Shown: positions 1 to 64,000 of the stretch, piece after piece
How positions within the stretch are numbered: position 1 is the stretch's first letter
Layout: each line of letters opens with the position of its first letter
From: an uncultured Planctomycetales bacterium
GTDB taxonomy: Bacteria; Planctomycetota; Planctomycetia; Isosphaerales; Isosphaeraceae
Assembly: GCA_903926465.1 (NCBI GenBank)
Contig: CAIYJE010000021.1
Location: 62,001 to 126,000 of the forward strand
Length of the DNA: 64,000 nucleotides
Direction of reading: 5' to 3'
Made by a program: the position numbers and the translations under genes
Notes under the pieces: generated by a model
Databases searched by the model: none
What the model saw: the letters and a program-made list of their open reading frames with translations, nothing else
What the model was told of the DNA's origin: nothing

Positions 1-1751
1 ACGGCAAGAGCACCCTTGCCGATCAACTCCTGCTTCAGTCAGGGGCGATCAGCCAGCGCGAATTTCGCGAGCAATTGCTCGACGATATGGACCTGGAACG
101 GGAACGCGGCATCACAATCAAAGCCCGCGCCGTCGCAATTAACTACCTGCTCGACGGTCAGACCTACGAACTCAACCTGATCGATACCCCCGGGCACGTC
201 GATTTCCACTACGAGGTCTCCCGCAGCCTGGCTGCCTGCGAAGGGGCTATCTTGCTGGTGGACTCTACCCAGGGCGTGCAAGCGCAAACCGTGGCCAATG
301 CCTACGCGGCCATTGGCGCGGATCTGACCATCGTTCCCGCGCTCAATAAAATTGACATGCAGGCCTCTCGGCCTGAGGAAGTCAAGGACGAGATCGAGCA
401 AACCCTTGGGCTCGACCGCCACGAAGTTCTGGCCGTGAGTGGCAAAACCGGACAGGGAGTTCCTGAGCTCTTCAAAGCGATCATTGATCGAATCCCTGCG
501 CCAGCCGGCAAGGTTGATGCCCCACTTCGCGCCCTGATCTTTGACTCAAAGTTTGATGACTACCAGGGCGTGGTGGTTTATTGCCGAGTGGTGGATGGCA
601 CCCTACGGACCGGCCAAAAGATTCGCCTGATGGCCGGAGACACTGAGCACGAAGTGACCGGGCTCGGCCGGTTCCGGCCGCACGCCGTGGCCTGCGATGA
701 ACTCTCCGTTGGCCAGGTCGGCTACGTCATCGCCAACATCAAATTGCTCTCTGAAGTTCGCATCGGCGATACAATTACCACGGCGATCAGGCCGGCCACC
801 GACGCACTTCCCGGCTACCAGGAACCCAGGCAGGTTGTGTACTGCGGACTCTTTCCCGCCACCCATAACCAGTTTGATGATCTGCGAACCGCCCTCCAAA
901 AACTCTCGCTCAACGACGCCAGCTTCACCTTTGAGCCTGAGACCTCAGACGCCCTTGGGTTCGGTTTCCGCTGCGGATTCCTGGGCATGCTCCACATGGA
1001 GATCGTCCAGCAACGGCTTGAGCGGGAAAGCAATCTGGCGCTGGTGCAAACGGCACCCAACGTCACTTATGAAATTCTCACGCGCCAGGGTGAGGTTCTG
1101 CACGTCTCAAATCCCACCAGAATTCCTGAACCGGGCGACATCGAAGAGTTTCGTGAGCCGATCGCCAAGGTCCAGTTCATCATTCCAGCCGATGCAATTG
1201 GCCAGCTCATGCAGCTTTGCACCGACCGACGCGGGATTTATCTCAAAACCGAATACATCACTCCAACCCGGGTCATTCTTGCTTATGAGCTACCCCTGGC
1301 TGAGATGATCTATGACCTCTATGACAAGCTGAAAAGCACCACCCGTGGCTACGGGACCATGGATTACGATCTTATTGGCTACCGCGCAGCCGACCTCGTG
1401 CGGCTGGACGTACTGGTTGCCGGTGATAAGGTCGATGCCCTGTCCGTGGTGGTGCACCGCGATCAGGCCTACCGACGTGGCTTGCGGCTGGTGAAAAAAC
1501 TCAAGGCCGAAATTGATAAGCATCAATTCGAAATCGCGATCCAGGCAGCTATCGGCAGCAAGATCGTGGCCCGAGAAACGATTTCCGCCATGCGAAAGAA
1601 CGTCACCGCCAAGTGCTATGGTGGCGACATCACACGAAAACGAAAACTGCTCGAAAAACAAAAAGAAGGCAAGAAGCGTATGAAACAGGTGGGGAACGTC
1701 GAGATCTCTCAAGACGCGTTCCTCTCTGTTCTGGATTCCTCCGAGGAATAA
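1..1751 (+). CDS. lepA: Elongation factor 4 (LepA), 5' end outside window
   Basis: Ribosomal back-translocase GTPase. The reading frame is open from base 3, where the P-loop GKST is already being read, so only the first few residues are missing. The G-domain follows in order: ERERGITIK (switch I side), DTPGH near codon 61 and NKID near codon 115. Then come the EF-G-like beta-barrel, domains III and V, and the LepA-specific C-terminal domain, ending in the family-typical KRMKQVGNVEI stretch. About 583 codons are present, against roughly 600 in the whole family. It is followed by a signal peptidase gene, preserving the classical lepA-lepB neighbourhood. Identification is secure. Confidence 0.97.
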   Translation, partial: GKSTLADQLLLQSGAISQREFREQLLDDMDLERERGITIKARAVAINYLLDGQTYELNLIDTPGHVDFHYEVSRSLAACEGAILLVDSTQGVQAQTVANAYAAIGADLTIVPALNKIDMQASRPEEVKDEIEQTLGLDRHEVLAVSGKTGQGVPELFKAIIDRIPAPAGKVDAPLRALIFDSKFDDYQGVVVYCRVVDGTLRTGQKIRLMAGDTEHEVTGLGRFRPHAVACDELSVGQVGYVIANIKLLSEVRIGDTITTAIRPATDALPGYQEPRQVVYCGLFPATHNQFDDLRTALQKLSLNDASFTFEPETSDALGFGFRCGFLGMLHMEIVQQRLERESNLALVQTAPNVTYEILTRQGEVLHVSNPTRIPEPGDIEEFREPIAKVQFIIPADAIGQLMQLCTDRRGIYLKTEYITPTRVILAYELPLAEMIYDLYDKLKSTTRGYGTMDYDLIGYRAADLVRLDVLVAGDKVDALSVVVHRDQAYRRGLRLVKKLKAEIDKHQFEIAIQAAIGSKIVARETISAMRKNVTAKCYGGDITRKRKLLEKQKEGKKRMKQVGNVEISQDAFLSVLDSSEE

Positions 1752-1808
1752 GGCGCACCCTCTGCCTTTCTTCAGAGGCTTGGTGCGTTACTCGGTTCAG
1801 GGGCTCCG

Positions 1809-3326
1809 ATGGCCGACTTCGCGTCTCCTTACCGGGTACAAAACCGATGCCGGGAAGCTGATCAGGTGGCTGGCTCTACCCAGCTTGGTCAAACGCATCT
1901 CAGGCGGCCAAGAACTTCCGCGATCGTGCGGAAGTTCGTTGAGTCGTTCGTTCTGCTGGGTATTGGCCTGGCCCTGGTGCGGGTCTTTCTGGCCGAAGCG
2001 TATGTGGTACCCAGTGGGTCGATGGCGCCTGGGCTACTGGGCGTGCATACCGATAGGATCTGCCCGCGTTGCCAGATCGTGTTCGATCTGGGTTTAGAGG
2101 GGGAGACTTCCGACCTGGGCAAACCGGTTTGCCCGAACTGCGGGAACCCGGACGTGGAAGGGGCCTTCCAGACCCTGTCCGAGGGAGATCGGGTGCTGGT
2201 TCAGAAGCATTTTTATGCGTTCCGAGCCCCCAGACGCTGGGAAGTTGCCGTTTTTTCCGGCCCGGAGGGAAATGGGCAACCGTTCGTGAAACGGGTGGCG
2301 GGCTTGCCGGGAGAAGAGGTTCAGATCCGTGATGGGGATCTCTATATCAACGGGCGAATCCAGCCCAAGAGCCTTGCCGAACAGAGAGCCGTTCGTGTGC
2401 TTGTGTACGACCATGACCACCAACCGGCGGACTACGCGTTCAATCCGCGCTGGATTGTTCATGGTGGCAACAAGTCGGGTGAAGAAAGCACGACAACCTG
2501 GCAACCGATTCCCGGTGGGTTCCAGGCGCAAGGCAAGGGCCAGCCGGCTGAGGAAACAGACTGGCTGAGTTATCGCCACTGGCAGCCCGACCGCGAGGCA
2601 ACCGGGCCGATTCGCGATTACCTTTCCTACAATGGAGTAGGCCTGGGCGGCGACTACCGCGTTGAAGACCTGATGCTAGAAACCGAGGTCGCACTGAGCG
2701 AACCGGATCAGCCGATCCTGTTTACGCTTGGTCGAGGCCGCGATCGGCTGGAAGTCGCACTTTCGGCCGGGGCGGGGGCACAGCCTGAGGTTCGCCAGAA
2801 CGGCCAGCGTGTGGTGATTTGCCCGGGGCCTGGAAAGCTCCAGGTTTCGGCCGGCGGGGCACTCCGGTTCACACGCGTGGAGGTTTCGTATTTCGATCAT
2901 CGCTTGCTGGTTGCCATGAACGGCCAGCTTGCCTTTGATCCCGTGGACTTCCCCACGCAAGATTCTGGCCCACCCAGTCCCGCTCCCGTTCTGGCAATTG
3001 GCGTTCGTGGTGGCGCGGCAACCGTGCGGCATCTCCGGGTGTTTCGCGATATCTACTACACCCCTCAGCTTTCCGGGCTGTTTCAGCCTGGCTTTGGAGT
3101 GGCCAAGCCGTACCAGCTTGGGCCCGATGAATATTTTCTACTGGGCGATAACAGCGAAATCTCTCACGATAGCCGGTTCTGGTCAACTGGACCGGTGGTG
3201 CGTCGTGAGGAGTTTATTGGGAAGCCGATTCTGGTTCACTTGCCCGGTCGGATGCGGCCGTGGTTCTGGTTGGGCAGGGCACCCTTCTGGGTTCCTGATT
3301 TCCGGGAAATTCGCTATATTCGATAG
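1809..3326 (+). CDS. lepB: Signal peptidase I with zinc ribbon and large insert, copy 1
   Basis: Membrane serine protease that removes signal peptides at the periplasmic face of the inner membrane. A transmembrane segment (about residues 43-62) leads into PSGSMAP, where S71 is the expected nucleophile. K161 in FVKRVAGLPGE is the general base, and the C-terminal box GDNSEISHDSRFW is present. Two additions are unusual. A CPRC/CPNCG pair (C85, C88, C108, C111) directly after the Ser box looks like a zinc ribbon. About 220 residues (roughly 190-410) lie between the Lys box and the C-terminal box and look like a beta-sandwich, with VRHLRVFRDIYYT near their end. At 505 residues it is far longer than ordinary bacterial enzymes. 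The ATG at 1809 has AGGGG upstream; a GTG at 1926 is an alternative start. Confidence 0.9.
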   Translation: MADFASPYRVQNRCREADQVAGSTQLGQTHLRRPRTSAIVRKFVESFVLLGIGLALVRVFLAEAYVVPSGSMAPGLLGVHTDRICPRCQIVFDLGLEGETSDLGKPVCPNCGNPDVEGAFQTLSEGDRVLVQKHFYAFRAPRRWEVAVFSGPEGNGQPFVKRVAGLPGEEVQIRDGDLYINGRIQPKSLAEQRAVRVLVYDHDHQPADYAFNPRWIVHGGNKSGEESTTTWQPIPGGFQAQGKGQPAEETDWLSYRHWQPDREATGPIRDYLSYNGVGLGGDYRVEDLMLETEVALSEPDQPILFTLGRGRDRLEVALSAGAGAQPEVRQNGQRVVICPGPGKLQVSAGGALRFTRVEVSYFDHRLLVAMNGQLAFDPVDFPTQDSGPPSPAPVLAIGVRGGAATVRHLRVFRDIYYTPQLSGLFQPGFGVAKPYQLGPDEYFLLGDNSEISHDSRFWSTGPVVRREEFIGKPILVHLPGRMRPWFWLGRAPFWVPDFREIRYIR

Positions 3327-3330
3327 TAGG

Positions 3331-3400
3331 AGGCGATTTCAGGCCTTGGTCCAGGCACCTCCCGTGAGCGTGAGCCGGCCTTGGTTTGGAACCCGTTTCC
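3331..3400. repeat. Degenerate copy of hairpin repeat family 1
   Basis: It sits between the two signal peptidase genes. The order GATTTCAGGCCTTGGTCCAGG, CACCTCCCG, GAGCCGGCCTTGG, AACCCGTTTCC follows the better copies at 19722-19797 and 29574-29652, but with many changes. The outer arms still pair imperfectly. Confidence 0.5.
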
Positions 3401-3482
3401 AGGAAGCATTCCCAGACGCTCGATCTTGCGTCTGAATTCAGGCTCATCAAAAACATCGCTTTCTCCCGGAAATGTTGCTGAC

Positions 3483-5189
3483 ATGGCTCGGAATTCCTCA
3501 CTCCCACCCGCGTTAGCATCTCCAGTCACGCAACCTGGCGCGGGGGTGCCCCACCCACACCGGCCGCATTCCATCAGCCCGCTTCGTGACTTTGTTGAAC
3601 AGATAGCCATCGCCTTTATTCTGGCGTTCCTGGTACGTGGGTTTGGTGCGGAAGCGTTCGTGATTCCCACGGGATCGATGGCACCCACCCTGATGGGAAT
3701 GCACAAGGATGTCGACTGTCCACGCTGCGGCGCACAGTTCATGGTGAACGCCTCTGAGGAATTCGATCATCGAGGCAACCAGCGAGAACTCGCAACGGTG
3801 GTCAGCGGGATCTGTGCCAATTGCCGGTTACCAGTGAAGCTGGCAGATCGGCCAACCTTCAATGGTGACCGCATTCTGGTCAATAAGTTCCTGTACAACC
3901 TGCCCTGGGTTTCCAAGGACCAGCCGAAGCGTTGGGAGGTGGTGGTCTTCCATTACCCAGAGGAACCCGAAACCAACTACATCAAACGCTTGGTCGGTAT
4001 GCCCAACGAGCAGCTCAAGATCATTCATGGCGATATCTTGCGTAAACCTCTGGGCACCGACGATGACTTTCGGCTCTTACGCAAGCCGATGCCACATTTG
4101 CAGGCCATGCTCCAGACGGTTTACGACGATCGCTATCGGCCCAAATTGCTGGAAGCCAAGCCAGCCTGGCATCGCTGGTCTGCCTCGGAACCTAGCTCCT
4201 GGTCTGAGGTTGAGTCTCAAACGTCTGCTTACACCTCAAAGCCAACCGATTCCTGGTCGACCCTGCGGTACCAACATCTGATCCCAGACCCATCTCAGTC
4301 TCGCGCATTGATTGCGGGGCAGCCGGCAGATCCTCAACCCAGACTGATTTCAGACTACTATTCCTACAATTCGGGGTCGCCGTACGAGCAGCAAATGGCC
4401 GACCCGATCTCACCCCACTGGGTGGGCGATCTCTCGATTCGGTTCCAGGCCAAGAGTACAGAGAAATCTGGAGCGCTGCGTGTGACCCTGGTCGAAGCCG
4501 GTGTCTTTTACCACTGTGAGATTGATCTGCAAACTGGGCAGGCCCGGCTCTTCCGTGACGATGAACAACTGGGAGACCCAGCCCCGACCGCGTTCAAAAA
4601 CGGCGGTACGCATGATATTCAGTTTGCGAACGTCGATGGCCGCCTGACCCTCTGGATTGACGGCGACACCCCCTTTGGTGAGGGGATGCTGGTGCAAGAC
4701 GGGCAGGAGGGGTACGGAGCCCCCACCGCGGAAGACCTTCAGCCGGTGCGAATTGCCTCGCGAGCAGCCTCGGTCACGGTGAGCGACCTTGTTCTCTGCC
4801 GAGATATTTACTATACACTTACACCAGGTGACTGGGATTACACGGGGCTCGGGATCTTCCGGGGCACCACGCTTTCTGACCCCACGGAATTTGGTCGAAT
4901 TAGCGAACTCCGGCCTGCGGAATACACCATTCACTCTGAATCGTACATGATGCTTGGCGATAACAGCCCCAGAAGCAAAGACGGGCGAGGCTGGAGCCTT
5001 CGGGATCGTGACTGGGACGATGGAGATCGCCAGGCCTGGGAAGTTCCAGAGGAACTCCTTATCGGCAAAGCGTTCTACGTTTACTGGCCACACGGAAAGC
5101 CGTTCTGGCCAAACCTGCCCCTGGGCGGTAGCCGAAACTTCCGCATACCGTTCCGGCCGAACTTCGAACGGATGAAGTGGATCCGCTGA
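3483..5189 (+). CDS. lepB: Signal peptidase I with zinc ribbon and large insert, copy 2
   Basis: Second type I signal peptidase, 568 residues from the ATG at 3483; an upstream TTG in frame would run through a repeat and is unlikely. There is a proline-rich cytosolic N-terminus, one transmembrane helix (about 37-57), then IPTGSMAPTL with S65 as nucleophile. CPRC (C79, C82) and CANC (C111, C114) form a putative zinc ribbon. NYIKRLVGMPNE carries the catalytic K168, and MLGDNSPRSKDGRGW is the C-terminal box. Between the Lys box and the C-terminal box lie about 330 residues that include a LamG/concanavalin-like pattern (LTLWIDG, then LVLCRDIYYT). It is paralogous to the preceding gene but well diverged, which points to an old duplication. 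Different substrate sets for the two enzymes are an inference. Confidence 0.9.
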   Translation: MARNSSLPPALASPVTQPGAGVPHPHRPHSISPLRDFVEQIAIAFILAFLVRGFGAEAFVIPTGSMAPTLMGMHKDVDCPRCGAQFMVNASEEFDHRGNQRELATVVSGICANCRLPVKLADRPTFNGDRILVNKFLYNLPWVSKDQPKRWEVVVFHYPEEPETNYIKRLVGMPNEQLKIIHGDILRKPLGTDDDFRLLRKPMPHLQAMLQTVYDDRYRPKLLEAKPAWHRWSASEPSSWSEVESQTSAYTSKPTDSWSTLRYQHLIPDPSQSRALIAGQPADPQPRLISDYYSYNSGSPYEQQMADPISPHWVGDLSIRFQAKSTEKSGALRVTLVEAGVFYHCEIDLQTGQARLFRDDEQLGDPAPTAFKNGGTHDIQFANVDGRLTLWIDGDTPFGEGMLVQDGQEGYGAPTAEDLQPVRIASRAASVTVSDLVLCRDIYYTLTPGDWDYTGLGIFRGTTLSDPTEFGRISELRPAEYTIHSESYMMLGDNSPRSKDGRGWSLRDRDWDDGDRQAWEVPEELLIGKAFYVYWPHGKPFWPNLPLGGSRNFRIPFRPNFERMKWIR

Positions 5190-5246
5190 GTCAAACGCAC
5201 GACATTTGCAACCGAGTCTGCACGCGTGTCACGGAGGACACATCCA

Positions 5247-6128
5247 ATGGCCTTGCTCGAAGTCCGCAATCTTCAGAAGAGCTACGGGCGCCGACTCGTT
5301 GTTAGCAAGGTGGATTTCGACGTCGACGCCGGTGAAATCATCGGGCTACTCGGTCCCAACGGCGCAGGTAAAACCACCAGCTTCCGGATGACCATCGGCC
5401 TCATCGATGCCGATGCCGGTCAGGTCATGTTCGACAACAAAGACGTGACCCGTTTACCCATGTATCAGCGGGCCCGGCTCGGCCTAGGCTACCTGCCACA
5501 AGAGGCCAGCGTCTTCAAGCAACTGTCTGTTGAAGACAACCTCATGGCCATTCTCGAAACTCGCAAAGACCTGAACCGAAAAGAACGTCGGCGCCGGCAG
5601 GATCAACTGCTTGAGCAGTTCGGCCTGAGCCATGTCCGCAAGACCAGCGCCAGCCGCGTGTCTGGCGGCGAACGCCGGCGTGTGGAAATCGCACGCTCGC
5701 TTGTGACCGAGCCCAAGCTGCTTATGCTCGACGAACCGTTCGCGGCCATCGATCCCAAAACCGTCAGCGAGATCCAGGACGTCATCAAAGACCTGGCCAA
5801 GAGCTTCGGCATCGGAATCTTGCTGACCGATCACTCAGTGGAGCGGGTTCTTGAGAGCGCGGACCGCAGCTACCTGATCCACGAAGGAAAAGTGGTGGTC
5901 TGGGGTACCAGTCAGCAGATCCTCAACAATGCAGATGCCAAGAAGTACTACCTGGGAGAGCGGTTCCAGGCCGGTCACCTGCTGGATCCGGTACAGCCGC
6001 CGCCAGGGCTACCAGCGCAACACCGCACAGATCCACCTCAAGGCGTGGATTCGCCGCACCGTTCGGTTCCCCTGGAACCAGCGACCGTCATCATGGATAT
6101 CGGTCAGAACGACCAGCTCGATCGGTGA
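5247..6128 (+). CDS. lptB: LPS-export-type ABC transporter ATPase (LptB-like)
   Basis: Cytoplasmic ATPase expected to drive lipopolysaccharide extraction with LptF, LptG and LptC; those partners are not in this window. Walker A GPNGAGKT is at residues 36-43, the signature VSGGERRR near 140, Walker B LLMLDEPFAAIDP near 160, and the switch histidine in LTDHSV. The wording FAAIDP and the VFKQLSVEDN stretch are LptB-typical. The C-terminus runs about 50 residues past the usual end and is Pro/Gln-rich, without recognisable homology. The ATG at 5247 is preceded by ACGGAGGA at good spacing, so an in-frame GTG at 5226 is not needed. A generic LIV-type ATPase is the main alternative. Confidence 0.88.
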   Translation: MALLEVRNLQKSYGRRLVVSKVDFDVDAGEIIGLLGPNGAGKTTSFRMTIGLIDADAGQVMFDNKDVTRLPMYQRARLGLGYLPQEASVFKQLSVEDNLMAILETRKDLNRKERRRRQDQLLEQFGLSHVRKTSASRVSGGERRRVEIARSLVTEPKLLMLDEPFAAIDPKTVSEIQDVIKDLAKSFGIGILLTDHSVERVLESADRSYLIHEGKVVVWGTSQQILNNADAKKYYLGERFQAGHLLDPVQPPPGLPAQHRTDPPQGVDSPHRSVPLEPATVIMDIGQNDQLDR

Positions 6129-6203
6129 TGCTCACGCAACCGACAGGCAAAAACGGATCAGACGCCTGGGCCACCCAGATCCAGCGAAACACCGTGGCCA
6201 AGT

Positions 6204-6356
6204 GGAAGAGCGCCTGCTCTGGTGGCATGGATGTCGCCGGCTACGGGTCATCCGTGCAGTGAAACCATGGAAGAGCGCCTGCTCTGGTGGCATGGATGTC
6301 GCCGGCTTGCGGGTCATCCGTGTTGTGAAGCCATGGAAGAGGGCCTGCTCTGGTCA
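6204..6356. repeat. Tandem repeat, about 65-66 bp unit, 2.3 copies
   Basis: The unit begins GGAAGAGCGCCTGCTCTGG and ends near GTGAAACCAT. Copies start at about 6204, 6269 and 6335, and the third is cut off after about 20 bases. The first two differ at only a few positions (CTACGGG against CTTGCGGG, GCAGTGAAA against GTTGTGAAG). GCCTGCTCTGGTGGCATGG recurs exactly. The spacer 6129-6502 between lptB and the next genes is otherwise featureless. A frame is open through the repeat on each strand, but I see no evidence that it is translated. Confidence 0.85.
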
Positions 6357-6502
6357 TTTGTCACACTTCACCAGAGCACGCACGTGTCTTCTGATTCCCA
6401 GAAGTGTGCAGCCTCAGCAAGACTTGGGATCGACAACGAGGGTTTCACCCTGGGCGCACATCGTACCGCCCCGATCGGGGCTCAAGACAACCCAGCGTGC
6501 AA

Positions 6503-6724
6503 TCATCCGCGTGGTTTGGATGAGGCTGGCCATTCCATCACCACGTTCAGCAGCAGCAGCACCAGGGTGGCAACCGCCATGATCATAAGGATGGTCAACG
6601 CCAGCCGTACGGCCTGCCGCCAGATCCGGGGCCAGGTCTCATTTCTTGAGGCCGAATAGACCAGGCTGATGGCGGTGGTCAGCGGAATCAGGAACCAGTA
6701 GACGTTCAGATTTTGGGGGGTCAT
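6503..6724 (-). CDS. Small membrane protein coupled to the upstream DUF6677-like gene
   Basis: A 73-residue protein with two predicted membrane helices (about 9-25 and 42-63) separated by a short basic loop, RIWRQAVR. Its start overlaps the stop of the upstream membrane protein in an ATGA arrangement, so the two are probably translated together and may form a complex. No family is recognised with certainty. The strict overlap and clean hydrophobic pattern support it as a real gene. Confidence 0.7.
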   Translation of the reverse strand: MTPQNLNVYWFLIPLTTAISLVYSASRNETWPRIWRQAVRLALTILMIMAVATLVLLLLNVVMEWPASSKPRG

Positions 6725-7284
6725 GCGTGTGCCTGGGAAGAGGTGACCGGAGCGGAAGCGGCGGGTGTGGCAGTCTTCGCAACCTCTTCAGGCTCATCCC
6801 CATGAGCCGGCCCCTCAAATGCATCAAAAATCGCCAGAAGGTTCAAAAGCCCGGCAATCGCCGTGTTGACCCATCCAATTTCAACCAGCGGGCCAAGCCT
6901 GGGATGAACTCCAAAAAGCTCTTTCATGCTTGGCTCGGCCTGGTAACCCCACAGAATGGGGTCCATACCATAGCGCTTGAAGGTTGCCTGAATGAGCGCA
7001 GGCAATGAGGGCAACCCCACAAAAAATTGGCAGAAGTAACTGAACCGAAAATTCTCGGAGTCTTGTCTCGGATCGGTCCACCGGAAGAAGACGTTTCGCC
7101 CTTCACCCAGGAAAAAACCAAGAAAGAAAAGCCCGAGAATGCACGTGGCATAAAGAACCGCCTTCCCTTTGCGGCCCTGGTACCAGTGGCCTAAACCCGG
7201 AATCAGCCAGGCCAGAAAACCCGCCAGATAGCGGTTCTTCATGTCGACTTGCTTGGGTGGGGAAAAAGACCGGCTCTCTGTCAC
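6721..7284 (-). CDS. Planctomycete membrane protein (DUF6677-like)
   Basis: 187 residues. The N-terminal region YLAGFLAWLIPGLGHWYQGRKGKA is TM2-like, with a Gly-rich turn between two membrane segments. A second hydrophobic pair lies near residues 85-100 and 135-155, and the tail is rich in Ala and acidic residues. I associate this pattern with DUF6677, a family known mainly from planctomycetes, on memory only. The chosen GTG at 7284 has GGAG eight bases upstream; an internal ATG at 7242 has none. Function unknown. Confidence 0.65.
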   Translation of the reverse strand: MTESRSFSPPKQVDMKNRYLAGFLAWLIPGLGHWYQGRKGKAVLYATCILGLFFLGFFLGEGRNVFFRWTDPRQDSENFRFSYFCQFFVGLPSLPALIQATFKRYGMDPILWGYQAEPSMKELFGVHPRLGPLVEIGWVNTAIAGLLNLLAIFDAFEGPAHGDEPEEVAKTATPAASAPVTSSQAHA

Positions 7285-7504
7285 TTCAAAACTCCACTCT
7301 GGCAGTTCAATGATTTCTTAGACAGATTGTGTCTCAGAACCAAATTTTAATGAAAGTGGGTCCGTTCTCCCAGATCAACCCACATCGCCTCAGCATTCAG
7401 GTCACCACAAACTTGCAGAGGCAAAGCCAAGTCACTCCCGGCGCAGGGCAGGCCAAGCCAGCTTCCAAGCGACCGTTTAGCCCAAGAATCAGAGAGCCAA
7501 CCGG

Positions 7505-9625
<2,121 letters not shown>

Positions 9626-9646
9626 TTAACCCAGACAGACCACCAC

Positions 9647-10096
9647 TCAGCCGGTCACCCACTCGTGACCCGAAAGCTGGTGGCTCACAAGTTCCTCGGG
9701 CCGAAACCAAAGGGCGATCTCACGCGTAGCCGACTCGGGGCTATCGCTACCGTGGACCAGATTATTCTGCTTGCTCACGGAAAAATCGCCACGAATCGTG
9801 CCCGGTTCAGACTCGGCACCATTGGTTTTGCCAAGCATCTTGCGAACGACCGAGATGGCCTCTGGCCCCTCATACACGCCCACGATTACTGGACCGTGGG
9901 TGATAAAGTCCAGCAGGCCTCCAAAGAACGGCCGATCTCGGTGTTCTCCGTAATGCTGCTCTGCAATCGCACGGCTGGCCTGAACGAGCTTGAGAGCGAC
10001 CAGGGTCAGCCCTTTCGACTCAAAACGAGAAAGAATGGGCCCCACAAGGCGGCGCTGCACGCAGTCGGGCTTCAGAATGATCAGGGTTCGTTGCAT
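9647..10096 (-). CDS. ndk: Nucleoside diphosphate kinase
   Basis: Transfers the gamma-phosphate from ATP to other nucleoside diphosphates. 149 residues from the ATG at 10096, matching the family N-terminus MQRTLIILKPD; the frame extends further upstream but would give an atypical leader. H115 in NLVHGSDSPESA is the phosphorylated histidine, and KPD near the N-terminus and GTIRGDF are the usual nucleotide-site residues. It is slightly longer than the E. coli enzyme through a C-terminal FRPEELVSHQLSGHEWVTG extension. Upstream on the same strand, 117 bases away, is a JAMM metalloprotease gene. Confidence 0.95.
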   Translation of the reverse strand: MQRTLIILKPDCVQRRLVGPILSRFESKGLTLVALKLVQASRAIAEQHYGEHRDRPFFGGLLDFITHGPVIVGVYEGPEAISVVRKMLGKTNGAESEPGTIRGDFSVSKQNNLVHGSDSPESATREIALWFRPEELVSHQLSGHEWVTG

Positions 10097-10213
10097 CGGT
10101 TCCGCTCTGGGGAAAGAGATAATCCAGGGCTTTGCCGCTACCACCTGTTGGCACGTTGCATGTACCCCGGCCAGCCCTGTGCTCGGTTTTGAGTACAAGA
10201 TACGCAGATGAGT

Positions 10214-10720
10214 CTAAATTCTCGGCCCTTGGGATTCAACGCTTGGGCTTAGCAATCGCCACCTCAATTCCTCGAAATCGGCCGCACCCAGACGCCAGAT
10301 GCGGACCTCCGGTACGGCCGTGCGAAGTGAAATGATGATCCGTGGCAGCGGGCCATAGTGATTCTGCTCCAAGTCTACCCGGCTCGGAACCGCCACCGTG
10401 TCTGGATGCGAGTGGTAAATGGCCAGCATTCCCAGCGAATGGGATCTCATACTCTGAATCGCCGCGATCAGGTCGCCAGGATCTGCATTGTACCGGGTCC
10501 GGCTGGCCAGCTCGTTGCGGAGCGGATAGAACGCCTCGACCAGCGGCTGATGCGCACCGGCCAGAATGCCACACGCCTCGCTAGGCGCTTCCTGCAAGCA
10601 ATGAGTCACCATGGCATTCAGGATGCGCCTGGGTATTTCAAGCGGCGGGGTACCAGCGTACACATCAGGTCCACGGTGGTTTGCGATGTCAGGAACCCTT
10701 GAATGGAGGTCAGATACCAC
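10214..10720 (-). CDS. JAMM/MPN-domain metalloprotease
   Basis: Single-domain MPN protein of 168 residues. All JAMM zinc and catalytic residues are present: E48 in SEACGILAG, then H103, H105, S113 and D116 in YHSHPDTVAVPSRVD (the HxHx7SxxD pattern). It should therefore be an active zinc isopeptidase or peptidase. Bacterial relatives include Mec, which removes cysteine from a sulfur-carrier protein, but no ThiS-like carrier or cysteine synthase gene lies nearby, so the substrate is unknown. It begins about 10 bases after the epimerase stop and is probably in that operon. The start is a GTG and the first 25 residues look unstructured; a later start cannot be excluded. Confidence 0.85.
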   Translation of the reverse strand: MVSDLHSRVPDIANHRGPDVYAGTPPLEIPRRILNAMVTHCLQEAPSEACGILAGAHQPLVEAFYPLRNELASRTRYNADPGDLIAAIQSMRSHSLGMLAIYHSHPDTVAVPSRVDLEQNHYGPLPRIIISLRTAVPEVRIWRLGAADFEELRWRLLSPSVESQGPRI

Positions 10721-10730
10721 GGATCGAGGA

Positions 10731-11726
10731 TCAGGCTACCTGACGTGGCTCGGCCTGGGGCGAATCTCGTAAGGCTTGCCGCAAGGAGACATCGTCCCAA
10801 AGATCTTTGAGACTCTGTTCAAAACTGATCCGCGGACGCCAGCTCGTTTCATTCAAAACCCGCGAGATAGACGCCCAGGAAGAGGAGGGGCCTTGCCTGG
10901 GCGGGTCGCCGGCCCCGCGAATGCTGACACTACGCCCGCTCAAGCGAATCAGATGCCCGAGCCCTTCCGCCACGGTATGAGGCGTTCCACTGCCAATATG
11001 ATAGAGCTGGCCATGCTTGCCCTCGTGAATCAGCGTGATCAAAGCACTGGCTGCATCCCGAACGTCAAAGAAATCTCGGGAAGCACCCAGATTTCCCAGG
11101 ACCATCTCCGCAACGCCCATTCGAGGCATACTGAGTTCACGCGCGAGCCGGCCAAACACCTGGCTGGTTGGTACGGCCGGGCCAATGGGGTTGAAGAGCC
11201 GCCCAACCATCACCTCAAGCCGGCCTGGATTCGATGCCGACAGGCCTAGCCGGGTGGAAGACCATTTGCTCAGGCCATAAGAGTCGACGGGACGGCATGG
11301 GGTGAGCTCGTGCGCAGGAAGCTGGTCGACAGGTACGGGACCGAGTTCGGCCGCGGACCCCACCAGTACCATGCGTGCGGAGGTCTGGAGCAATTGAATT
11401 GCCTCCAGCAAACAGGCTGTTCCACGGGTGTTCGTGGAGAACATGGCGGGTGCGTCTGCGGGTGGCGTGCGGCCGGCCGCGTGGATGACGGCCAGGGGGC
11501 CCAGCGGAGCAAGTACGTCGGAGAGAGTCTTCGCGGAGTGGAAGCTCAGGTCGAACTCCAGAAACCGATCCACGGGGCAAGAAGCTGGTCGTTTTCTACC
11601 GAGACAGAAAATGGTCGGTGAAAACGAACCCGACCCAGCCAGGGCCTGCAGCACGGCCGCACCCACAAACCCTGTGGTCCCGGTTAAAAGCCAGGTCCGT
11701 TTTTCGTGTCGTGGCTCGGCCACCAT
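10731..11726 (-). CDS. NAD(P)-dependent epimerase/reductase of the SDR family
   Basis: Extended short-chain dehydrogenase acting on a nucleotide sugar. The N-terminal Rossmann glycine motif TGTTGFVGAA is clear, followed by the catalytic YGLSK (YxxxK) and VGRLFNPIGP, a pattern seen in GDP-6-deoxy-mannose (Rmd-like) reductases. 331 residues from the ATG at 11726, which has AGAGG upstream; a TTG two codons earlier is less likely. It lies between a glycosyltransferase and the JAMM gene with short gaps, so it probably supplies an activated sugar for envelope polysaccharide. The exact substrate cannot be read from the sequence. Confidence 0.85.
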   Translation of the reverse strand: MVAEPRHEKRTWLLTGTTGFVGAAVLQALAGSGSFSPTIFCLGRKRPASCPVDRFLEFDLSFHSAKTLSDVLAPLGPLAVIHAAGRTPPADAPAMFSTNTRGTACLLEAIQLLQTSARMVLVGSAAELGPVPVDQLPAHELTPCRPVDSYGLSKWSSTRLGLSASNPGRLEVMVGRLFNPIGPAVPTSQVFGRLARELSMPRMGVAEMVLGNLGASRDFFDVRDAASALITLIHEGKHGQLYHIGSGTPHTVAEGLGHLIRLSGRSVSIRGAGDPPRQGPSSSWASISRVLNETSWRPRISFEQSLKDLWDDVSLRQALRDSPQAEPRQVA

Positions 11727-11751
11727 GTTCAAACCTCTGGCCAGGCAAACG

Positions 11752-12852
11752 TTAGACCGTGCATGAAACTGTCAGAGAACGTGATTGGTTTGCCCCAGGC
11801 CCCAGCAACTTCAGGGCGGCACGCAGCACCATTTCCGGTGTCAGTTCAACCATGCACCGATGATGCCCTTCCGCACAAGTTGGCTTCTGGCAGGGGCCGC
11901 ACGGTACCGGTTGCTGGAGGTGGATGGCGTTCGGGTGATAGGTTCGGGTCCAGCCAATATGAGTCGGTCCGAATAGCGAAACGACCGGCGTGCCAAATGG
12001 ACCGGCGAAGTGACGAGGACCGCTATCCGTGGTGACCAGAAGCGCAGAGCGCCGGACACAGGCTTTGGAGAGACCGATCGAGAGTGGCTGATCTGCCAGG
12101 CTCACCACCCGGGCGTGGCCGGCACGCGCTGCGATGGTGCGGGCGTTCTCTCGTTCACCAGGACCGCACAGCACCAGCACGTGGCAGTTCACCTGCTCAA
12201 CGAGTTGAAGGGCTAGGGTCACGAAGTAGTCGAGTGGCCAGTTTTTCGCCGGTCCAAAGGCTCCGCCTGTATTGAGGCAGACCACGGTCCCGTCTTGTGG
12301 AATTCCCAGCCGGGCCCAGGTCTCGTCTGCAACCCGCTCATCTTTTTTGGTGGTGAATAGCTCAGTTCGCGGCGAGCGCGAGGAGGCGCCGATGGTTCGT
12401 GCCAGGGCCAGATAATATTCAACGGCGGGGACCGGCAAAAATCCGCCGGCTGCTGTCAATTCCGGTTGAACGAGCTTGGTGAGCAACGCCGATCGACCAC
12501 CACGCGCATAGCCAACACGAACCGGAATTCCAGCCATCCATGTGATCAACGCAGATCGGAATGAGCCGGGTAACACGAGTGCGACCTGAGCCTTCGCATG
12601 ACGGAGCTCCCGAACCGCGGGCAGCAACCGATGGTTCCGATCACGGGCCCGCGCCGTGTAGAAAACGGTGTGATCGATCCATGGCGCTTTCTCAAAGACG
12701 GGGGCCACCTGCGGCTTCATCACCGCGGTAATTCTTGAGTTTGGCCATGCCTCTTTTAGCGCACGAAACGTGGGTGTGGCCATGACGGCATCACCAATCA
12801 GGTTCGGGCAAAATACCACGAGCCGCTCGTATCCGGCCTGTTCACGATTCAT
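11752..12852 (-). CDS. Glycosyltransferase family 9 (heptosyltransferase-like)
   Basis: 366 residues with the GT9 layout. The N-terminal Rossmann fold contains VVFCPNLIGDAVMATP (acceptor side, typical of WaaF/WaaC). In the C-terminal half VCLNTGGAFGPAKNWP and TTDSGPRHFAGPFGTPVVSLFGPTH form the sugar-nucleotide site. These enzymes add heptose or related sugars to the lipopolysaccharide core. It starts 57 bases after lpxK and ends 25 bases before the epimerase, so the three are likely one envelope operon. Waa-type function is inferred; the donor sugar could differ. Confidence 0.9.
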   Translation of the reverse strand: MNREQAGYERLVVFCPNLIGDAVMATPTFRALKEAWPNSRITAVMKPQVAPVFEKAPWIDHTVFYTARARDRNHRLLPAVRELRHAKAQVALVLPGSFRSALITWMAGIPVRVGYARGGRSALLTKLVQPELTAAGGFLPVPAVEYYLALARTIGASSRSPRTELFTTKKDERVADETWARLGIPQDGTVVCLNTGGAFGPAKNWPLDYFVTLALQLVEQVNCHVLVLCGPGERENARTIAARAGHARVVSLADQPLSIGLSKACVRRSALLVTTDSGPRHFAGPFGTPVVSLFGPTHIGWTRTYHPNAIHLQQPVPCGPCQKPTCAEGHHRCMVELTPEMVLRAALKLLGPGANQSRSLTVSCTV

Positions 12853-12909
12853 GGGCGATCCTTCGCGCAGAATCTCGGGGAATTCACGTGGGTCAGATGC
12901 CTCACGTTT

Positions 12910-14019
12910 TCAGGACAACTCGCCCACGCTTGGTAGCAAGCGCGCCAGCGCCTGTTCTAGCTCAGCGACCCCGGAAAGCGGTTCGAATGCAATTCGCAAG
13001 GAAAGCAGCGGAATCTCCGCGATCTGATCGACGCGTAGCTTCACCGAATCCTTCTGGGTGGTCAAGATGAGTGCTGGCCGCTGACGTTGCGCCCAGAGGG
13101 CCAGATCATCAAGATCGGTGCGGCTGTAAACGTGATGGTCTGGGTAAGATCGGAAATCTAGTAGATCAACACCAAGGCCTTGAAGCGTGCGCCGGAATCC
13201 CTCAGGGTTGCCGAGGCCGCAGAACGCAATGCAGCGAGAGGCCTTGAGCGGGCCCAGGCCATGATCGACCCCTTCGTGATCCACCAATCCGATTGGTGTC
13301 TGTCGTCCTTCGACCCAGCAAAGCGGACCGGCGGTACGTTCCGCAAGACGGCGAATCTCGACTCGCCGCTCTGGCTCAACCAGATCTGCTCGGGAAAGAA
13401 TGACCACACTGGCACGCGAGAGTGATCGAATAGGTTCACGCAACATTCCGCGTGGGAACATCCGGCCGCTACCAAACGGATTGAGTGCATCCAGCAAAAC
13501 CAGATCCAGGTCTCGGGCCAGCATCCGGTGCTGAAAGCCATCGTCGAGAATCAGTAGATCCGATTCCAGCTCATCAATGGCAATGCGTGCCAAGGCAACT
13601 CGATCTCGATCCTGGAGATGCGGAACGTCTGGAAGATTCTGGTCCAGCAACAGCCCCTCATCATTGAGATGGTCGGACTGGCCATAGCCGCGGCTTAACA
13701 AGCAGACGCGCACCCCATGCTCGCGGTACCAGCGGGCCACCCACTCCACGACCGGGGTTTTGCCGGTGCCACCCAGTGTGATGTTTCCTACCGAGACCAC
13801 AGGGCGGTCGACCCGGGTCACATGTTCGCCGCCTCGATCAAACTTTCGGTTCCTCAGGCGTACCCCAATTGCATAGGGCAAACTGAGTGCCGACAATCCA
13901 GCCCGGCCCACAAACCCCAGAAGACCACGGGTTTCCCCTCTCACCAGGCGAAGAAACGTATGCTCAAAACGAGACAAGTGAAACCTCTTAACCAATCGGA
14001 GAAGATGACCTGGATCCAA
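12910..14019 (-). CDS. lpxK: Tetraacyldisaccharide 4'-kinase
   Basis: Phosphorylates the 4' position of the lipid A disaccharide at the inner membrane, giving lipid IVA. The family P-loop VGNITLGGTGKTPVVEW has GGTGKT at residues 83-88. LSRGYG follows soon after, with DDGFQHRMLARDLDLVLLD the second kinase signature. An N-terminal amphipathic or hydrophobic stretch (about 36-54) suits membrane attachment. 369 residues from a TTG at 14019, without a strong Shine-Dalgarno, so the true start may be some codons downstream. It indicates a lipid A-containing outer membrane. Confidence 0.92.
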   Translation of the reverse strand: MDPGHLLRLVKRFHLSRFEHTFLRLVRGETRGLLGFVGRAGLSALSLPYAIGVRLRNRKFDRGGEHVTRVDRPVVSVGNITLGGTGKTPVVEWVARWYREHGVRVCLLSRGYGQSDHLNDEGLLLDQNLPDVPHLQDRDRVALARIAIDELESDLLILDDGFQHRMLARDLDLVLLDALNPFGSGRMFPRGMLREPIRSLSRASVVILSRADLVEPERRVEIRRLAERTAGPLCWVEGRQTPIGLVDHEGVDHGLGPLKASRCIAFCGLGNPEGFRRTLQGLGVDLLDFRSYPDHHVYSRTDLDDLALWAQRQRPALILTTQKDSVKLRVDQIAEIPLLSLRIAFEPLSGVAELEQALARLLPSVGELS

Positions 14020-14186
14020 GCTGACAAAAAAAACTACCCAAAGAAAACATCTCTTGTGTTGATCCGCCCGATCCGGCCCGTATACCCTATGATTCTTCTT
14101 GAACGATGAACGGGATCGATCGAAGGCTACCTGCCGTCCGCAAGATCCGTCAACCGCGCCTGCACCACTTGTAAATCTTCTTAATC

Positions 14187-14522
14187 ATGATCTGCCCTCC
14201 CCATAGTCCGGCACCACTTGTTGAAGACTGGATGGCACGTCATCGGCACCCCGCAAGCTTTTTGCTGCACCTGATTGGCATACCGCTGAGCTTGGCGGGT
14301 TTCTTGCTGTCGCCGTTTTTCATGATTCTGCTCTCATTCCCCATGTTTCTTTTTTCGGCGAGCTTGTTTGTTGCCGGCTACCTCCTTCAGTTTCTGGGAC
14401 ACGCCCTGGAAGGTACCGAACCCGGCGAAGTGACGGAATTCAGGCGGTGGCTGAACCGTAGATCCCGCTCAAGCAAAAATCTGGTGGCCAGGCCAAGGCA
14501 GACCCAGGGTTCAGCAAGCTGA
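14187..14522 (+). CDS. Mpo1-like (DUF962) membrane protein
   Basis: 111 residues with two hydrophobic segments in a compact Mpo1/YGL010w-like pattern: WMARHRHP, then FLLHLIGIPL, then GYLLQFLGHALEGTEPGE. The conserved His residues and the GIP and GHxxE motifs are those of DUF962. The yeast member is an iron-dependent dioxygenase acting on 2-hydroxy fatty acids; a similar lipid role here is inference only. It starts with an ATG at 14187 and stands alone between lpxK (divergent) and tolC. Confidence 0.8.
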   Translation: MICPPHSPAPLVEDWMARHRHPASFLLHLIGIPLSLAGFLLSPFFMILLSFPMFLFSASLFVAGYLLQFLGHALEGTEPGEVTEFRRWLNRRSRSSKNLVARPRQTQGSAS

Positions 14523-14964
14523 CCCAGAGCGGTTTTCAAAAAAAAATTCAGCAAGCTCCCCTGGTACCAGCCGGTTTGGCTCTTAATTACCAATCATTCC
14601 AGAGACTTGGGGCGTTCTCGTCGAATGGTCTGGTCCGAGTTCGAGAAATCGGTAGAATCCCGACGCTCGATTCAAGTGACATGACCGGCACAGCCGATAC
14701 TGCTTGACAGAACGATCTGAGAGGTCGTAGGAACACATCCATTACCGGGTGTTCAGTCCTGCAACTCAAAACCTCGGGTCTGGCTCTCTTGTGGTTCGGG
14801 CAATGTCGGAGTGCCTGAATCGAATTTATTTCGGGATCGGGTCGAAGAGCCGTTTTGGCAAGGAAGCCGGCGGCAAGCAGACCGAACCGCAGGAAACTCT
14901 CCGGTTGCCCGGGTATCCCCCATCCGGTCTCTGGTGGGACCTCAACGACTAAGGACGGTCGGCC
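14523..14964 (+). promoter_or_regulatory. Intergenic region upstream of the tolC-like gene, possible promoter
   Basis: About 440 bases without a convincing gene. TTGACA at about 14704, followed 18 bases later by TAGGAA, is the only promoter-like pair I see, and it is weak. An A-run with ATTCAGCAAGCT near 14536 may belong to the end of the preceding transcript. GGACGG precedes the tolC-like start. Confidence 0.3.
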
Positions 14965-17310
14965 ATGCGATTGACCGCTCTGGGAACACGGCTAACGATG
15001 CTTGCAGCGCTTGCAAGTGCAGGAATGGCCGTGGGATGCCGGCGCGTACCCTACTTGGATCAGTCAAAACCGGTTCCTCATGACCCCACCAATCTGGTGG
15101 CCAAGGAGGACTCGGAAGTTCAGCAGACGCAGCTGATGGACGTGGCAACACCGTTGCCCATGCCCAAGATGACTGACCCACGCACCACCAGTAATCCAGA
15201 CGCCCCCGAAATGTGGGAACTGTCGCTCCAGGAAGCGCTCAGAATTGGTCTGGATAATGCGGAAATCGTGCGAGTCATCCCTCTGGGTGCCGCCGGTACG
15301 CCCGTGGGTGGGTTTGAACCTCAGTTCCTCGCCCTTGGCAATATCAACACACTGGGTGCCGGTAACCTGGTCAGTGTGTATGACCCAGCCATCGCAGAAA
15401 CACGCATCTCGTCGGCGCTCTCCCAGTTCGACGCCAACCTCCAGACAACCATGCTCTGGGGACACAGCAACCAGTTGCTGAACAATGCCATCTCAGGTGG
15501 TTACTTCTCGGCGAACAACCACTTCCCGGTGGTGTCGCTCTCAGATTCCGCCCAGATGTCTGCTGCTATTCAAAAGCGAACAGCAACGGGTGCCACTCTG
15601 AATGTGACCCACAACATTCAGTACCAGTACTCCAATAGCCCGTTCAACGTGTTCCCGTCGGCCTACACGACGAACATGCAGTTCAACTTTACCCAGCCTT
15701 TGCTAGGCTCGGCACCAACCTCCCAGTTCAACCCGAATCCACTCCCCTCGGGGCTAGAAGCCAACCGCGCTCCCATCGTGATCGCCCGGCTTCAGGCCGA
15801 CTTCAGCGTCTGGCAGTTCAAGAGCCAGGTGCAGGGGCTCGTCCGCTCAATCGAGCAACAATACTGGGCGCTGGCCCAGGCCCAGATTCAGCTCTGGGCT
15901 ACGGAAACAGCCGTAGAGCTCGGTGAGAAGATTCTGGAACGCGAACTGGTCAAACTTGAGGTCGGTAGCAGTGCCAAGCCCAACGTGGCTGAAGCTGAAG
16001 AAACCCTCGAACGGTTCCGCCTCGACTACATCCAGCGCACCGCGGACCTGATTACCACCGAACGTCAGCTTCGGAACCTTCTGGGCCTTCCGCCCACAGA
16101 TAATCGCCGGATCGTTCCTCTCACCAACCCCACCGAAGCCCGCATCGAGCCCAACTGGCAGGCCAGCATGGCCCAAATGGTGAACTACCAGCCAGACATC
16201 GTTCAGGGCCAGCTTCTGGTACGGGTTGCTGAACTCCAGTTGCTGGTTGCTCGCAACCAACTGCTGCCGGTCTTGAACTTCAACGCCCTCTATCAGCTCA
16301 ACGGGCTGGGCCATCACCTCGACCAGGCTGAGGGAGTGATGACCGGCTCTTCAGTTCAGGCCATCAACCCAATTCTCAACGCTCAGCAGCGGGCTGCCGG
16401 TATCAACCCGGTACCACTGCAGTTCCGAGACTTCCAGAGCTGGCAAATGGGATTCACGTTCCAGATGCCGCTGGGTTACCGAGGCCCCATGGCGAACGTT
16501 CGCCTGGCCCAGTACCAACTGCTTCAGTCTCGGGCCTACCTGCAGCAAATTGTCCACCAGACCAGCCACCAGCTTTCACGCTTCTTCCTGGAAGTGGACG
16601 TGAACTACAAGCTGTTCAAGACAGCGAGCCGCCTGAAGGCTGCTGCCAAGCAGCGTTTGGAAGCGTCCAAGGCGTTCTATGAGAACGGTACGATTGCCAT
16701 CGACCGATACCTCGACGCCGTGAATCGCTGGGCCAACGCTGTTGTGAGTGAGGCCGACTTCCGCACTCGCTACAACACCTCAATCGTGTTGCTTGAAGAG
16801 CTCAAGGGAACCTTGCTTGCCTACGACAATATCGCCGTGGCAGAAGGCCCCTGGCCAGCCAAGGCTTATATCCAGGCTCAAGACCAGCAAGCCGCCCATC
16901 GCCAGCACCCTGTTGGCGAGGATGGCAACTACTCACCCAGACCTGTGACTGGCCCTGGTCCGCTCGACCCACTGCCACCGGTCGCTCCGCCTAACTTCCA
17001 GCCGGCTGAAGTTCCACCAACGCCACCACCTGGCGGTTTTGACGGCCCTCAACCATACCCGGCCGCTCCCGCTCGACCCACCGGCTCTCCACCGATCCTT
17101 GGGAATCGAACACCAGGACCGATGAGCCCAATTGAGCCTGAGGTGCGACGGGTGGCGAATACCAGTGGTGCCCCAGTCCGATCCGGTATCATTCAGCCGC
17201 CCATGGAAATGCCGCTTGATCTCCCGCCCGCTCCCGAGATCATGCCAACGCTTCCAAGCCCAGGACCTTTGCAATCCACCGAGTTGCCATTACTACCTGG
17301 CAGCGTTTAA
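14965..17310 (+). CDS. TolC-family outer membrane efflux lipoprotein
   Basis: Outer membrane channel subunit of an efflux or type I export system. The signal peptide ends in a lipobox (AVGC, Cys at residue 25), so it should be acylated. Two OEP repeats rich in Ala, Gln and Leu (about 270-400 and 430-610) contain the family patterns SIEQQYWALAQAQIQLWA, LRNLLGLPPTDNR and RYLDAVNRWANAV. At 781 residues it is larger than usual: about 130 extra residues near the N-terminus carry FxNINTLGAGNLVSVYDPAI, and the last 140 residues are a proline-rich tail. No pump or periplasmic adaptor gene is adjacent. A strong terminator follows. Confidence 0.88.
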   Translation: MRLTALGTRLTMLAALASAGMAVGCRRVPYLDQSKPVPHDPTNLVAKEDSEVQQTQLMDVATPLPMPKMTDPRTTSNPDAPEMWELSLQEALRIGLDNAEIVRVIPLGAAGTPVGGFEPQFLALGNINTLGAGNLVSVYDPAIAETRISSALSQFDANLQTTMLWGHSNQLLNNAISGGYFSANNHFPVVSLSDSAQMSAAIQKRTATGATLNVTHNIQYQYSNSPFNVFPSAYTTNMQFNFTQPLLGSAPTSQFNPNPLPSGLEANRAPIVIARLQADFSVWQFKSQVQGLVRSIEQQYWALAQAQIQLWATETAVELGEKILERELVKLEVGSSAKPNVAEAEETLERFRLDYIQRTADLITTERQLRNLLGLPPTDNRRIVPLTNPTEARIEPNWQASMAQMVNYQPDIVQGQLLVRVAELQLLVARNQLLPVLNFNALYQLNGLGHHLDQAEGVMTGSSVQAINPILNAQQRAAGINPVPLQFRDFQSWQMGFTFQMPLGYRGPMANVRLAQYQLLQSRAYLQQIVHQTSHQLSRFFLEVDVNYKLFKTASRLKAAAKQRLEASKAFYENGTIAIDRYLDAVNRWANAVVSEADFRTRYNTSIVLLEELKGTLLAYDNIAVAEGPWPAKAYIQAQDQQAAHRQHPVGEDGNYSPRPVTGPGPLDPLPPVAPPNFQPAEVPPTPPPGGFDGPQPYPAAPARPTGSPPILGNRTPGPMSPIEPEVRRVANTSGAPVRSGIIQPPMEMPLDLPPAPEIMPTLPSPGPLQSTELPLLPGSV

Positions 17311-17322
17311 CGCACCAACCGA

Positions 17323-17354
17323 CAAAAAGCCCAGCCATCCGGCTGGGCTTTTTC
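17323..17354 (+). terminator. Rho-independent terminator of the tolC-like gene
   Basis: AAAAAGCCCAGCC and GGCTGGGCTTTTT pair perfectly around a short ATCC loop, with a T-run on the plus strand. Confidence 0.93.
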
Positions 17355-17503
17355 GTTGAATGGCTGGTTGCTTCTAGAACTCGGATCAGAGCAAAATAGA
17401 CTCCAGTCACAAGCCATGCCGGCCATTAAACTTTTTCTGACCGTCAGTCATCCCACCCAGGCGCTACGTTCAAGCATCGAGCGCCGCCCAGGAGCATCAG
17501 ATC

Positions 17504-18697
17504 ATGAGCACCCCATGCGGCAGCCGACGCAACTTCATAAAAACCGCCGCCGTAGCCGGTGGCGCCCTGACCCTGGCCGGCAACGCCGCCAACGCCACCG
17601 TTGACGAGATGCCAAGCGTCACGCTAGGTCGGACCGGTCAGAAAGTTTCCAGGCTCGGCATGGGAACAAGCTGGACCGTTCAGCCAAGCTTCGTCCAGGC
17701 CGCCATTCTGTCTGGTGTGGGCTACATTGATTCCTCAGAGACTTATGAGAACGGCAACTCGGAATCGACCCTGGGCGCAGTGCTTGAACGAACCGGGAAG
17801 CGCAAAGACGTTTACCTGGTAACCAAGAACGCCGGCTTCCGGGAAAACGGTGATCCGGCCGTCTTCGAACAACGTCTGAACAAAAGCCTGGAACGGCTCA
17901 AAACCGATTACGTGGATGCCTACTTCCTGCACGGCATCAAGGGAGACCAGATCCCTGTACTCTTCGATGAGAACGTCAAAAATGCGTTCGAAAAGCTGCG
18001 CAAGGCTGGAAAGATCCGGTTCGCCGGGCTGAGCTGCCATGACGCCAGGCTGGTCGATGTGGTGGAAGCCGCCGCCAAGTGCGGTTGGATCGATCAGATT
18101 ATGATCCAGTACAACTTCCGCACCATGAACGCCGACGACCTCAGACGCGCCGTGGATAAGGCCAGCGAAGCCAATATTGGCCTGGTGGCCATGAAGACCC
18201 AGGGTGGCTCTGAGCCGTTTGCCAACGACGCTGCACGCAAGGAAACTCGGCTCACCGGGCTTCTGGAGAAGGGGTTCAGTGTTCCCCAGGCTGCCATCAA
18301 GGCAGTGCTTGCCGACGAGCGGATTCAGGTGGTTGTCAGCGAGATGACCAACCGCGACCAGCTCAAGGAGAACTCGGCGGCCGTCACTAACCCGCTCTCA
18401 CCCAAGGAAGCCAGACTCCTTGAAGAGCATCGCGCCAAGACCGCACACCTGTACTGCCAGGGCTGCGGACACAATTGCGAGCCAGGAACAGGGGGGGCAC
18501 GCGTGGCCGACGTCTTACGGCACCTCCGCTATCACGAGGCTTACGGCAAGCGAGAGCAGGCCCGCGAACTGTACCAGGCATTGCCGGTTCTCGAACGAAC
18601 CTTCAATGATCAGGCGCTCTATGCCGCCGAGGCCGCCTGCCCGCATGGACTCCCCGTGGCCCAACTTTTGAAAACCGCCGAGCGGCTGCTGAGCTAA
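17504..18697 (+). CDS. Tat-exported aldo/keto reductase with C-terminal Fe-S-like Cys motif
   Basis: 397 residues. SRRNFIKTAAVAGG is a twin-arginine signal. The reductase barrel starts at VTLGRTGQKVSRLGMG, and the tetrad is visible as D and Y in YIDSSETYENG, K in YLVTKNAG and H in DAYFLHGI. The C-terminal YCQGCGHNCEP plus a distant ACPHGLP gives a CxxCxxxC...CP pattern, as in the ferredoxin-like tail of some reductases of this family. The ATG follows AGGAG. The Tat signal would suit export of a folded, cofactor-loaded enzyme. The substrate is unknown. Confidence 0.87.
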   Translation: MSTPCGSRRNFIKTAAVAGGALTLAGNAANATVDEMPSVTLGRTGQKVSRLGMGTSWTVQPSFVQAAILSGVGYIDSSETYENGNSESTLGAVLERTGKRKDVYLVTKNAGFRENGDPAVFEQRLNKSLERLKTDYVDAYFLHGIKGDQIPVLFDENVKNAFEKLRKAGKIRFAGLSCHDARLVDVVEAAAKCGWIDQIMIQYNFRTMNADDLRRAVDKASEANIGLVAMKTQGGSEPFANDAARKETRLTGLLEKGFSVPQAAIKAVLADERIQVVVSEMTNRDQLKENSAAVTNPLSPKEARLLEEHRAKTAHLYCQGCGHNCEPGTGGARVADVLRHLRYHEAYGKREQARELYQALPVLERTFNDQALYAAEAACPHGLPVAQLLKTAERLLS

Positions 18698-19017
18698 TCG
18701 GCACAAGGCTTTTGCCAGCCCGGTTCATAAGTCACCGCTTGCATTCTGGTCTTTGACCCGGGTGCGAGCGGTTTTGCGTTGCGTCTCTCGGATCAGACAA
18801 CCGGGCATCACCGCTTCCGATCACGCTTCACGGTTGCACGGCACACGGTTGGTCTTGAGGGCCAATCGCCTTTCTTCAAACCGAAAACACCAGGTTGGGA
18901 GCCAAAGTGAATGCCTGCTCCGGTTCGGTCTAACCCAGCCGCGAGCGCGCCCTTCGAAGTTGCGCTTTTGAGCCCCGAGTCCCCAAAATCGCAGCGGACG
19001 CGGTACTCCTGTTATCC

Positions 19018-19080
19018 CGACGCGTCAGCGAGGGATTCTGCTCCGAATGCGAGCCCGAAACGCCAGCGAGCGGATCTCTT
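19018..19080 (+). repeat. Repeat family 2, copy in plus orientation
   Basis: CCGACGCGTCAGCGAGGG is followed by CTCCGAATGCGAGCCCGAAA and CGCCAGCGAGCGGATCTCTT. It aligns without gaps to 56338-56400. Confidence 0.8.
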
Positions 19081-19145
19081 GCTTTTTCCCAAGAAGGGCA
19101 CTGCGGCAAACGAGGCGGAATTCGTCAGGAGCCGGACGCTATATA

Positions 19146-19182
19146 AGAAATCCACTCGCTGGCACTTCGGGCTTGTATTTCC
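19146..19182 (-). repeat. Repeat family 2, inverted partial copy
   Basis: Read on the minus strand it gives AATACAAGCCCGAAGTGCC followed by AGCGAGTGGATTTCTT, the core of repeat family 2. It lies 65 bases from the forward copy and in the opposite orientation. Confidence 0.75.
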
Positions 19183-19317
19183 GCTCAACCGCTTGGCTAA
19201 GTCATGCGCAACGCGAACGCGCTAAACCTGATGTTCCTGGCCCCTGAGCGTCCCTTGGACTCTAGCTCCAGGTCTGGACTCACTCCCACTCCGTGAGTAG
19301 AACGCAACCGTAGCGAG

Positions 19318-19803
19318 TTAGGGCAAACGATTGAATGGCGGATTCTCGACTGGCCAGCCGAGTTCCAGAAGTGCAAGAGAGGCCAGTGAGCGAACGCTCT
19401 CCCACGGCGGTTCATACAGACCATCATTGGTCCAGAGATCCTCATGGAAGAGGGAACCGCCTCTGCTCATGTCTTTGAGCCGCTGATCGACCCGTGCAAA
19501 CGCTTCCTGCTGACAGTCATCCCATGCGCCACCGTGTACAAATTCTGTTGTAAACTTTAACCAGTACTCAAAATCGGACACCAGTTGCTCAGGCGCGCAG
19601 ACATCGTCGGGAAACAATATGGGATTAATAAACAACATGCGCTGAACACAGGCACTCGCGGCCAAGGCTTGTAACGACCAGCAAAAATACTTGCAAAGGG
19701 ACTCTGGTAACTCTGGATGTCTTAGAAGCCGTTTCAAAACCTGGGACAGGCACCTCCCGGACTCGGAGCCAGTCCCGGTTTTGAAACGGCTTCTTAAGTT
19801 CAT
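19318..19803 (-). pseudogene. Hypothetical protein, apparently truncated by a repeat
   Basis: The open frame gives 161 residues, but the first 26 or so are encoded by a copy of hairpin repeat family 1. The same residue string (RSRFKTGTGSESGRCLSQVL) is produced by the copy near 29600. The rest, from ESLCKYFCWSLQALAASAC through FEYWLKFTTEFVHGG to the end, looks like ordinary protein. This suggests the 3' part of a longer gene whose 5' part was replaced. Translation could restart at an ATG at 19638, giving 106 residues. No family recognised. Confidence 0.5.
19722..19797. repeat. Hairpin repeat family 1, full copy
   Basis: A 76-base near-palindrome. The outer arms are AGAAGCCGTTTCAAAACC and GGTTTTGAAACGGCTTCT. 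The inner pair is GGGACAGGCACCT and GGAGCCAGTCCC, with CCCGGACTC between. Confidence 0.9.
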
Positions 19804-19863
19804 CGCCGGCTTCCCATGAACGGCCTGCTGATGTTGGATGAAGTGGCTTAACAGCCAGTCTTC

Positions 19864-19935
19864 AAGACGATTTCAAAACCTGGGACCGGCACCACTCGGA
19901 CTCAGAGCCAGTCCCCGTTCTGGAACGGCTTCTTA
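19864..19935. repeat. Hairpin repeat family 1, second copy
   Basis: The same architecture as 19722-19797, 67 bases further on: AAGACGATTTCAAAACC, then GGGACCGGCACCACTC, then AGAGCCAGTCCCCG and GGAACGGCTTCTTAC. It ends just at the stop of yacG, so it may act in termination or messenger stability. Confidence 0.88.
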
Positions 19936-20145
19936 CTCTTCAAAATCAGCCGACGCGTCAGGCCGATCCTCGGCTTCGTCTTGGTCTTCAGGCAGCCCGG
20001 CCCCTGGGATCACATAGTTTCCATCAATCCACCGGCCCAGATCCACCAGCCGGCAGCGATCCGTACAGAACGGAAAACTCGGCAGTTCTGAAAGGCTGCC
20101 GATTTCCAGGCTCTTACCACAGATCGGGCAACGGACGCGAATCAT
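19933..20145 (-). CDS. yacG: YacG-type zinc-binding protein (DNA gyrase inhibitor family)
   Basis: 70 residues. Four cysteines, C6, C9, C27 and C31 (CPICG then FCTDRCR), form the YacG zinc site, and VDLGRWIDGNYVIPG is the family motif. The E. coli protein binds gyrase and inhibits it. The acidic tail EDQDEAEDRPDASADFEE is typical. The start overlaps the stop of the fmdB-type gene by four bases (ATGA), so the two are translated together. Confidence 0.92.
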   Translation of the reverse strand: MIRVRCPICGKSLEIGSLSELPSFPFCTDRCRLVDLGRWIDGNYVIPGAGLPEDQDEAEDRPDASADFEE

Positions 20146-20489
20146 GACGTCGAGCCACCTGAGGAGGTTGAACTGGATCCGCTGCTTGGAGCAGGCGTTG
20201 AAGACGAAGATGAAGAGCCGCCCGAGTCTTTACTGGCCGACTTCGACGAATCGGAAGCACCGCTGCTGGCCGAGGAGTCGGCCTTGGCCGCCTTCTTGTA
20301 CGACTCACTGCGATAATCGGTCTGGTAGAAACCAGACCCCTTGAAAATGACCGCAGCACCCGGGCCAAGCTTGCGTCTGAGGGTCTCTTTATGACAACTC
20401 GGGCAGGTCTTCTGAGGATCTGCCTTGATCGACTCGAACGCTTCGAACTCGTGCTGGCAACCATCACAGATGTAATCGTAGGTCGGCAT
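20142..20489 (-). CDS. FmdB-family zinc ribbon protein
   Basis: A small regulatory-type zinc ribbon. The N-terminus MPTYDYICDGCQHEFEAF and then CPSCHKETLRRKLGPG match the FmdB family, followed by VIFKGSGFYQTDY. The last 50 residues are almost only Ser, Gly, Ala and Lys, a low-complexity tail found in many members. 115 residues from the ATG at 20489; a TTG two codons earlier is possible. Coupled to yacG. Role unknown beyond zinc binding. Confidence 0.88.
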   Translation of the reverse strand: MPTYDYICDGCQHEFEAFESIKADPQKTCPSCHKETLRRKLGPGAAVIFKGSGFYQTDYRSESYKKAAKADSSASSGASDSSKSASKDSGGSSSSSSTPAPSSGSSSTSSGGSTS

Positions 20490-20554
20490 TTTCAAGACTC
20501 AAGGGGGCCAGAGAACGGGTCGAACCTCGAAATCAGAGCCATCCATCACCCCCA

Positions 20555-21097
20555 TTACTGGGTGGAGACGACGACCCGACTCGGACGCAAAATTCGGTCG
20601 CGGAGCTTGTAGCCACGCGCAAGTTCGCCCACCACCGTACCAGCGTCCACGCTGGGATCGGGTTTCTGAGCGATCGCTTCATGTTCGTTGGGATCAAAAG
20701 CCTTTCCCAGGGCTTCAATCGGCTGAACCTCATGCTTGGCCAGAATGTCCAGCATCTGCTTGTGGACCATGGTCAGCCCTTCGATAATCGGCGCGGCTCC
20801 GGCGGCGCGGGCAGCCTCAAGGGCTCGCTCAAAATTATCGATGGCGTTTAGCAAGTCCGTGACCAGGTTGGAAACGGCGTAGGTTCGATCAGACTCGATC
20901 TGCCCCTTGATCCGCTTCTGGTAGTTCGCAAACTCAGCACGCGAACGGTGCAACTGGTCCAGGTAAAGATCTCGGTCGCGGATAATGCTGTTGATATCAA
21001 GGTCTTCTGAAGAAGCCGCCCCATCTTCGGGACGCGTGGTCCCGGATTCTGGCTGAGCGGCGGCGGAATCATTCCAGGATTGGTTGGGATCACTCAT
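20555..21097 (-). CDS. grpE: Nucleotide exchange factor GrpE
   Basis: 180 residues. A disordered acidic N-terminus precedes a long coiled coil (RDLYLDQLHRSRAEFANYQK), then the helical bundle and the C-terminal beta-wing with the family string FDPNEHEAIAQ and GYKLRDRILRPSRVVVS. It exchanges ADP on DnaK, but no dnaK gene is present in this window. The ATG at 21097 follows GAGGT. dnaJ lies 72 bases upstream on the same strand, so the order is dnaJ then grpE, the reverse of many heat-shock operons. Confidence 0.96.
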   Translation of the reverse strand: MSDPNQSWNDSAAAQPESGTTRPEDGAASSEDLDINSIIRDRDLYLDQLHRSRAEFANYQKRIKGQIESDRTYAVSNLVTDLLNAIDNFERALEAARAAGAAPIIEGLTMVHKQMLDILAKHEVQPIEALGKAFDPNEHEAIAQKPDPSVDAGTVVGELARGYKLRDRILRPSRVVVSTQ

Positions 21098-21169
21098 GAG
21101 TGGTACCTCGAATGGATCTTAGAATTACAAGAATTGACGGAACGGAAAACGCTTCCAGTCGGCGAGAAA

Positions 21170-22318
21170 TCAACGCGCTGGATGATCGTGGGTATCCGCC
21201 TCTTCGGTGAAATAATCACGAAGCTTTTCGAAGAAATTCTTACGCTTGGGGCTAACATCCTCGTGATCAATGATGGCTAGTTCACGAAGCAGTTCTTCTT
21301 GACGGGGCGAGAGTTTACGCGGGGTCTCGATAACAACCTCCACCTGAATATCGCCCCGGCCACGTCCGTTGACATCGGGCATACCCCGACCTTTGAGCTT
21401 GAGCACCTCCCCACTCTGGGTCCCGCGGGGAACCATGAGCCGCTCTGCGCCTTCGAGCGTTGGAACCTCAATCTCTGACCCCAAGGCCGCCTGAGGAAAC
21501 CCGATCGGCACCTGACAGTACAGGTTATTGCCATGCCGCTCGAAAAAGCGGTGAGGTTGGATCTGGATCTGGATTCTCAGGTTTCCGCGCGGTGCGCCTG
21601 GGTCTCCAGGCTCACCCTGGTTCCGAAGTTGGAGCCACATCCCGGTATCCACACCCGGTGGAACATCAACCTTCAACTGAATGACCTTCGGAACGCGACC
21701 CACGCCTCGGCACTTGCCGCAGGGATCGACAATCCGCTTACCCTCGCCACCACAGGCGGGACAGGTGGTCGCCACCTGGAAGAAGCCACGAGACTGAACC
21801 ACTTGCCCCTGACCACGGCAGTAGTCGCATGTGACGGGCGAGGTCCCCTTGCGGGCCCCACTTCCACCACAGTCCTCGCAAAGTTCCTGGCGGTTGACAT
21901 CCAGAGAGCGGGAGGTCCCTTTGGCGGCATCTTCCAGGGGAATTTCAAGCTTCATCAGCAGGTCTTGGCCAGGCCGAGGCCCGCGTCGACGCTGCGTGAA
22001 CATTCCACCGAAAAGGCCTTCTCCAAAGATCTCGCTGAAGGCCCCCATGATATCATCGGTCGACCGGAAGTTCTGGGAGCCAGCCCCCTCGACACCCGCA
22101 TGACCATAACGGTCATACCGAGCACGCTTCTCCTGGTCAGACAGAATCTCGTAGGCCTCTGCGCCCTCTTTGAATCTACGCACGGCCTCATCGTCACCCG
22201 GATTTTTGTCCGGGTGATATTTCAAGGCAAGCTGGCGATAAGCTTTTTTGATCTCTTCGGCCGGCGCGGTGCGCGCAACGCCGAGAACTTCATAGTAGTC
22301 ACGCTTGGTCGTGGCCAT
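21170..22318 (-). CDS. dnaJ: Chaperone DnaJ
   Basis: Full-length type I Hsp40, 382 residues from the ATG at 22318 ([13 protein letters not shown]). The J-domain has HPD at residues 35-37. The G/F-rich linker is short, with a [14 protein letters not shown] segment. The zinc-finger region has four CxxCxGxG-type repeats ([32 protein letters not shown]), and two C-terminal substrate-binding domains follow. It recruits DnaK to clients. Ribosomal protein THX lies about 205 bases upstream. Confidence 0.97.
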
Positions 22319-22465
22319 CGTCAGCGTAATCTCGTCCGGAAAGAACAAATGACCAGAATTTAGCCCAGTAGAAGCACAAACATCAGGAGGAGACAGAGAC
22401 GTTGATCAGAATTCGGCGGCAACAGCAGGTGTTGAACTGTCTCTGGAACTGTTTCCTGAACAAAC

Positions 22466-22507
22466 AGCGGAGGCTCAACATCAATGGAATGGCACGGAGC
22501 CTCCGCT
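22466..22507 (-). terminator. Inverted repeat after the THX gene, possible terminator
   Basis: AGCGGAGGCTC and GAGCCTCCGCT, 11 perfect base pairs around a 20-base loop, lie between rpsTHX and dnaJ. There is no strong T-run, so an RNA stability or attenuation role is also possible. Confidence 0.5.
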
Positions 22508-22523
22508 CAAATTCCAATTCCAA

Positions 22524-22646
22524 TCAGGCTTGCTGTTGCTGAGCCGCCTTGGCAATCTTCACGGCTTGGCGAGGATTCGGACGCTTCTTGCCAAAGCTAC
22601 CTTTGAAAATCTTGCCACGCTTGGACCGACCATCTCCCTTGCCCAT
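22524..22646 (-). CDS. 30S ribosomal protein THX (bS31)
   Basis: A 40-residue, highly basic protein starting MGKGDGRSKRGKIFKGSFGK and ending in a Gln-rich tail. The opening MGKGDxRxKRGKIFxGSxG is the THX signature; in Thermus the protein sits in the head of the small subunit. The ATG at 22646 is preceded by GAAGGAGACTC, a strong ribosome site. It lies between groEL1 and dnaJ on the same strand. It is short enough to be missed by length-filtered gene calling. Confidence 0.92.
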   Translation of the reverse strand: MGKGDGRSKRGKIFKGSFGKKRPNPRQAVKIAKAAQQQQA

Positions 22647-22875
22647 GTTCCGAGTCTCCTTCGAGAATTTCGTAAAACCGCGTATAGTGCAGAATTCTAC
22701 AATGATAGCCGTGGTTCAGAGCAACCACAACACCATCCCAAGCGTAGCCAACCACAAGAGACGTACGATGCTTGGCAAAGCAGGCCAACAATCGCGCGGT
22801 CAGATTGACTTTGCCACGTAGAACCAACTCAAACCGATCCGGTGCGAGATTTTCTTCGCCACACGAACCCATTCA

Positions 22876-22916
22876 CAAAAACTCGCCTCCCGACCGCGAT
22901 GAGTGGTCGGGAGGCG
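22876..22916 (-). terminator. Rho-independent terminator of groEL1
   Basis: CGCCTCCCGACC and GGTCGGGAGGCG pair perfectly, followed on the minus strand by AGTTTTTG. It separates groEL1 from the THX gene. Confidence 0.85.
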
Positions 22917-22957
22917 TGGCAAACACAACGTGATCAACCCTGGAAGACCAGGTTTCA

Positions 22958-23032
22958 GGAAACCGTTTCCAAAACCAGAGACCGGAACCAAGCACGCTTG
23001 AGGCCGGTTTTGGTTTTGGAACCGTTTCTTAC
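22958..23032. repeat. Hairpin repeat family 1, divergent copy
   Basis: GGAAACCGTTTCCAAAACC, then GAGACCGGAACC, then GAGGCCGGTTTTGG and GGAACCGTTTCTTAC. Same plan as the other copies but diverged inside. It abuts the stop codon of groEL1. Confidence 0.75.
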
Positions 23033-23035
23033 GAC

Positions 23036-24664
23036 TTAGCGGACCGAGCCCTCGATGCGGGCGGCCGGCCGGCCTTCATCGTCTTCCTTGATGTTGGTGA
23101 TCATGGCCTCAGTCGTCAGGAGCAACCCGGCGATTGAAGCGGCGTTCTGCAGGGCGGTACGGGTGACCTTGGTGGGATCCACGATCCCAGCCGCGAACAT
23201 GTCCACGTACTCGTCCTTGTTAGCGTTGAAGCCGAAGTTCGACTCACGGCTTAAAATTTCGTCCACAATGACAGCGCCATCGTGACCGGAGTTTTCAGCA
23301 ATCAGTCGAGCGGGCTCTTCCAGTGCACGACGAACGATGGCCGCACCCAGTGCTTCGTCTCCCTTGAGAGACGCCTGCACCTTTTCAACCACCGGAATGC
23401 AACGAATGAGAGCGGAACCGCCGCCAGGCACAATCCCTTCTTCAGCCGCCGCGCGGGTGGCGTGAAGGGCGTCCTCGATGCGGGCCTTCTTCTCTTTCAT
23501 CTCCGCTTCGGTAGCAGCACCCACGTTGATCAGGGCCACACCGCCAGAGATCTTCGCGAGACGCTCCTGGAATTTCTCCCGGTCGTACTCGCTTTCCGTC
23601 TCTTCAATCTGGCGTCGAAGCTGGTCAATCCGCTTCTGGATGTCGACCTTCTGGCCGGCACCCTGAATGATGATGGTGGTGTCTTTGCCAATCTTGACCT
23701 GCTTGGCCGTGCCCAGTTCACTCAGGCTGATGTTCTCAAGCTTCAGGCCAAGGTCCTCGCTCACCACGGTCCCGCCGGTGAGAACGGCCATGTCCTGGAG
23801 CATTGCCTTGCGGCGATCACCAAAGCCAGGTGCCTTGACGGCGCAGACGTTCAACACGCCACGCAGTTTATTCACCACCAGCGCGGCCAGTGCTTCTCCA
23901 TCAACATCTTCAGAGATGATGAGCAGGGGCTGGCCAGACTGGGCCACCTTTTCCAGCAGGGGGATCATTTCCCTTAGGTTGCTGATCTTCTTCTCATAAA
24001 GAAGAATCAGGGGATCAGAGAGTTCGGCTTCCATTGTCTGGGTGGAAGTTACGAAGTAAGGGCTCAGGTAGCCCTTATCGAACTGCATCCCTTCAACGAA
24101 GTCGAGAACCGTCTCGTTACCCTTGCCTTCTTCCACGGTGATCACACCATCGCGACCAACACGTTCAACCGCGTCGGCCAGCATCTGGCCGATCTTGGGA
24201 TCGTTATTGGCCGAGATCGTTCCAACCTGAGCGATTTCCTCTTTCTTGGAAACCGGTCGACTGAGCTTGGTGTGCAAGTTCTCAACGGCGGCCTCAACAG
24301 CCTTCTCAATCCCACGACGAATCGCCGTAGGATTAGCGCCTGAGGTCACGTTCTTGAGCCCTTCACGGAACAGGGCGCGAGCCAGAATGGTCGCCGTCGT
24401 GGTGCCGTCGCCGGCCACGTCGGAGGTCTTGCTCGCAACCACGTTCACAAGCTTGGCGCCCATGTTTTCGAAAGGATCGGGCAGTTCGATCTCCTTCGAC
24501 ACGGTCACGCCGTCTTTGGTGACGGTTGGGCCACCAAAAGACTTGCTGATGATCACATTCCGCCCGGTTGGTCCGAGCGTCGTTCCCACCGCCTCGGCCA
24601 GGGTATGAACCCCTTCGAGCATCTTCCGACGAGCGGCTTCTGAAAACAGAATCTGTTTCGCCAC
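23036..24664 (-). CDS. groEL: Chaperonin GroEL, copy 1, without GGM tail
   Basis: 60-kDa chaperonin, 542 residues. ATP site strings [10 protein letters not shown] and [11 protein letters not shown] are present, as are [14 protein letters not shown] and the apical domain with [13 protein letters not shown]. The C-terminus ends in [12 protein letters not shown], so the GGM repeats that line the ring cavity in most GroELs are absent. A GTG start at 24664 follows AGGAGAG. It lies just downstream of groES and is clearly diverged from copy 2 (for example, [13 protein letters not shown] against [13 protein letters not shown]), which suggests a paralogue with a different client set. Confidence 0.96.
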
Positions 24665-24766
24665 GCTTGATCTCTCCTCATCTGCTAGTGGGTCAGGTGA
24701 AAACAGCCCGGACCAGCTAAAACGCTAGCCGGCGGAATTCACCTGGCCACACGGGACGGACACTGT

Positions 24767-25063
24767 TCACTTCAGGATCTTGGCCAGGATGTCGGTTTCA
24801 CGGAGGATCTTGACCTCGTGCCCATCGACCTTGATGTCGGTCCCGGAATACTTGCCGAAGAGGACCTCGTCCCCAACCTGCAGAGCAATCTCAGCGCGGC
24901 TGCCGCTATCCAGCAATTTGCCGGGGCCAACCGCCAGAACTTTACCCCGCTGGGGCTTCTCTTTGGCGGTATCTGGCAGCACGATTCCGCCAGCGGTCTT
25001 CTCTTCAGCTTCAATCTGCTCAATCACAACCCGGTCTTCCAGCGGACGAATTTTCAGCGACAT
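24767..25063 (-). CDS. groES: Co-chaperonin GroES
   Basis: 10-kDa lid of the chaperonin, 98 residues. The N-terminal [12 protein letters not shown] is followed by the mobile loop with [17 protein letters not shown]. The roof segment [22 protein letters not shown] is intact. The ATG follows GGAG. It lies between two groEL genes on the same strand and could serve both, since it is the only groES in the window. Confidence 0.97.
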
Positions 25064-25212
25064 CTCGTCAATCTCCTCGAGGTGAAACGTCAGACTCAGT
25101 CATCATTTCTAACTTGAAACACGATTGGATCATCGGGGGAGCGTTGGGGAGGGGCAAACCTGGGAGAACAAACTCATCCCGGAATCCCCCTCTCTCAACA
25201 GAAGCAGCAGGA

Positions 25213-26889
25213 TCACATCATCCCCATGCCGCCCATGCCACCCATGCCACCCATGCCACCCATGCCACCCATGCCGCCGTGGTGGTCATCGTGTCCGGCA
25301 GCTTCTTTCTTCTTCTCTTTCTTCTCCGCAATCATCGCCTCGGTGGTCAGCAGCAGGCCTGCCACACTGGCGGCGTTCTGCAGAGCGCTCCGAGTGACCT
25401 TGGTCGGATCAATCACGCCGAAGGCGAACATGTCACCATATTCACCGGTATCGGCGTTGAAGCCGAAGCTGGCGTGATCCGACTTGTTGATCTTGCTCAC
25501 GACCACGGCACCGTCGAGACCTGCGTTCTCGGCAATGGCGCGAGCAGGAATCTCAATGGCGCGGCGAATGATCGACACACCCAGGGCTTCATCACCCGTG
25601 AGATCCAGATTCTTGGCAAGCACCTTGCCGGCACGAATCAGGGCCGTTCCGCCGCCCGGCACAATACCCTCTTCGATGGCCGCACGCGTGGCGTGCAGGG
25701 CGTCATCGACCAGAGCCTTACGCTCTTTCATTTCGGTTTCTGTGGCCGCACCCACGTTGATCTGGGCTACGCCACCCGCGAGTTTGGCAAGCCGTTCCTG
25801 CAGCTTCTCGCGGTCGTAGTCACTATCGGTCTGGGTAATCTCACGGCGGATCTGGTCGCAACGACCCTTGATCTCTTCAGCCGTACCCACACCCTCGACA
25901 ATCGTGGTGTTTTCGCTGTTGATGATGACCTTGCGGGCACGCCCGAGTTCGGCCAGCTCAACGCTTTCCAGGTCGATCCCAAGATCCTTGAAAATCGCCT
26001 TACCGCCGGTCAGGGTGGCAATGTCACCCAGCATCGCCTTGCGGCGATCGCCATAACCAGGGGCCTTCACCGCAGCCGCGCTCAGCACGCCACGCAGTTT
26101 GTTCACCACCAGGGTTGCCAGCGCTTCCCCTTCCACGTCTTCAGCAATCAGCACCAGCGGCTTGTTGGCCTTGGCAATCTGCTCAAGCAAAGGAATGAGG
26201 TGGCGGGGTGAGCTGATCTTTTCCTCAAAGATGAGGATGTAAGGATCTTCCAGCACCACTTCCATCCGATCCTGGTCGGTGACGAAGTGGGGAGAGAGAT
26301 AACCGCGGTCGAACTGCATCCCTTCGACCACGTCTACGGTTGTCTCAAAGCCTTTGCCTTCTTCAACCGTGATCACGCCATCGTTACCAACCCGCTTGAA
26401 CGCATCGGCGAGCTTCTCGCCAATGGTGCGGTCATTGTTGGCGGCAATGGTGGCAACTTCCGTGATCTCTTTATCAGAAATCTTCTTGGACTGAGCCGTG
26501 AGGTTGGCAACCACGGCGGCCACGGCCTTATCAATGCCGCGCTTGAGTGCCATCGGGTCGGCACCAGCGGCCAGACCACGAAGACCCTCTTTGAAAATTG
26601 CTTCAGCCAGTACGGTTGCGGTTGTGGTGCCGTCACCAGCCGCGTCGTTGGTCTTGCTGGCAGCTTCCTTCACAAGCTGAGCACCCATATTTTCGTATGG
26701 GTCCGAAAGCTCGATATCCTCAGCAACCGTCACACCGTCCTTGGTGATGTTCGGGCTTCCCCAGCCTTTGTCGATCACCACGTTGCGGCCGCGAGGGCCC
26801 AGCGTGCTCTTGACGGCGCGAGCCAATTTGCCCACCCCACTGGCGAGCTTCTGTCGTGCCTCATCGTCGTAAGCCAAAATCTTTGCCAC
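25213..26889 (-). CDS. groEL: Chaperonin GroEL, copy 2, with GGM tail
   Basis: 558 residues, the canonical form. It has the expected ATP site strings TLGPRGRNV and [14 protein letters not shown], and it ends in a (GGM)n tail encoded by a tandem CATGCC(A/G)CC-type repeat at 25225-25276. It starts with a GTG at 26889 and GGAG upstream. This is the first gene of the chaperone cluster and sits behind a 600-base upstream region holding an inverted repeat. Copy 1 lies downstream of groES. Confidence 0.97.
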
Positions 26890-26992
26890 GGTGCGTCACT
26901 CCATCCTCGGTTCGAACGACTCAAATGAGCCCCAAGCGAACGTGGGAGGCTCCAAGTCGTCAAATCTAATCGTTAATCCCTCTGTAGCAAAG

Positions 26993-27022
26993 CTAATGCC
27001 ATTGCCACACAATGCCCATTAG
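26993..27022 (-). promoter_or_regulatory. Inverted repeat upstream of groEL2, candidate operator
   Basis: On the plus strand, CTAATGCCATTG, a CCACA spacer and CAATGCCCATTAG, about 105 bases before the groEL2 start. Arms match except for one inserted base. It is not the CIRCE sequence (TTAGCACTC-N9-GAGTGCTAA), so a regulator other than HrcA is implied. An AT-rich stretch follows and could hold the promoter. Confidence 0.45.
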
Positions 27023-27490
27023 TCACTAATAACAAAAGACTTACGCACTTTAGCCCAGAGGGCAACGCCAGCGCGTCCTGCCATCTTGGCAGCTACTGGC
27101 GAGCGGTTCCGACGACGGCGCCCGGTTCACCGGCCCTTCACCTCCGCAGATTGGCCGAACAGCTTCCCAGAGCCTCACACCTCGCCAAGAGCGCCGGCGA
27201 ACCGCTGAAGGTTGCCTGCCAATTGTGGTTCGCGGCGGCTGTGAGCTCTGGGGTTTGAGACCAGACCGAAGCTCAAGCCAATGGATTTCGTCAGGCTTTT
27301 CCGAATACGGGCCCAAAGCGCCAACGCCTGAATCTGTTGGGGCTCGTATCGGAATGGAATACAAAACGCCAATGGGAACGGCCTCAAGATCCCAAGCGTC
27401 GCCCCTTTGACCTGCACGCCCAACCAGGCGAAACTGGGGCTTCCTCTTGGTCAGAACCAAGTTTGAACCTGCACACAACAAGGACCAGGC
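27023..27490. other. Gene-free region between groEL2 and the esterase
   Basis: About 470 bases of divergent intergenic DNA. The middle holds a degenerate copy of repeat family 2 (27298-27337: CGAATACGGGCCCAAAGCGCC). I see no gene; the small frames are not supported by ribosome sites. Confidence 0.5.
27298..27337 (+). repeat. Degenerate repeat family 2 copy
   Basis: TCCGAATACGGGCCCAAAGC, then GCCAACGCCTGAATCTGTT, matches the family core (CTCCGAATACGAGCCCGAAG) with several changes. Confidence 0.5.
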
Positions 27491-28420
27491 ATGATGCGGA
27501 CCGCCCTGATTGTTTCATTGCTGGCGACGGCCGGCCTCAGCAGCTTCTCGGTGGCGGATGAGCCACCCACCTTTCCGCTGTGGCCTCAGGGTGCGCCTGG
27601 CGCACTTGGCGCTGAGACCGGCGACAAGAATCACCCTGGAGATATCCCCACAATCACGGTCTATCTTCCGCCCAAAGACAAGGCCACCGGCGCCTCGGTG
27701 GTGATCTGCCCTGGCGGCGGCTATGGATTTCTGGCCGTCGACCATGAAGGCCAGGAAGTGGCCGAATGGCTGAACTCGCTGGGCGTGGCCGGCGTGGTTC
27801 TCAAGTACAGGCTGGCCCCCAAGTATCAGCACCCCAGCCCGCTCCAGGATGCCCAGCGGGCAATCCGAACGGTTCGGGCTCGCGCTACTGAGTGGGGCCT
27901 GGATCCCAGCAAGGTTGGCATTCTCGGCTTCTCGGCAGGTGGCCACCTGGCTTCCACGGCCACCACTCATTTTGATGCCGGTAATCCAAACGCCACCGAC
28001 CCAATCGACCGCCAGAGCTCAAGACCCGATCGTGCGATCCTGGTTTATCCGGTCATCGCCATTGCAACCGAGTTCGGCCACAACGGCTCTCGCGACAATT
28101 TGCTGGGCAAGAACGCAGACCCAGAGCTGGTGAAAAGCCTGTCCAATGAGACCCAGGTGAACAAAGATACGCCGCCGGTGTTTCTGGCCCATACGGAAGA
28201 AGACAAGGCCGTGCCCGCCGAGAATAGCATGCTTTTTGCCATGGCCATGTCACGGGCCAAGGTCCCTTACGAACTGCACATTTTCCAGAAGGGGCAGCAC
28301 GGCCTGGGGCTGGGCCGGGGCTGGGCGGCAGGAAATATCAAAGCTGAACCTTCATTTGAAGCCTGGCCTGGATTGTGTGCCACCTGGCTGAAAGCCCAGG
28401 GTTTCCTCGACAAGAAGTAA
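27491..28420 (+). CDS. Exported alpha/beta-hydrolase, esterase type
   Basis: 309 residues with a signal peptide (about 1-22, ending SVADEPP). The fold follows the acetyl-esterase/BD-FAE group: oxyanion-hole HGG-equivalent CPGGGYGFLAVDHEGQEVA, nucleophile elbow GFSAGGHLAS, an acid in HTEEDKAVP, and His in KGQHGLGLG. Such enzymes remove acetyl groups from plant or algal polysaccharides outside the cytoplasm; the substrate here is inference. The ATG at 27491 follows AAGGACC. A hairpin near 28425-28482 may terminate it. Confidence 0.88.
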   Translation: MMRTALIVSLLATAGLSSFSVADEPPTFPLWPQGAPGALGAETGDKNHPGDIPTITVYLPPKDKATGASVVICPGGGYGFLAVDHEGQEVAEWLNSLGVAGVVLKYRLAPKYQHPSPLQDAQRAIRTVRARATEWGLDPSKVGILGFSAGGHLASTATTHFDAGNPNATDPIDRQSSRPDRAILVYPVIAIATEFGHNGSRDNLLGKNADPELVKSLSNETQVNKDTPPVFLAHTEEDKAVPAENSMLFAMAMSRAKVPYELHIFQKGQHGLGLGRGWAAGNIKAEPSFEAWPGLCATWLKAQGFLDKK

Positions 28421-28551
28421 GCCGCAAACCAGGCTCACGGGGCAGTTCCTCCGGATTGCCCCCTTGATCCCTGAGCCAGGAACGAGCAAAACAGAAGGGT
28501 CCGTGGTTGTTCAACACGAGTGCGATGATCGTTCATCAAGGAGAGTCCGAA

Positions 28552-29133
28552 ATGCTGCGTCCACTGATTCTGGGCGGGATGGCCCTGAGCCTTGTTCTTC
28601 CGTTCGTCACCCGGTTCGCCAGCGCAGGCGAGGAGAAGAGCGTGCTCGATTTCAAAGTCAAAGATATCGACGGCAAAGAAGTGAACCTGGCTAACTTCAA
28701 GGGCAAAACGATCCTTGTCGTCAACGTCGCCAGCAAGTGTGGCCTGACCCCACAGTACGACGGTCTTGAAGCCCTGTACGAGAAGTACAAAGACAAGGGA
28801 CTCGTCGTTTTGGGCTTCCCCGCCAATGAATTTGGCGGACAGGAACCCGGCACCGAGAGCGAAATCAAGCAGTTCTGCTCCTCGAAGTACAACGTCACCT
28901 TCCCCATGTTCTCCAAGATCGTGGTGAAGGGGCAGGGGATCCACCCGCTGTACCAGTACCTCACCAGCAAGGAAACCAACCCCAAGTTCGCCGGTGACAT
29001 CGCCTGGAACTTCAACAAGTTCCTGATCGACGGCCACGGCCACGTGGTCGGCCGGTTCGAGCCCAAGACGGCCCCAGACGACGCCAGCCTGGTCAAGGCG
29101 ATCGAAGCCGCACTCGCCGGTGAAGCCCACTAA
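28552..29133 (+). CDS. Exported glutathione/thiol peroxidase (Cys type)
   Basis: 193 residues from the ATG at 28552, with AAGGAGAG upstream; two earlier in-frame starts lack support. A signal peptide (1 to about 25, ending in FASAGEE) directs it out of the cytoplasm. The glutathione peroxidase tetrad is visible: C63 in NVASKCGLT, Q in FPANEFGGQEPG, and W with N in IAWNFNKFLID. Cysteine replaces selenocysteine, so thioredoxin-like donors are more likely than glutathione. It lies 130 bases after the esterase with its own terminator. Confidence 0.92.
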   Translation: MLRPLILGGMALSLVLPFVTRFASAGEEKSVLDFKVKDIDGKEVNLANFKGKTILVVNVASKCGLTPQYDGLEALYEKYKDKGLVVLGFPANEFGGQEPGTESEIKQFCSSKYNVTFPMFSKIVVKGQGIHPLYQYLTSKETNPKFAGDIAWNFNKFLIDGHGHVVGRFEPKTAPDDASLVKAIEAALAGEAH

Positions 29134-29157
29134 GTTCATTGAGATTCCATGAATTCC

Positions 29158-29191
29158 AAACGGCCAGGGCGGCAACGCTCTGGCCGTTTTC
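29158..29191 (+). terminator. Terminator after the peroxidase gene
   Basis: AACGGCCAG and CTGGCCGTT form a stem closed by GGCGGCAACGCT, followed by TTTTCGTTTT on the plus strand. Confidence 0.88.
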
Positions 29192-29402
29192 GTTTTCCGG
29201 CCGACTATCGCCTGCCGCGCCAGGCGAGACGGCCTGAACGTGTTCCCCTGCACCCAGGAAAAGCGCGAGAAACAGGCCAAGAATCAACCATGTGTTGTTG
29301 AGAGTGGAATAACTTTTGGCCGGAGCGTTTCCTTCAAACATTGGTGATATTTCAAGATTTCAATCCATTCAGCCAAATGTGGCAAACCATGAGATCAGGC
29401 TG

Positions 29403-29429
29403 TTTTTCCGGGCTGAAGGCCCGGTTTTC
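29403..29429. terminator. Short hairpin flanked by T/T runs
   Basis: TTTTT, CCGGGC, TGAAG, GCCCGG, TTTT. A perfect six-pair stem with T-runs on its right on the plus strand. Which transcript it serves is unclear, as the 29134-29757 gap contains no credible gene. Confidence 0.5.
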
Positions 29430-29573
29430 TTTCCTGCTTTTCTGGAAGCATGCCGATGGCCCGCACACGTCAGGCCAGGAATGGACGGGAGTGATGGACC
29501 TGGAACACCGCCAGTCTTCGTGGATTCAGGTCCATGCCGTCCATTCTTTTCTCAGGGTCATATGGTCCGTTGT

Positions 29574-29652
29574 TTCTTAGAGGCAATTTCAAAACCTGGG
29601 ACAGGCACCTCCCGGACTCGGAGCCAGTCCCGGTTTTGAAACGGCTTCTTAG
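29574..29652. repeat. Hairpin repeat family 1, full copy
   Basis: TTCTTAGAGGCAATTTCAAA through GGTTTTGAAACGGCTTCTTAG. The internal CTGGGACAGGCACCTCCCGG and ACTCGGAGCCAGTCCCGG are identical to those of the copy at 19722-19797, 10 kb away, pointing to recent spread or gene conversion. Confidence 0.9.
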
Positions 29653-29690
29653 ACTTCGCGGTCCTGAGGTGCGACCAATCCGCCATCCAA

Positions 29691-29722
29691 TAAAACAGGC
29701 CAGGGTTGTAAACCCTGGCCTG
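29691..29722 (-). terminator. Terminator of aspS
   Basis: CAGGCCAGGGTT and AACCCTGGCCTG, 12 perfect pairs with a three-base loop, followed on the minus strand by TTTTATTGG. Directly after the aspS stop. Confidence 0.93.
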
Positions 29723-29757
29723 TTCCGCAAATTCGCCTGAACTCGATCTCGCCCAGC

Positions 29758-31530
29758 TTACTGCTCGGTGGTTCGAATATGAAGTTCTCGAAGCTGACGC
29801 AGGTCCACGGTCCCTGGAGCGCCCGTCATGAGGTCGGCCCCCTTCGCGGTCTTGGGGAACGCGATGCACTCACGGATGTTGTCTAGCCCGGCGTACAGCA
29901 TCACCAGGCGATCAAAACCGAACGCCATGCCACCGTGCGGCGGAGCGCCAAACTTGAGAGCGCTCAGCAGGAAGCCGAACTTCTCTTCCGCCTGCTCAGA
30001 AGTGAGCCCCAGCAAGCTGAACACCTTGGACTGAATTGCCGAGTCATGGATACGGATGGTCCCGCCAGCCGCTTCCTCGCCGTTGATCACCAGGTCATAC
30101 GCCTGGGCCCGGACCTTGCCAGGATCGGTATCCAGCAGGTGCAGGTCCTCGGGCAAAGGCATCGTGAACGGGTGGTGTTCGGCCACCCAACGATTCTCCT
30201 CAGCATCCCAGGCCAGTAGCGGAAACTTGATAATCCAGGAGTAATGGAACGCCTTGGGATCATAGAGCTTGAGCTCGCTGGCCAGCCTGATTCGAAGCGT
30301 ACTTAGCGACTGACTGGACACCGACTGAGTGTCGGCCACAATCAAGATCAGGTCGCCGGTCTTGGCATCAAACCGGGCCCGCAACTCCGCCTGAATTTCA
30401 GGCGTGAAGAACTTGGCCGTGGGACCGGTCAGGGTTTCAGCTTCAACCTTCAGCCAGACCAGCCCCTTGGCTCCAAAGAGCTTGATCGACTCGGTCAGGG
30501 CGTCCAGGTCTTTACGGCTGTACTTTTCAGCCGCCCCAGGCGCACACAAACCGCGAACCCGGTTGTTGCTCTCAAGCGCGCTTTTGAAAACCTGGAAATC
30601 GGTCTTGGCGGCAAGGTCGGCCAGGTCTTTCAGCTCCATACCGTACCGCAGGTCGGGCCGGTCATTACCAAACCGTTCCATCGAGTCATGATATTCCAGC
30701 CGGGGCAGAGGGAGTTGCAATGCCTCGCCCGTGAACTCTTTCGCGATGGCCTGGACCAGGTTTTCCATGGTGGCCAGCACATCTTCGAATTCCACAAACG
30801 ACATTTCCAGGTCGAGCTGAGTGAACTCGGGCTGGCGATTCGCTCGCAAGTCTTCATCTCGGAAGCAGCGGGCAATCTGGAAGTACCGGTCATAGCCCGC
30901 CACCATCAGAATCTGCTTGTAAAGCTGAGGCGATTGCGGCAATGCGTAGAAGTGAGACGGATGAACACGGCTGGGGACCAGGAAGTCGCGTGCCCCTTCC
31001 GGCGTGCTCCGGCCCAGCATGGGGGTTTCGACCTCCACGAAGTCCAGGCTGGACATCGTGTTTCGCATGAGCTGGGCCAGGCGGTGCCTGAGCAGCAGGA
31101 TGGACTGCATCGAGGGCCGACGGAGGTCCAGGAACCGGTAGCTGAGCCGCAATTCCTCGTTGGGTTCTGCGGACGTAGTGGCCGAGATCTCAAACGGGGG
31201 CGTGGGACAGCGGTTGAAAACTTCCAGCTTGGTGGCGCGAACCTCAATTTCACCGGTAGCGAGCTTGGGGTTTGTTTTCCCTTCGAGCCGGCGGCTGACG
31301 GTACCCTGCACACCAATCACGAACTCGGAACGCAGCTCACGGGCCGCCTCCATGAGCGGCTCGCCGGCGTCGGGTTCAAAGACAACCTGGGTGATGCCGT
31401 AGCGATCCCGAAGATCGATGAAGATCAGGCCGCCATGGTCGCGCCGGACGTCGACCCAGCCGTTGAGGATTACGGTCTCACCGGCCTTGGTGGCATTCAG
31501 GGCTCCACAGGTATGCGTCCGCTTGAGCAT
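29758..31530 (-). CDS. aspS: Aspartate--tRNA ligase
   Basis: Class II synthetase charging tRNA-Asp (and possibly tRNA-Asn in the non-discriminating form). 590 residues, bacterial type. In order: the N-terminal anticodon-binding OB-fold (VILNGWVDVRRDHGGLIFIDLRDRYG, shown here only as a family match), motif 2 region with SPQLYKQILMVAGYDRYFQIARCFRDED, the bacterial GAD insert, and motif 3 GGMAFGFDRLVMLYAG. A clear terminator follows. Whether it also misacylates tRNA-Asn cannot be told here, as no gatCAB genes are present. Confidence 0.97.
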   Translation of the reverse strand: MLKRTHTCGALNATKAGETVILNGWVDVRRDHGGLIFIDLRDRYGITQVVFEPDAGEPLMEAARELRSEFVIGVQGTVSRRLEGKTNPKLATGEIEVRATKLEVFNRCPTPPFEISATTSAEPNEELRLSYRFLDLRRPSMQSILLLRHRLAQLMRNTMSSLDFVEVETPMLGRSTPEGARDFLVPSRVHPSHFYALPQSPQLYKQILMVAGYDRYFQIARCFRDEDLRANRQPEFTQLDLEMSFVEFEDVLATMENLVQAIAKEFTGEALQLPLPRLEYHDSMERFGNDRPDLRYGMELKDLADLAAKTDFQVFKSALESNNRVRGLCAPGAAEKYSRKDLDALTESIKLFGAKGLVWLKVEAETLTGPTAKFFTPEIQAELRARFDAKTGDLILIVADTQSVSSQSLSTLRIRLASELKLYDPKAFHYSWIIKFPLLAWDAEENRWVAEHHPFTMPLPEDLHLLDTDPGKVRAQAYDLVINGEEAAGGTIRIHDSAIQSKVFSLLGLTSEQAEEKFGFLLSALKFGAPPHGGMAFGFDRLVMLYAGLDNIRECIAFPKTAKGADLMTGAPGTVDLRQLRELHIRTTEQ

Positions 31531-31700
31531 GGTCGTCCTGTCGCAAAATGTCTCTTATTTAAGCAGCAAAGGAACGAATAACGTAGCTTTGAAGGGGCGT
31601 CTGAGTCAAGCCGCGATGCGCTGGATCAGCAGAGAAGCGATTGCGGCTGCAGGGCCCCACCTGGGTCAATCTAGGCTTTCCCTTGGGATAGAGCATTCCG

Positions 31701-32564
31701 ATGATCCCACTTGTCTACCACCCTGGCTATAACATCAAGCTGTTTGGGCTGGAGCGGCTTCATCCGTTCGATGGTCGCAAGTTTGAGAAAATCCAACGAG
31801 AGCTGGTCGCGTTGGGGCTGCGCCGGCCTGCAGACTTTGCTCAGCCAGAGATGGTCACGGACCAGGAACTCCTGGAAGTTCACACGCCGGCTTACCTGAA
31901 CTCTTCAAGGCAGCCGGGGGCCCTGGCCTAGATCTTGGTGGTACCGCTTGTGCAACGGCTTCCGATCTGGGCAATTGACTCTCGCATCTTACGGCCGATG
32001 AGATATGCCACCGGGGGGCACCATTCTGGCCTGCCGGCTTGCGATTGAGCAGGGAATTGCCATCAATCTTGGCGGCGGATATCACCATGCGGCAGCGAGC
32101 TGGGGGGGGCGGCTTTTGTGTCTATGCCGACATCCCTTTGGCGGCCAAGCTACTGCACAGCGAGGGGCTAGCCGGCAAAGTTCTGGTCGTTGATCTGGAT
32201 GCGCACCAGGGGAACGGCACGGCGGCGGTCTTTCGCAACTGGCCTTGGGCGTTCCTGTTCAATCTCTATGAACAAGATCTCTTTCCACCGCACAAAGAAC
32301 CCGAAGATTTCCCGCTGCCTGTCAGATCGGGGCTTGGCGGTGCAGAACCTTCACATGGTTCGGCAGGCCTTGCCTGAAGTCCTGGAAAAGTTTCAGCCGG
32401 ATCTCCTGATCTATAACGCCGGTTCCGACCCCTACGTCCACGATCCGCTGGCCTCGTTCAGACTGACCATGACCGACCTGGCCGAACGAGACCTGATGGT
32501 GGTAACCCTGGCCAGGCAACGGCGCATTCCGGTAGCCATGGTGCTTTCCTCCCAGGAGTCATGA
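31701..32564 (+). pseudogene. Histone-deacetylase-family protein, decayed gene
   Basis: Remnant of a zinc-dependent deacetylase (class IV / acetoin-utilisation type). The start MIPLVYHPGYNIKLFG is intact. An in-frame TAG at 31929-31931 interrupts it, after which the frame continues as ILVVPLVQRLPIWAID to LRPMRYATGG. An extra base in a run of six G (around 32003-32008) shifts the frame into TILACRLAIEQGIAINLGGG and the active-site YHHA. A run of eight G (32102-32109) shifts it again into FCVYADIPLAAKL and the metal-site DLDAHQGNG. A two-base loss near 32345 leads to LLIYNAGSDPYVHDP. The normal ending VLSGGY is lost. G-run shifts could be sequencing error; the nonsense codon and the deletion argue for true decay. 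Confidence 0.85.
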
Positions 32565-32983
32565 AAAATCCACGTCCGGAGCATCCAGGGAATTCTTTCC
32601 AGGTATGACCCGCACTAATCAGCGCAAGAGTTCCCCGCCAGCTACCTGGCCACACCCAGCCTGAGTTGTGGACTCAGAATCCTATGAGAGGCAGATTGGA
32701 GCAGAGCCAGCCGATGCGCATGAGGCTTCTCACAATCGACACGTGTCAATACGTCTTTGCGTGTGGGTTAACTCTCAAGCCTGGCCTCATCTGCTGAATC
32801 GTTCCCGTTCCGCCGAATCCGGCGCGTACCAGAATTTGCCAAACTCGCCTCGGTAAAACCATCGCATTCCCAATTCGATCAACCGAGCAACGGTATCGGA
32901 ATTGCACGAATAATTCTCCAGGCCGTCGCATAGCCCCGCTTTAGACAAACGGGTGCCCATGCGACTTGAAAAAGGATTTACGA
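32565..32983. other. Gene-free stretch before the small-protein group
   Basis: About 420 bases without a supported gene or clear terminator. AAAAGGA just before 32984 serves the next start. Confidence 0.4.
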
Positions 32984-33142
32984 ATGAGCCTCGGGACGAT
33001 CTTGCTGATCATTTTGATCTTGGTCCTGGTGGGTGCGTTACCCACCTGGGGGCACAGCCGAAACTGGGGCTACGGCCCCAGTGGAGGATTAGGCTTGGTG
33101 CTGGTGATCGTGCTGATCCTTGTACTCCTAGGCCGAATCTAA
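32984..33142 (+). CDS. DUF3309-family small membrane protein
   Basis: 52 residues starting MSLGTILLIILILVLVGALP. The family core PTWGHSRNWGYGPSGGLG is followed by a second hydrophobic stretch ending LLGRI. DUF3309 proteins are short two-helix membrane peptides, common in proteobacteria and often next to CsbD and DUF1328 genes; their function is unknown. The ATG is preceded by AAAAAGGA. It is below the length cut of many gene finders. Confidence 0.9.
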   Translation: MSLGTILLIILILVLVGALPTWGHSRNWGYGPSGGLGLVLVIVLILVLLGRI

Positions 33143-33237
33143 CAGGTTAGCCGGTAATCCATGAGGCTCAGGCCTGGAAGTTTCGTACCGAGAGAGCGTC
33201 ACTCGACGCCAAACGTTCAATTCATAGGAGAGCGACC

Positions 33238-33447
33238 ATGAACTGGGATCAGATCGAAGGAAACTGGAAACAGTTTGCTGGCAAGGCGAAAGAAAAATGG
33301 GGCAAACTGACCGATGACGAACTGGCGAAAACCGCAGGCAAGCAAGAACAACTCTCAGGGATTCTTCAGAAGAAATATGGCTACGCCAAGGATCAGGCAG
33401 AGAAAGAACTCAAGGAGTTTTCACATACTCTCAAAGCAGGAAGATGA
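33238..33447 (+). CDS. CsbD-family stress protein
   Basis: 69 residues, hydrophilic and helical. MNWDQIEGNWKQFAGKAKEK and KLTDDELAKTAGKQEQLSG are the CsbD signature. Family members are induced in general stress (sigma-B regulon in Bacillus) and in osmotic or metal stress in many phyla. No catalytic residues are known. It stands between DUF3309 and DUF1328 genes, all on the plus strand, with a GGAGAGCG ribosome site. Confidence 0.95.
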   Translation: MNWDQIEGNWKQFAGKAKEKWGKLTDDELAKTAGKQEQLSGILQKKYGYAKDQAEKELKEFSHTLKAGR

Positions 33448-33512
33448 CCCGTTATCATTTCCGCTCCGCAAATGCCAATAACCGCCCCTAGATCGAGAAA
33501 GCGAGCGAGCCC

Positions 33513-33683
33513 ATGCTGTACTACGCATTTTTATTCGCGGTCCTCGCCCTGCTGGCTGGGGTACTCGGATTCTTTGCGCTTAGCGGCACTCTGGCCTCAA
33601 TTGCCAAGGTGTTACTCTTCGTATTCTTGGTGATCTTCGTGATCTCGATTCTTACAGGGGGCAGAAGCGGCACAACCGTGTAA
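33513..33683 (+). CDS. DUF1328-family small membrane protein (YtjA-like)
   Basis: 56 residues with two hydrophobic helices. MLYYAFLFAVLALLAGVLGF and the following FALSGTLASIAKVLLFVFL match the DUF1328 pattern (LxxWAxxFLVIALIAGxLGF, GxAxxAAxIAKILFVVFL). Function is unknown, but it is usually stress-induced. The ATG lies just after GCGAGCGAGCCC, without a strong Shine-Dalgarno; translation may depend on the preceding csbD transcript. Confidence 0.9.
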   Translation: MLYYAFLFAVLALLAGVLGFFALSGTLASIAKVLLFVFLVIFVISILTGGRSGTTV

Positions 33684-34062
33684 CCGCCTTGGCAACGGCC
33701 ATAACCACCACGGGTAACCACCGATCCCGTCTCCGAGGAGTGTCGGATCAACCACGTGCACGTGAAGACGCTTACCCTGAGATCCAGGGGTCGGTGGTTT
33801 TGCAACCTTCGCTGGCGGTAAGTCCACGGAGCCTGCCTTGCACACCGGTAAGAATATCGAATCAAGTGTTCAGGACACCAAGGATGCCAGCAACCTATCT
33901 GAAACTTTGAAGCATGCGGAACGGGGCCTGAACAAGACGAGCTAGCCCTGCGCCTCTTGATGCCAGATTGCATGAATCGTGACAAAACGTCAGGGCGTGC
34001 CGTTCACACCCAAGTACCACAATTCCCTCGGTTCGAAATTTCCTTCAACGGGAGAGAGACAG
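33684..34062. other. Region with a possible gene remnant
   Basis: About 380 bases. In the plus-strand frame running to TAG at 33943-33945 the peptide GKNIESSVQDTKDASNLSE can be read, helix-like and Lys/Glu-rich, and upstream in another frame VHVKTLTL. No start codon joins them, so this may be a decayed small gene. Confidence 0.3.
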
Positions 34063-34278
34063 ATGAAGCGCAAAGGTTTCTTGATGGTTCTGAGTGGCGC
34101 GATGTTATTCCCGGCTGTTGGCCTGCTGGGCTGTGGTGAAGAGACCAAGAAGGAGAAAACAGAAACCATTTCAACGCCAGGCGGGACAACCACCACCAGT
34201 TCGCAGACCAAGGTCAAATCGACGGGTGAAAACCCGCCACCCAACTCTGCGGGCGTGACCGCTGAGACCGCAAAATAA
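34063..34278 (+). CDS. Small lipoprotein
   Basis: 71 residues from the ATG at 34063, with GGGAGAGAG upstream. An N-terminal basic region and hydrophobic core end in the lipobox VGLLGC, so the mature protein begins at a lipidated Cys, followed by GEETKKEKTETI and a Thr/Ser/Pro-rich tail. No family is recognised. As the last gene of the small-protein group it may be an envelope-stress lipoprotein, by context only. Confidence 0.75.
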   Translation: MKRKGFLMVLSGAMLFPAVGLLGCGEETKKEKTETISTPGGTTTTSSQTKVKSTGENPPPNSAGVTAETAK

Positions 34279-34290
34279 CAAGCTTTTATT

Positions 34291-34345
34291 ACAGTTGCGT
34301 ATTACGGAAGGTCTCAGGGCTGAGATCTTCACGAAGCGCAACTGT
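34291..34345. repeat. 55-base near-perfect hairpin
   Basis: The outer arms ACAGTTGCG and CGCAACTGT and inner arms GAAGGTCTCA and TGAGATCTTC surround a GGGC loop, with only a short internal mismatch. It sits in the gap between the convergent lipoprotein and phosphoesterase genes and may act as a two-way terminator, though it has no clear T-run. Confidence 0.7.
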
Positions 34346-34350
34346 TGTCA

Positions 34351-34376
34351 TGATCAATAGCCAAGAGAATTGATCA
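34351..34376. promoter_or_regulatory. TGATCAAT/ATTGATCA palindrome
   Basis: A perfect eight-base inverted repeat with a ten-base spacer, just right of the 55-base hairpin. Its size fits a dimeric regulator site, but it lies between two gene 3' ends, which makes an operator unlikely. Confidence 0.35.
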
Positions 34377-34511
34377 TTGCAACAAATCCACGGTTTTCCA
34401 CCCGAGACCCGCAGGTGAATACCCGGCCTACGTTGCAGCGTGCGCAGGGACCGAGAAGCGGAATAGACAGTATTACCCGCGCTTTTTTGCTCAATCTTGC
34501 CAGAATCCTGA

Positions 34512-35459
34512 CTACCGCCAGGCAAGTTCCACGCGTTGGCGGTTTTGGGTCAGATTCCCGCCAATTGCGCGAAGCTCAAGCTCAACACCGTTCCCACGCG
34601 GGCGGCATTGAACCCAGCCTAGCGGCTGGTCATTTGAGAACGGATAGGCAACCGCAGGAAGATTCACCAGCCAGAGGCCGTCGTTCTGCTGCTTGGTCGA
34701 CCAGACATGGGTATGGCCGAAGAACAGGGCCTTCACCTGGCGACGTGGGCCCAAAACTCGCAAAAGGGCATCGCTATCGATCAGGGCATTGGTCTGGTTG
34801 GATGGGTCATGGTGCACCAGAACCATGGTTGGAACCGTGGCATGCGCTGGGGCATCTAGATGATCCTGCAGCCATAAAAGCTGCTCAGGCCCAAGCAAGC
34901 CGGGCGTGATGTTCACCTTATTCAAAGAATCCAGCACGATCACCCGCAACAGAGCAGGGGCTTGCGCGGTCCCCATCTGAAGCGTGACTTCGCTCAGATA
35001 TTTTGACGCCTCGGCCCGTTGCAACTGAAGCGGATCTTTGAGCACTGCCAAGAAATGGTCGCGGTGATCATGGTTGCCAAGCCCCAGATGGATTGGCAGC
35101 CCAGCCTGCCGCAAGGGGCCAAGCAAATTCAGCAGTTGCTCGTAGTCTGGAGTTTGACCATCTTTGAGAGCCAGGTCGCCGTTAATGAAGGTGCCCGCCG
35201 GCCGTTGCGCCTGGCTCAAAACGTCTTGCACAACCGCGCGCAGGTTCTCGGCCATGTTTTGGCCCAGATTGGTCTTGGCCAGGTCTGCGTCGATGTGTGT
35301 ATCTGAGATCAAGGCCAGCCAGCCAGCCTCCAGCTCTGCTGGGGCCGCAGTTTCAACCCCCGCCTGCAGAACTGTTCCTAAAGCCAGGCCGCCTACCGCC
35401 GCGCCGGCCTGACTCAAGAAGAGCCGTCGATTGAGCGTGGGATGCAATTCAACGGGCAT
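34512..35459 (-). CDS. Tat-exported metallophosphoesterase
   Basis: 315 residues. RRLFLSQAGAAVGGLALG is a twin-arginine type signal. The calcineurin-like metal site is complete: ISDTHID, FINGDLALKDG, LGNHDHRDH, VLVHHDP and GHTHVW. The pattern suits class III cyclic-nucleotide phosphodiesterases and related enzymes; the substrate is not known. It acts in the periplasm if the signal is used. It starts with ATG at 35459 and follows aroA on the same strand after about 55 bases. Confidence 0.88.
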   Translation of the reverse strand: MPVELHPTLNRRLFLSQAGAAVGGLALGTVLQAGVETAAPAELEAGWLALISDTHIDADLAKTNLGQNMAENLRAVVQDVLSQAQRPAGTFINGDLALKDGQTPDYEQLLNLLGPLRQAGLPIHLGLGNHDHRDHFLAVLKDPLQLQRAEASKYLSEVTLQMGTAQAPALLRVIVLDSLNKVNITPGLLGPEQLLWLQDHLDAPAHATVPTMVLVHHDPSNQTNALIDSDALLRVLGPRRQVKALFFGHTHVWSTKQQNDGLWLVNLPAVAYPFSNDQPLGWVQCRPRGNGVELELRAIGGNLTQNRQRVELAWR

Positions 35460-35513
35460 GGCTGATCCTCGATCTCTTGCGGTGCGCTTGTCGTTCAGCG
35501 GTACGCTTGTCGT

Positions 35514-36803
35514 TCAAACGCCAAGCTGTTCCAGATGCTGCCAGTAGCCTGGGTAGGTCTTGGCCACACAGCCTGGGTTTTCGATCACCACGCCGGGAAC
35601 CTTCAAGCCTACCAGAGAGAAGGCCATGGCCATGCGGTGGTCGTCATAGGTGGCAATAGTCGCGGGAGTGATCTTATCGGGCGGGACGATCAGCAGGCCA
35701 TCCGGATATTCGTTCACCGTGGCCCCCAACTTACGCAACTCGGTGGCCACGGCGGCCAGGCGATCGGTCTCTTTGTGCCGGATATGGGCCACGTTGCGGA
35801 TTCGGGTATAGCCATCGGCGAAAAGGGCGAGCACCGCCAGCGTCATCACCGTATCGCTGATGGCGTTCATATCCACATCCACCCCACGCAACGGGCCGCC
35901 ATGCACGGTGGTGTTCAGTACCCCGCGCTCGACTCGGCAGCCCATATGCTCAAGAATTTCCAGGAACGCCATATCACCCTGGGCGCTCGAATTACCGATC
36001 CCGTCCACGATGATCGACCCGCCGGTGACCCCCGCGGCGGCAAACCAATAGCTGGCGGACGAGGCGTCGGGCTCAATGGCGTAGTTCCGCGGCCGATATC
36101 GGCCTCGGCCCACGTTGAACTGGCGGAAGTTATGGTTGGAAATCGTCACGCCAAAGAATTCCATCACGCCCATGGTCATGGAGATGTATGGGGTAGAGAC
36201 CAACGTCCCGTGAACCTCAACCGTGCTTGCCCGAGCAGCGTAAGGCAAGACCATCAGCATGGCGCTCAGGAACTGGCTGGAGATATCGCCCCGGACCTCG
36301 GTAAAGCCCCCCTCAAATTCGTCGGCATGCACAATCACGGGAGGGCAACCGTTATTGGCTTCGCTTCGTACATCGGTTCCCAGCCGGTTGAGCGCGGCCA
36401 GCAGGTCGGCCACTGGCCGTTCCCGCATGCGCGGCACACCGTCTAATCGGTAGGTGCCATGCCCCAGGGTCACCAGCGCCGTCAGAAAGCGAAGGCTTGT
36501 ACCAGAGTTGCCTACGAACAGCTCAAGGCCCGACTTGGGAATTCTGCCGCCTTCACCCTCAATCAGAATGGTCGATGTTTCCGTATTGTGCTCAATCACA
36601 AAGCCGAGCCGCTGAAGTGAATCCACCATCACGCGTGTGTCATCACAATCTAGCGCACCGGTGAGCTTGCACCGGCCCTCGGCCAGACTGCTAACGATCA
36701 GAGCCCGGTTCGTGAGGCTCTTGGAACCAGGCGGACGAACGCGAGCCCCTTTGGGTGTGTGAGCAAGCGGCTGAACGGCGTATACGTCGGGATAAGAAGT
36801 CAT
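35514..36803 (-). CDS. aroA: 3-phosphoshikimate 1-carboxyvinyltransferase (EPSP synthase)
   Basis: Sixth step of the shikimate pathway, joining PEP and shikimate-3-phosphate. 429 residues. PPGSKSLTNRALI is the N-terminal substrate-binding loop, LFVGNSGTSLRFL the second, and RIRNVAHIRHKETDRLAA together with TYDDHRMAMAFSLVGL the C-terminal half. GNSGTSLR differs slightly from the common GNAGTxxR (Ala to Ser), which is seen in one class of these enzymes. DUF167 and yggS lie upstream on the same strand. Confidence 0.96.
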   Translation of the reverse strand: MTSYPDVYAVQPLAHTPKGARVRPPGSKSLTNRALIVSSLAEGRCKLTGALDCDDTRVMVDSLQRLGFVIEHNTETSTILIEGEGGRIPKSGLELFVGNSGTSLRFLTALVTLGHGTYRLDGVPRMRERPVADLLAALNRLGTDVRSEANNGCPPVIVHADEFEGGFTEVRGDISSQFLSAMLMVLPYAARASTVEVHGTLVSTPYISMTMGVMEFFGVTISNHNFRQFNVGRGRYRPRNYAIEPDASSASYWFAAAGVTGGSIIVDGIGNSSAQGDMAFLEILEHMGCRVERGVLNTTVHGGPLRGVDVDMNAISDTVMTLAVLALFADGYTRIRNVAHIRHKETDRLAAVATELRKLGATVNEYPDGLLIVPPDKITPATIATYDDHRMAMAFSLVGLKVPGVVIENPGCVAKTYPGYWQHLEQLGV

Positions 36804-36902
36804 GCGAGAAAGTCCATCATCCGCCGTGTCTCAACGGCGTTCCGAAAGGGAGGTAGCTCTTGGATTGATCCCTGAAGCAAAACACACGTCGAATCGAACC
36901 GC

Positions 36903-37211
36903 CTAGGTGGCGTTAGGGTTGAGAACCGCATCAATTCGAATTCTTAGCTCATGGGCACCCACCTCCCGGACCACGAATTTCTTGATCCTGGAGGTTTGCC
37001 CTGTCAGCAATTCGATCTGCGATCGGCGTAATTTCAAAGCATCGGCCAGCAGCTCAATGATGGCATCGTTGGCCTTACCTTGCTCTGGGGCAGCCGTCAC
37101 ACCAACCAAGAGTGCGCCTGCCCGTTCCTCGATCAGCTCGTTTCGCCTGGATCCCGGCTTCGCTCGCACGGGAAGGACTGCTCCCTCCGGATGTGGAGTC
37201 ACTTCAATCAT
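36903..37211 (-). CDS. DUF167/YggU-family protein
   Basis: 102 residues, one small alpha/beta domain. LPVRAKPGSRRNELIEERAG, APEQGKANDAIIELLADAL and LLTGQTSRIKKFVV form the family signature. Function unknown; the gene is usually near yggS and yggT. The start overlaps the yggS stop by four bases, so the two are translated together as in many bacteria. Confidence 0.93.
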   Translation of the reverse strand: MIEVTPHPEGAVLPVRAKPGSRRNELIEERAGALLVGVTAAPEQGKANDAIIELLADALKLRRSQIELLTGQTSRIKKFVVREVGAHELRIRIDAVLNPNAT

Positions 37212-37918
37212 GCTCCAACCCCCTCGAACAGAGCAGAACCAACCCGAACCCAGGTCGAACCCTCTTCGATGGCCACATCGTAATCATTTGACATCCCCAT
37301 CGAAAGTTCCGGCAGCCGCATTCCGGTCCGCGTTTCGAGCTGATCACGAATCTCCCGCAGCTTCACGAAGGCGGGGCGAGCTTCCTCGGCGCTGGTTCCT
37401 TGCGCGGCCATCGTCATCAGGCCCACCACCGGAACGCTCTGCAACGCGGCAATGGCTTCCGCATCCTCCAGAATTTGCTCAGGTGACCAGCCGTGCTTGG
37501 AGTCCTCGCCCGAGCAGTTCACTTGCAAACAAACGGCCCCCGGAGTGGTAAGCCCCGTGGCCAGTTCGTTGAACACACCCAGCAGTTTCAGTGAATCAAT
37601 CGCGTGAACCCGAGAAACCAGGGGATAGGTTTTCTTGGCCTTGTTGCTTTGGAGATGGCCAATCAGGTGCCAGTGGGCCGGTGGGCTGGGCACCACTTCC
37701 ACCTTGCGCCAGAGTTCCTGGGGATAATTCTCTCCGAGTTCGTACTGTCCCAGCGTGACCAGTGCCAATGCCCAATCGGCTGGCACCATTTTGGTCACGG
37801 CCACCAGCTTGGCAGCACCCGCGGGCCGACCCGACCGGTCGCAGGCTGAGGCAATTCGAGACTGCACCGCCTCTAGATTGGATTTCAGCCGATCGTGATC
37901 GAGCGTTGGAGAACTCAT
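37208..37918 (-). CDS. Pyridoxal phosphate homeostasis protein YggS
   Basis: 236 residues from the ATG at 37918. One PLP barrel with the Schiff-base lysine in LVAVTKMVP, then ELGENYPQEL, HLIGHLQSNKAKK, LQVNCSGEDSKHGW and the phosphate loop LSMGMSNDYDVAIEEGSTWVR. It keeps PLP balanced and affects amino-acid pools. Extending the frame upstream to 38152 would run through repeat sequence and is rejected. Overlaps DUF167 at its 3' end. Confidence 0.95.
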   Translation of the reverse strand: MSSPTLDHDRLKSNLEAVQSRIASACDRSGRPAGAAKLVAVTKMVPADWALALVTLGQYELGENYPQELWRKVEVVPSPPAHWHLIGHLQSNKAKKTYPLVSRVHAIDSLKLLGVFNELATGLTTPGAVCLQVNCSGEDSKHGWSPEQILEDAEAIAALQSVPVVGLMTMAAQGTSAEEARPAFVKLREIRDQLETRTGMRLPELSMGMSNDYDVAIEEGSTWVRVGSALFEGVGA

Positions 37919-38045
37919 GGTGTACGAAGACGCCCTGTGTAGAATGTGCCGTGGGAGATGCGAACCTGGATGACAAAGCTTGGAGACGGCCACTTGTTGG
38001 CCTGACGACCGTGTCCAGTTTGAATCAATTTCCGACACAAAAAAA

Positions 38046-38140
38046 GGGACCGGCACCAAGCAGGCTCGGCACCAGTCCCCAGATAACTTGACCCGACCAA
38101 CAAACCGGAACTGGCACCCAAGGAACTTGGGGCCAGTCCA
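38046..38140. repeat. Two hairpins related to repeat family 1
   Basis: GGGACCGGCACCAAGC with GCTCGGCACCAGTCCCC (38046-38080), then CCGGAACTGGCACCCAAGG with ACTTGGGGCCAGTCCAG (38105-38140). They share the GGGAC-GGCACC / GGCACCAGTCCC core of family 1 without the long outer arms. They lie between the gltD stop and yggS start. Confidence 0.7.
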
Positions 38141-38154
38141 GATTGCAAGCAAGA

Positions 38155-39630
38155 TCAGGCGAACGGACGGCGATCGTTCCCAAAATCGAGTGGGCGGGGC
38201 AGGGCCGACTCACCCATCAGATCTTGGTCGATGGTGGCAGCCACCTGTCGTCCTTCGGCAATGGCCCACACAATCAGGCTCTGGCCTCGTGCGCAGTCGC
38301 CCGCGGCGTAAACCTTGGGCGCGCTTGTCCGTCGCATACCGTCGGTCTTGATGTTCCCCATGGGATCAAGCTCAAGGCCAAGCTCAGAGATTGGCCCAGT
38401 GCGTTCTGGGCCCACAAAGCCCATGGCAAGCAACACGATATCGGCTGGATACTTGTGCTCTGATCCCGCGACCGGAACAAACTGCATACGACCGTCGGCG
38501 CCTGGCTTCATTTCAACCTTCACGGTTTCAAGACCAGCAATCCGGCCGTTCTCGCCATAGAAGCGAACCGTGCTAATCGAGTACTCGCGGTCGCCGCCCT
38601 CTTCATGGGCGCTGGTAACCTTGAAGGTGTTCCACCACTGTGGCCAAGGGTTATTGGGAGTTCGAGCATCGGGCGGGCGAGGCACGATCTCAAACTGATG
38701 GACACTCCTGCACCCCTGACGGTGAACGGTACCGAGGCAGTCTGCCCCGGTGTCGCCACCACCAATGATGACCACATGCTTATCCTTGGCGGAAAGCGGC
38801 GGCGAGTTGGGACCGTTGTCACCAGCCACGTTCTTGTTTTGCAGAGGCAAGAAGTCCATGGCGGGATAAACACCGGCCAGTTCACGCCCAGGAATTGGCA
38901 GGTCGCGTGCCGCGGTCGCCCCGTTGCAAAGGCAAATCGCGTCAAACTCGGCAAGTAACTGGGCACCGGTGATATCGGTCCCCACGTTGACACCAGGCTT
39001 GAACACAACGCCTTCGGCCTCCATCTGGGCAACGCGGCGATCCAGCCGCCACTTTTCCATTTTGAAGTCGGGGATTCCGTACCGAAGCAGGCCACCAATC
39101 CGGTCGGCCCGCTCGTACACAACCACATCATGGCCGGCTCTTGCCAGTTGCTGCGCGGTGGCCAGCCCCGAAGGACCTGAACCAATCACCGCCACCTTTT
39201 TACCGGTACGAACCTCGGCCGGTTCAGGAACCACCCAGCCCTCGGCCCAACCACGATCAATGATCGAAAGTTCGATCGACTTGATCGTTACCGGGTCATC
39301 GTTGATGCCCAGCACACACGAGGCCTCGCAAGGAGCGGGGCAAAGCGTACCGGTGAACTCAGGGAAGTTGTTGGTGGCATGAAGCCGATCCAGGGCCAGC
39401 TTCCACTGGTCACGGAATACCAGGTCATTCCAGTCTGGGATCAGGTTGCCCAGGGGGCACCCTTGATGACAGAACGGAATTCCGCAGTCCATGCACCGGG
39501 CACCCTGCTCATGCAGGGTGGTGATGGGAAGCGGGTGATAAACCTCTCGGTAATCACCCAGCCGCTCCTCAATCGGTCGGGGCTTGGGCTTGGCACGATG
39601 AAATTCGAGAAATCCGCTTGGCTTACCCAC
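38155..39630 (-). CDS. gltD: Glutamate synthase small subunit
   Basis: NADPH-binding beta subunit of GOGAT, 491 residues. The N-terminal cysteine cluster [22 protein letters not shown] and [12 protein letters not shown] form two Fe-S sites. FAD motif [20 protein letters not shown] and NADPH motif [15 protein letters not shown] follow. It passes electrons to GltB. It starts with GTG at 39630, eight bases inside the gltB reading frame, so the subunits are translationally coupled. A pair of repeat hairpins follows the stop. Confidence 0.97.
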
Positions 39631-42600
39631 GGCTCACCTCCACGGTCTGGGCGGCAGGCGTACTGGCCGCGCGTTTCTGCTCTTGAAGAACTCGACGATA
39701 ATCGACTGGCATAACTTTGACAAACTGACGCACGGAAACTTCCCAGGTTTTGAGGAGTTCCGCGGCCACCGTACTGCCGGTGTAGCCGGCATGCTGGATC
39801 AACAGGTCTCGGACCAATTCCAAGTCTTCGGCCTCATGGAGCGGTTCCAGGTCCACCATCTCCCGATTACAAAGACCAGGGAACGTGCCGAGCGGGTCAA
39901 ACACGAAAGCGGTGCCGCCACTCATGCCGGCCGCAAAGTTCCGACCGGTGGCACCAATCACCACGGCCACACCGCCGGTCATGTATTCGCAGGCATGGTC
40001 ACCCACACCCTCGACCACGGCCAGGGCTCCCGAGTTCCGGACACAGAACCGTTCGCCGGCCCGACCTCGGAAAAAGGCCCGCCCAGCCGTTGCCCCGTAA
40101 AGGGCCACGTTGCCGATGACAATGTTTTCCTCGGGCTTGTACAGACAAGCTTTTGAGGGGAACACAATCACCTTGCCGCCGGAAAGCCCCTTGCCCACAT
40201 AGTCGTTGCCGTCTCCTTCCAAAGTTTGGGTGATTCCACGCGGCAGGAACGCACCAAAACTCTGGCCGGCGGAACCCACGAACTTGAGCTGGATCGTATC
40301 GTCTGGCAGCCCCGCACTGCCGTAACGCCGGGTCAGCTCAGAGCCCAGAATGGTGCCGACGGTGCGGTTCACATTCCGGATCTGGAACTCGCCGGTGACG
40401 GACTCGCCCTTCTCAAGCGCTGGCTGGCAGAAAGGGACAAGCGTTGTCACGTCGAGCGATTGGGCAATTCCATGATCCTGGTCGATCATCTTGCGAACGG
40501 CCACGTCGCTGCCCACGTTGGGCCGATGGAACATCTTCGAGAGGTCGAGTCCTCTTGCCTTGTAATGGTCAAGTGCCTTCCGCATATCGAGCAGGTCGGT
40601 TCGTCCGACCATTTCCTCGAATGTGCGGAAGCCAAGTTCGGCCATCAACTCGCGAACTTCCTCGGCAATGAACTTGAAGAAGTTGACCACGTGCTCGGCC
40701 TGGCCAGAGAACTTCTCACGCAGCTTGGGGTTCTGGGTGGCAATACCCACCGGGCAGGTGTCGAGGTGACACACCCGCATCATAATGCAGCCCATGACCA
40801 CCAGCGGAGCCGTGGCAAAGCCAAACTCCTCGGCACCCAGAAGCGCACCAATCACCACGTCGCGACCGGTCTTCATCTGACCGTCAGCCTGAACGACAAT
40901 CCGGTCTCTGAGCTTGTTCAGCACCAGGGTCTGCTGGGTCTCGGCCAGGCCGAGTTCCCAGGGAACACCCGCGTGCTTGATGGAAGTCAGCGGGCTTGCA
41001 CCCGTACCACCATCGTAGCCGGAAATCAGCACAACGTCCGAGTGGGCCTTGGCCACACCCGCGGCCACGGTGCCAACCCCCACCTCGGCAACCAGCTTCA
41101 CGCTGATCCTGGCTCGTGGGTTCGCGTTCTTGAGGTCATAAATGAGCTGAGCAAGGTCTTCAATTGAGTAGATGTCGTGGTGAGGCGGTGGACTGATCAA
41201 ACCCACGCCCGGCGTTGAGTACCGCACCTTGGCAATCCACGGGTAGACCTTGTGGCCAGGAAGCTGACCGCCCTCGCCAGGCTTGGCCCCCTGAGCCATC
41301 TTGATCTGGATTTCATCGGAATTGACCAGATATTCGCTGGTCACTCCGAACCGGCCAGACGCAACCTGCTTGATGGCCGACCGCTTGCTATCGCCATTGG
41401 GCATTGGCTTGAACCGGGCTGGGTCTTCTCCCCCCTCACCGGTGTTGGACTTGGCCCCAAGACGATTCATGGCAATGGCCAGCGTCTCGTGCGCCTCGGC
41501 CGAGATCGAGCCGTAACTCATGGCCCCGGTCGCGAACCGCTTCACGAGCCGTTCAACCGATTCCACTTCGTCGATCGGGACCGGCGTGCGTCCTTCTCGC
41601 TGGATTTCAAACAGCCCACGCAACGTGCAAAGCCGTTCGTTCTGCTCGTTCACGCGCTGGGTGTAGCTCTTGAAAATCTTGTACTGGCCAGACTTGGTTG
41701 CATGCTGCAGCCGGTAAATGGTCTCAGGATTGAACAGGTGATACTCACCATCCCGACGCCACTGGTACTGACCACCCTCTTCAAGAAGGATTGGCCCCAC
41801 CTCTCGCGGCATGAACGCCCGGTGATGGTGGTGAAGCGTTTCGGCGGTAATCTCTTCGATGCCAACCCCCTCGATCCTCGAGGCGGTCTTGTCGAAATAC
41901 TTGGAGATGAAGGCGGAACTGAGACCAATTGCCTCGAAGATCTGGGCCCCTCGGTAACTCTGGATCGTGCTGATGCCCATCTTGGACATCACCTTCACAA
42001 CCCCCTTCTTGATCGCCTTGCGGTACCGCTTCACCGCCTCATAGTGATCAACATCGGCCTTGATCAGGCCCAGCCCAATCATGTCGTCCAGCGTTTCGAA
42101 GGCCAGGTAAGGATTGATGGCGCCGGCACCGTAGCCCAGCAACAGGGCGAAGTGATGGACCTCACGGGCGTCTGCACATTCAATCACCAGCCCAACCCGG
42201 CTCCGCAACCCTTCACGTACCAGGTGGTGATGCAAGCCAGAGCAGGCCAGCAGCGAAGGAATGGCCGCGAGCTCGGCGGAAACCTCACGATGCGAGAGCA
42301 CGATCAGGCTGGCACCATTCTGAATGGCCGCGGCCGCTTCCTGGAAAATCTCTTCCAGACGCTTCGCCATTGCCGATGCCCCGCCCGCAGCCGGGAACAG
42401 CATGGAAATGGTCGCCGACTTGAATCCACGCCAGCCCTCAAGACTCTTGATCTGGGCCAGCTCATGGTTATCCAGAATGGGAGTCTCCACCAGAATCTGA
42501 CGTGCAAATTCTGGCCGAGGGTCCAGCAAGTTCCCCTCTCCGCCAATTCCCGTCCGAACCGAGGTCACCAGCTCTTCGCGGATGGCATCAAGCGGCGGGT

Positions 42601-44185
42601 TGGTCACCTGGGCAAACAGCTGCTGGAAGTAGTTGAAAATTGGCTGGGCACGGTCCGAAAGCACCGCAATTGGTGTATCGGTACCCATGGATCCAATGGC
42701 CTCCTCGGCGTTGTTCGCCATAGGGCCCAGGATGTACTTCAGGTCTTCCAAGGTGTAGCCAAGTGCAATCTGGCGGTGCAGCAACCGCTCATGATCTGGC
42801 TGAGGAACCTCGGGCACTTCCGGCAGATCCTCAATTCGGACCATGTACTCTTTGAGCCAGGCGCCGTAGGGATGCTCAGAGGCAATCCGCATCTTGAGTT
42901 CTTCGTCGCCCACAATCCGACCCTGTTCCATATCAACCAGGAACATTTTGCCGGGCTCAAGCCGACCGCGAAGCACAACCTCTTCGGGCGGCGTGTTCAA
43001 CACACCGCTCTCGCTGGCCATGATCACCAGCCCATCACGCGTAACGCAGTAACGGCTTGGACGCAGCCCGTTCCGGTCAAGCACGGCACCAATCGACTTA
43101 CCATCGGTGAAACCGACCGATGCCGGACCATCCCACGGCTCCATCAGGCAGGCATGGTAGCCGTAGAAGTCTTTCTTGACTTGGGGCATGGTCTGGTGCG
43201 CATCCCAGGCTTCTGGAATCAGCATCATCATGGCGCGTGGCAGCGAGTAGCCAGACTTCACCAGCAACTCAACCGCGTTATCCAGGCAGGCGGTATCGCT
43301 CAGCCCTTCACGAATCACCGGGCGAATGGCGTCAATGTCGCCCGGCTCATAAAGGTCCGACGCAAACAAAGACTCACGCGCACGCATCCAGTTGATATTG
43401 CCGCGCAAGGTATTGATTTCGCCGTTGTGGGAAATCATCCGGTATGGGTGCGCAAGCTCCCAGGATGGGAACGTGTTGGTGCTGAACCGAGAGTGGAACA
43501 TGGCGAACGCCGAGACGAATCGTGGGTCTTCCAGATCGTCTGCGTAATACTCAGGAACCTGTCCAGGCGTGAGCATTCCCTTGTAAACAACCGTTCGGCA
43601 CGAAAGGCTTGGAAAGTAGAAGAACCGGTGATCGTCGCCGGTGGCCTCGTTGAGGTGCTCGAACTTTTTCCGGATCACAAACAGCTTGCGCTCAAAGCGA
43701 TCGGTGTCGGCACCGTATCGGGAACCGATATAGCACTGGAAAACCACCGGCTCCACCGTGCGGGCACCCTCTCCGAGTGTGGAGTTGTTGGTGCGGAGCC
43801 GGCGCCAACCAAGGAACGGGAGGTTCGCTTCACGCACAATCTGTTCAACCGCGGCCAGTCCCTGCGTCTGACGGGCTCCGTCTGGTGCGGCAAAGAACAT
43901 GCCCACGCCATACTGACCGGCCGCCGGTAGCTCGATCCCTTCTTCTCGGCATCGTTCCACCAGGAATTCGTGGGGAATCTGGACCAAAATCCCTGCGCCG
44001 TCGCCGGTGTTGGCCTCACATCCACAGGCACCACGGTGATCCAGGTTGATCAGAGCCGTGATGGCATCGCGAACGATCTTATGTGTCTTACGGCCTTTGA
44101 GATCGACCAGGAAGCCGACACCACAGCCGTCGTGCTCGTTTCGCGGATCGTAGAGGCCCTGGGGTGGAGGATAAGCGGTACTCAT
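39623..44185 (-). CDS. gltB: Glutamate synthase large subunit
   Basis: Alpha subunit, 1520 residues from the ATG at 44185 ([14 protein letters not shown]), which has AAGGA at correct spacing; longer starts are unnecessary. [11 protein letters not shown] is the amidotransferase nucleophile, exposed after loss of the short propeptide. The FMN/synthase domain has [10 protein letters not shown] and [13 protein letters not shown], the 3Fe-4S cysteines sit in [19 protein letters not shown], and the C-terminal GXGXG repeat domain ends in the usual way. With GltD it makes two glutamates from glutamine and 2-oxoglutarate. Large antisense frames opposite it are shadows. Confidence 0.97.
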
Positions 44186-44290
44186 CTGCATTCCTTGTAG
44201 GTCACGGAGCTGACGGAACTCAGGAACTGGGCGGCTGGGCCTGGAGAAAGGCCCGGACAACAAAACTGGAAAAGCGGCGGTGAATTGCGG

Positions 44291-45244
44291 TTAGCGTTTT
44301 GAGGCTGAAGCCCCAGCCTTGTTCAGCGGATTCTCAGACGAATCTGAAGTACATGGGCATGGGTGAAGCAACAGCTTGAGAAATCGAGACGCCGTTAACC
44401 CCAGTCCACCCGCCGCTCGATGGATCACGGCAATGGGACGGGACAGCGGGTGATCTTGGATGTGGATGGCAGAGATTGTCCCTGCCATCAGTTCGTGTTC
44501 AAGCGTGGGGAGTGGCAAAATCGCCACGGCTTCGGGAAGCTCTATGACCGCCCGCTTGATATTTTCAATGTTGTCGAACTCAAGTGCCACATTCACATGC
44601 ACACCGTGTTTGCGTAGAAACCGGTCGATAGCTCGGCGAATCGTCAAGGGAGATTCAAACGCCACGAATTGCTCCCCCTCAAGTCGCTCTACGTTCACCG
44701 ATTCCAGTTGTGCGATCGGATGCCGGGGGCTTGCAACGATGACCATCTCTTCTTCACGCCAAGGGATCACCGTGAGGTCGGGCCACTTCTGGGGGAACGA
44801 AATCAGCCCAAGCTCATTCAGCCCCTCCTGAACACTCTCAACCACGCGTGTGGGGTGCAAGTACTCCAGACGAACTTCCGCTTGCGGATACTGACTCCGA
44901 AACCGATCAGCGAAACCGGTCAAATGGGCCAGTCCCACCGAGTAAATCGAACTCACCCGGACGGTCCCAACCACATTCTCTTCGTTCTCAAGCGCCTTCA
45001 CCCGAGATTCGAGCGCCTGATAACTGCCGATGAGGTCCTTGCATCCCTCATAAAACATCTGTCCATGAGGGGTGAGAACCAGAGGTCGCTTGGAGCGATC
45101 AATCAACTTGACGCCGAGCCGAACTTCCAGTTGATGCACCGCCTGGCTGGCGGTTGACTGAGAAACACCGTTCTCAGCAGCGCCGCGAGAAAAACTCGCC
45201 CAGCGAACCACATCACAATAAATTCGAAGCGACTCAAGTTGCAT
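44291..45244 (-). CDS. LysR-family transcriptional regulator
   Basis: 317 residues from the ATG at 45244 (MQLESLRIYCDVV). The N-terminal winged helix (FSRGAAENGVSQSTASQAVHQLEVRLGVKL) is followed by a long linker helix and the periplasmic-binding-like effector domain starting VRVSSIYSVGLAHL. It ends 105 bases before gltB on the same strand, so it may regulate gltBD in the manner of GltC, or respond to another signal. The effector cannot be read from the sequence. A strong inverted repeat lies upstream. Confidence 0.92.
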   Translation of the reverse strand: MQLESLRIYCDVVRWASFSRGAAENGVSQSTASQAVHQLEVRLGVKLIDRSKRPLVLTPHGQMFYEGCKDLIGSYQALESRVKALENEENVVGTVRVSSIYSVGLAHLTGFADRFRSQYPQAEVRLEYLHPTRVVESVQEGLNELGLISFPQKWPDLTVIPWREEEMVIVASPRHPIAQLESVNVERLEGEQFVAFESPLTIRRAIDRFLRKHGVHVNVALEFDNIENIKRAVIELPEAVAILPLPTLEHELMAGTISAIHIQDHPLSRPIAVIHRAAGGLGLTASRFLKLLLHPCPCTSDSSENPLNKAGASASKR

Positions 45245-45346
45245 CAGGCCCGAACTGCCCCTGGAAGACCACCTCGGCAAGCCCCTGACTGTTCATCACC
45301 TGAGCAGGAGCTTCCAATTCTCGACGAAAGGAATGATCACCGACAG

Positions 45347-45393
45347 TATCGGTTTTTTCAATAGTCTACTTTTCTAAAATTAAAAAAACGATA
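45347..45393 (-). promoter_or_regulatory. AT-rich inverted repeat upstream of the LysR gene
   Basis: TATCGGTTTTTT and AAAAAAACGATA pair at 11 of 12 positions around a 23-base A/T-rich spacer, about 100 bases before the regulator start. Position and symmetry suit an autoregulatory LysR-type site with the promoter inside. Confidence 0.5.
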
Positions 45394-45422
45394 GTTCCCA
45401 TCAACCTTCAAGTCGATGGGGA

Positions 45423-45542
45423 TTAGCCCTTGAGCCATTCCGGGTCCGTGGGAAGCAGCTCAACCACTTGTAAGAGGCAGTGAGAGCAGTGCGCAAGATC
45501 AAGCCGACCAGGATTAATCACATTGACGATTACCTCTCCCAT
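45423..45542 (-). CDS. Possible small Cys-containing protein
   Basis: A 39-residue frame, MGEVIVNVINPGRLDLAHC and then SHCLLQVVELLPTDPEWLKG, ending at TAA at 45423. The frame extends about 30 codons further upstream without an ATG (LLHRDRSGKIVSFQSGRP), so the start could be different. HCSHC-type spacing (CxxC) could bind metal. It lies in an otherwise empty 740-base region. No family recognised; may be a remnant. Confidence 0.35.
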   Translation of the reverse strand: MGEVIVNVINPGRLDLAHCSHCLLQVVELLPTDPEWLKG

Positions 45543-45616
45543 AATCGTCTCAGCGAGTAATCCCGGTCGGCCGGATTGAAACGAGACAATCTTTCCAGAT
45601 CGGTCTCGGTGTAAGA

Positions 45617-45658
45617 GGGGGCAAGCGGGGGGGTCGTGCGAGGCAACCCGCTTGCCCC
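45617..45658. terminator. Perfect 12-base-pair hairpin
   Basis: GGGGCAAGCGGG and CCCGCTTGCCCC around an 18-base loop, upstream of the possible small gene. It lacks a T-run, so attenuation or a structured leader is as likely as termination. Confidence 0.5.
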
Positions 45659-46023
45659 TTGGCGGTTAGCTCGCTCTGGTGGGTAACCGAGGAACTGTCG
45701 CCAGGTGGGGTGACTTCATCAAAGTGATCAGGACCTCAAATGTGCTCAATTTGCTTTTGAGCCAGGATGGATGTCATCTTTTTGGATGAGTTCCTGTGAC
45801 TGACGGCAAATGGAGAGAGCAATCCCAATGCCAAACCTGGAAAACCGAACAAAAAAAAGATTTCAGGGGTATCGTTTCCACCCTGCATCTCGACCAAACC
45901 ACACTGTTTTCCGTATCTTGGGGCAAAGCCAGGGTCTGTTTTGGTTTGCCAAGAACATCCCGTAATCGCGCTTGCAGCCCCGCAGACCCCAGACTGGCAC
46001 ACACCCGAGCCTGATGATTTTGT
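45659..46023. other. Gene-free upstream region of the unknown 451-residue protein
   Basis: About 365 bases. Weak small frames only. GGAAAACCGAACAAAAAAAAG near 45840 is A-rich and may hold promoter elements, but no clear -35/-10 pair is visible. Confidence 0.35.
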
Positions 46024-47379
46024 ATGCAACATCGCACGCGTTCCGAGCAGAAGAGGCGAAAGTCGGATTCCACTCCCTTGGAGGAGCCGACTCTTCCAGC
46101 TGAACCTGGCCAACCCGACCAGGAAATGATCCCGGACTGGATTGAGAGCCAGGAAGGGATTCAACTCGGTCGAGTAGCGGCAACCTGGTCGAAAACCGGA
46201 CGCGAGATCGGCCTGGTCTCTTGGCTCGATAAACAACTCGATGACGAAGGCCGCCCCAAACGAACCAAGTTCCCATTCTGGGAGTTTGTGGCGGGGGTTC
46301 AGTCGGTTCTCAAACTTTACCCTGGCAAACTTCCGGACGAGTTCTGTGAGCAGCTTCGCATTCTGCTCAGTTTTGGGCTCAGCCAGGCCGCTGAGGAACT
46401 GAGGCCCGGCAAAAGTGGAGATCTGGCGCCTCAGATTCTGAAGCTCACGCAACGCATTGAAGCCAGCGATCTCGAACAACTGGTCAGACTGGCCAAATCC
46501 TCAAAAAAGGGTCAGCTCCCGGCGAAGTTCGCAGATCTCTCTGCAATTTCCAGCTCCGCGCACCCCAAGCTCATCCTTGGGTGCCTTCGAGACGGCTGGA
46601 AGTTTCCGACCACCTCACTGCGGATCGACCAATCTGCGGGGGGAGCAAGCACCGCGCTCGAACTCCAGGTCGAATCTCGAGACTGGCTGGGACCCCTCTG
46701 GTCACTGGGCCCAAACTCAAGTTCTGAGCCGGCGGTTTCCGTGGCTCGCTGGCGGGAACGGACATCGAGTTCGACCTCCGATCTGCTCGAATGGTCGTTT
46801 CGAATTGGGACAACCCGCATTATTCGAACCGCTTTGCTGCTCAAGGAATACAAACTCGCCCTTCTGGCCGACCAGGTTGATGGCCCAGCCAACCAGACCT
46901 GGACGAGCCAGATTGATGTTGGCAGATTGGTGCGCGCAGAGACAGACACGGAAAACCGTGGCTTGAATCTTCAGCACACCGGCCAGTCCAGCCTATGTAT
47001 CTGGCCGCTGGCTTTGCCTAGCCTGCCTTATGTGACTGAACGAGGACAATTTCGGCTCGATGGCTCGCAACTGAAGCTCGAACAACAGACCCAAATTCGT
47101 CGAACCTGGATGCCTTTGCTTCTTTCCTGGGATCCTGCCAGGAATCGCAAACCGGTCCACTGGAGACACCTGACGGTTTCCGAATCGTTCAAAAAATGCA
47201 AACCAGAGACTGCATTCGCGGTTCGGGTTGGTTTCAAGGGTTTGCCAAGCCTGGTGCTCTATCGCAGCCTGAGTACCCCCACGCGTCGGGCCTTTCTGGG
47301 CCACCAAACTTCCGCACGCATGCTCATAGGTCAGTTTGATACCGATGGAACTCTGAAGCCAATTTTCGAGTTCGAATGA
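46024..47379 (+). CDS. Uncharacterised 451-residue protein
   Basis: A long uninterrupted frame with normal codon use and no recognised family. It starts with a basic stretch (HRTRSEQKRRK), has no signal peptide and no membrane helix. Trp- and Leu-rich segments alternate with loops (WIESQEGIQLGRVAATWSK, WSFRIGTTRIIRTALLLKEY), suggesting an alpha/beta fold with a beta-rich second half. The ATG at 46024 lacks a clear ribosome site, and an in-frame Met at 46126 (MIPDWIESQEG) is a plausible alternative start. It stands alone between the LysR-gltBD block and a convergent small gene. Confidence 0.7.
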   Translation: MQHRTRSEQKRRKSDSTPLEEPTLPAEPGQPDQEMIPDWIESQEGIQLGRVAATWSKTGREIGLVSWLDKQLDDEGRPKRTKFPFWEFVAGVQSVLKLYPGKLPDEFCEQLRILLSFGLSQAAEELRPGKSGDLAPQILKLTQRIEASDLEQLVRLAKSSKKGQLPAKFADLSAISSSAHPKLILGCLRDGWKFPTTSLRIDQSAGGASTALELQVESRDWLGPLWSLGPNSSSEPAVSVARWRERTSSSTSDLLEWSFRIGTTRIIRTALLLKEYKLALLADQVDGPANQTWTSQIDVGRLVRAETDTENRGLNLQHTGQSSLCIWPLALPSLPYVTERGQFRLDGSQLKLEQQTQIRRTWMPLLLSWDPARNRKPVHWRHLTVSESFKKCKPETAFAVRVGFKGLPSLVLYRSLSTPTRRAFLGHQTSARMLIGQFDTDGTLKPIFEFE

Positions 47380-47412
47380 AAGATTTAGGCGGAATACGGC
47401 TGGCATGCAATC

Positions 47413-47453
47413 GCCAACTCGGAGCCAGTCCCGGTTTTGAAACGGCATCTTAA
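47413..47453 (+). repeat. Right half of hairpin repeat family 1
   Basis: CCAACTCGGAGCCAGTCCCGG, then TTTTGAAACGGCATCTTAA, matches the right arm of the full copies. The left arm is missing. It sits directly after the 451-residue gene. Confidence 0.8.
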
Positions 47454-47460
47454 AAATGGC

Positions 47461-47501
47461 TCAGGGTCCGGTATCAGCCCCAGGCTGATACCGGACCCTG
47501 A
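47461..47501 (-). terminator. 19-base-pair perfect hairpin, likely terminator
   Basis: The arms TCAGGGTCCGGTATCAGCC and GGCTGATACCGGACCCTGA are perfect, with a CCA loop. On the minus strand GCCATTTTTAAG follows, so it may end the minus-strand transcript coming from the diadenylate cyclase side. Confidence 0.75.
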
Positions 47502-47565
47502 ACCACAATAATCATCAGCCTGGCCTTCCAGATTCCGCCGGCAGCGGCCTGGTATTTCAAGAATT

Positions 47566-47829
47566 TCAGGACTTGGTGCGGGGCCTGGTTGGTGAATTGA
47601 TCACCATCCAGAGCGATACAAAAATATAGGCCAGGGACACGGCAAACATGGTGTGCCCAAGGTGCTTGTGGGCCTTCAGGACCGAGTTCCTCATATCTCC
47701 GCTGGCGGTCAGCAAAACCTGCCCCAGCGCAAACTGAGAAACCACAAGAAACAGTGAGAAAACCCCAAGAGCGATCAGTATCAGCTTCTGGTTACTCGTC
47801 AAGCGACCATCTCCATTGCCATTGGGCAT
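47566..47829 (-). CDS. Small two-helix membrane protein
   Basis: 87 residues from the ATG at 47829 (MPNGNGDGRLTSNQK); a TTG five codons earlier is the alternative. Two membrane segments (about 16-36 and 56-76) with a His-containing loop LKAHKHLGHTMFAV between. No family recognised. It lies 45 bases downstream of the diadenylate cyclase gene on the same strand and may belong to that operon. Confidence 0.65.
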   Translation of the reverse strand: MPNGNGDGRLTSNQKLILIALGVFSLFLVVSQFALGQVLLTASGDMRNSVLKAHKHLGHTMFAVSLAYIFVSLWMVINSPTRPRTKS

Positions 47830-47874
47830 CCAGGCGAGCGTCAAACGAACGGCGACTGGTTCAGAAAAAGGGAA

Positions 47875-48774
47875 TCAGAAGTCATCCTGCATCCGGCTGC
47901 GGGGCCGTTGAACATCGGTCACAATGCGTCCGCCTCGAAAGATCGTAACAGTTCCCGTGGATTGAGAAACACAAAGCGCCACGGCATTGGTGGAACTTGT
48001 GATCCAGGCCGCGGCCTCGTGGCGTGTTCCAAGGCCAGCCGGCAAGGCATGCACGGGCCGCTCTCGGGCCACCAGATAGCGTGCCGCAGCCAGTATCACG
48101 CCATCGCCACGGATAATGTAGGCACCGTCGATCGCCGAGAACTCCTTGATTGTCTCTTCGAGCTGGGGGTCCAGCACGTTCCGTTCAGACTCGGGGTAGC
48201 CATGAAATGGGTTAATCACAAGCTGGCGGCTCTCGGCCAGCACATTGTCAGAATCTCCCACCACAAAAAGGGCTCCCACGGCATGCCCTTCACGTCCCTC
48301 GGAACCCAGCTCACTGGCCAGATCGAGCAGCCGCTCGAAAACTGCCGGGCGAACGTCGGCCGGTAACGGGCCAACCGCTCCCATCGAAAACATTTCCAGT
48401 TCCGCGCCAAGATCGAGAACGAGCACCGTATCTATGGTGTTGGAATTCTGCACTCCGGTCAGCCAAACAACGCGATCGCCCAGTTGCACCAGGCCTTCAA
48501 CAGCCGCCACAAGGGTGGCCACTTTGACCTGACCCGCCCTGGTCATGCGAACGTCTGGCACATGCAGAACCGTACAAAGATCTTCCCACCCGGCCGGTGG
48601 TTGGAAATTCGGTCGTCGAGAAACAAGAATCAATCGAAACGCCACATCGCGAATCATGTCTGCTAGCACGTCGTCGGCTTCCACCACGTCGGCGTACAGG
48701 AAGATCAATCGCGCACCAACCTCCCGGGCAATGGCGTGGGCGTGGCGAATCAGGCTGCGAGTCAAAAGGGTCAT
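47875..48774 (-). CDS. Diadenylate cyclase (DAC domain, CdaZ-like layout)
   Basis: Makes the second messenger c-di-AMP from two ATP. 299 residues from an ATG whose first bases overlap the upstream stop (ATGA). The C-terminal DAC domain is recognised by DGA at 216-218 (AIDGAYIIRGDGVIL) and GTRHEAA (R251-A255), where the usual RHRAA has Glu for Arg. The first 130 residues (VGARLIFLYADVVEADDVL, then AVEGLVQLGDRVVWLTG) look like an alpha/beta sensor domain, perhaps pyruvate-kinase-C-like as in archaeal CdaZ; there is no membrane helix and no DisA DNA-binding domain. This assignment of the N-terminal domain is an inference. Activity requires checking because of the RHEAA change. Confidence 0.85.
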   Translation of the reverse strand: MTLLTRSLIRHAHAIAREVGARLIFLYADVVEADDVLADMIRDVAFRLILVSRRPNFQPPAGWEDLCTVLHVPDVRMTRAGQVKVATLVAAVEGLVQLGDRVVWLTGVQNSNTIDTVLVLDLGAELEMFSMGAVGPLPADVRPAVFERLLDLASELGSEGREGHAVGALFVVGDSDNVLAESRQLVINPFHGYPESERNVLDPQLEETIKEFSAIDGAYIIRGDGVILAAARYLVARERPVHALPAGLGTRHEAAAWITSSTNAVALCVSQSTGTVTIFRGGRIVTDVQRPRSRMQDDF

Positions 48775-50603
48775 GGATTCCCCGCCTCGATCCGCTTGGA
48801 TCCTGCGGACCATTCAAGCGACATCGAAAGGATGCTCAAATTATCACGGACATCCGGGTCGTCTGGAGTGCCGATTTGACTGAATCGGATTGTGTTCAAC
48901 CCGCGCTGGAGGAGACCGGGAGGAAGCCCCATTCGAACCCGCTGGCGACTGGTGTTCAAAGTGGTGATGAGGTCATTCAGGTCACCGATCCGGCGATCAT
49001 TGAGTTCGACCACGGTGCGTAGGTGGCCAGCTTTCACACGTTCCGAATGAGCGGGAGTACCATCCACACCCACCACTCCCAGGACGTCGAGTACCAACGA
49101 TACGGCTCCAGACGGAATTGTGTTGAGTTCAAAACGATGCTCCAGCGTCGCCCCGTCGGGAAGTGGAGGATCAAGCTCTGGATCAAAACGGTTGCCGAGA
49201 TGGTACGGCCAGGGGTCGAGCACCAACCGGTTAAACACCCCCTGGGGTTCAAGTCGTCGGATCACGTTCTTTGGTAGCTGAATCTTGCCCAAGGCAGGGC
49301 TGAAGAGCTGGATCCAGCGTTCATCAACCGAGAGTAGCATGGCCTCAAGCTCATCGGGAGATTCCAGAGGATCGCCTGGTGAGCCATTCCAGGATACGTG
49401 AACCAGCGGACCGGAGAACGAGGTTGGCTGGAATGGATCGCGTTTGAAGCTGACGGCCGAAAGATCCCGCCAGGGAAGGCGGATCGGGTCCACGCCCAAA
49501 CCGGTGGCAAACCCGACCCCCTCCGAGCCCAGCGATTGAACCGCACCAAAAAGTTGATCGCCGTTGATCCGAACGAGCGAGTCGATTCCAAGATCAACTT
49601 CCGGTCTGGCGGTTTTCTCAAGCCTGCGTACAAGCTGAACCCCATCCAGAAGAACCGATTGCATGGGTCCATCCTTGCTATCAACCTGGCCGGTTCCTAC
49701 AGCCACTTCGACTAACTCTCCAGGAATCCCTTCGCCATGGGCCAGTTCATTGCCGTCCAGGCTCAGATCGGTGCGGTCCTGACTCCAGCGCGCCACCAGT
49801 CGATGCCGACCAGGTTCCCGAACCAGTCGTTGGACCGCCAGGGAAATACCACTCTGAGACTCAACCAGGACCGTGGGATCTTTGGACCCGAGCCGAATCC
49901 GGATCGTTGCATCGTCTCCGCCTGAAACGCGAAATTTTAAGTCCACCCACCAAGGCCATTGAAAGTTCGTGCCTTCCTGTTCAAATCCGAGTTCGAGACG
50001 ACCAGATGCGAGTCCCGTACTTGGGCGATACCGCAAACCTGCGCCCGATTGCCCGAGCCTCAATCCAGACCGAGGTGTTTCCACGACCTCGACCGAGCCA
50101 CTCGGTTTCCAGCCAGAAGCGGCCTTGGTATCCGACCATTGGCTTAGAAGCACCGCCTCTCCGACGCGCTGGGAGATTGACCGAATCCAGGGGCGAGGGA
50201 TGGTCCAAGGGCTTTCATCCAACCCCGTATCAATCTCAATTCCAGTCCCCACAAGGCGAACTGTGCGTGCCGACACCCGGCTGCCGTCCGCCAGTTTGAC
50301 GATAAACGGGCGGGTGAGTTCGATCCTTGCCGCAGGATCGGTTGTTTCGAGTTCGATCTGACGCAACTCAGGCCAGGCAATCAACTCGAACGGAGCCTCG
50401 TCACTTTGGAATGCAGGACCGACCTGGGTACCCACAAGTCTGCCCGCAACCCGTTTTCCATCCAAAAGTTGCGCCTGCTCTTTGGGCTGACTGAAAAGAT
50501 CGGCCATGGTATTCCAGCCGAGAGCCACGACCAGCAACGGGCTCAGCCCAAGCCGCCAGGGAATCAGGCGGGTCCAACGAAATGCGGAAAAGATTTGGCT
50601 CAT
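48771..50603 (-). CDS. Uncharacterised membrane-anchored beta-rich protein
   Basis: 610 residues with one N-terminal hydrophobic segment (about 15-32, LGLSPLLVVALGWNTM) that acts as signal anchor. The rest is beta-rich: FIVKLADGSRVSARTVRLVG early, a LamG-like middle (HRLVARWSQDRTDLSLDGNEL, shown only as a family impression), and a Gly/Asp-rich end SLVLDVLGVVGVDGTPAHSE. The stop overlaps the diadenylate cyclase start by four bases. No family is recognised. The coupling suggests it acts with the cyclase, for example as an envelope sensor. Confidence 0.7.
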   Translation of the reverse strand: MSQIFSAFRWTRLIPWRLGLSPLLVVALGWNTMADLFSQPKEQAQLLDGKRVAGRLVGTQVGPAFQSDEAPFELIAWPELRQIELETTDPAARIELTRPFIVKLADGSRVSARTVRLVGTGIEIDTGLDESPWTIPRPWIRSISQRVGEAVLLSQWSDTKAASGWKPSGSVEVVETPRSGLRLGQSGAGLRYRPSTGLASGRLELGFEQEGTNFQWPWWVDLKFRVSGGDDATIRIRLGSKDPTVLVESQSGISLAVQRLVREPGRHRLVARWSQDRTDLSLDGNELAHGEGIPGELVEVAVGTGQVDSKDGPMQSVLLDGVQLVRRLEKTARPEVDLGIDSLVRINGDQLFGAVQSLGSEGVGFATGLGVDPIRLPWRDLSAVSFKRDPFQPTSFSGPLVHVSWNGSPGDPLESPDELEAMLLSVDERWIQLFSPALGKIQLPKNVIRRLEPQGVFNRLVLDPWPYHLGNRFDPELDPPLPDGATLEHRFELNTIPSGAVSLVLDVLGVVGVDGTPAHSERVKAGHLRTVVELNDRRIGDLNDLITTLNTSRQRVRMGLPPGLLQRGLNTIRFSQIGTPDDPDVRDNLSILSMSLEWSAGSKRIEAGNP

Positions 50604-50866
50604 AAAAACATTCTAAATGGCAAAGAGGAAGACAGGCAATTGACCGGTGACAGGCAACACCGCTCTTGTGATCTGTGTGACGCACAGACCACCCAATCCG
50701 CCAGAGCCACGTATCCCCTTGCGTAAATCGCAACTTCGCGGGATCAGGTTCAAGTAGGCCAGTCCAATCAACCGATTCCAATCGAGCAACCCTCTCCCTG
50801 CGCCTATTGTACATACCCGGCCGACCGGCCTTCGTTCTTTTGTGAATCAGGAAGGATACTGTTCAC

Positions 50867-52492
50867 ATGCATTTTCCAGCCAGACATCAACGTCGTCGGC
50901 TATGGGCATTGGGAGTTGCGGCGACCCTCGCCTCCGGTGTCACGGCTTCGGCAGCGCAGGATCTCCCAATCTCAGCGGCTCGTGCACCGGGTACCATGCC
51001 AGGTGCGGGCACGCCAGTTGGAGTTCCCATCCGGCAGGATGCTGGGGTCAGACGGGTCCAGGATGTCCCCGTTTCCCCAAGCCCAGCTCCGCCAGCCGCA
51101 AGCCTCCCTGGCACGATGGATGCAGCCCCGGCTCTGCCTTTTGGTGTGGACCGGTCTGAGATTGGCAACCAACCTGCCGACCTCAGCCTGCCCGCGGCCG
51201 ACCGACCAATTGGCGGCGGCGGAGCAACCATCGAAGCACAGAACACGGAAGCGGCCGAAGCTACCGCGGCCAACGAGCCTAAGCGGATTCAAAACCTGCT
51301 CGGTTTTGAAGAATCACCAGTCAAGATCTATGGCTGGATCCAGAATAGCTTCACCGGCAATGCCAACGGCCATAGCGGCGGCTTCAATAATGGTGTGAAC
51401 CCCAACTTTAAAGCCAACCAGTGGATGGGGAACCAGTATTACCTGGTTGTTGAAAATCCGCTGGAACAGTCCGACGAGGTGAACTTCGGTTTCCGGGTTG
51501 ATAACCTGTTCGGCAACGACTGGCAATTCAACTTCATGCAGGGCATGTACAACGGTGCCTTCAAAAACGGCTCGTTCGCAGGCTATGACACGGCCCAGCT
51601 CTACGGCGAAGTTCACTTGCCAGACCCCACCGGGGCCACCAAGGGGATCGACGTCAAGGGTGGTCGCTGGTACACACTTGCAGGGTACGAACAGGTGCCG
51701 GCGATCGCTCGCCCGCTCCTCTCCGTGCCTTACATGTTCAACTACGGTCAGCCGTTTACCCACCTCGGCGTGATGACCACCTGGCACCTCACCGACAAGA
51801 TCAACTTCTACAACGGTGCCATCAACGGCTGGGACCGTTGGCAGAACCAAAGCTACACGTGGGGCTACATGGGTGGCTTCTCCTGGACCGGCAACGAGGA
51901 TAAAACCTCGCTGGCGTTCACCACGGCAAGCGGCCCGCAGCAGTACCCTCGGTTCCTGCCATCGAACCAGCCAATCTACGCGACTGGATACCTCAACGTT
52001 CCAAGCGTGGCAGGTACAACCAACACCGGGTACAACAACAACAACCGGACCCTGTTCACCACCGTGCTCACGCACAAGTGGACAGATAAGCTGACCCAGG
52101 TCATGGAAACCGACCAAGCCTGGGAAAAGAATGTGCCCGGCCTGGCATCGCCCGTGGTCAACGGCGTGATCCAAAACGCCAGCGCCAAGAACGCCACCTG
52201 GTACAGCTTCGGTAACTGGTTCCTTTACAACTTCAATGACAAGCTGACCGGCGTCTGGCGGTCTGAAGTCTTCTGGGATACCACCGGAGTTCGAACCTAC
52301 AACGTTCAGGACGGCCAGTTCCGTGGTGATCGGTTCTATGAACAGACCCTGGGTCTGATCTACAAGCCAATCCCCAACATCTGGATCCGCCCCGAAGCCC
52401 GCTATGACTGGACCCAGTTCACCAACTACTACGACAACGGTACCAAGAAGAGCCAGCTCACCCTGGGCTTCGACATCATCCTGTTGTTCTGA
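50867..52492 (+). CDS. Outer membrane beta-barrel porin, Bbp2/OmpL-like
   Basis: 541 residues. Signal peptide (about 1-30, ending ASAAQDL), then a Pro/Ala-rich linker of about 100 residues, then the barrel from SPVKIYGWIQNSFTGN onwards. Aromatic-rich alternation (FGFRVDNLFGNDWQFNFMQG, WTGNEDKTSLAFTTA, YDWTQFTNYYD) and a terminal Phe (LTLGFDIILLF) fit an outer-membrane porin of the Bbp2 group, abundant in planctomycetes. The ATG follows AGGAAGGA. A terminator follows. Likely general nutrient uptake. Confidence 0.9.
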   Translation: MHFPARHQRRRLWALGVAATLASGVTASAAQDLPISAARAPGTMPGAGTPVGVPIRQDAGVRRVQDVPVSPSPAPPAASLPGTMDAAPALPFGVDRSEIGNQPADLSLPAADRPIGGGGATIEAQNTEAAEATAANEPKRIQNLLGFEESPVKIYGWIQNSFTGNANGHSGGFNNGVNPNFKANQWMGNQYYLVVENPLEQSDEVNFGFRVDNLFGNDWQFNFMQGMYNGAFKNGSFAGYDTAQLYGEVHLPDPTGATKGIDVKGGRWYTLAGYEQVPAIARPLLSVPYMFNYGQPFTHLGVMTTWHLTDKINFYNGAINGWDRWQNQSYTWGYMGGFSWTGNEDKTSLAFTTASGPQQYPRFLPSNQPIYATGYLNVPSVAGTTNTGYNNNNRTLFTTVLTHKWTDKLTQVMETDQAWEKNVPGLASPVVNGVIQNASAKNATWYSFGNWFLYNFNDKLTGVWRSEVFWDTTGVRTYNVQDGQFRGDRFYEQTLGLIYKPIPNIWIRPEARYDWTQFTNYYDNGTKKSQLTLGFDIILLF

Positions 52493-52526
52493 GCTGAGTC
52501 TCTGACTCCTCTCTGCCAAACCTGGA

Positions 52527-52566
52527 AAACGGGCGTGATGGAACCACCATCGCGCCCGTTTTTTTG
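52527..52566 (+). terminator. Terminator of the porin gene
   Basis: AAACGGGCGTGATGG and CCATCGCGCCCGTTT pair with one G-T wobble, followed by TTTTT on the plus strand. Confidence 0.92.
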
Positions 52567-52842
52567 CGCATACAACGCAGCTCACGAAATTCCGAAGGTT
52601 CGCTTCTGATACCGAAGTTGGTGCGCTTCTAATCCTGAGCCAACCACGAAAGTTAACACTTGATCACCTGAAAATCTCCTGGAACGGCCCGCTTAAACAG
52701 CACCATCAACCAAGCGTTCAAAGCTGTACCACAAGCACTATCGCTTAACCAAGTAGCACTCTCTGCTCAAAAGCATACACTACAAAGAACCCAAAACACC
52801 CAGGCCAACTGAATACCTGATAAAAACACCTTCTCGCCAGTT

Positions 52843-52858
52843 TGGCACGGGAGATGCT
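52843..52858 (+). promoter_or_regulatory. Sigma-54-type promoter before amt
   Basis: TGGCACGGGAGATGCT matches the -24/-12 consensus TGGCACGNNNNTTGCW at 11 of 12 informative positions, with exact GG-to-GC spacing. It lies 179 bases before the amt start. Upstream (52600-52710) are GGTGC and GCACC half-sites that may bind an NtrC-type activator. Confidence 0.65.
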
Positions 52859-53036
52859 CATCCCTAGACTCGTTTCCTCTCCCTTCCTCAGGTCTTTAGC
52901 CCAGACCCGCATCACACGAAAACCACAACTCTCAATTTCAAAGTCACTTAGGAACAAACACGGAGTTTTTGACGCGGGTAACGACGGGCTAAGACGGCTG
53001 AAGACTGTCGCAAGGCTGCCTAATTTTTGTGAGACA

Positions 53037-54476
53037 ATGCTCATGACTAAAGCAACTCCGATTCCGTTCCTGATTCTTGCACTGATTGCCATCGGGGCTC
53101 TTTTTCTGAAGGGTCCCGACGTGACGCTGGTGCCAAACGGCGATGTGAACGCCGGTGACACCGCCTGGATGCTGACCGCCTCGGCCTTGGTGCTTTTGAT
53201 GACGCCGGGCCTCTCGTTCTTCTACGGCGGTATGGTGCGATACAAGAACGTCGTCTCGACGATGCTTCAGAGTGTGATCGCTCTCGGTGTGATCAGCGTG
53301 CTCTGGGTTGTGGTGGGATTCAGCCTTGCTTTCGGTGATTCGATTGGTGGCATTGTTGGTGATCCCCGCACGTTCTTCATGTTTCACAACGTGACGGATG
53401 CGGCTGTGAAGCTGGGAAGCAAGGGAGACATGGCGCTGACCATTCCCCTGTTGCTCTTTGCCATGTTCCAGCTCAAGTTCGCCATCATCACCCCTGCGTT
53501 GATCACGGGTTCGTTCGCGGAACGGGTTCGCTTTTCGTCTTACCTGTTGTTCATGGTGCTTTTCAGCCTCTTGATTTATTGCCCGCTGGCCCACATGACC
53601 TGGCACCCCGATGGAATCTTCTTCAAGTGGGGAGTCAAGGACTTCGCTGGTGGAACCGTGGTGCACATGTCGGCTGGTTTTGCGGCCCTCGCAGGTGCAA
53701 TTACCCTTGGTCGCCGTGCCAGCCACCTGAAGCAGGAAGCTCATCCGCCAGCCAACATCCCTTACATCTTCTTGGGCACGGGATTGCTCTGGTTCGGATG
53801 GTTCGGATTCAACGCTGGCAGTGCCACCGCTGCTAACGGAACGGCTGCACTGGCCTTCACCACCACCAACACCGCTTCAGCCGCTGCCATGCTCGGCTGG
53901 ATCTTCTTCGACTGGATGAAGGGGATCAAACCTTCAGCCTTGGGTGCTTGTATTGGTGCGGTGGTCGGTCTTGTGGCCATCACTCCAGCCTGTGCCTTCG
54001 TCTCCATCCCCCACAGCATCATCATTGGCCTGGTGGCCAGCGTTATCAGCAACATTGCCGTTCACTTCCGCACCAACAGTCCGCTCGACGACACGCTCGA
54101 CGTGTTCCCTTGTCACGGCGTTGGTGGCATTGTGGGCATCATCATGACCGGTATCTTCGCCATGGAAGGTAAGAATGCCGACGGCACCCCCAAGGGTGAT
54201 GCTGGTCTGTTCTACGGTCAGACGTCACAGTTCATCAATCAGATGACAGCCTTGGTGATCGTGGCGGTGTTCTCGTTCGTCGCCTCCATGATCCTGTACA
54301 AACTGGTCGATCTCATCATTCCACTCCGGGTGAGCCCAGACCAGGAAGATGAAGGTTTGGACAAGAGCCAGCACGGTGAGAAGGCTGTTACACTGGGTAG
54401 CCTGGTCACCAACGGCCACAGCGTCCATGGCAACGATCACTCCAAATCCGCAGCCGATCTGCTGACCAAGCATTGA
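53037..54476 (+). CDS. amt: Ammonium transporter
   Basis: Ammonium channel of the Amt/MEP/Rh family, 479 residues (an ATG two codons later is equally possible). Eleven hydrophobic helices; twin-His pore residues in GGTVVHMSAGF and FPCHGVGGIVG. Signature DTAWMLTASALVLLMTPGL and FFYGGMVRYKN at the start. The last 45 residues are hydrophilic and acidic. No glnK gene is adjacent. It is preceded by a sigma-54-type promoter, fitting expression under nitrogen limitation, and glnA lies 2.3 kb downstream on the other strand. Confidence 0.95.
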   Translation: MLMTKATPIPFLILALIAIGALFLKGPDVTLVPNGDVNAGDTAWMLTASALVLLMTPGLSFFYGGMVRYKNVVSTMLQSVIALGVISVLWVVVGFSLAFGDSIGGIVGDPRTFFMFHNVTDAAVKLGSKGDMALTIPLLLFAMFQLKFAIITPALITGSFAERVRFSSYLLFMVLFSLLIYCPLAHMTWHPDGIFFKWGVKDFAGGTVVHMSAGFAALAGAITLGRRASHLKQEAHPPANIPYIFLGTGLLWFGWFGFNAGSATAANGTAALAFTTTNTASAAAMLGWIFFDWMKGIKPSALGACIGAVVGLVAITPACAFVSIPHSIIIGLVASVISNIAVHFRTNSPLDDTLDVFPCHGVGGIVGIIMTGIFAMEGKNADGTPKGDAGLFYGQTSQFINQMTALVIVAVFSFVASMILYKLVDLIIPLRVSPDQEDEGLDKSQHGEKAVTLGSLVTNGHSVHGNDHSKSAADLLTKH

Positions 54477-54513
54477 TCCATTGCCCGTGACACCTGACGA
54501 CTCCTGACGTTCC

Positions 54514-54555
54514 AAAACGAAGCTGGCGATCCGCAAGGGTCGCCAACTTCGTTTT
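54514..54555 (+). terminator. Terminator of amt
   Basis: AAAACGAAGCTGGCGA and TCGCCAACTTCGTTTT form a long stem with one mismatch, then TTTTA on the plus strand. Confidence 0.9.
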
Positions 54556-54772
54556 ACGACGGAATGACTTCGCCAGAGGGCGGTCCTGCGAATCCTTGAA
54601 ACACGAGGACGGCTTCGCGGGTATCCGTTCTGCTACTCGGCAGGCCTTGAGGATTCTGAAGTGGACTCAGGCACCAGCTTAGAACCGAAACTCAATTTGC
54701 CGTTGCTCACTCCTGATTTTGTCTTACTGGGATCACAACCCATCATTCAACCTGGACGTGAGGTACTGGCGA

Positions 54773-56224
54773 ATGTCGACTGAAGAGTGGTCAGCGGAAC
54801 CACAAATTCACGTATTGGAGAATCAGCCTGGCGTTGCAGAGCCAAGCAATGGCCTCGCCGAAATGGGCGATTCTCCCCTGGAAACCTGCTTGGCCAGCAC
54901 CGAGCCCGACCAACCATTATTGGCTCAACCGGTGCAGGCCGTGGAACGCGTTGCAAGCGTTGATGTGATCCGTGGATTCGCGTTACTCGGAATTCTGGCG
55001 ATGAATATCGCCAGCTTCTCCTGGCCTGGCGTGGTTTATGAAATCCCGATCATGGCCGAGGGTGCCGGTCCACTCGACACAATACTTTGGGGATTCAACC
55101 ATCTCATCTTTGACACGAAGATGATGACCCTCTTTTCCATGCTCTTTGGCGCGGGCTTGGTTTTGATGTCGGATCGAGCCGAATCTCGCGGAATCTCGCT
55201 CAGGCGTCTCTATTACCGGCGCATCTTCTGGCTCCTGGTAATCGGCATCATTCATGCCGCCCTGATCTGGGAGGGAGATGTGCTGGTCATCTACGCCCTC
55301 TGCGGATTCTTACTTTATCCCTTCCGCTCCCTTAAACCCAAAACCCTGATTATCATAGGAATTTTATTCAACCTGATGATGGTGGCCATGCTCCTGGGAT
55401 TCCGATTCGGCGGAATTCCGTATATGCGGAGTACAGCGGAACAGGTGGACGCCCAGGTGAAAGACCAGGAGAAGCCGGGCTGGTGGAACCAGAGTGTGCA
55501 TGATGCCTGGAAAGAGATGTCCAAGCAAGAACTCCCCAAACGCGAGAACTTTCTCAAGGAAATTTCCAGATATCGAGGCCCCTACCTGGAACTGGTGAAA
55601 GAGCGGGCCAGTTCATTGATCTGGATGCCCATCGGTCTGGTCATGATCTACTGGTGGATGGTTGGCGGCCGGATGCTCATCGGCATGGGACTCATGAAAC
55701 TGGGAGCGTTTTCCGCTACGCTTTCCGCCTCGACTTATCAGAAAATGATCATCTGGGGATACGGTATCGGCTTGCCGTATATGCTTTTCGACGTCATCCA
55801 CCAGGCAACCAATGGCTTCTTCCTGGGCCGAAGACTCTGGTACATGCTGGACGGATGGCCGTTGATCACGCTGCTAGGTAGCCTGCCCGTGGTGGTCGGC
55901 CATATCGGGCTGATCATGCGGATGGTCCAAACAGGCACCTTCCCGTGGTTGACCCGTCGCCTGGCGGCAGTGGGCCGCATGGCGCTCACAAATTACCTGG
56001 CCACGTCTCTGTTTTGCACGACCCTTTTCTATGGCTACGGGTTCGACCTCTTCGCCACCATCCACCGTCCACTGCTCTGGGGTATTGTGCTAGCGATCTG
56101 GACCACTCAGTTGCTTTTGAGCCCACTCTGGCTCGAGCACTTCCGGTTTGGACCCGCCGAATGGCTCTGGCGATCACTCACCTACGGCAAGCTCCAACCC
56201 ATGCGAATTGCTCGCGGTCATTGA
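54773..56224 (+). CDS. DUF418/YeiB-like membrane protein
   Basis: 483 residues from the ATG at 54773; a TTG 18 codons upstream is less likely. After a hydrophilic N-terminus of about 60 residues, VERVASVDVIRGFALLGILA marks the DUF418/heparan-acetyltransferase-like start. About ten membrane segments follow, with LLFGAGLVLMSDRAESRG and the C-terminal LTNYLATSLFCTTLFYG and PLWLEHFRFGPAEWLWRSLTYG typical of the YeiB family. Its role in bacteria is unknown; acyl transfer to surface glycans has been suggested. Confidence 0.88.
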   Translation: MSTEEWSAEPQIHVLENQPGVAEPSNGLAEMGDSPLETCLASTEPDQPLLAQPVQAVERVASVDVIRGFALLGILAMNIASFSWPGVVYEIPIMAEGAGPLDTILWGFNHLIFDTKMMTLFSMLFGAGLVLMSDRAESRGISLRRLYYRRIFWLLVIGIIHAALIWEGDVLVIYALCGFLLYPFRSLKPKTLIIIGILFNLMMVAMLLGFRFGGIPYMRSTAEQVDAQVKDQEKPGWWNQSVHDAWKEMSKQELPKRENFLKEISRYRGPYLELVKERASSLIWMPIGLVMIYWWMVGGRMLIGMGLMKLGAFSATLSASTYQKMIIWGYGIGLPYMLFDVIHQATNGFFLGRRLWYMLDGWPLITLLGSLPVVVGHIGLIMRMVQTGTFPWLTRRLAAVGRMALTNYLATSLFCTTLFYGYGFDLFATIHRPLLWGIVLAIWTTQLLLSPLWLEHFRFGPAEWLWRSLTYGKLQPMRIARGH

Positions 56225-56704
56225 GAAATCTGAAAGCTTAGCACGCACCATTCCAAATCCCAATCCGAGCCGAACACGTGTGAATGGCGGTTGTGTTACT
56301 TGTAGTTTTGCTGGGCAATATACCTGAAACATGAGCCCAACGCGTGAGCGTTGGCTTCTTCTCCGAATACGAGCCCGAAGCGCCAGCCAGTGGATCTCTT
56401 ATGGCTTCGCCTTGATCGGCCCCAAAACTCCCGACAAACGGTCAGCTGCCGTGAGGGCGGTGAGGCGTACAGGGCTGTTGGCACGGTACTTGGTTCCCAA
56501 AACGCTACTTCCAAACCGGCGCATCGGGTTTGTATCGGACACCAGCGTGCAACGCAACAAAAACCACGCGTATCTGGATTCCGCTGAAGCTGATCAACTT
56601 CGAAATCGGAATCTCCAAGACCTCAGAGCCTGACGCCAGCCCTGTCCGTTCTGTTCCCAAGCCGTCCCGGATGAACAGCCTGCGCTCTGACTACCTCCTG
56701 AAAA
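56225..56704. other. Gene-free region with repeat family 2
   Basis: About 480 bases between the DUF418 gene and the glnA terminator. Holds the repeat copy at 56338-56400. Small frames here have no support. Confidence 0.55.
56338..56400 (+). repeat. Repeat family 2, full copy
   Basis: CCAACGCGTGAGCGTTGG (a seven-pair hairpin), then CTTCTTCTCCGAATACGAGC, then CCGAAGCGCCAGCCAGTGGA. Aligns without gaps to 19018-19080. Confidence 0.85.
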
Positions 56705-56738
56705 CAAGACGGGGGCCGCTTTCGCGGCCCCCGTCTTG
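56705..56738 (-). terminator. Terminator of glnA
   Basis: CAAGACGGGGGCCGC and GCGGCCCCCGTCTTG, 15 perfect pairs with a TTTC loop, followed by TTTTC on the minus strand. Confidence 0.93.
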
Positions 56739-56774
56739 AGATTAATACGATCCTGCCAAGATCAAGCTCATCAA

Positions 56775-58970
56775 TTACTTGATGAACAGCATTTCCTGAT
56801 AGGTTGGCAGTGGCCACAGGTCGTCAGCAACCAAGGTCTCAAGCTTGTCAGCGGGCTCACGTACGGCGTTCATCGCTGGGATGATCGTGGCGTGAGAGTA
56901 CTTGGCATGGGCAAAGGCATCGCCGTCAGCCGGGTGGTCGATCACATGACCCAGTTTTGTACAGGCGTTGTACAGGGTGCTGATGGTGTCGTTGAGTTCC
57001 TTCAAGAGAGACTCTTCGGCCTTAGGAGCCGCAATGCCAGCAGCCTTGACGTTCGCAATCGACTGAGCAACCTGAGCCTGGTAACGCAGGGCCGCCGGCA
57101 GAATCTGCCGCTGGGCAATTTGAAGGGTGAGGTTCGCCTCGATGTTGATCGTCTTCTTGTAGTTCTCGAGCAGGATCTCATAACGAGAATGAAGCTCTCG
57201 CTCGGTGAAAACGCCATACTTCGTGAACAGTTCAATCGACTTCTTGGCAATCAGGTCCGGCACGCTGTCGATTGTCGTCTTACGGTTAGGCAGACCACGC
57301 TTTGCAGCTTCCTTGTGCCAATCTTCACTGTAGCCATCACCGTTGAAGAGAACCGGCTTGCACTCCTTGATGATTGCCTGGAGCAGCTTCTGAATCTCTG
57401 GGTTCAGCGCTTCACCTGACTTGCCGGTCTTTTCAAGCTCGGTGGCGATGTAATCCAGGCTCTCGGCCACGATGGTATTCAGCACAACGTTTGGGCCACC
57501 AATCGACTGGCTGGAACCAACCGCGCGGAATTCAAACTTGTTGCCGGTGAAGGCAAACGGGCTGGTCCGGTTACGGTCACCAGGATCGCGGGGCAGCGGA
57601 GGCAGCACATCGGCACCAATCGTCATGGTGCCACCCTTCTTGGTGCTCTTGGCAGCACCGGCTTCAATCTGCTCAACAATGTCGGTGAGCATCTCGCCCA
57701 AGAACACCGAGATGATCGCCGGAGGTGCTTCGTTGGCACCGAGGCGATGATCATTGGCGGCCGTGGCAATGGATACACGCAGCAACTCGGCATACTTGTA
57801 AACGGCGCGAATTACCGCAACAAGGAACACCAGGAACTGAGCATTCTCGTGAGGCGTGTCACCAGGCTTCAGCATGTTGTTGCCATGATCGTCCGCAAGT
57901 GACCAGTTCAGGTGCTTACCCGAACCGTTCACACCGGCGAATGGCTTCTCATGCAGCAAAAGCTGGAGCCCGTAACGGGTGGAAACCCGCTTGAGCGTTT
58001 CCATCACAAGCATGTTGTGATCGGTAGAAACGTTGGCATTTTCAAAGTAGGGAGCGAACTCATACTGGGATGGTGCCACCTCGTTATGGCGCGTTTTGAC
58101 GGGCACACCCAGCTTGTAGAGTTCGAGTTCCGTCTCAAGCATACAGGCCAGAACACGCTCAGGAATGGCACCAAAGTAATGGTCTTCCATCTCCTGGCCC
58201 TTGGGCGGCTTGCTGCCGAACAGGGTGCGGCCAGCATTCAGCAGGTCAGGCCGGCTGAAGTAGAAGTTGCGGTCAATCAGGAAGTACTCCTGCTCAGGAC
58301 CGCAGCTTGGCGCAACCCGCGTAGCATCCGATCCGAACAGCTTGAGAACGCGAAGAGCCTGCTTGGACACGGCGTCCATGGAGCGGAGCAGGGGGGTCTT
58401 CTTATCCAGCGCTTCACCAGTCCAAGAGCAGAACGCGGTGGGAATACAAAGCGTGGTGCCGTTGGGATTCTCAAGGATAAACGCAGGACTGGTGGGGTCC
58501 CACGCGGTATAACCACGGGCCTCGAACGTGGCCCGGATACCACCAGAGGGGAAGCTGGAAGCATCAGGCTCACCACGAATCAGCTCTTTACCGCTGAATT
58601 CAATGAGGGCTTCGCCATTTTCACCTGGGGTCAGGAATGAGTCATGCTTCTCGGCCGAGAGGCCGGTCATGGGCAAGAACCAGTGCGTGAAGTGGGTTGC
58701 ACCTTTTTCGATCGCCCAATCCTTCATGGCCTTGGCAACTTCGTCTGCCACATCTGGGTTCAGCGGCTCACCCTTGCGGATTGTTGCCCGAATCGCCTTG
58801 TAAACCTTGTCCGACAGACGCTCCCGCATGACCGAGTCTGAGAAAACGTTGATTCCAAAAACGTCACCAATGGGTGTGTCGCGAAAGTTGACCCGCGGGC
58901 CAATGGACTGCCAGCCTGTAATGGCTGTCACTGCGTTTTGACGAGCTGTTGAGGTCGTGGTCTGAGCCAT
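56775..58970 (-). CDS. glnA: Glutamine synthetase, type III
   Basis: Condenses glutamate and ammonia. 731 residues, matching the long GSIII class rather than GSI. Start ATG at 58970 ([20 protein letters not shown]); longer frames run into upstream DNA. GSIII strings: [69 protein letters not shown], and [19 protein letters not shown] perfect terminator follows and a sigma-54-like promoter precedes it. With amt and gltBD it completes the nitrogen assimilation set. Confidence 0.97.
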
Positions 58971-59072
58971 GGTCGGGACGTGCTCCTGAGATGCGACGGG
59001 TGAGTGGGCGAGTGCAAGTTGAGGTGGGTGGAATCCAAAAATTCGGAAAGCATCACAGCACGAGGGCTGATT

Positions 59073-59088
59073 TGCAAACCAGATTCCA
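59073..59088 (-). promoter_or_regulatory. Sigma-54-like promoter before glnA
   Basis: On the minus strand TGGAATCTGGTTTGCA keeps the GG and GC elements at correct distance, and TTGCA is exact; the CACG part of the -24 box is degenerate. It lies about 100 bases before the glnA start. The rest of 58971-59267 shows no gene. Confidence 0.45.
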
Positions 59089-59267
59089 TCGAGCCATCGG
59101 GCAAAGAAAGTCAAGAAGACTCTCGAACTCGAAAACTCGACGCTTTGCACCACGAGTCCGGCCGGGACGGGGAGAGGACCAGGCAGGCCAGGGACCACGA
59201 AGTGATGAAAGTCATACACCGCTCGAGCGAGCGATATGACTGGAGACGGAAGCACATCATACCGGGT

Positions 59268-59304
59268 CAAAAAAGAAGACGCCAGCCCCCGAAGGCTGGC
59301 GTCT
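59268..59304 (-). terminator. Terminator of the Cys-rich lipoprotein gene
   Basis: AGACGCCAGCC and GGCTGGCGTCT pair around CCCGAA; on the minus strand TTCTTTTTTGACC follows. Confidence 0.9.
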
Positions 59305-59350
59305 AGATGTTGTCTCAGTCTAATCCGTCAAGCCAGCAAGCTCTTCCTGA

Positions 59351-59902
59351 TCACTTCTTCTCGAGCTTAGCAAAGGCGGCCGCAGGATCTTTGTCGTAGT
59401 CGCCCTGGCATCCCTTGCAGCAAAGAAAGCCGACCTTGCCATCAAGCTCAACCTTGACAGGCATACCCATAGCACCCAGGTGCTCTCCACTCACCAGGCA
59501 AACGGCCTGCTTGAGTGCAACAGCCTGTTCGGCCGCTGGCAACTTCTTCACCGCGTCCAGTTCCTCACCGGAAAGAGCAGCGGCCTTGGGGGCTTCAACA
59601 GCCGGCATGGCTTCTTCAGCCTTGGGAGCATCCGCAGGCTTGCCGGCAGCAGCAGGACGTTCACCCGTTGGGTAGCCGGCCGGTACCTGGTCTGGGGTCA
59701 GTTTCTTGCCGCTGGCAGCTGGGAAGCCAGCAGAATTACCCCCCTGTGCCTCAGACAGCCCGGCTCCTTCTTCGGCCTTCTTTTCCTCGGCCGTGCCGCT
59801 AGCGGCGGTTGGCAGGCTGTTGTTGATCTTTGTAGGGTCAGACTCCTGGCATCCAACCATCGCAGCCAGCAGCGCACAACTCGTCCAAAGCATTCGCTTC
59901 AT
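59351..59902 (-). CDS. Lipoprotein with C-terminal Cys-rich metal-binding-like domain
   Basis: 183 residues. Lipobox MVGC at about residues 15-18 makes it an acylated envelope protein. An Ala/Glu/Pro-rich linker (about 20-125) leads to a compact C-terminal domain: VCLVSGEHLGAMGMPVKVEL, then GKVGFLCCKGCQGDYDKDPA. The motif resembles the YHS-like modules (C-x-VSGExLG...FCCxxC) seen in periplasmic metal-handling lipoproteins. The three cysteines could bind copper or another thiophilic metal, which is inference. Confidence 0.78.
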   Translation of the reverse strand: MKRMLWTSCALLAAMVGCQESDPTKINNSLPTAASGTAEEKKAEEGAGLSEAQGGNSAGFPAASGKKLTPDQVPAGYPTGERPAAAGKPADAPKAEEAMPAVEAPKAAALSGEELDAVKKLPAAEQAVALKQAVCLVSGEHLGAMGMPVKVELDGKVGFLCCKGCQGDYDKDPAAAFAKLEKK

Positions 59903-60033
59903 CGGTGTTCATCTCTCAACAGGGGAAAGGACTCCCAGACCGCCCGGTCCAGGGCAACTCAATGATTGTAGCTCTCCAGGTCAAGTCGGGCCAGACGCAC
60001 GATTGGCTGGTTTGCGGCAATCCAAATTTACCG

Positions 60034-61128
60034 TTAGCTTTCGTCGAGATCTTGGGCGTCTTCTTCCTCTGGACGGGGCCCACGGTAGAACCTACGGTTC
60101 TCAAAGGCATAGAGTTTTCCCGTGTAATGGTCGTCACCGCGCTCTTTAAGCAGTTCTCGAGCCACTGCGTTAACCTTGGCATCTAAATCATCAACTTTGG
60201 ATACAATTAATGCCTCAATAGTCTGCGGCTCCACCGGCGAGCCAAACGCCTTCGTTCCATGGTGCGCCAGAATTGCATGTTCAAGCAGCAGCAGGGTTTC
60301 TTCCGGAAAGCCTTCAATCCGATGTGCCGCCTCGCGGACCATGTCTCGACCCAGCAGAATATGCCCGATCAGGTAACCATGCTTCGTGTACTTCGCTTCA
60401 ACGGGGTGATATTCCAGTTCGCGAAGCTTGCCGATGTCATGAAGAATCACGGCAGCAATGATGATCGAACGATTCAGGGGCGGATCCAGATCCGGGTAAT
60501 ACCGCCCATAGTGGTCAGCCAGAAAACTGGCGACCCTGGTCATACTCCAGACATGCTCGATCAGGCCGCCCGTGTAAGGATGGTGCATACTGGATGCGGC
60601 CTGCATCTTCAGTAACAGTGGCCGATGAGCATCAGCCAAATCCAGAAGTAGTTTTTTGACAAATGGGTCATCGACCGTCTTGTCCACCATTTGCCAAACG
60701 CTCTGCCAGCTCACCAACGGGTCTCGCTGGGCAGGTTCAACGAGGTCAAAGAAGTTGTAACCTTCAACAGCGTCGGCCTCTTCGGCTGCGCGGATGTCCA
60801 GAATTTTAATCTGGAGCCCAAACCTGGCGTTCATCTCTCCCAGTACGTGGATCCGAAACGCCGTTCCCTCAACCCAGCCGGCGGCCTGCTGGAACAAGCG
60901 ATGGTCATTCCAGATCATCGCATCACGCGTCACCTGACGGTCCCGGAACGAACACGACCAGTAGGGCTTCTCCTGTTTGGTCCGACCGCTCGTTTTGCGA
61001 ACCAAAAGCGCATAAACCACGGCCTCCTGATCGGCCTGGAGGTCACTCAGCCGCACAACATTCACTGATGGTTCCTGGGCAATCAGAAGCCGTGGCCCCA
61101 CAGCAAGGTCCGTTGACGTGTCTGACAT
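60034..61128 (-). CDS. HD-domain 3'-5' exoribonuclease, YhaM-like
   Basis: 364 residues. N-terminal OB-fold (VNVVRLSDLQADQEAVVYAL, then FRDRQVTRDAMIW) and C-terminal HD domain with MHHPYTGGLIEHVWSM, AAVILHDIGKLREL and LLEHAILAHHGTKAFGSP. The domain order and motifs fit YhaM-type nucleases, which trim RNA and DNA 3' ends. The C-terminus ends in an acidic tail (EEEDAQDLDES). The ATG at 61128 starts MSDTSTDLAVGPRLL. Confidence 0.87.
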   Translation of the reverse strand: MSDTSTDLAVGPRLLIAQEPSVNVVRLSDLQADQEAVVYALLVRKTSGRTKQEKPYWSCSFRDRQVTRDAMIWNDHRLFQQAAGWVEGTAFRIHVLGEMNARFGLQIKILDIRAAEEADAVEGYNFFDLVEPAQRDPLVSWQSVWQMVDKTVDDPFVKKLLLDLADAHRPLLLKMQAASSMHHPYTGGLIEHVWSMTRVASFLADHYGRYYPDLDPPLNRSIIIAAVILHDIGKLRELEYHPVEAKYTKHGYLIGHILLGRDMVREAAHRIEGFPEETLLLLEHAILAHHGTKAFGSPVEPQTIEALIVSKVDDLDAKVNAVARELLKERGDDHYTGKLYAFENRRFYRGPRPEEEDAQDLDES

Positions 61129-61448
61129 GGCTTCTCACTCCCCGGTGAGTCAAAGTTGGCGAACCGAGATCCAAAGATCCAGGGCACGGCTCTGGTAATA
61201 CCTCAAGCACGCACCGCGATCTGTACATTATGGCACTTCAATTGAAACACGTCACCCAAACTGTACGGAAAGCCTCCAATTCTCAAGCAGGCACAGGCGG
61301 AGTTCATCTTGCCCGTGCCTGCGAATGTGGCCGGTGATCCACGCTGCCTTCAAAACTCCGAACACAGACCGTCTCGGCCTAGAGGGTTCGCTGTGACCAG
61401 CGGGAGAAAATGAGAGCAATGTTGGCTGGCCTACTCCGCCAGGCAACG
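61129..61448. other. Gene-free region with a hairpin
   Basis: About 320 bases. GCAGGCAC and GTGCCTGC (61287-61294 and 61315-61322) form a perfect eight-pair stem that may help end the decarboxylase transcript. No gene seen. Confidence 0.4.
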
Positions 61449-62381
61449 TCAGCTAATTTGGCGAAAATACGCCAGGGTCCGGAGTAATCCATCGGCCCGT
61501 TCCACTTTTGGCGTCCACCCAAGCAGTTGCCGCGCCCGGGTGATGTCTGGGCGGCGACGTTTGGGATCATCCTGGGGGAGGTCATGAAAAGCCAGTATGC
61601 TGGTGGATTCCGGGACCATGGCCTGAATCTCTCGCGCGAGTTCGAGCACTGTGATCTCAGAGGGGTTACCAATGTTCACCGGCTCGGAATAGTCGGTATA
61701 CAGCAACCGGACGATCCCCTCGACCAGATCATCGACATAACAAAAACTACGGGTTTGCAGCCCCTGGCCAAAGATACTCATGGGCTCGTTGCGAAGAATC
61801 TGGCTCATGAAAGCCGGTAGTACACGGCCATCGTTCAGCCGCATCCGGGGCCCATACGTGTTAAAGATTCTCACAATTCGGGTTCGTACCGCGTGAAAGC
61901 GGCAGTAGGCCATGGTTATGGCCTCGGCAAATCGTTTGGCCTCATCGTAGCAACCCCGCGGGCCGACTGGGTTCACGTGGCCCCAGTAATCCTCGCGCTG
62001 GGGGTGGACTTCGGGGTCACCATAAACTTCGCTAGTGCTCGCGAGCAGGAAGCGAGCATTCTTGAGCTTGGCCAGTCCGAGTGCATTGTGGGTACCAAGC
62101 GATCCAACTTTCAGGGTTGGAATCGGATGGGCGAGGTAGTCGGCCGGGCTGGCAGGGCTGGCAAAATGGAGAATGTTATCAATTGGACCATCGATGTGGA
62201 TGGGCTCGGAGATGTCATGTTCAAGGAAGCTAAACTGAGGATGGTCGGCAATGGCCTCCAGGTTTTTCCTTGATCCGGTGAGCAAGTTATCCACACAGAT
62301 CACCTCATGGCCATCGGCAAGAAATCGTTCGCAAAGATGAGAACCAACGAATCCCGCACCACCCGTGACCACTGTGCGCAT
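61449..62381 (-). CDS. UDP-glucuronate decarboxylase / UDP-xylose synthase-type epimerase
   Basis: Extended SDR of 310 residues. Rossmann motif [28 protein letters not shown], catalytic [11 protein letters not shown] (YxxxK), and [17 protein letters not shown] follow the UXS pattern. [15 protein letters not shown] and [14 protein letters not shown] complete it. The product, UDP-xylose, feeds extracellular glycan. ATG at 62381 after AGGAG. The neighbouring PEP-CTERM gene fits extracellular matrix formation. Confidence 0.93.
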
Positions 62382-62608
62382 TGCTGAAACTCCTGGAGTG
62401 TTCCCAACCGAAGCCCAGGTTTATCCTCGCTCATTTGATACCGGTTTGAGAAGGCAAATCCAGATTGAGGCCGGCCTTGGGCCAAGTTAGGCCCGGTACT
62501 CCTGGATCCAACGAAGACGAGGCAACCGGAAGGCTCCCATTCTGGAGCCTGCCAGTGCCTCGGGCGTTGTATCCGCGTGTGGTGAACCCAGCGGGTCCAG
62601 CAGATAGG

Positions 62609-63214
62609 TCAGACGGTTTTCTTGAGCTGGCGACGGATCATCGGAAACAGGCCGGATCCGACCAGCAACCCCAGTATCACGGTCGAGGGCTCTGGAACAG
62701 GTACTGAAGATGTGACCTGCATGGTACCTGAACTGTTGATCGTACCCACGCCACCAATTTGGGTGAATGTATACGAAACAGTTGCAGAACCGCCTGTGAT
62801 CGACGAAGGAGTTCCGCCAGTGTATGTTCCTGGGACAAACGTACCCTGAATCGTGAAAATCACCTGGTTTGGTAAAATTCCAGGATTATTGACTTCGGTG
62901 ATTGAGGTTGCCGTGAAGTAACCCGTTACGGCGTTACCGTAGCTTTCACCGGAGAGGTTGTTGGGATCAAAGGTTACAGATCCGAAATTCTGAGTGGGGA
63001 TCCCCGTAAAGAATCCGGTGGCGTTCAAATCCGAGATCAGCGGGTTGACCGTGATCGAAGTGGCACTAAAAATATTGCTTCCGCCATGCAACACGATCCC
63101 ACCGATGGCACTATTGTCGGAAATATTCAGCGAACTCACGATATCGGCCTGAACCGATGCCATCATTCCCGTAAATAGCATTGTGGCCAATAACGCCCGC
63201 CTCAAAATCATCAT
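62609..63214 (-). CDS. PEP-CTERM sorting domain protein
   Basis: 201 residues from the ATG at 63214, preceded by GGGAGA. Signal peptide (1 to about 23, ending ASVQADI). The body is rich in Gly, Thr, Ser and Asn with beta-strand alternation (SLNISDNSAIGGIVLHGGS). The C-terminus is the sorting signal VPVPEPSTVILGLLVGSGLF followed by the basic MIRRQLKK. Exosortase EpsH should cleave at PEP and anchor or release it; no exosortase gene is in the window. Confidence 0.9.
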   Translation of the reverse strand: MMILRRALLATMLFTGMMASVQADIVSSLNISDNSAIGGIVLHGGSNIFSATSITVNPLISDLNATGFFTGIPTQNFGSVTFDPNNLSGESYGNAVTGYFTATSITEVNNPGILPNQVIFTIQGTFVPGTYTGGTPSSITGGSATVSYTFTQIGGVGTINSSGTMQVTSSVPVPEPSTVILGLLVGSGLFPMIRRQLKKTV

Positions 63215-63579
63215 TCGAGATTCTCCCAGAAGCCTGAAAAGCAAGACAAAGTCTGTCGCAACACCATCACAGGCCGAAGATTGTCTTGAAAATAGACGAC
63301 ACCCAATCGCCATGACAGCTCGCTATCAGCCTTGGAACCGCGTCATGATGCTTCCTGACCAGGAGAGAATCTGGAAGCATACTCATTTGAAATTGTGTTA
63401 ACTCTTGGTTCCTAAGAACAGAATCCATCACCAAGCGAGAACACTCAACTAGGAACACTTTGCAATCTCAACTTGATTGCCGTCCACAAAAATCAACCTG
63501 GATGTCTTTGTATACCCGCAGCTTGAACCGCCGAGGATTCAATGTTTGCAAAGAGTCTGAGGAAAATTCTCGAAATCGA
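63215..63579. other. Gene-free region upstream of the PEP-CTERM gene
   Basis: About 365 bases. TTGAAATTGTGTTAAC near 63387 is AT-rich, but no clear promoter pair is visible. Nothing else seen. Confidence 0.35.
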
Positions 63580-64000
63580 TCAGGGCTCGTCCGAGTCGGC
63601 ATCCGTAACCGCCTCTGCTTCAAGACTTTCGGCTCGAGCACGATGGCGAGCCGCAAGTTCTGTCAGGCCCAGAGCTTCATACGCTCTGGAAATCTCGAAG
63701 TGGGGTTCGGCACGATTACCCGCGGCCGGCATGGCTGCTTCAAGATCTGCCACGGCCTCTTTCCATCGCCCCATCTGGGCCAGAATACAGCCACGCGTTT
63801 CCAGGTACACCAGGCTTTCAGGCGAAAGTTCCAGAGCAAGATTGGCCATCTCCAGCGCGCGAGGGAGATCCGCCTTCGGTTCACTGGCTAATACTTGAGC
63901 CAGGTTGTTCAAGACATCCAACGATTTGGGGGCCAACTCATGGGCCTTCTCAAGCCGGGCGCGTGCCTCAGTTGTCCGTTGATGGTGCCAATCATCGCTT
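63580..64000 (-). CDS. TPR-repeat protein, 5' part outside window
   Basis: The frame is open to the window end. The visible 140 residues carry tetratricopeptide helices: LEKAHELAPKSLDVLNNLAQ, ALEMANLALELSPESLVYLE, RGCILAQMGRWKEAVADLEA, then EPHFEISRAYEALGLTELAA. The C-terminus is acidic (EAEAVTDADSDEP). Such proteins are scaffolds, here possibly an exopolysaccharide or PEP-CTERM system component given the neighbours. The gene's function cannot be set from the C-terminal part alone. Confidence 0.88.
   Translation of the reverse strand, partial: SDDWHHQRTTEARARLEKAHELAPKSLDVLNNLAQVLASEPKADLPRALEMANLALELSPESLVYLETRGCILAQMGRWKEAVADLEAAMPAAGNRAEPHFEISRAYEALGLTELAARHRARAESLEAEAVTDADSDEP

Follow-up and report, generated by a model that had tools for sequence, protein, structure and literature searches.

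A conserved gene pair in Isosphaeraceae places a predicted soluble diadenylate cyclase of the CdaZ/DacZ class beside a probably exported lectin-fold protein

Introduction

Does a diadenylate cyclase (DAC) gene that overlaps the gene of a putative envelope protein mark a signaling circuit, or are the two linked in some other way? This question is raised by a 64,000-nucleotide stretch of an uncultured Isosphaeraceae genome (hereafter, the window), in which the two genes lie on the minus strand next to a gene for a small membrane protein. A sequence-only reading had proposed that they form a strictly coupled, envelope-sensing c-di-AMP circuit without a described counterpart in other phyla. Its observations proved largely right, except for the membrane anchoring of the partner protein, while its interpretation outruns the evidence. 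An analogous arrangement is already known in Firmicutes, where the cyclase CdaA and the membrane-linked regulator CdaR/YbbR are encoded in one operon (PMC8573169; PMC9259658). Experimental work on c-di-AMP in planctomycetes was not found in the literature searched.

Results

Class and architecture of the cyclase

The cyclase gene (47875-48774, minus strand) encodes a protein of 299 residues; the longest open frame, with a start 39 bases further upstream, would encode 312. Its Pfam matches comprise DacZ_P at residues 6-127 (1.4e-19, 70 bits against a cut-off of 27.4) and DAC at residues 157-283 (7.5e-21, 74 bits against a cut-off of 27). In an AlphaFold2 model (pLDDT 86), the N-terminal domain (residues 1-128) has the fold of the pyruvate kinase C-terminal domain (PK_C; Z 14.2, 120 residues, rmsd 2.4), and the DAC domain (residues 139-291) has the CdaA fold over residues 139-288 (Z 15.0, 129 residues, rmsd 2.5). 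Matches among PDB sequences are to CdaA and DisA. The CdaZ-like layout recognized in the sequence-only reading was thus recovered by both domain searches and structure prediction. No transmembrane helix was found in the protein, the highest 19-residue Kyte-Doolittle mean being 1.34 at residue 117, inside the PK_C-like domain.

A PK_C-like N-terminus, a C-terminal DAC domain, solubility and a DGA motif are shared with CdaZ of Methanocaldococcus jannaschii and DacZ of Haloferax volcanii. Against the NCBIfam equivalog for haloarchaeal DacZ (NF041371), the cyclase scores 131.8 bits, below the cut-off of 430, placing it as a class relative of haloarchaeal DacZ that falls outside this equivalog. The best reading is an ordinary-looking, predicted soluble c-di-AMP synthase of the CdaZ/DacZ class. 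The class is already known and has published planctomycete members: a DacZ tree that includes planctomycete proteins, Isosphaera pallida among them, has been reported, along with a proposed regulatory function for the PK_C-like domain and a role for Haloferax DacZ in osmotic control (PMC6741144). The operon partner differs, being an MscS channel gene in the haloarchaeal system and the gene for an apparently exported lectin-like protein in Isosphaeraceae.

Active site and DAC complement

The cyclase carries DGA at residues 216-218 and RHE at residues 251-253. In an alignment with 31 relatives, D216, G217, R251 and H252 are invariant, and the residue after RH may be E, W, H, A, Q, Y, I, M, L, V, N or R. 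The RHEAA motif is present, as had been pointed out, but since the position after RH varies freely in the family, it is uninformative about cyclase activity; the suggestion that its difference from RHRAA could alter activity was dropped, as was the idea of a special active site.

The cyclase is the sole DAC protein found in the source genome (99.7% complete), making it the only candidate c-di-AMP source there. At least one DAC is encoded in each of 45 Isosphaeraceae genomes, with the RHE type in 32 and the RHW type alone in 13. A tree of 61 DAC proteins separates the RHW lineage (support 100/100), which within this set is confined to Planctomycetia, from a broad bacterial lineage that contains the RHE type. 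Given that many relatives carry a second DAC with RHW, the RHE cyclase might be regarded as a degenerate paralogue with altered or absent activity; the textbook motif is RHR, and replacement of the whole motif (RHR to AAA) inactivates the Mycobacterium tuberculosis enzyme (PMC3328451). That result, however, does not speak to the third motif position alone. Degeneration is highly improbable in view of the twelve residue types accommodated at this position beside an invariant R and H, and of the absence of a full-length RHW-type enzyme from six of the 32 RHE-type genomes, including the source genome.

Family searches of the source genome for c-di-AMP partners identified two phosphodiesterase-like proteins of the DHH-DHHA1 type, 346 and 352 residues long, and a channel that combines TrkA_N with TrkA_C, all of which are possible partners as judged by domain content. 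No c-di-AMP riboswitch was detected in this genome by a search that was positive in Bacillus subtilis. Elsewhere, DacZ-like cyclases of Fibrobacterota and Thermodesulfobacteriota have conserved neighbors of their own (loci L148, L161, L164, L165 and L176; families f7, f35-f37; f16, f12 and f17).

Conservation of the gene pair

The gene for the 610-residue protein (48771-50603, minus strand) lies directly upstream of the cyclase gene. Its stop codon (48771-48773) overlaps the cyclase ATG, which starts at 48774, in the ATGA (48771-48774) that had been noted from the sequence. The overlap also occurs at loci L036, L037, L043 and L047; in all, it is exact in five of 17 measured loci, the remaining gaps being about 7-150 bases.

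A homologue of the 610-residue protein is encoded directly upstream of the RHE cyclase, on the same strand, in 30 of 32 genomes from 16 genera, and in the two exceptions (G013 and G030) the contig ends at that point. The pair, whose neighborhood had been proposed for comparison across planctomycetes as a check, is retained in relatives. Gene order is also kept in Pan216, from another family of Planctomycetia, with a distant homologue (24% identity) as partner. The more distant neighbors vary more from locus to locus, and because they are far more scrambled than the pair, its adjacency is apparently held by selection. Adjacency of the two genes is well beyond chance; extending across 16 genera and Pan216, it exceeds most incidental co-transcription and could reflect a physical or regulatory link.

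The coupling appears to be one-sided, not strict as had been claimed. Homologues of the 610-residue protein occur in 43 of 45 Isosphaeraceae genomes, including 12 of the 13 that lack the RHE cyclase. Five genera (g6, g9, g13, g16 and g20) retain this gene in the absence of the RHE cyclase, with another DAC gene at an unlinked position. In g9, g13 and g16, it directly adjoins the gene that elsewhere comes after the cyclase, in otherwise unchanged surroundings. Because the surroundings are kept and the pair occurs in Pan216, these three genera are most simply explained by cyclase loss; the tree of the 610-residue family, with its long branches and open forks, is too weak to prove or date such losses. 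As every genome without the RHE cyclase has another DAC, the exported protein may still act together with c-di-AMP in these organisms. In g6, the homologue adjoins a multi-domain gene with apparent sugar-hydrolase-like and esterase-like regions, as read from its sequence.

The 610-residue partner protein

The partner was modeled by AlphaFold2 as an all-beta protein (pLDDT 79), in agreement with the beta-rich character ascribed to it, and it matches no family in Pfam, NCBIfam or PDB sequences. Following a predicted signal peptide (residues ~1-34), the model contains beta domains at residues 40-145 and 340-465, a sandwich of the ConA-like/laminarinase type at residues ~147-329 and a C-terminal beta-sandwich at residues ~470-600. 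Residues 147-329 match lectins and laminarinases with Z of 15-17 (VIA-align) at roughly 7-16% identity; this domain fills the fold match lists, in which the other domains are barely covered. Two weak Pfam matches were obtained among 17 family members, namely one to Laminin_G_3 (0.017) and one to a CBM-like domain of a polysaccharide lyase (0.011).

The middle domain thus resembles ConA-like lectins and GH16 laminarinases in fold, but the GH16 catalytic motif (ExDxxE-type, searched as E[ILVF]D[ILVF]-type) is absent from all 17 members. GH16 catalysis was rejected on this ground, and together with the low identity, the missing motif suggests that, if the modeled fold is correct, glycan binding is likelier than cleavage.

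The single-pass anchor that had been attributed to this protein did not withstand comparison with its relatives. In the window protein and 16 relatives, the N-terminus has a short hydrophobic core followed by an AxA-type site (e.g., GGPARA|AEP, GEPAMA|QKV and GWNTMA|DLF), as in cleavable Sec signal peptides. No hydrophobic segment stands out elsewhere in the window protein, apart from a borderline maximum around residue 495 that falls within the C-terminal beta domain of the model. The protein is probably exported through a cleavable signal peptide and released, with a retained anchor being the less likely reading of the 17 N-termini.

YbbR domains are beta-rich and extracytoplasmic. No Pfam match to YbbR was found in any of the 17 members, leaving homology to YbbR/CdaR without support from Pfam, and no YbbR-named entry appears among the 50 fold matches listed, a list filled by the lectin domain.

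Small membrane protein and wider neighborhood

The next gene after the cyclase (47566-47844, minus strand) encodes a two-helix membrane protein of 87-92 aa with a conserved KxHxHxG stretch. It starts 45 bases on, as had been stated, if the ATG at 47829 is used, or 30 bases on if the TTG at 47844 is used. Its proposed membership in the circuit as a third component is not supported by its distribution: homologues are present in 37 of 45 genomes, and in 35 of these the cyclase is unlinked, the exceptions being the source genome and G011. At five of six other loci inspected, the neighboring genes, as read from sequence, include one that is YggS-like, one of ~400-430 aa that is related to the convergent 451-aa ORF of the window, or one of each. 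A conserved three-gene system was therefore discarded; the small protein appears to belong to a separate conserved locus (yggS-like gene, small protein and ~430-aa gene) that abuts the cyclase unit, and in the source genome it is probably co-transcribed with the cyclase. The convergent gene (46024-47379, plus strand) has no Pfam match and, with the small-protein gene, constitutes a conserved Isosphaeraceae neighborhood of ~430-450-aa and two-helix proteins, often beside a YggS-like gene (L200, L202, L203 and L204). Between the convergent gene and the minus-strand unit, a strong hairpin resembling an intrinsic terminator (47458-47504, minus strand; 20-bp stem, then a T-run) ends the unit and perhaps serves as a bidirectional terminator.

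In the window, the cyclase unit is located among nitrogen genes (39623-54476). These surroundings include a glutamate synthase large chain, as read from sequence (39623-44263, minus strand), a LysR regulator (44291-45280, minus strand), a BBP2 porin (50867-52492, plus strand) and an ammonium-transporter-like gene (52842-54476, plus strand). A LysR gene and a divergent porin gene are also found at the G011 locus (L043). In G044 and G048, a PAS/GAF/response-regulator gene (L049 6957-8729; L050; L191 2323-4071) adjoins the RHE cyclase, and in G041 it adjoins the 610-residue homologue. Several Isosphaeraceae have this gene a few positions away, and it may have long belonged to the pair's neighborhood. 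A tRNA scan of the window found no tRNA.

Discussion

The preferred interpretation, held with moderate confidence, is that a soluble c-di-AMP synthase is co-transcribed with an exported lectin-fold protein, and that the two are linked through shared expression instead of a physical sensor-cyclase complex. According to this proposal, the PK_C-like domain would probably bind a small ligand or set the oligomeric state of the enzyme, while the DAC domain would convert two ATP into c-di-AMP in the cytoplasm, most likely in the service of potassium or osmotic homeostasis, after the proposal for Haloferax (PMC6741144). The two genes would be co-transcribed, in the source genome with overlapping codons, and the lectin-fold protein would act outside the cytoplasmic membrane, with both products perhaps contributing to a common envelope or osmotic response.

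A direct circuit, in which the 610-residue protein senses the state of a glycan or the envelope and controls the cyclase through an uncleaved anchor or a membrane partner, in the manner of CdaR and CdaA, would account for the conserved adjacency and order and for the overlap seen at some loci. It has a precedent in the CdaA-CdaR operon (PMC8573169) and in the influence of CdaR on c-di-AMP in a Gram-negative bacterium (PMC9259658). In Firmicutes, as here, a DAC gene and the gene of an extracytoplasmic protein belong to one unit. In that system, however, both partners are membrane proteins, CdaA having transmembrane helices and CdaR being membrane-linked and reportedly contacting the transmembrane part of CdaA (PMC8573169), whereas the cyclase encoded in the window has no membrane segment and its partner is apparently released. 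Because the N-termini of the 610-residue family read as cleavable, the obvious contact route from an envelope protein to a soluble cytoplasmic cyclase is removed, and no other membrane link of the kind that a direct circuit needs was found. Together with the persistence of the partner gene in five genera without the RHE cyclase and the lack of YbbR matches, these features make such a membrane-sensor circuit quite unlikely. It is very doubtful that an exported glycan-binding protein controls a CdaZ-type cyclase across the membrane, through a partner or an uncleaved anchor, as a module unrelated to CdaA-CdaR.

At the other extreme, inherited gene order might have left two functionally unrelated genes under one promoter. 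The variable and mostly non-overlapping spacing is consistent with this explanation, as are the otherwise undisturbed loci from which the cyclase is gone and the very different evolution rates of the two proteins (61-70% identity for the cyclase versus ~30-39% for the 610-residue protein). Linkage of this kind is nevertheless rather unlikely, given that selection appears to maintain the adjacency of the pair amid much more scrambled outer neighbors.

The favored reading, shared expression of a cyclase and an exported protein, concerns a pair that is testable in culturable Isosphaeraceae, including Singulisphaera acidiphila (DSM 18658) and Aquisphaera insulae, with the genera that lack half of the pair serving as a natural control. 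On present evidence, the locus represents a conserved, unexplained gene neighborhood around a known enzyme class; if a real circuit does operate there, it would constitute a second way of coupling c-di-AMP to the envelope.
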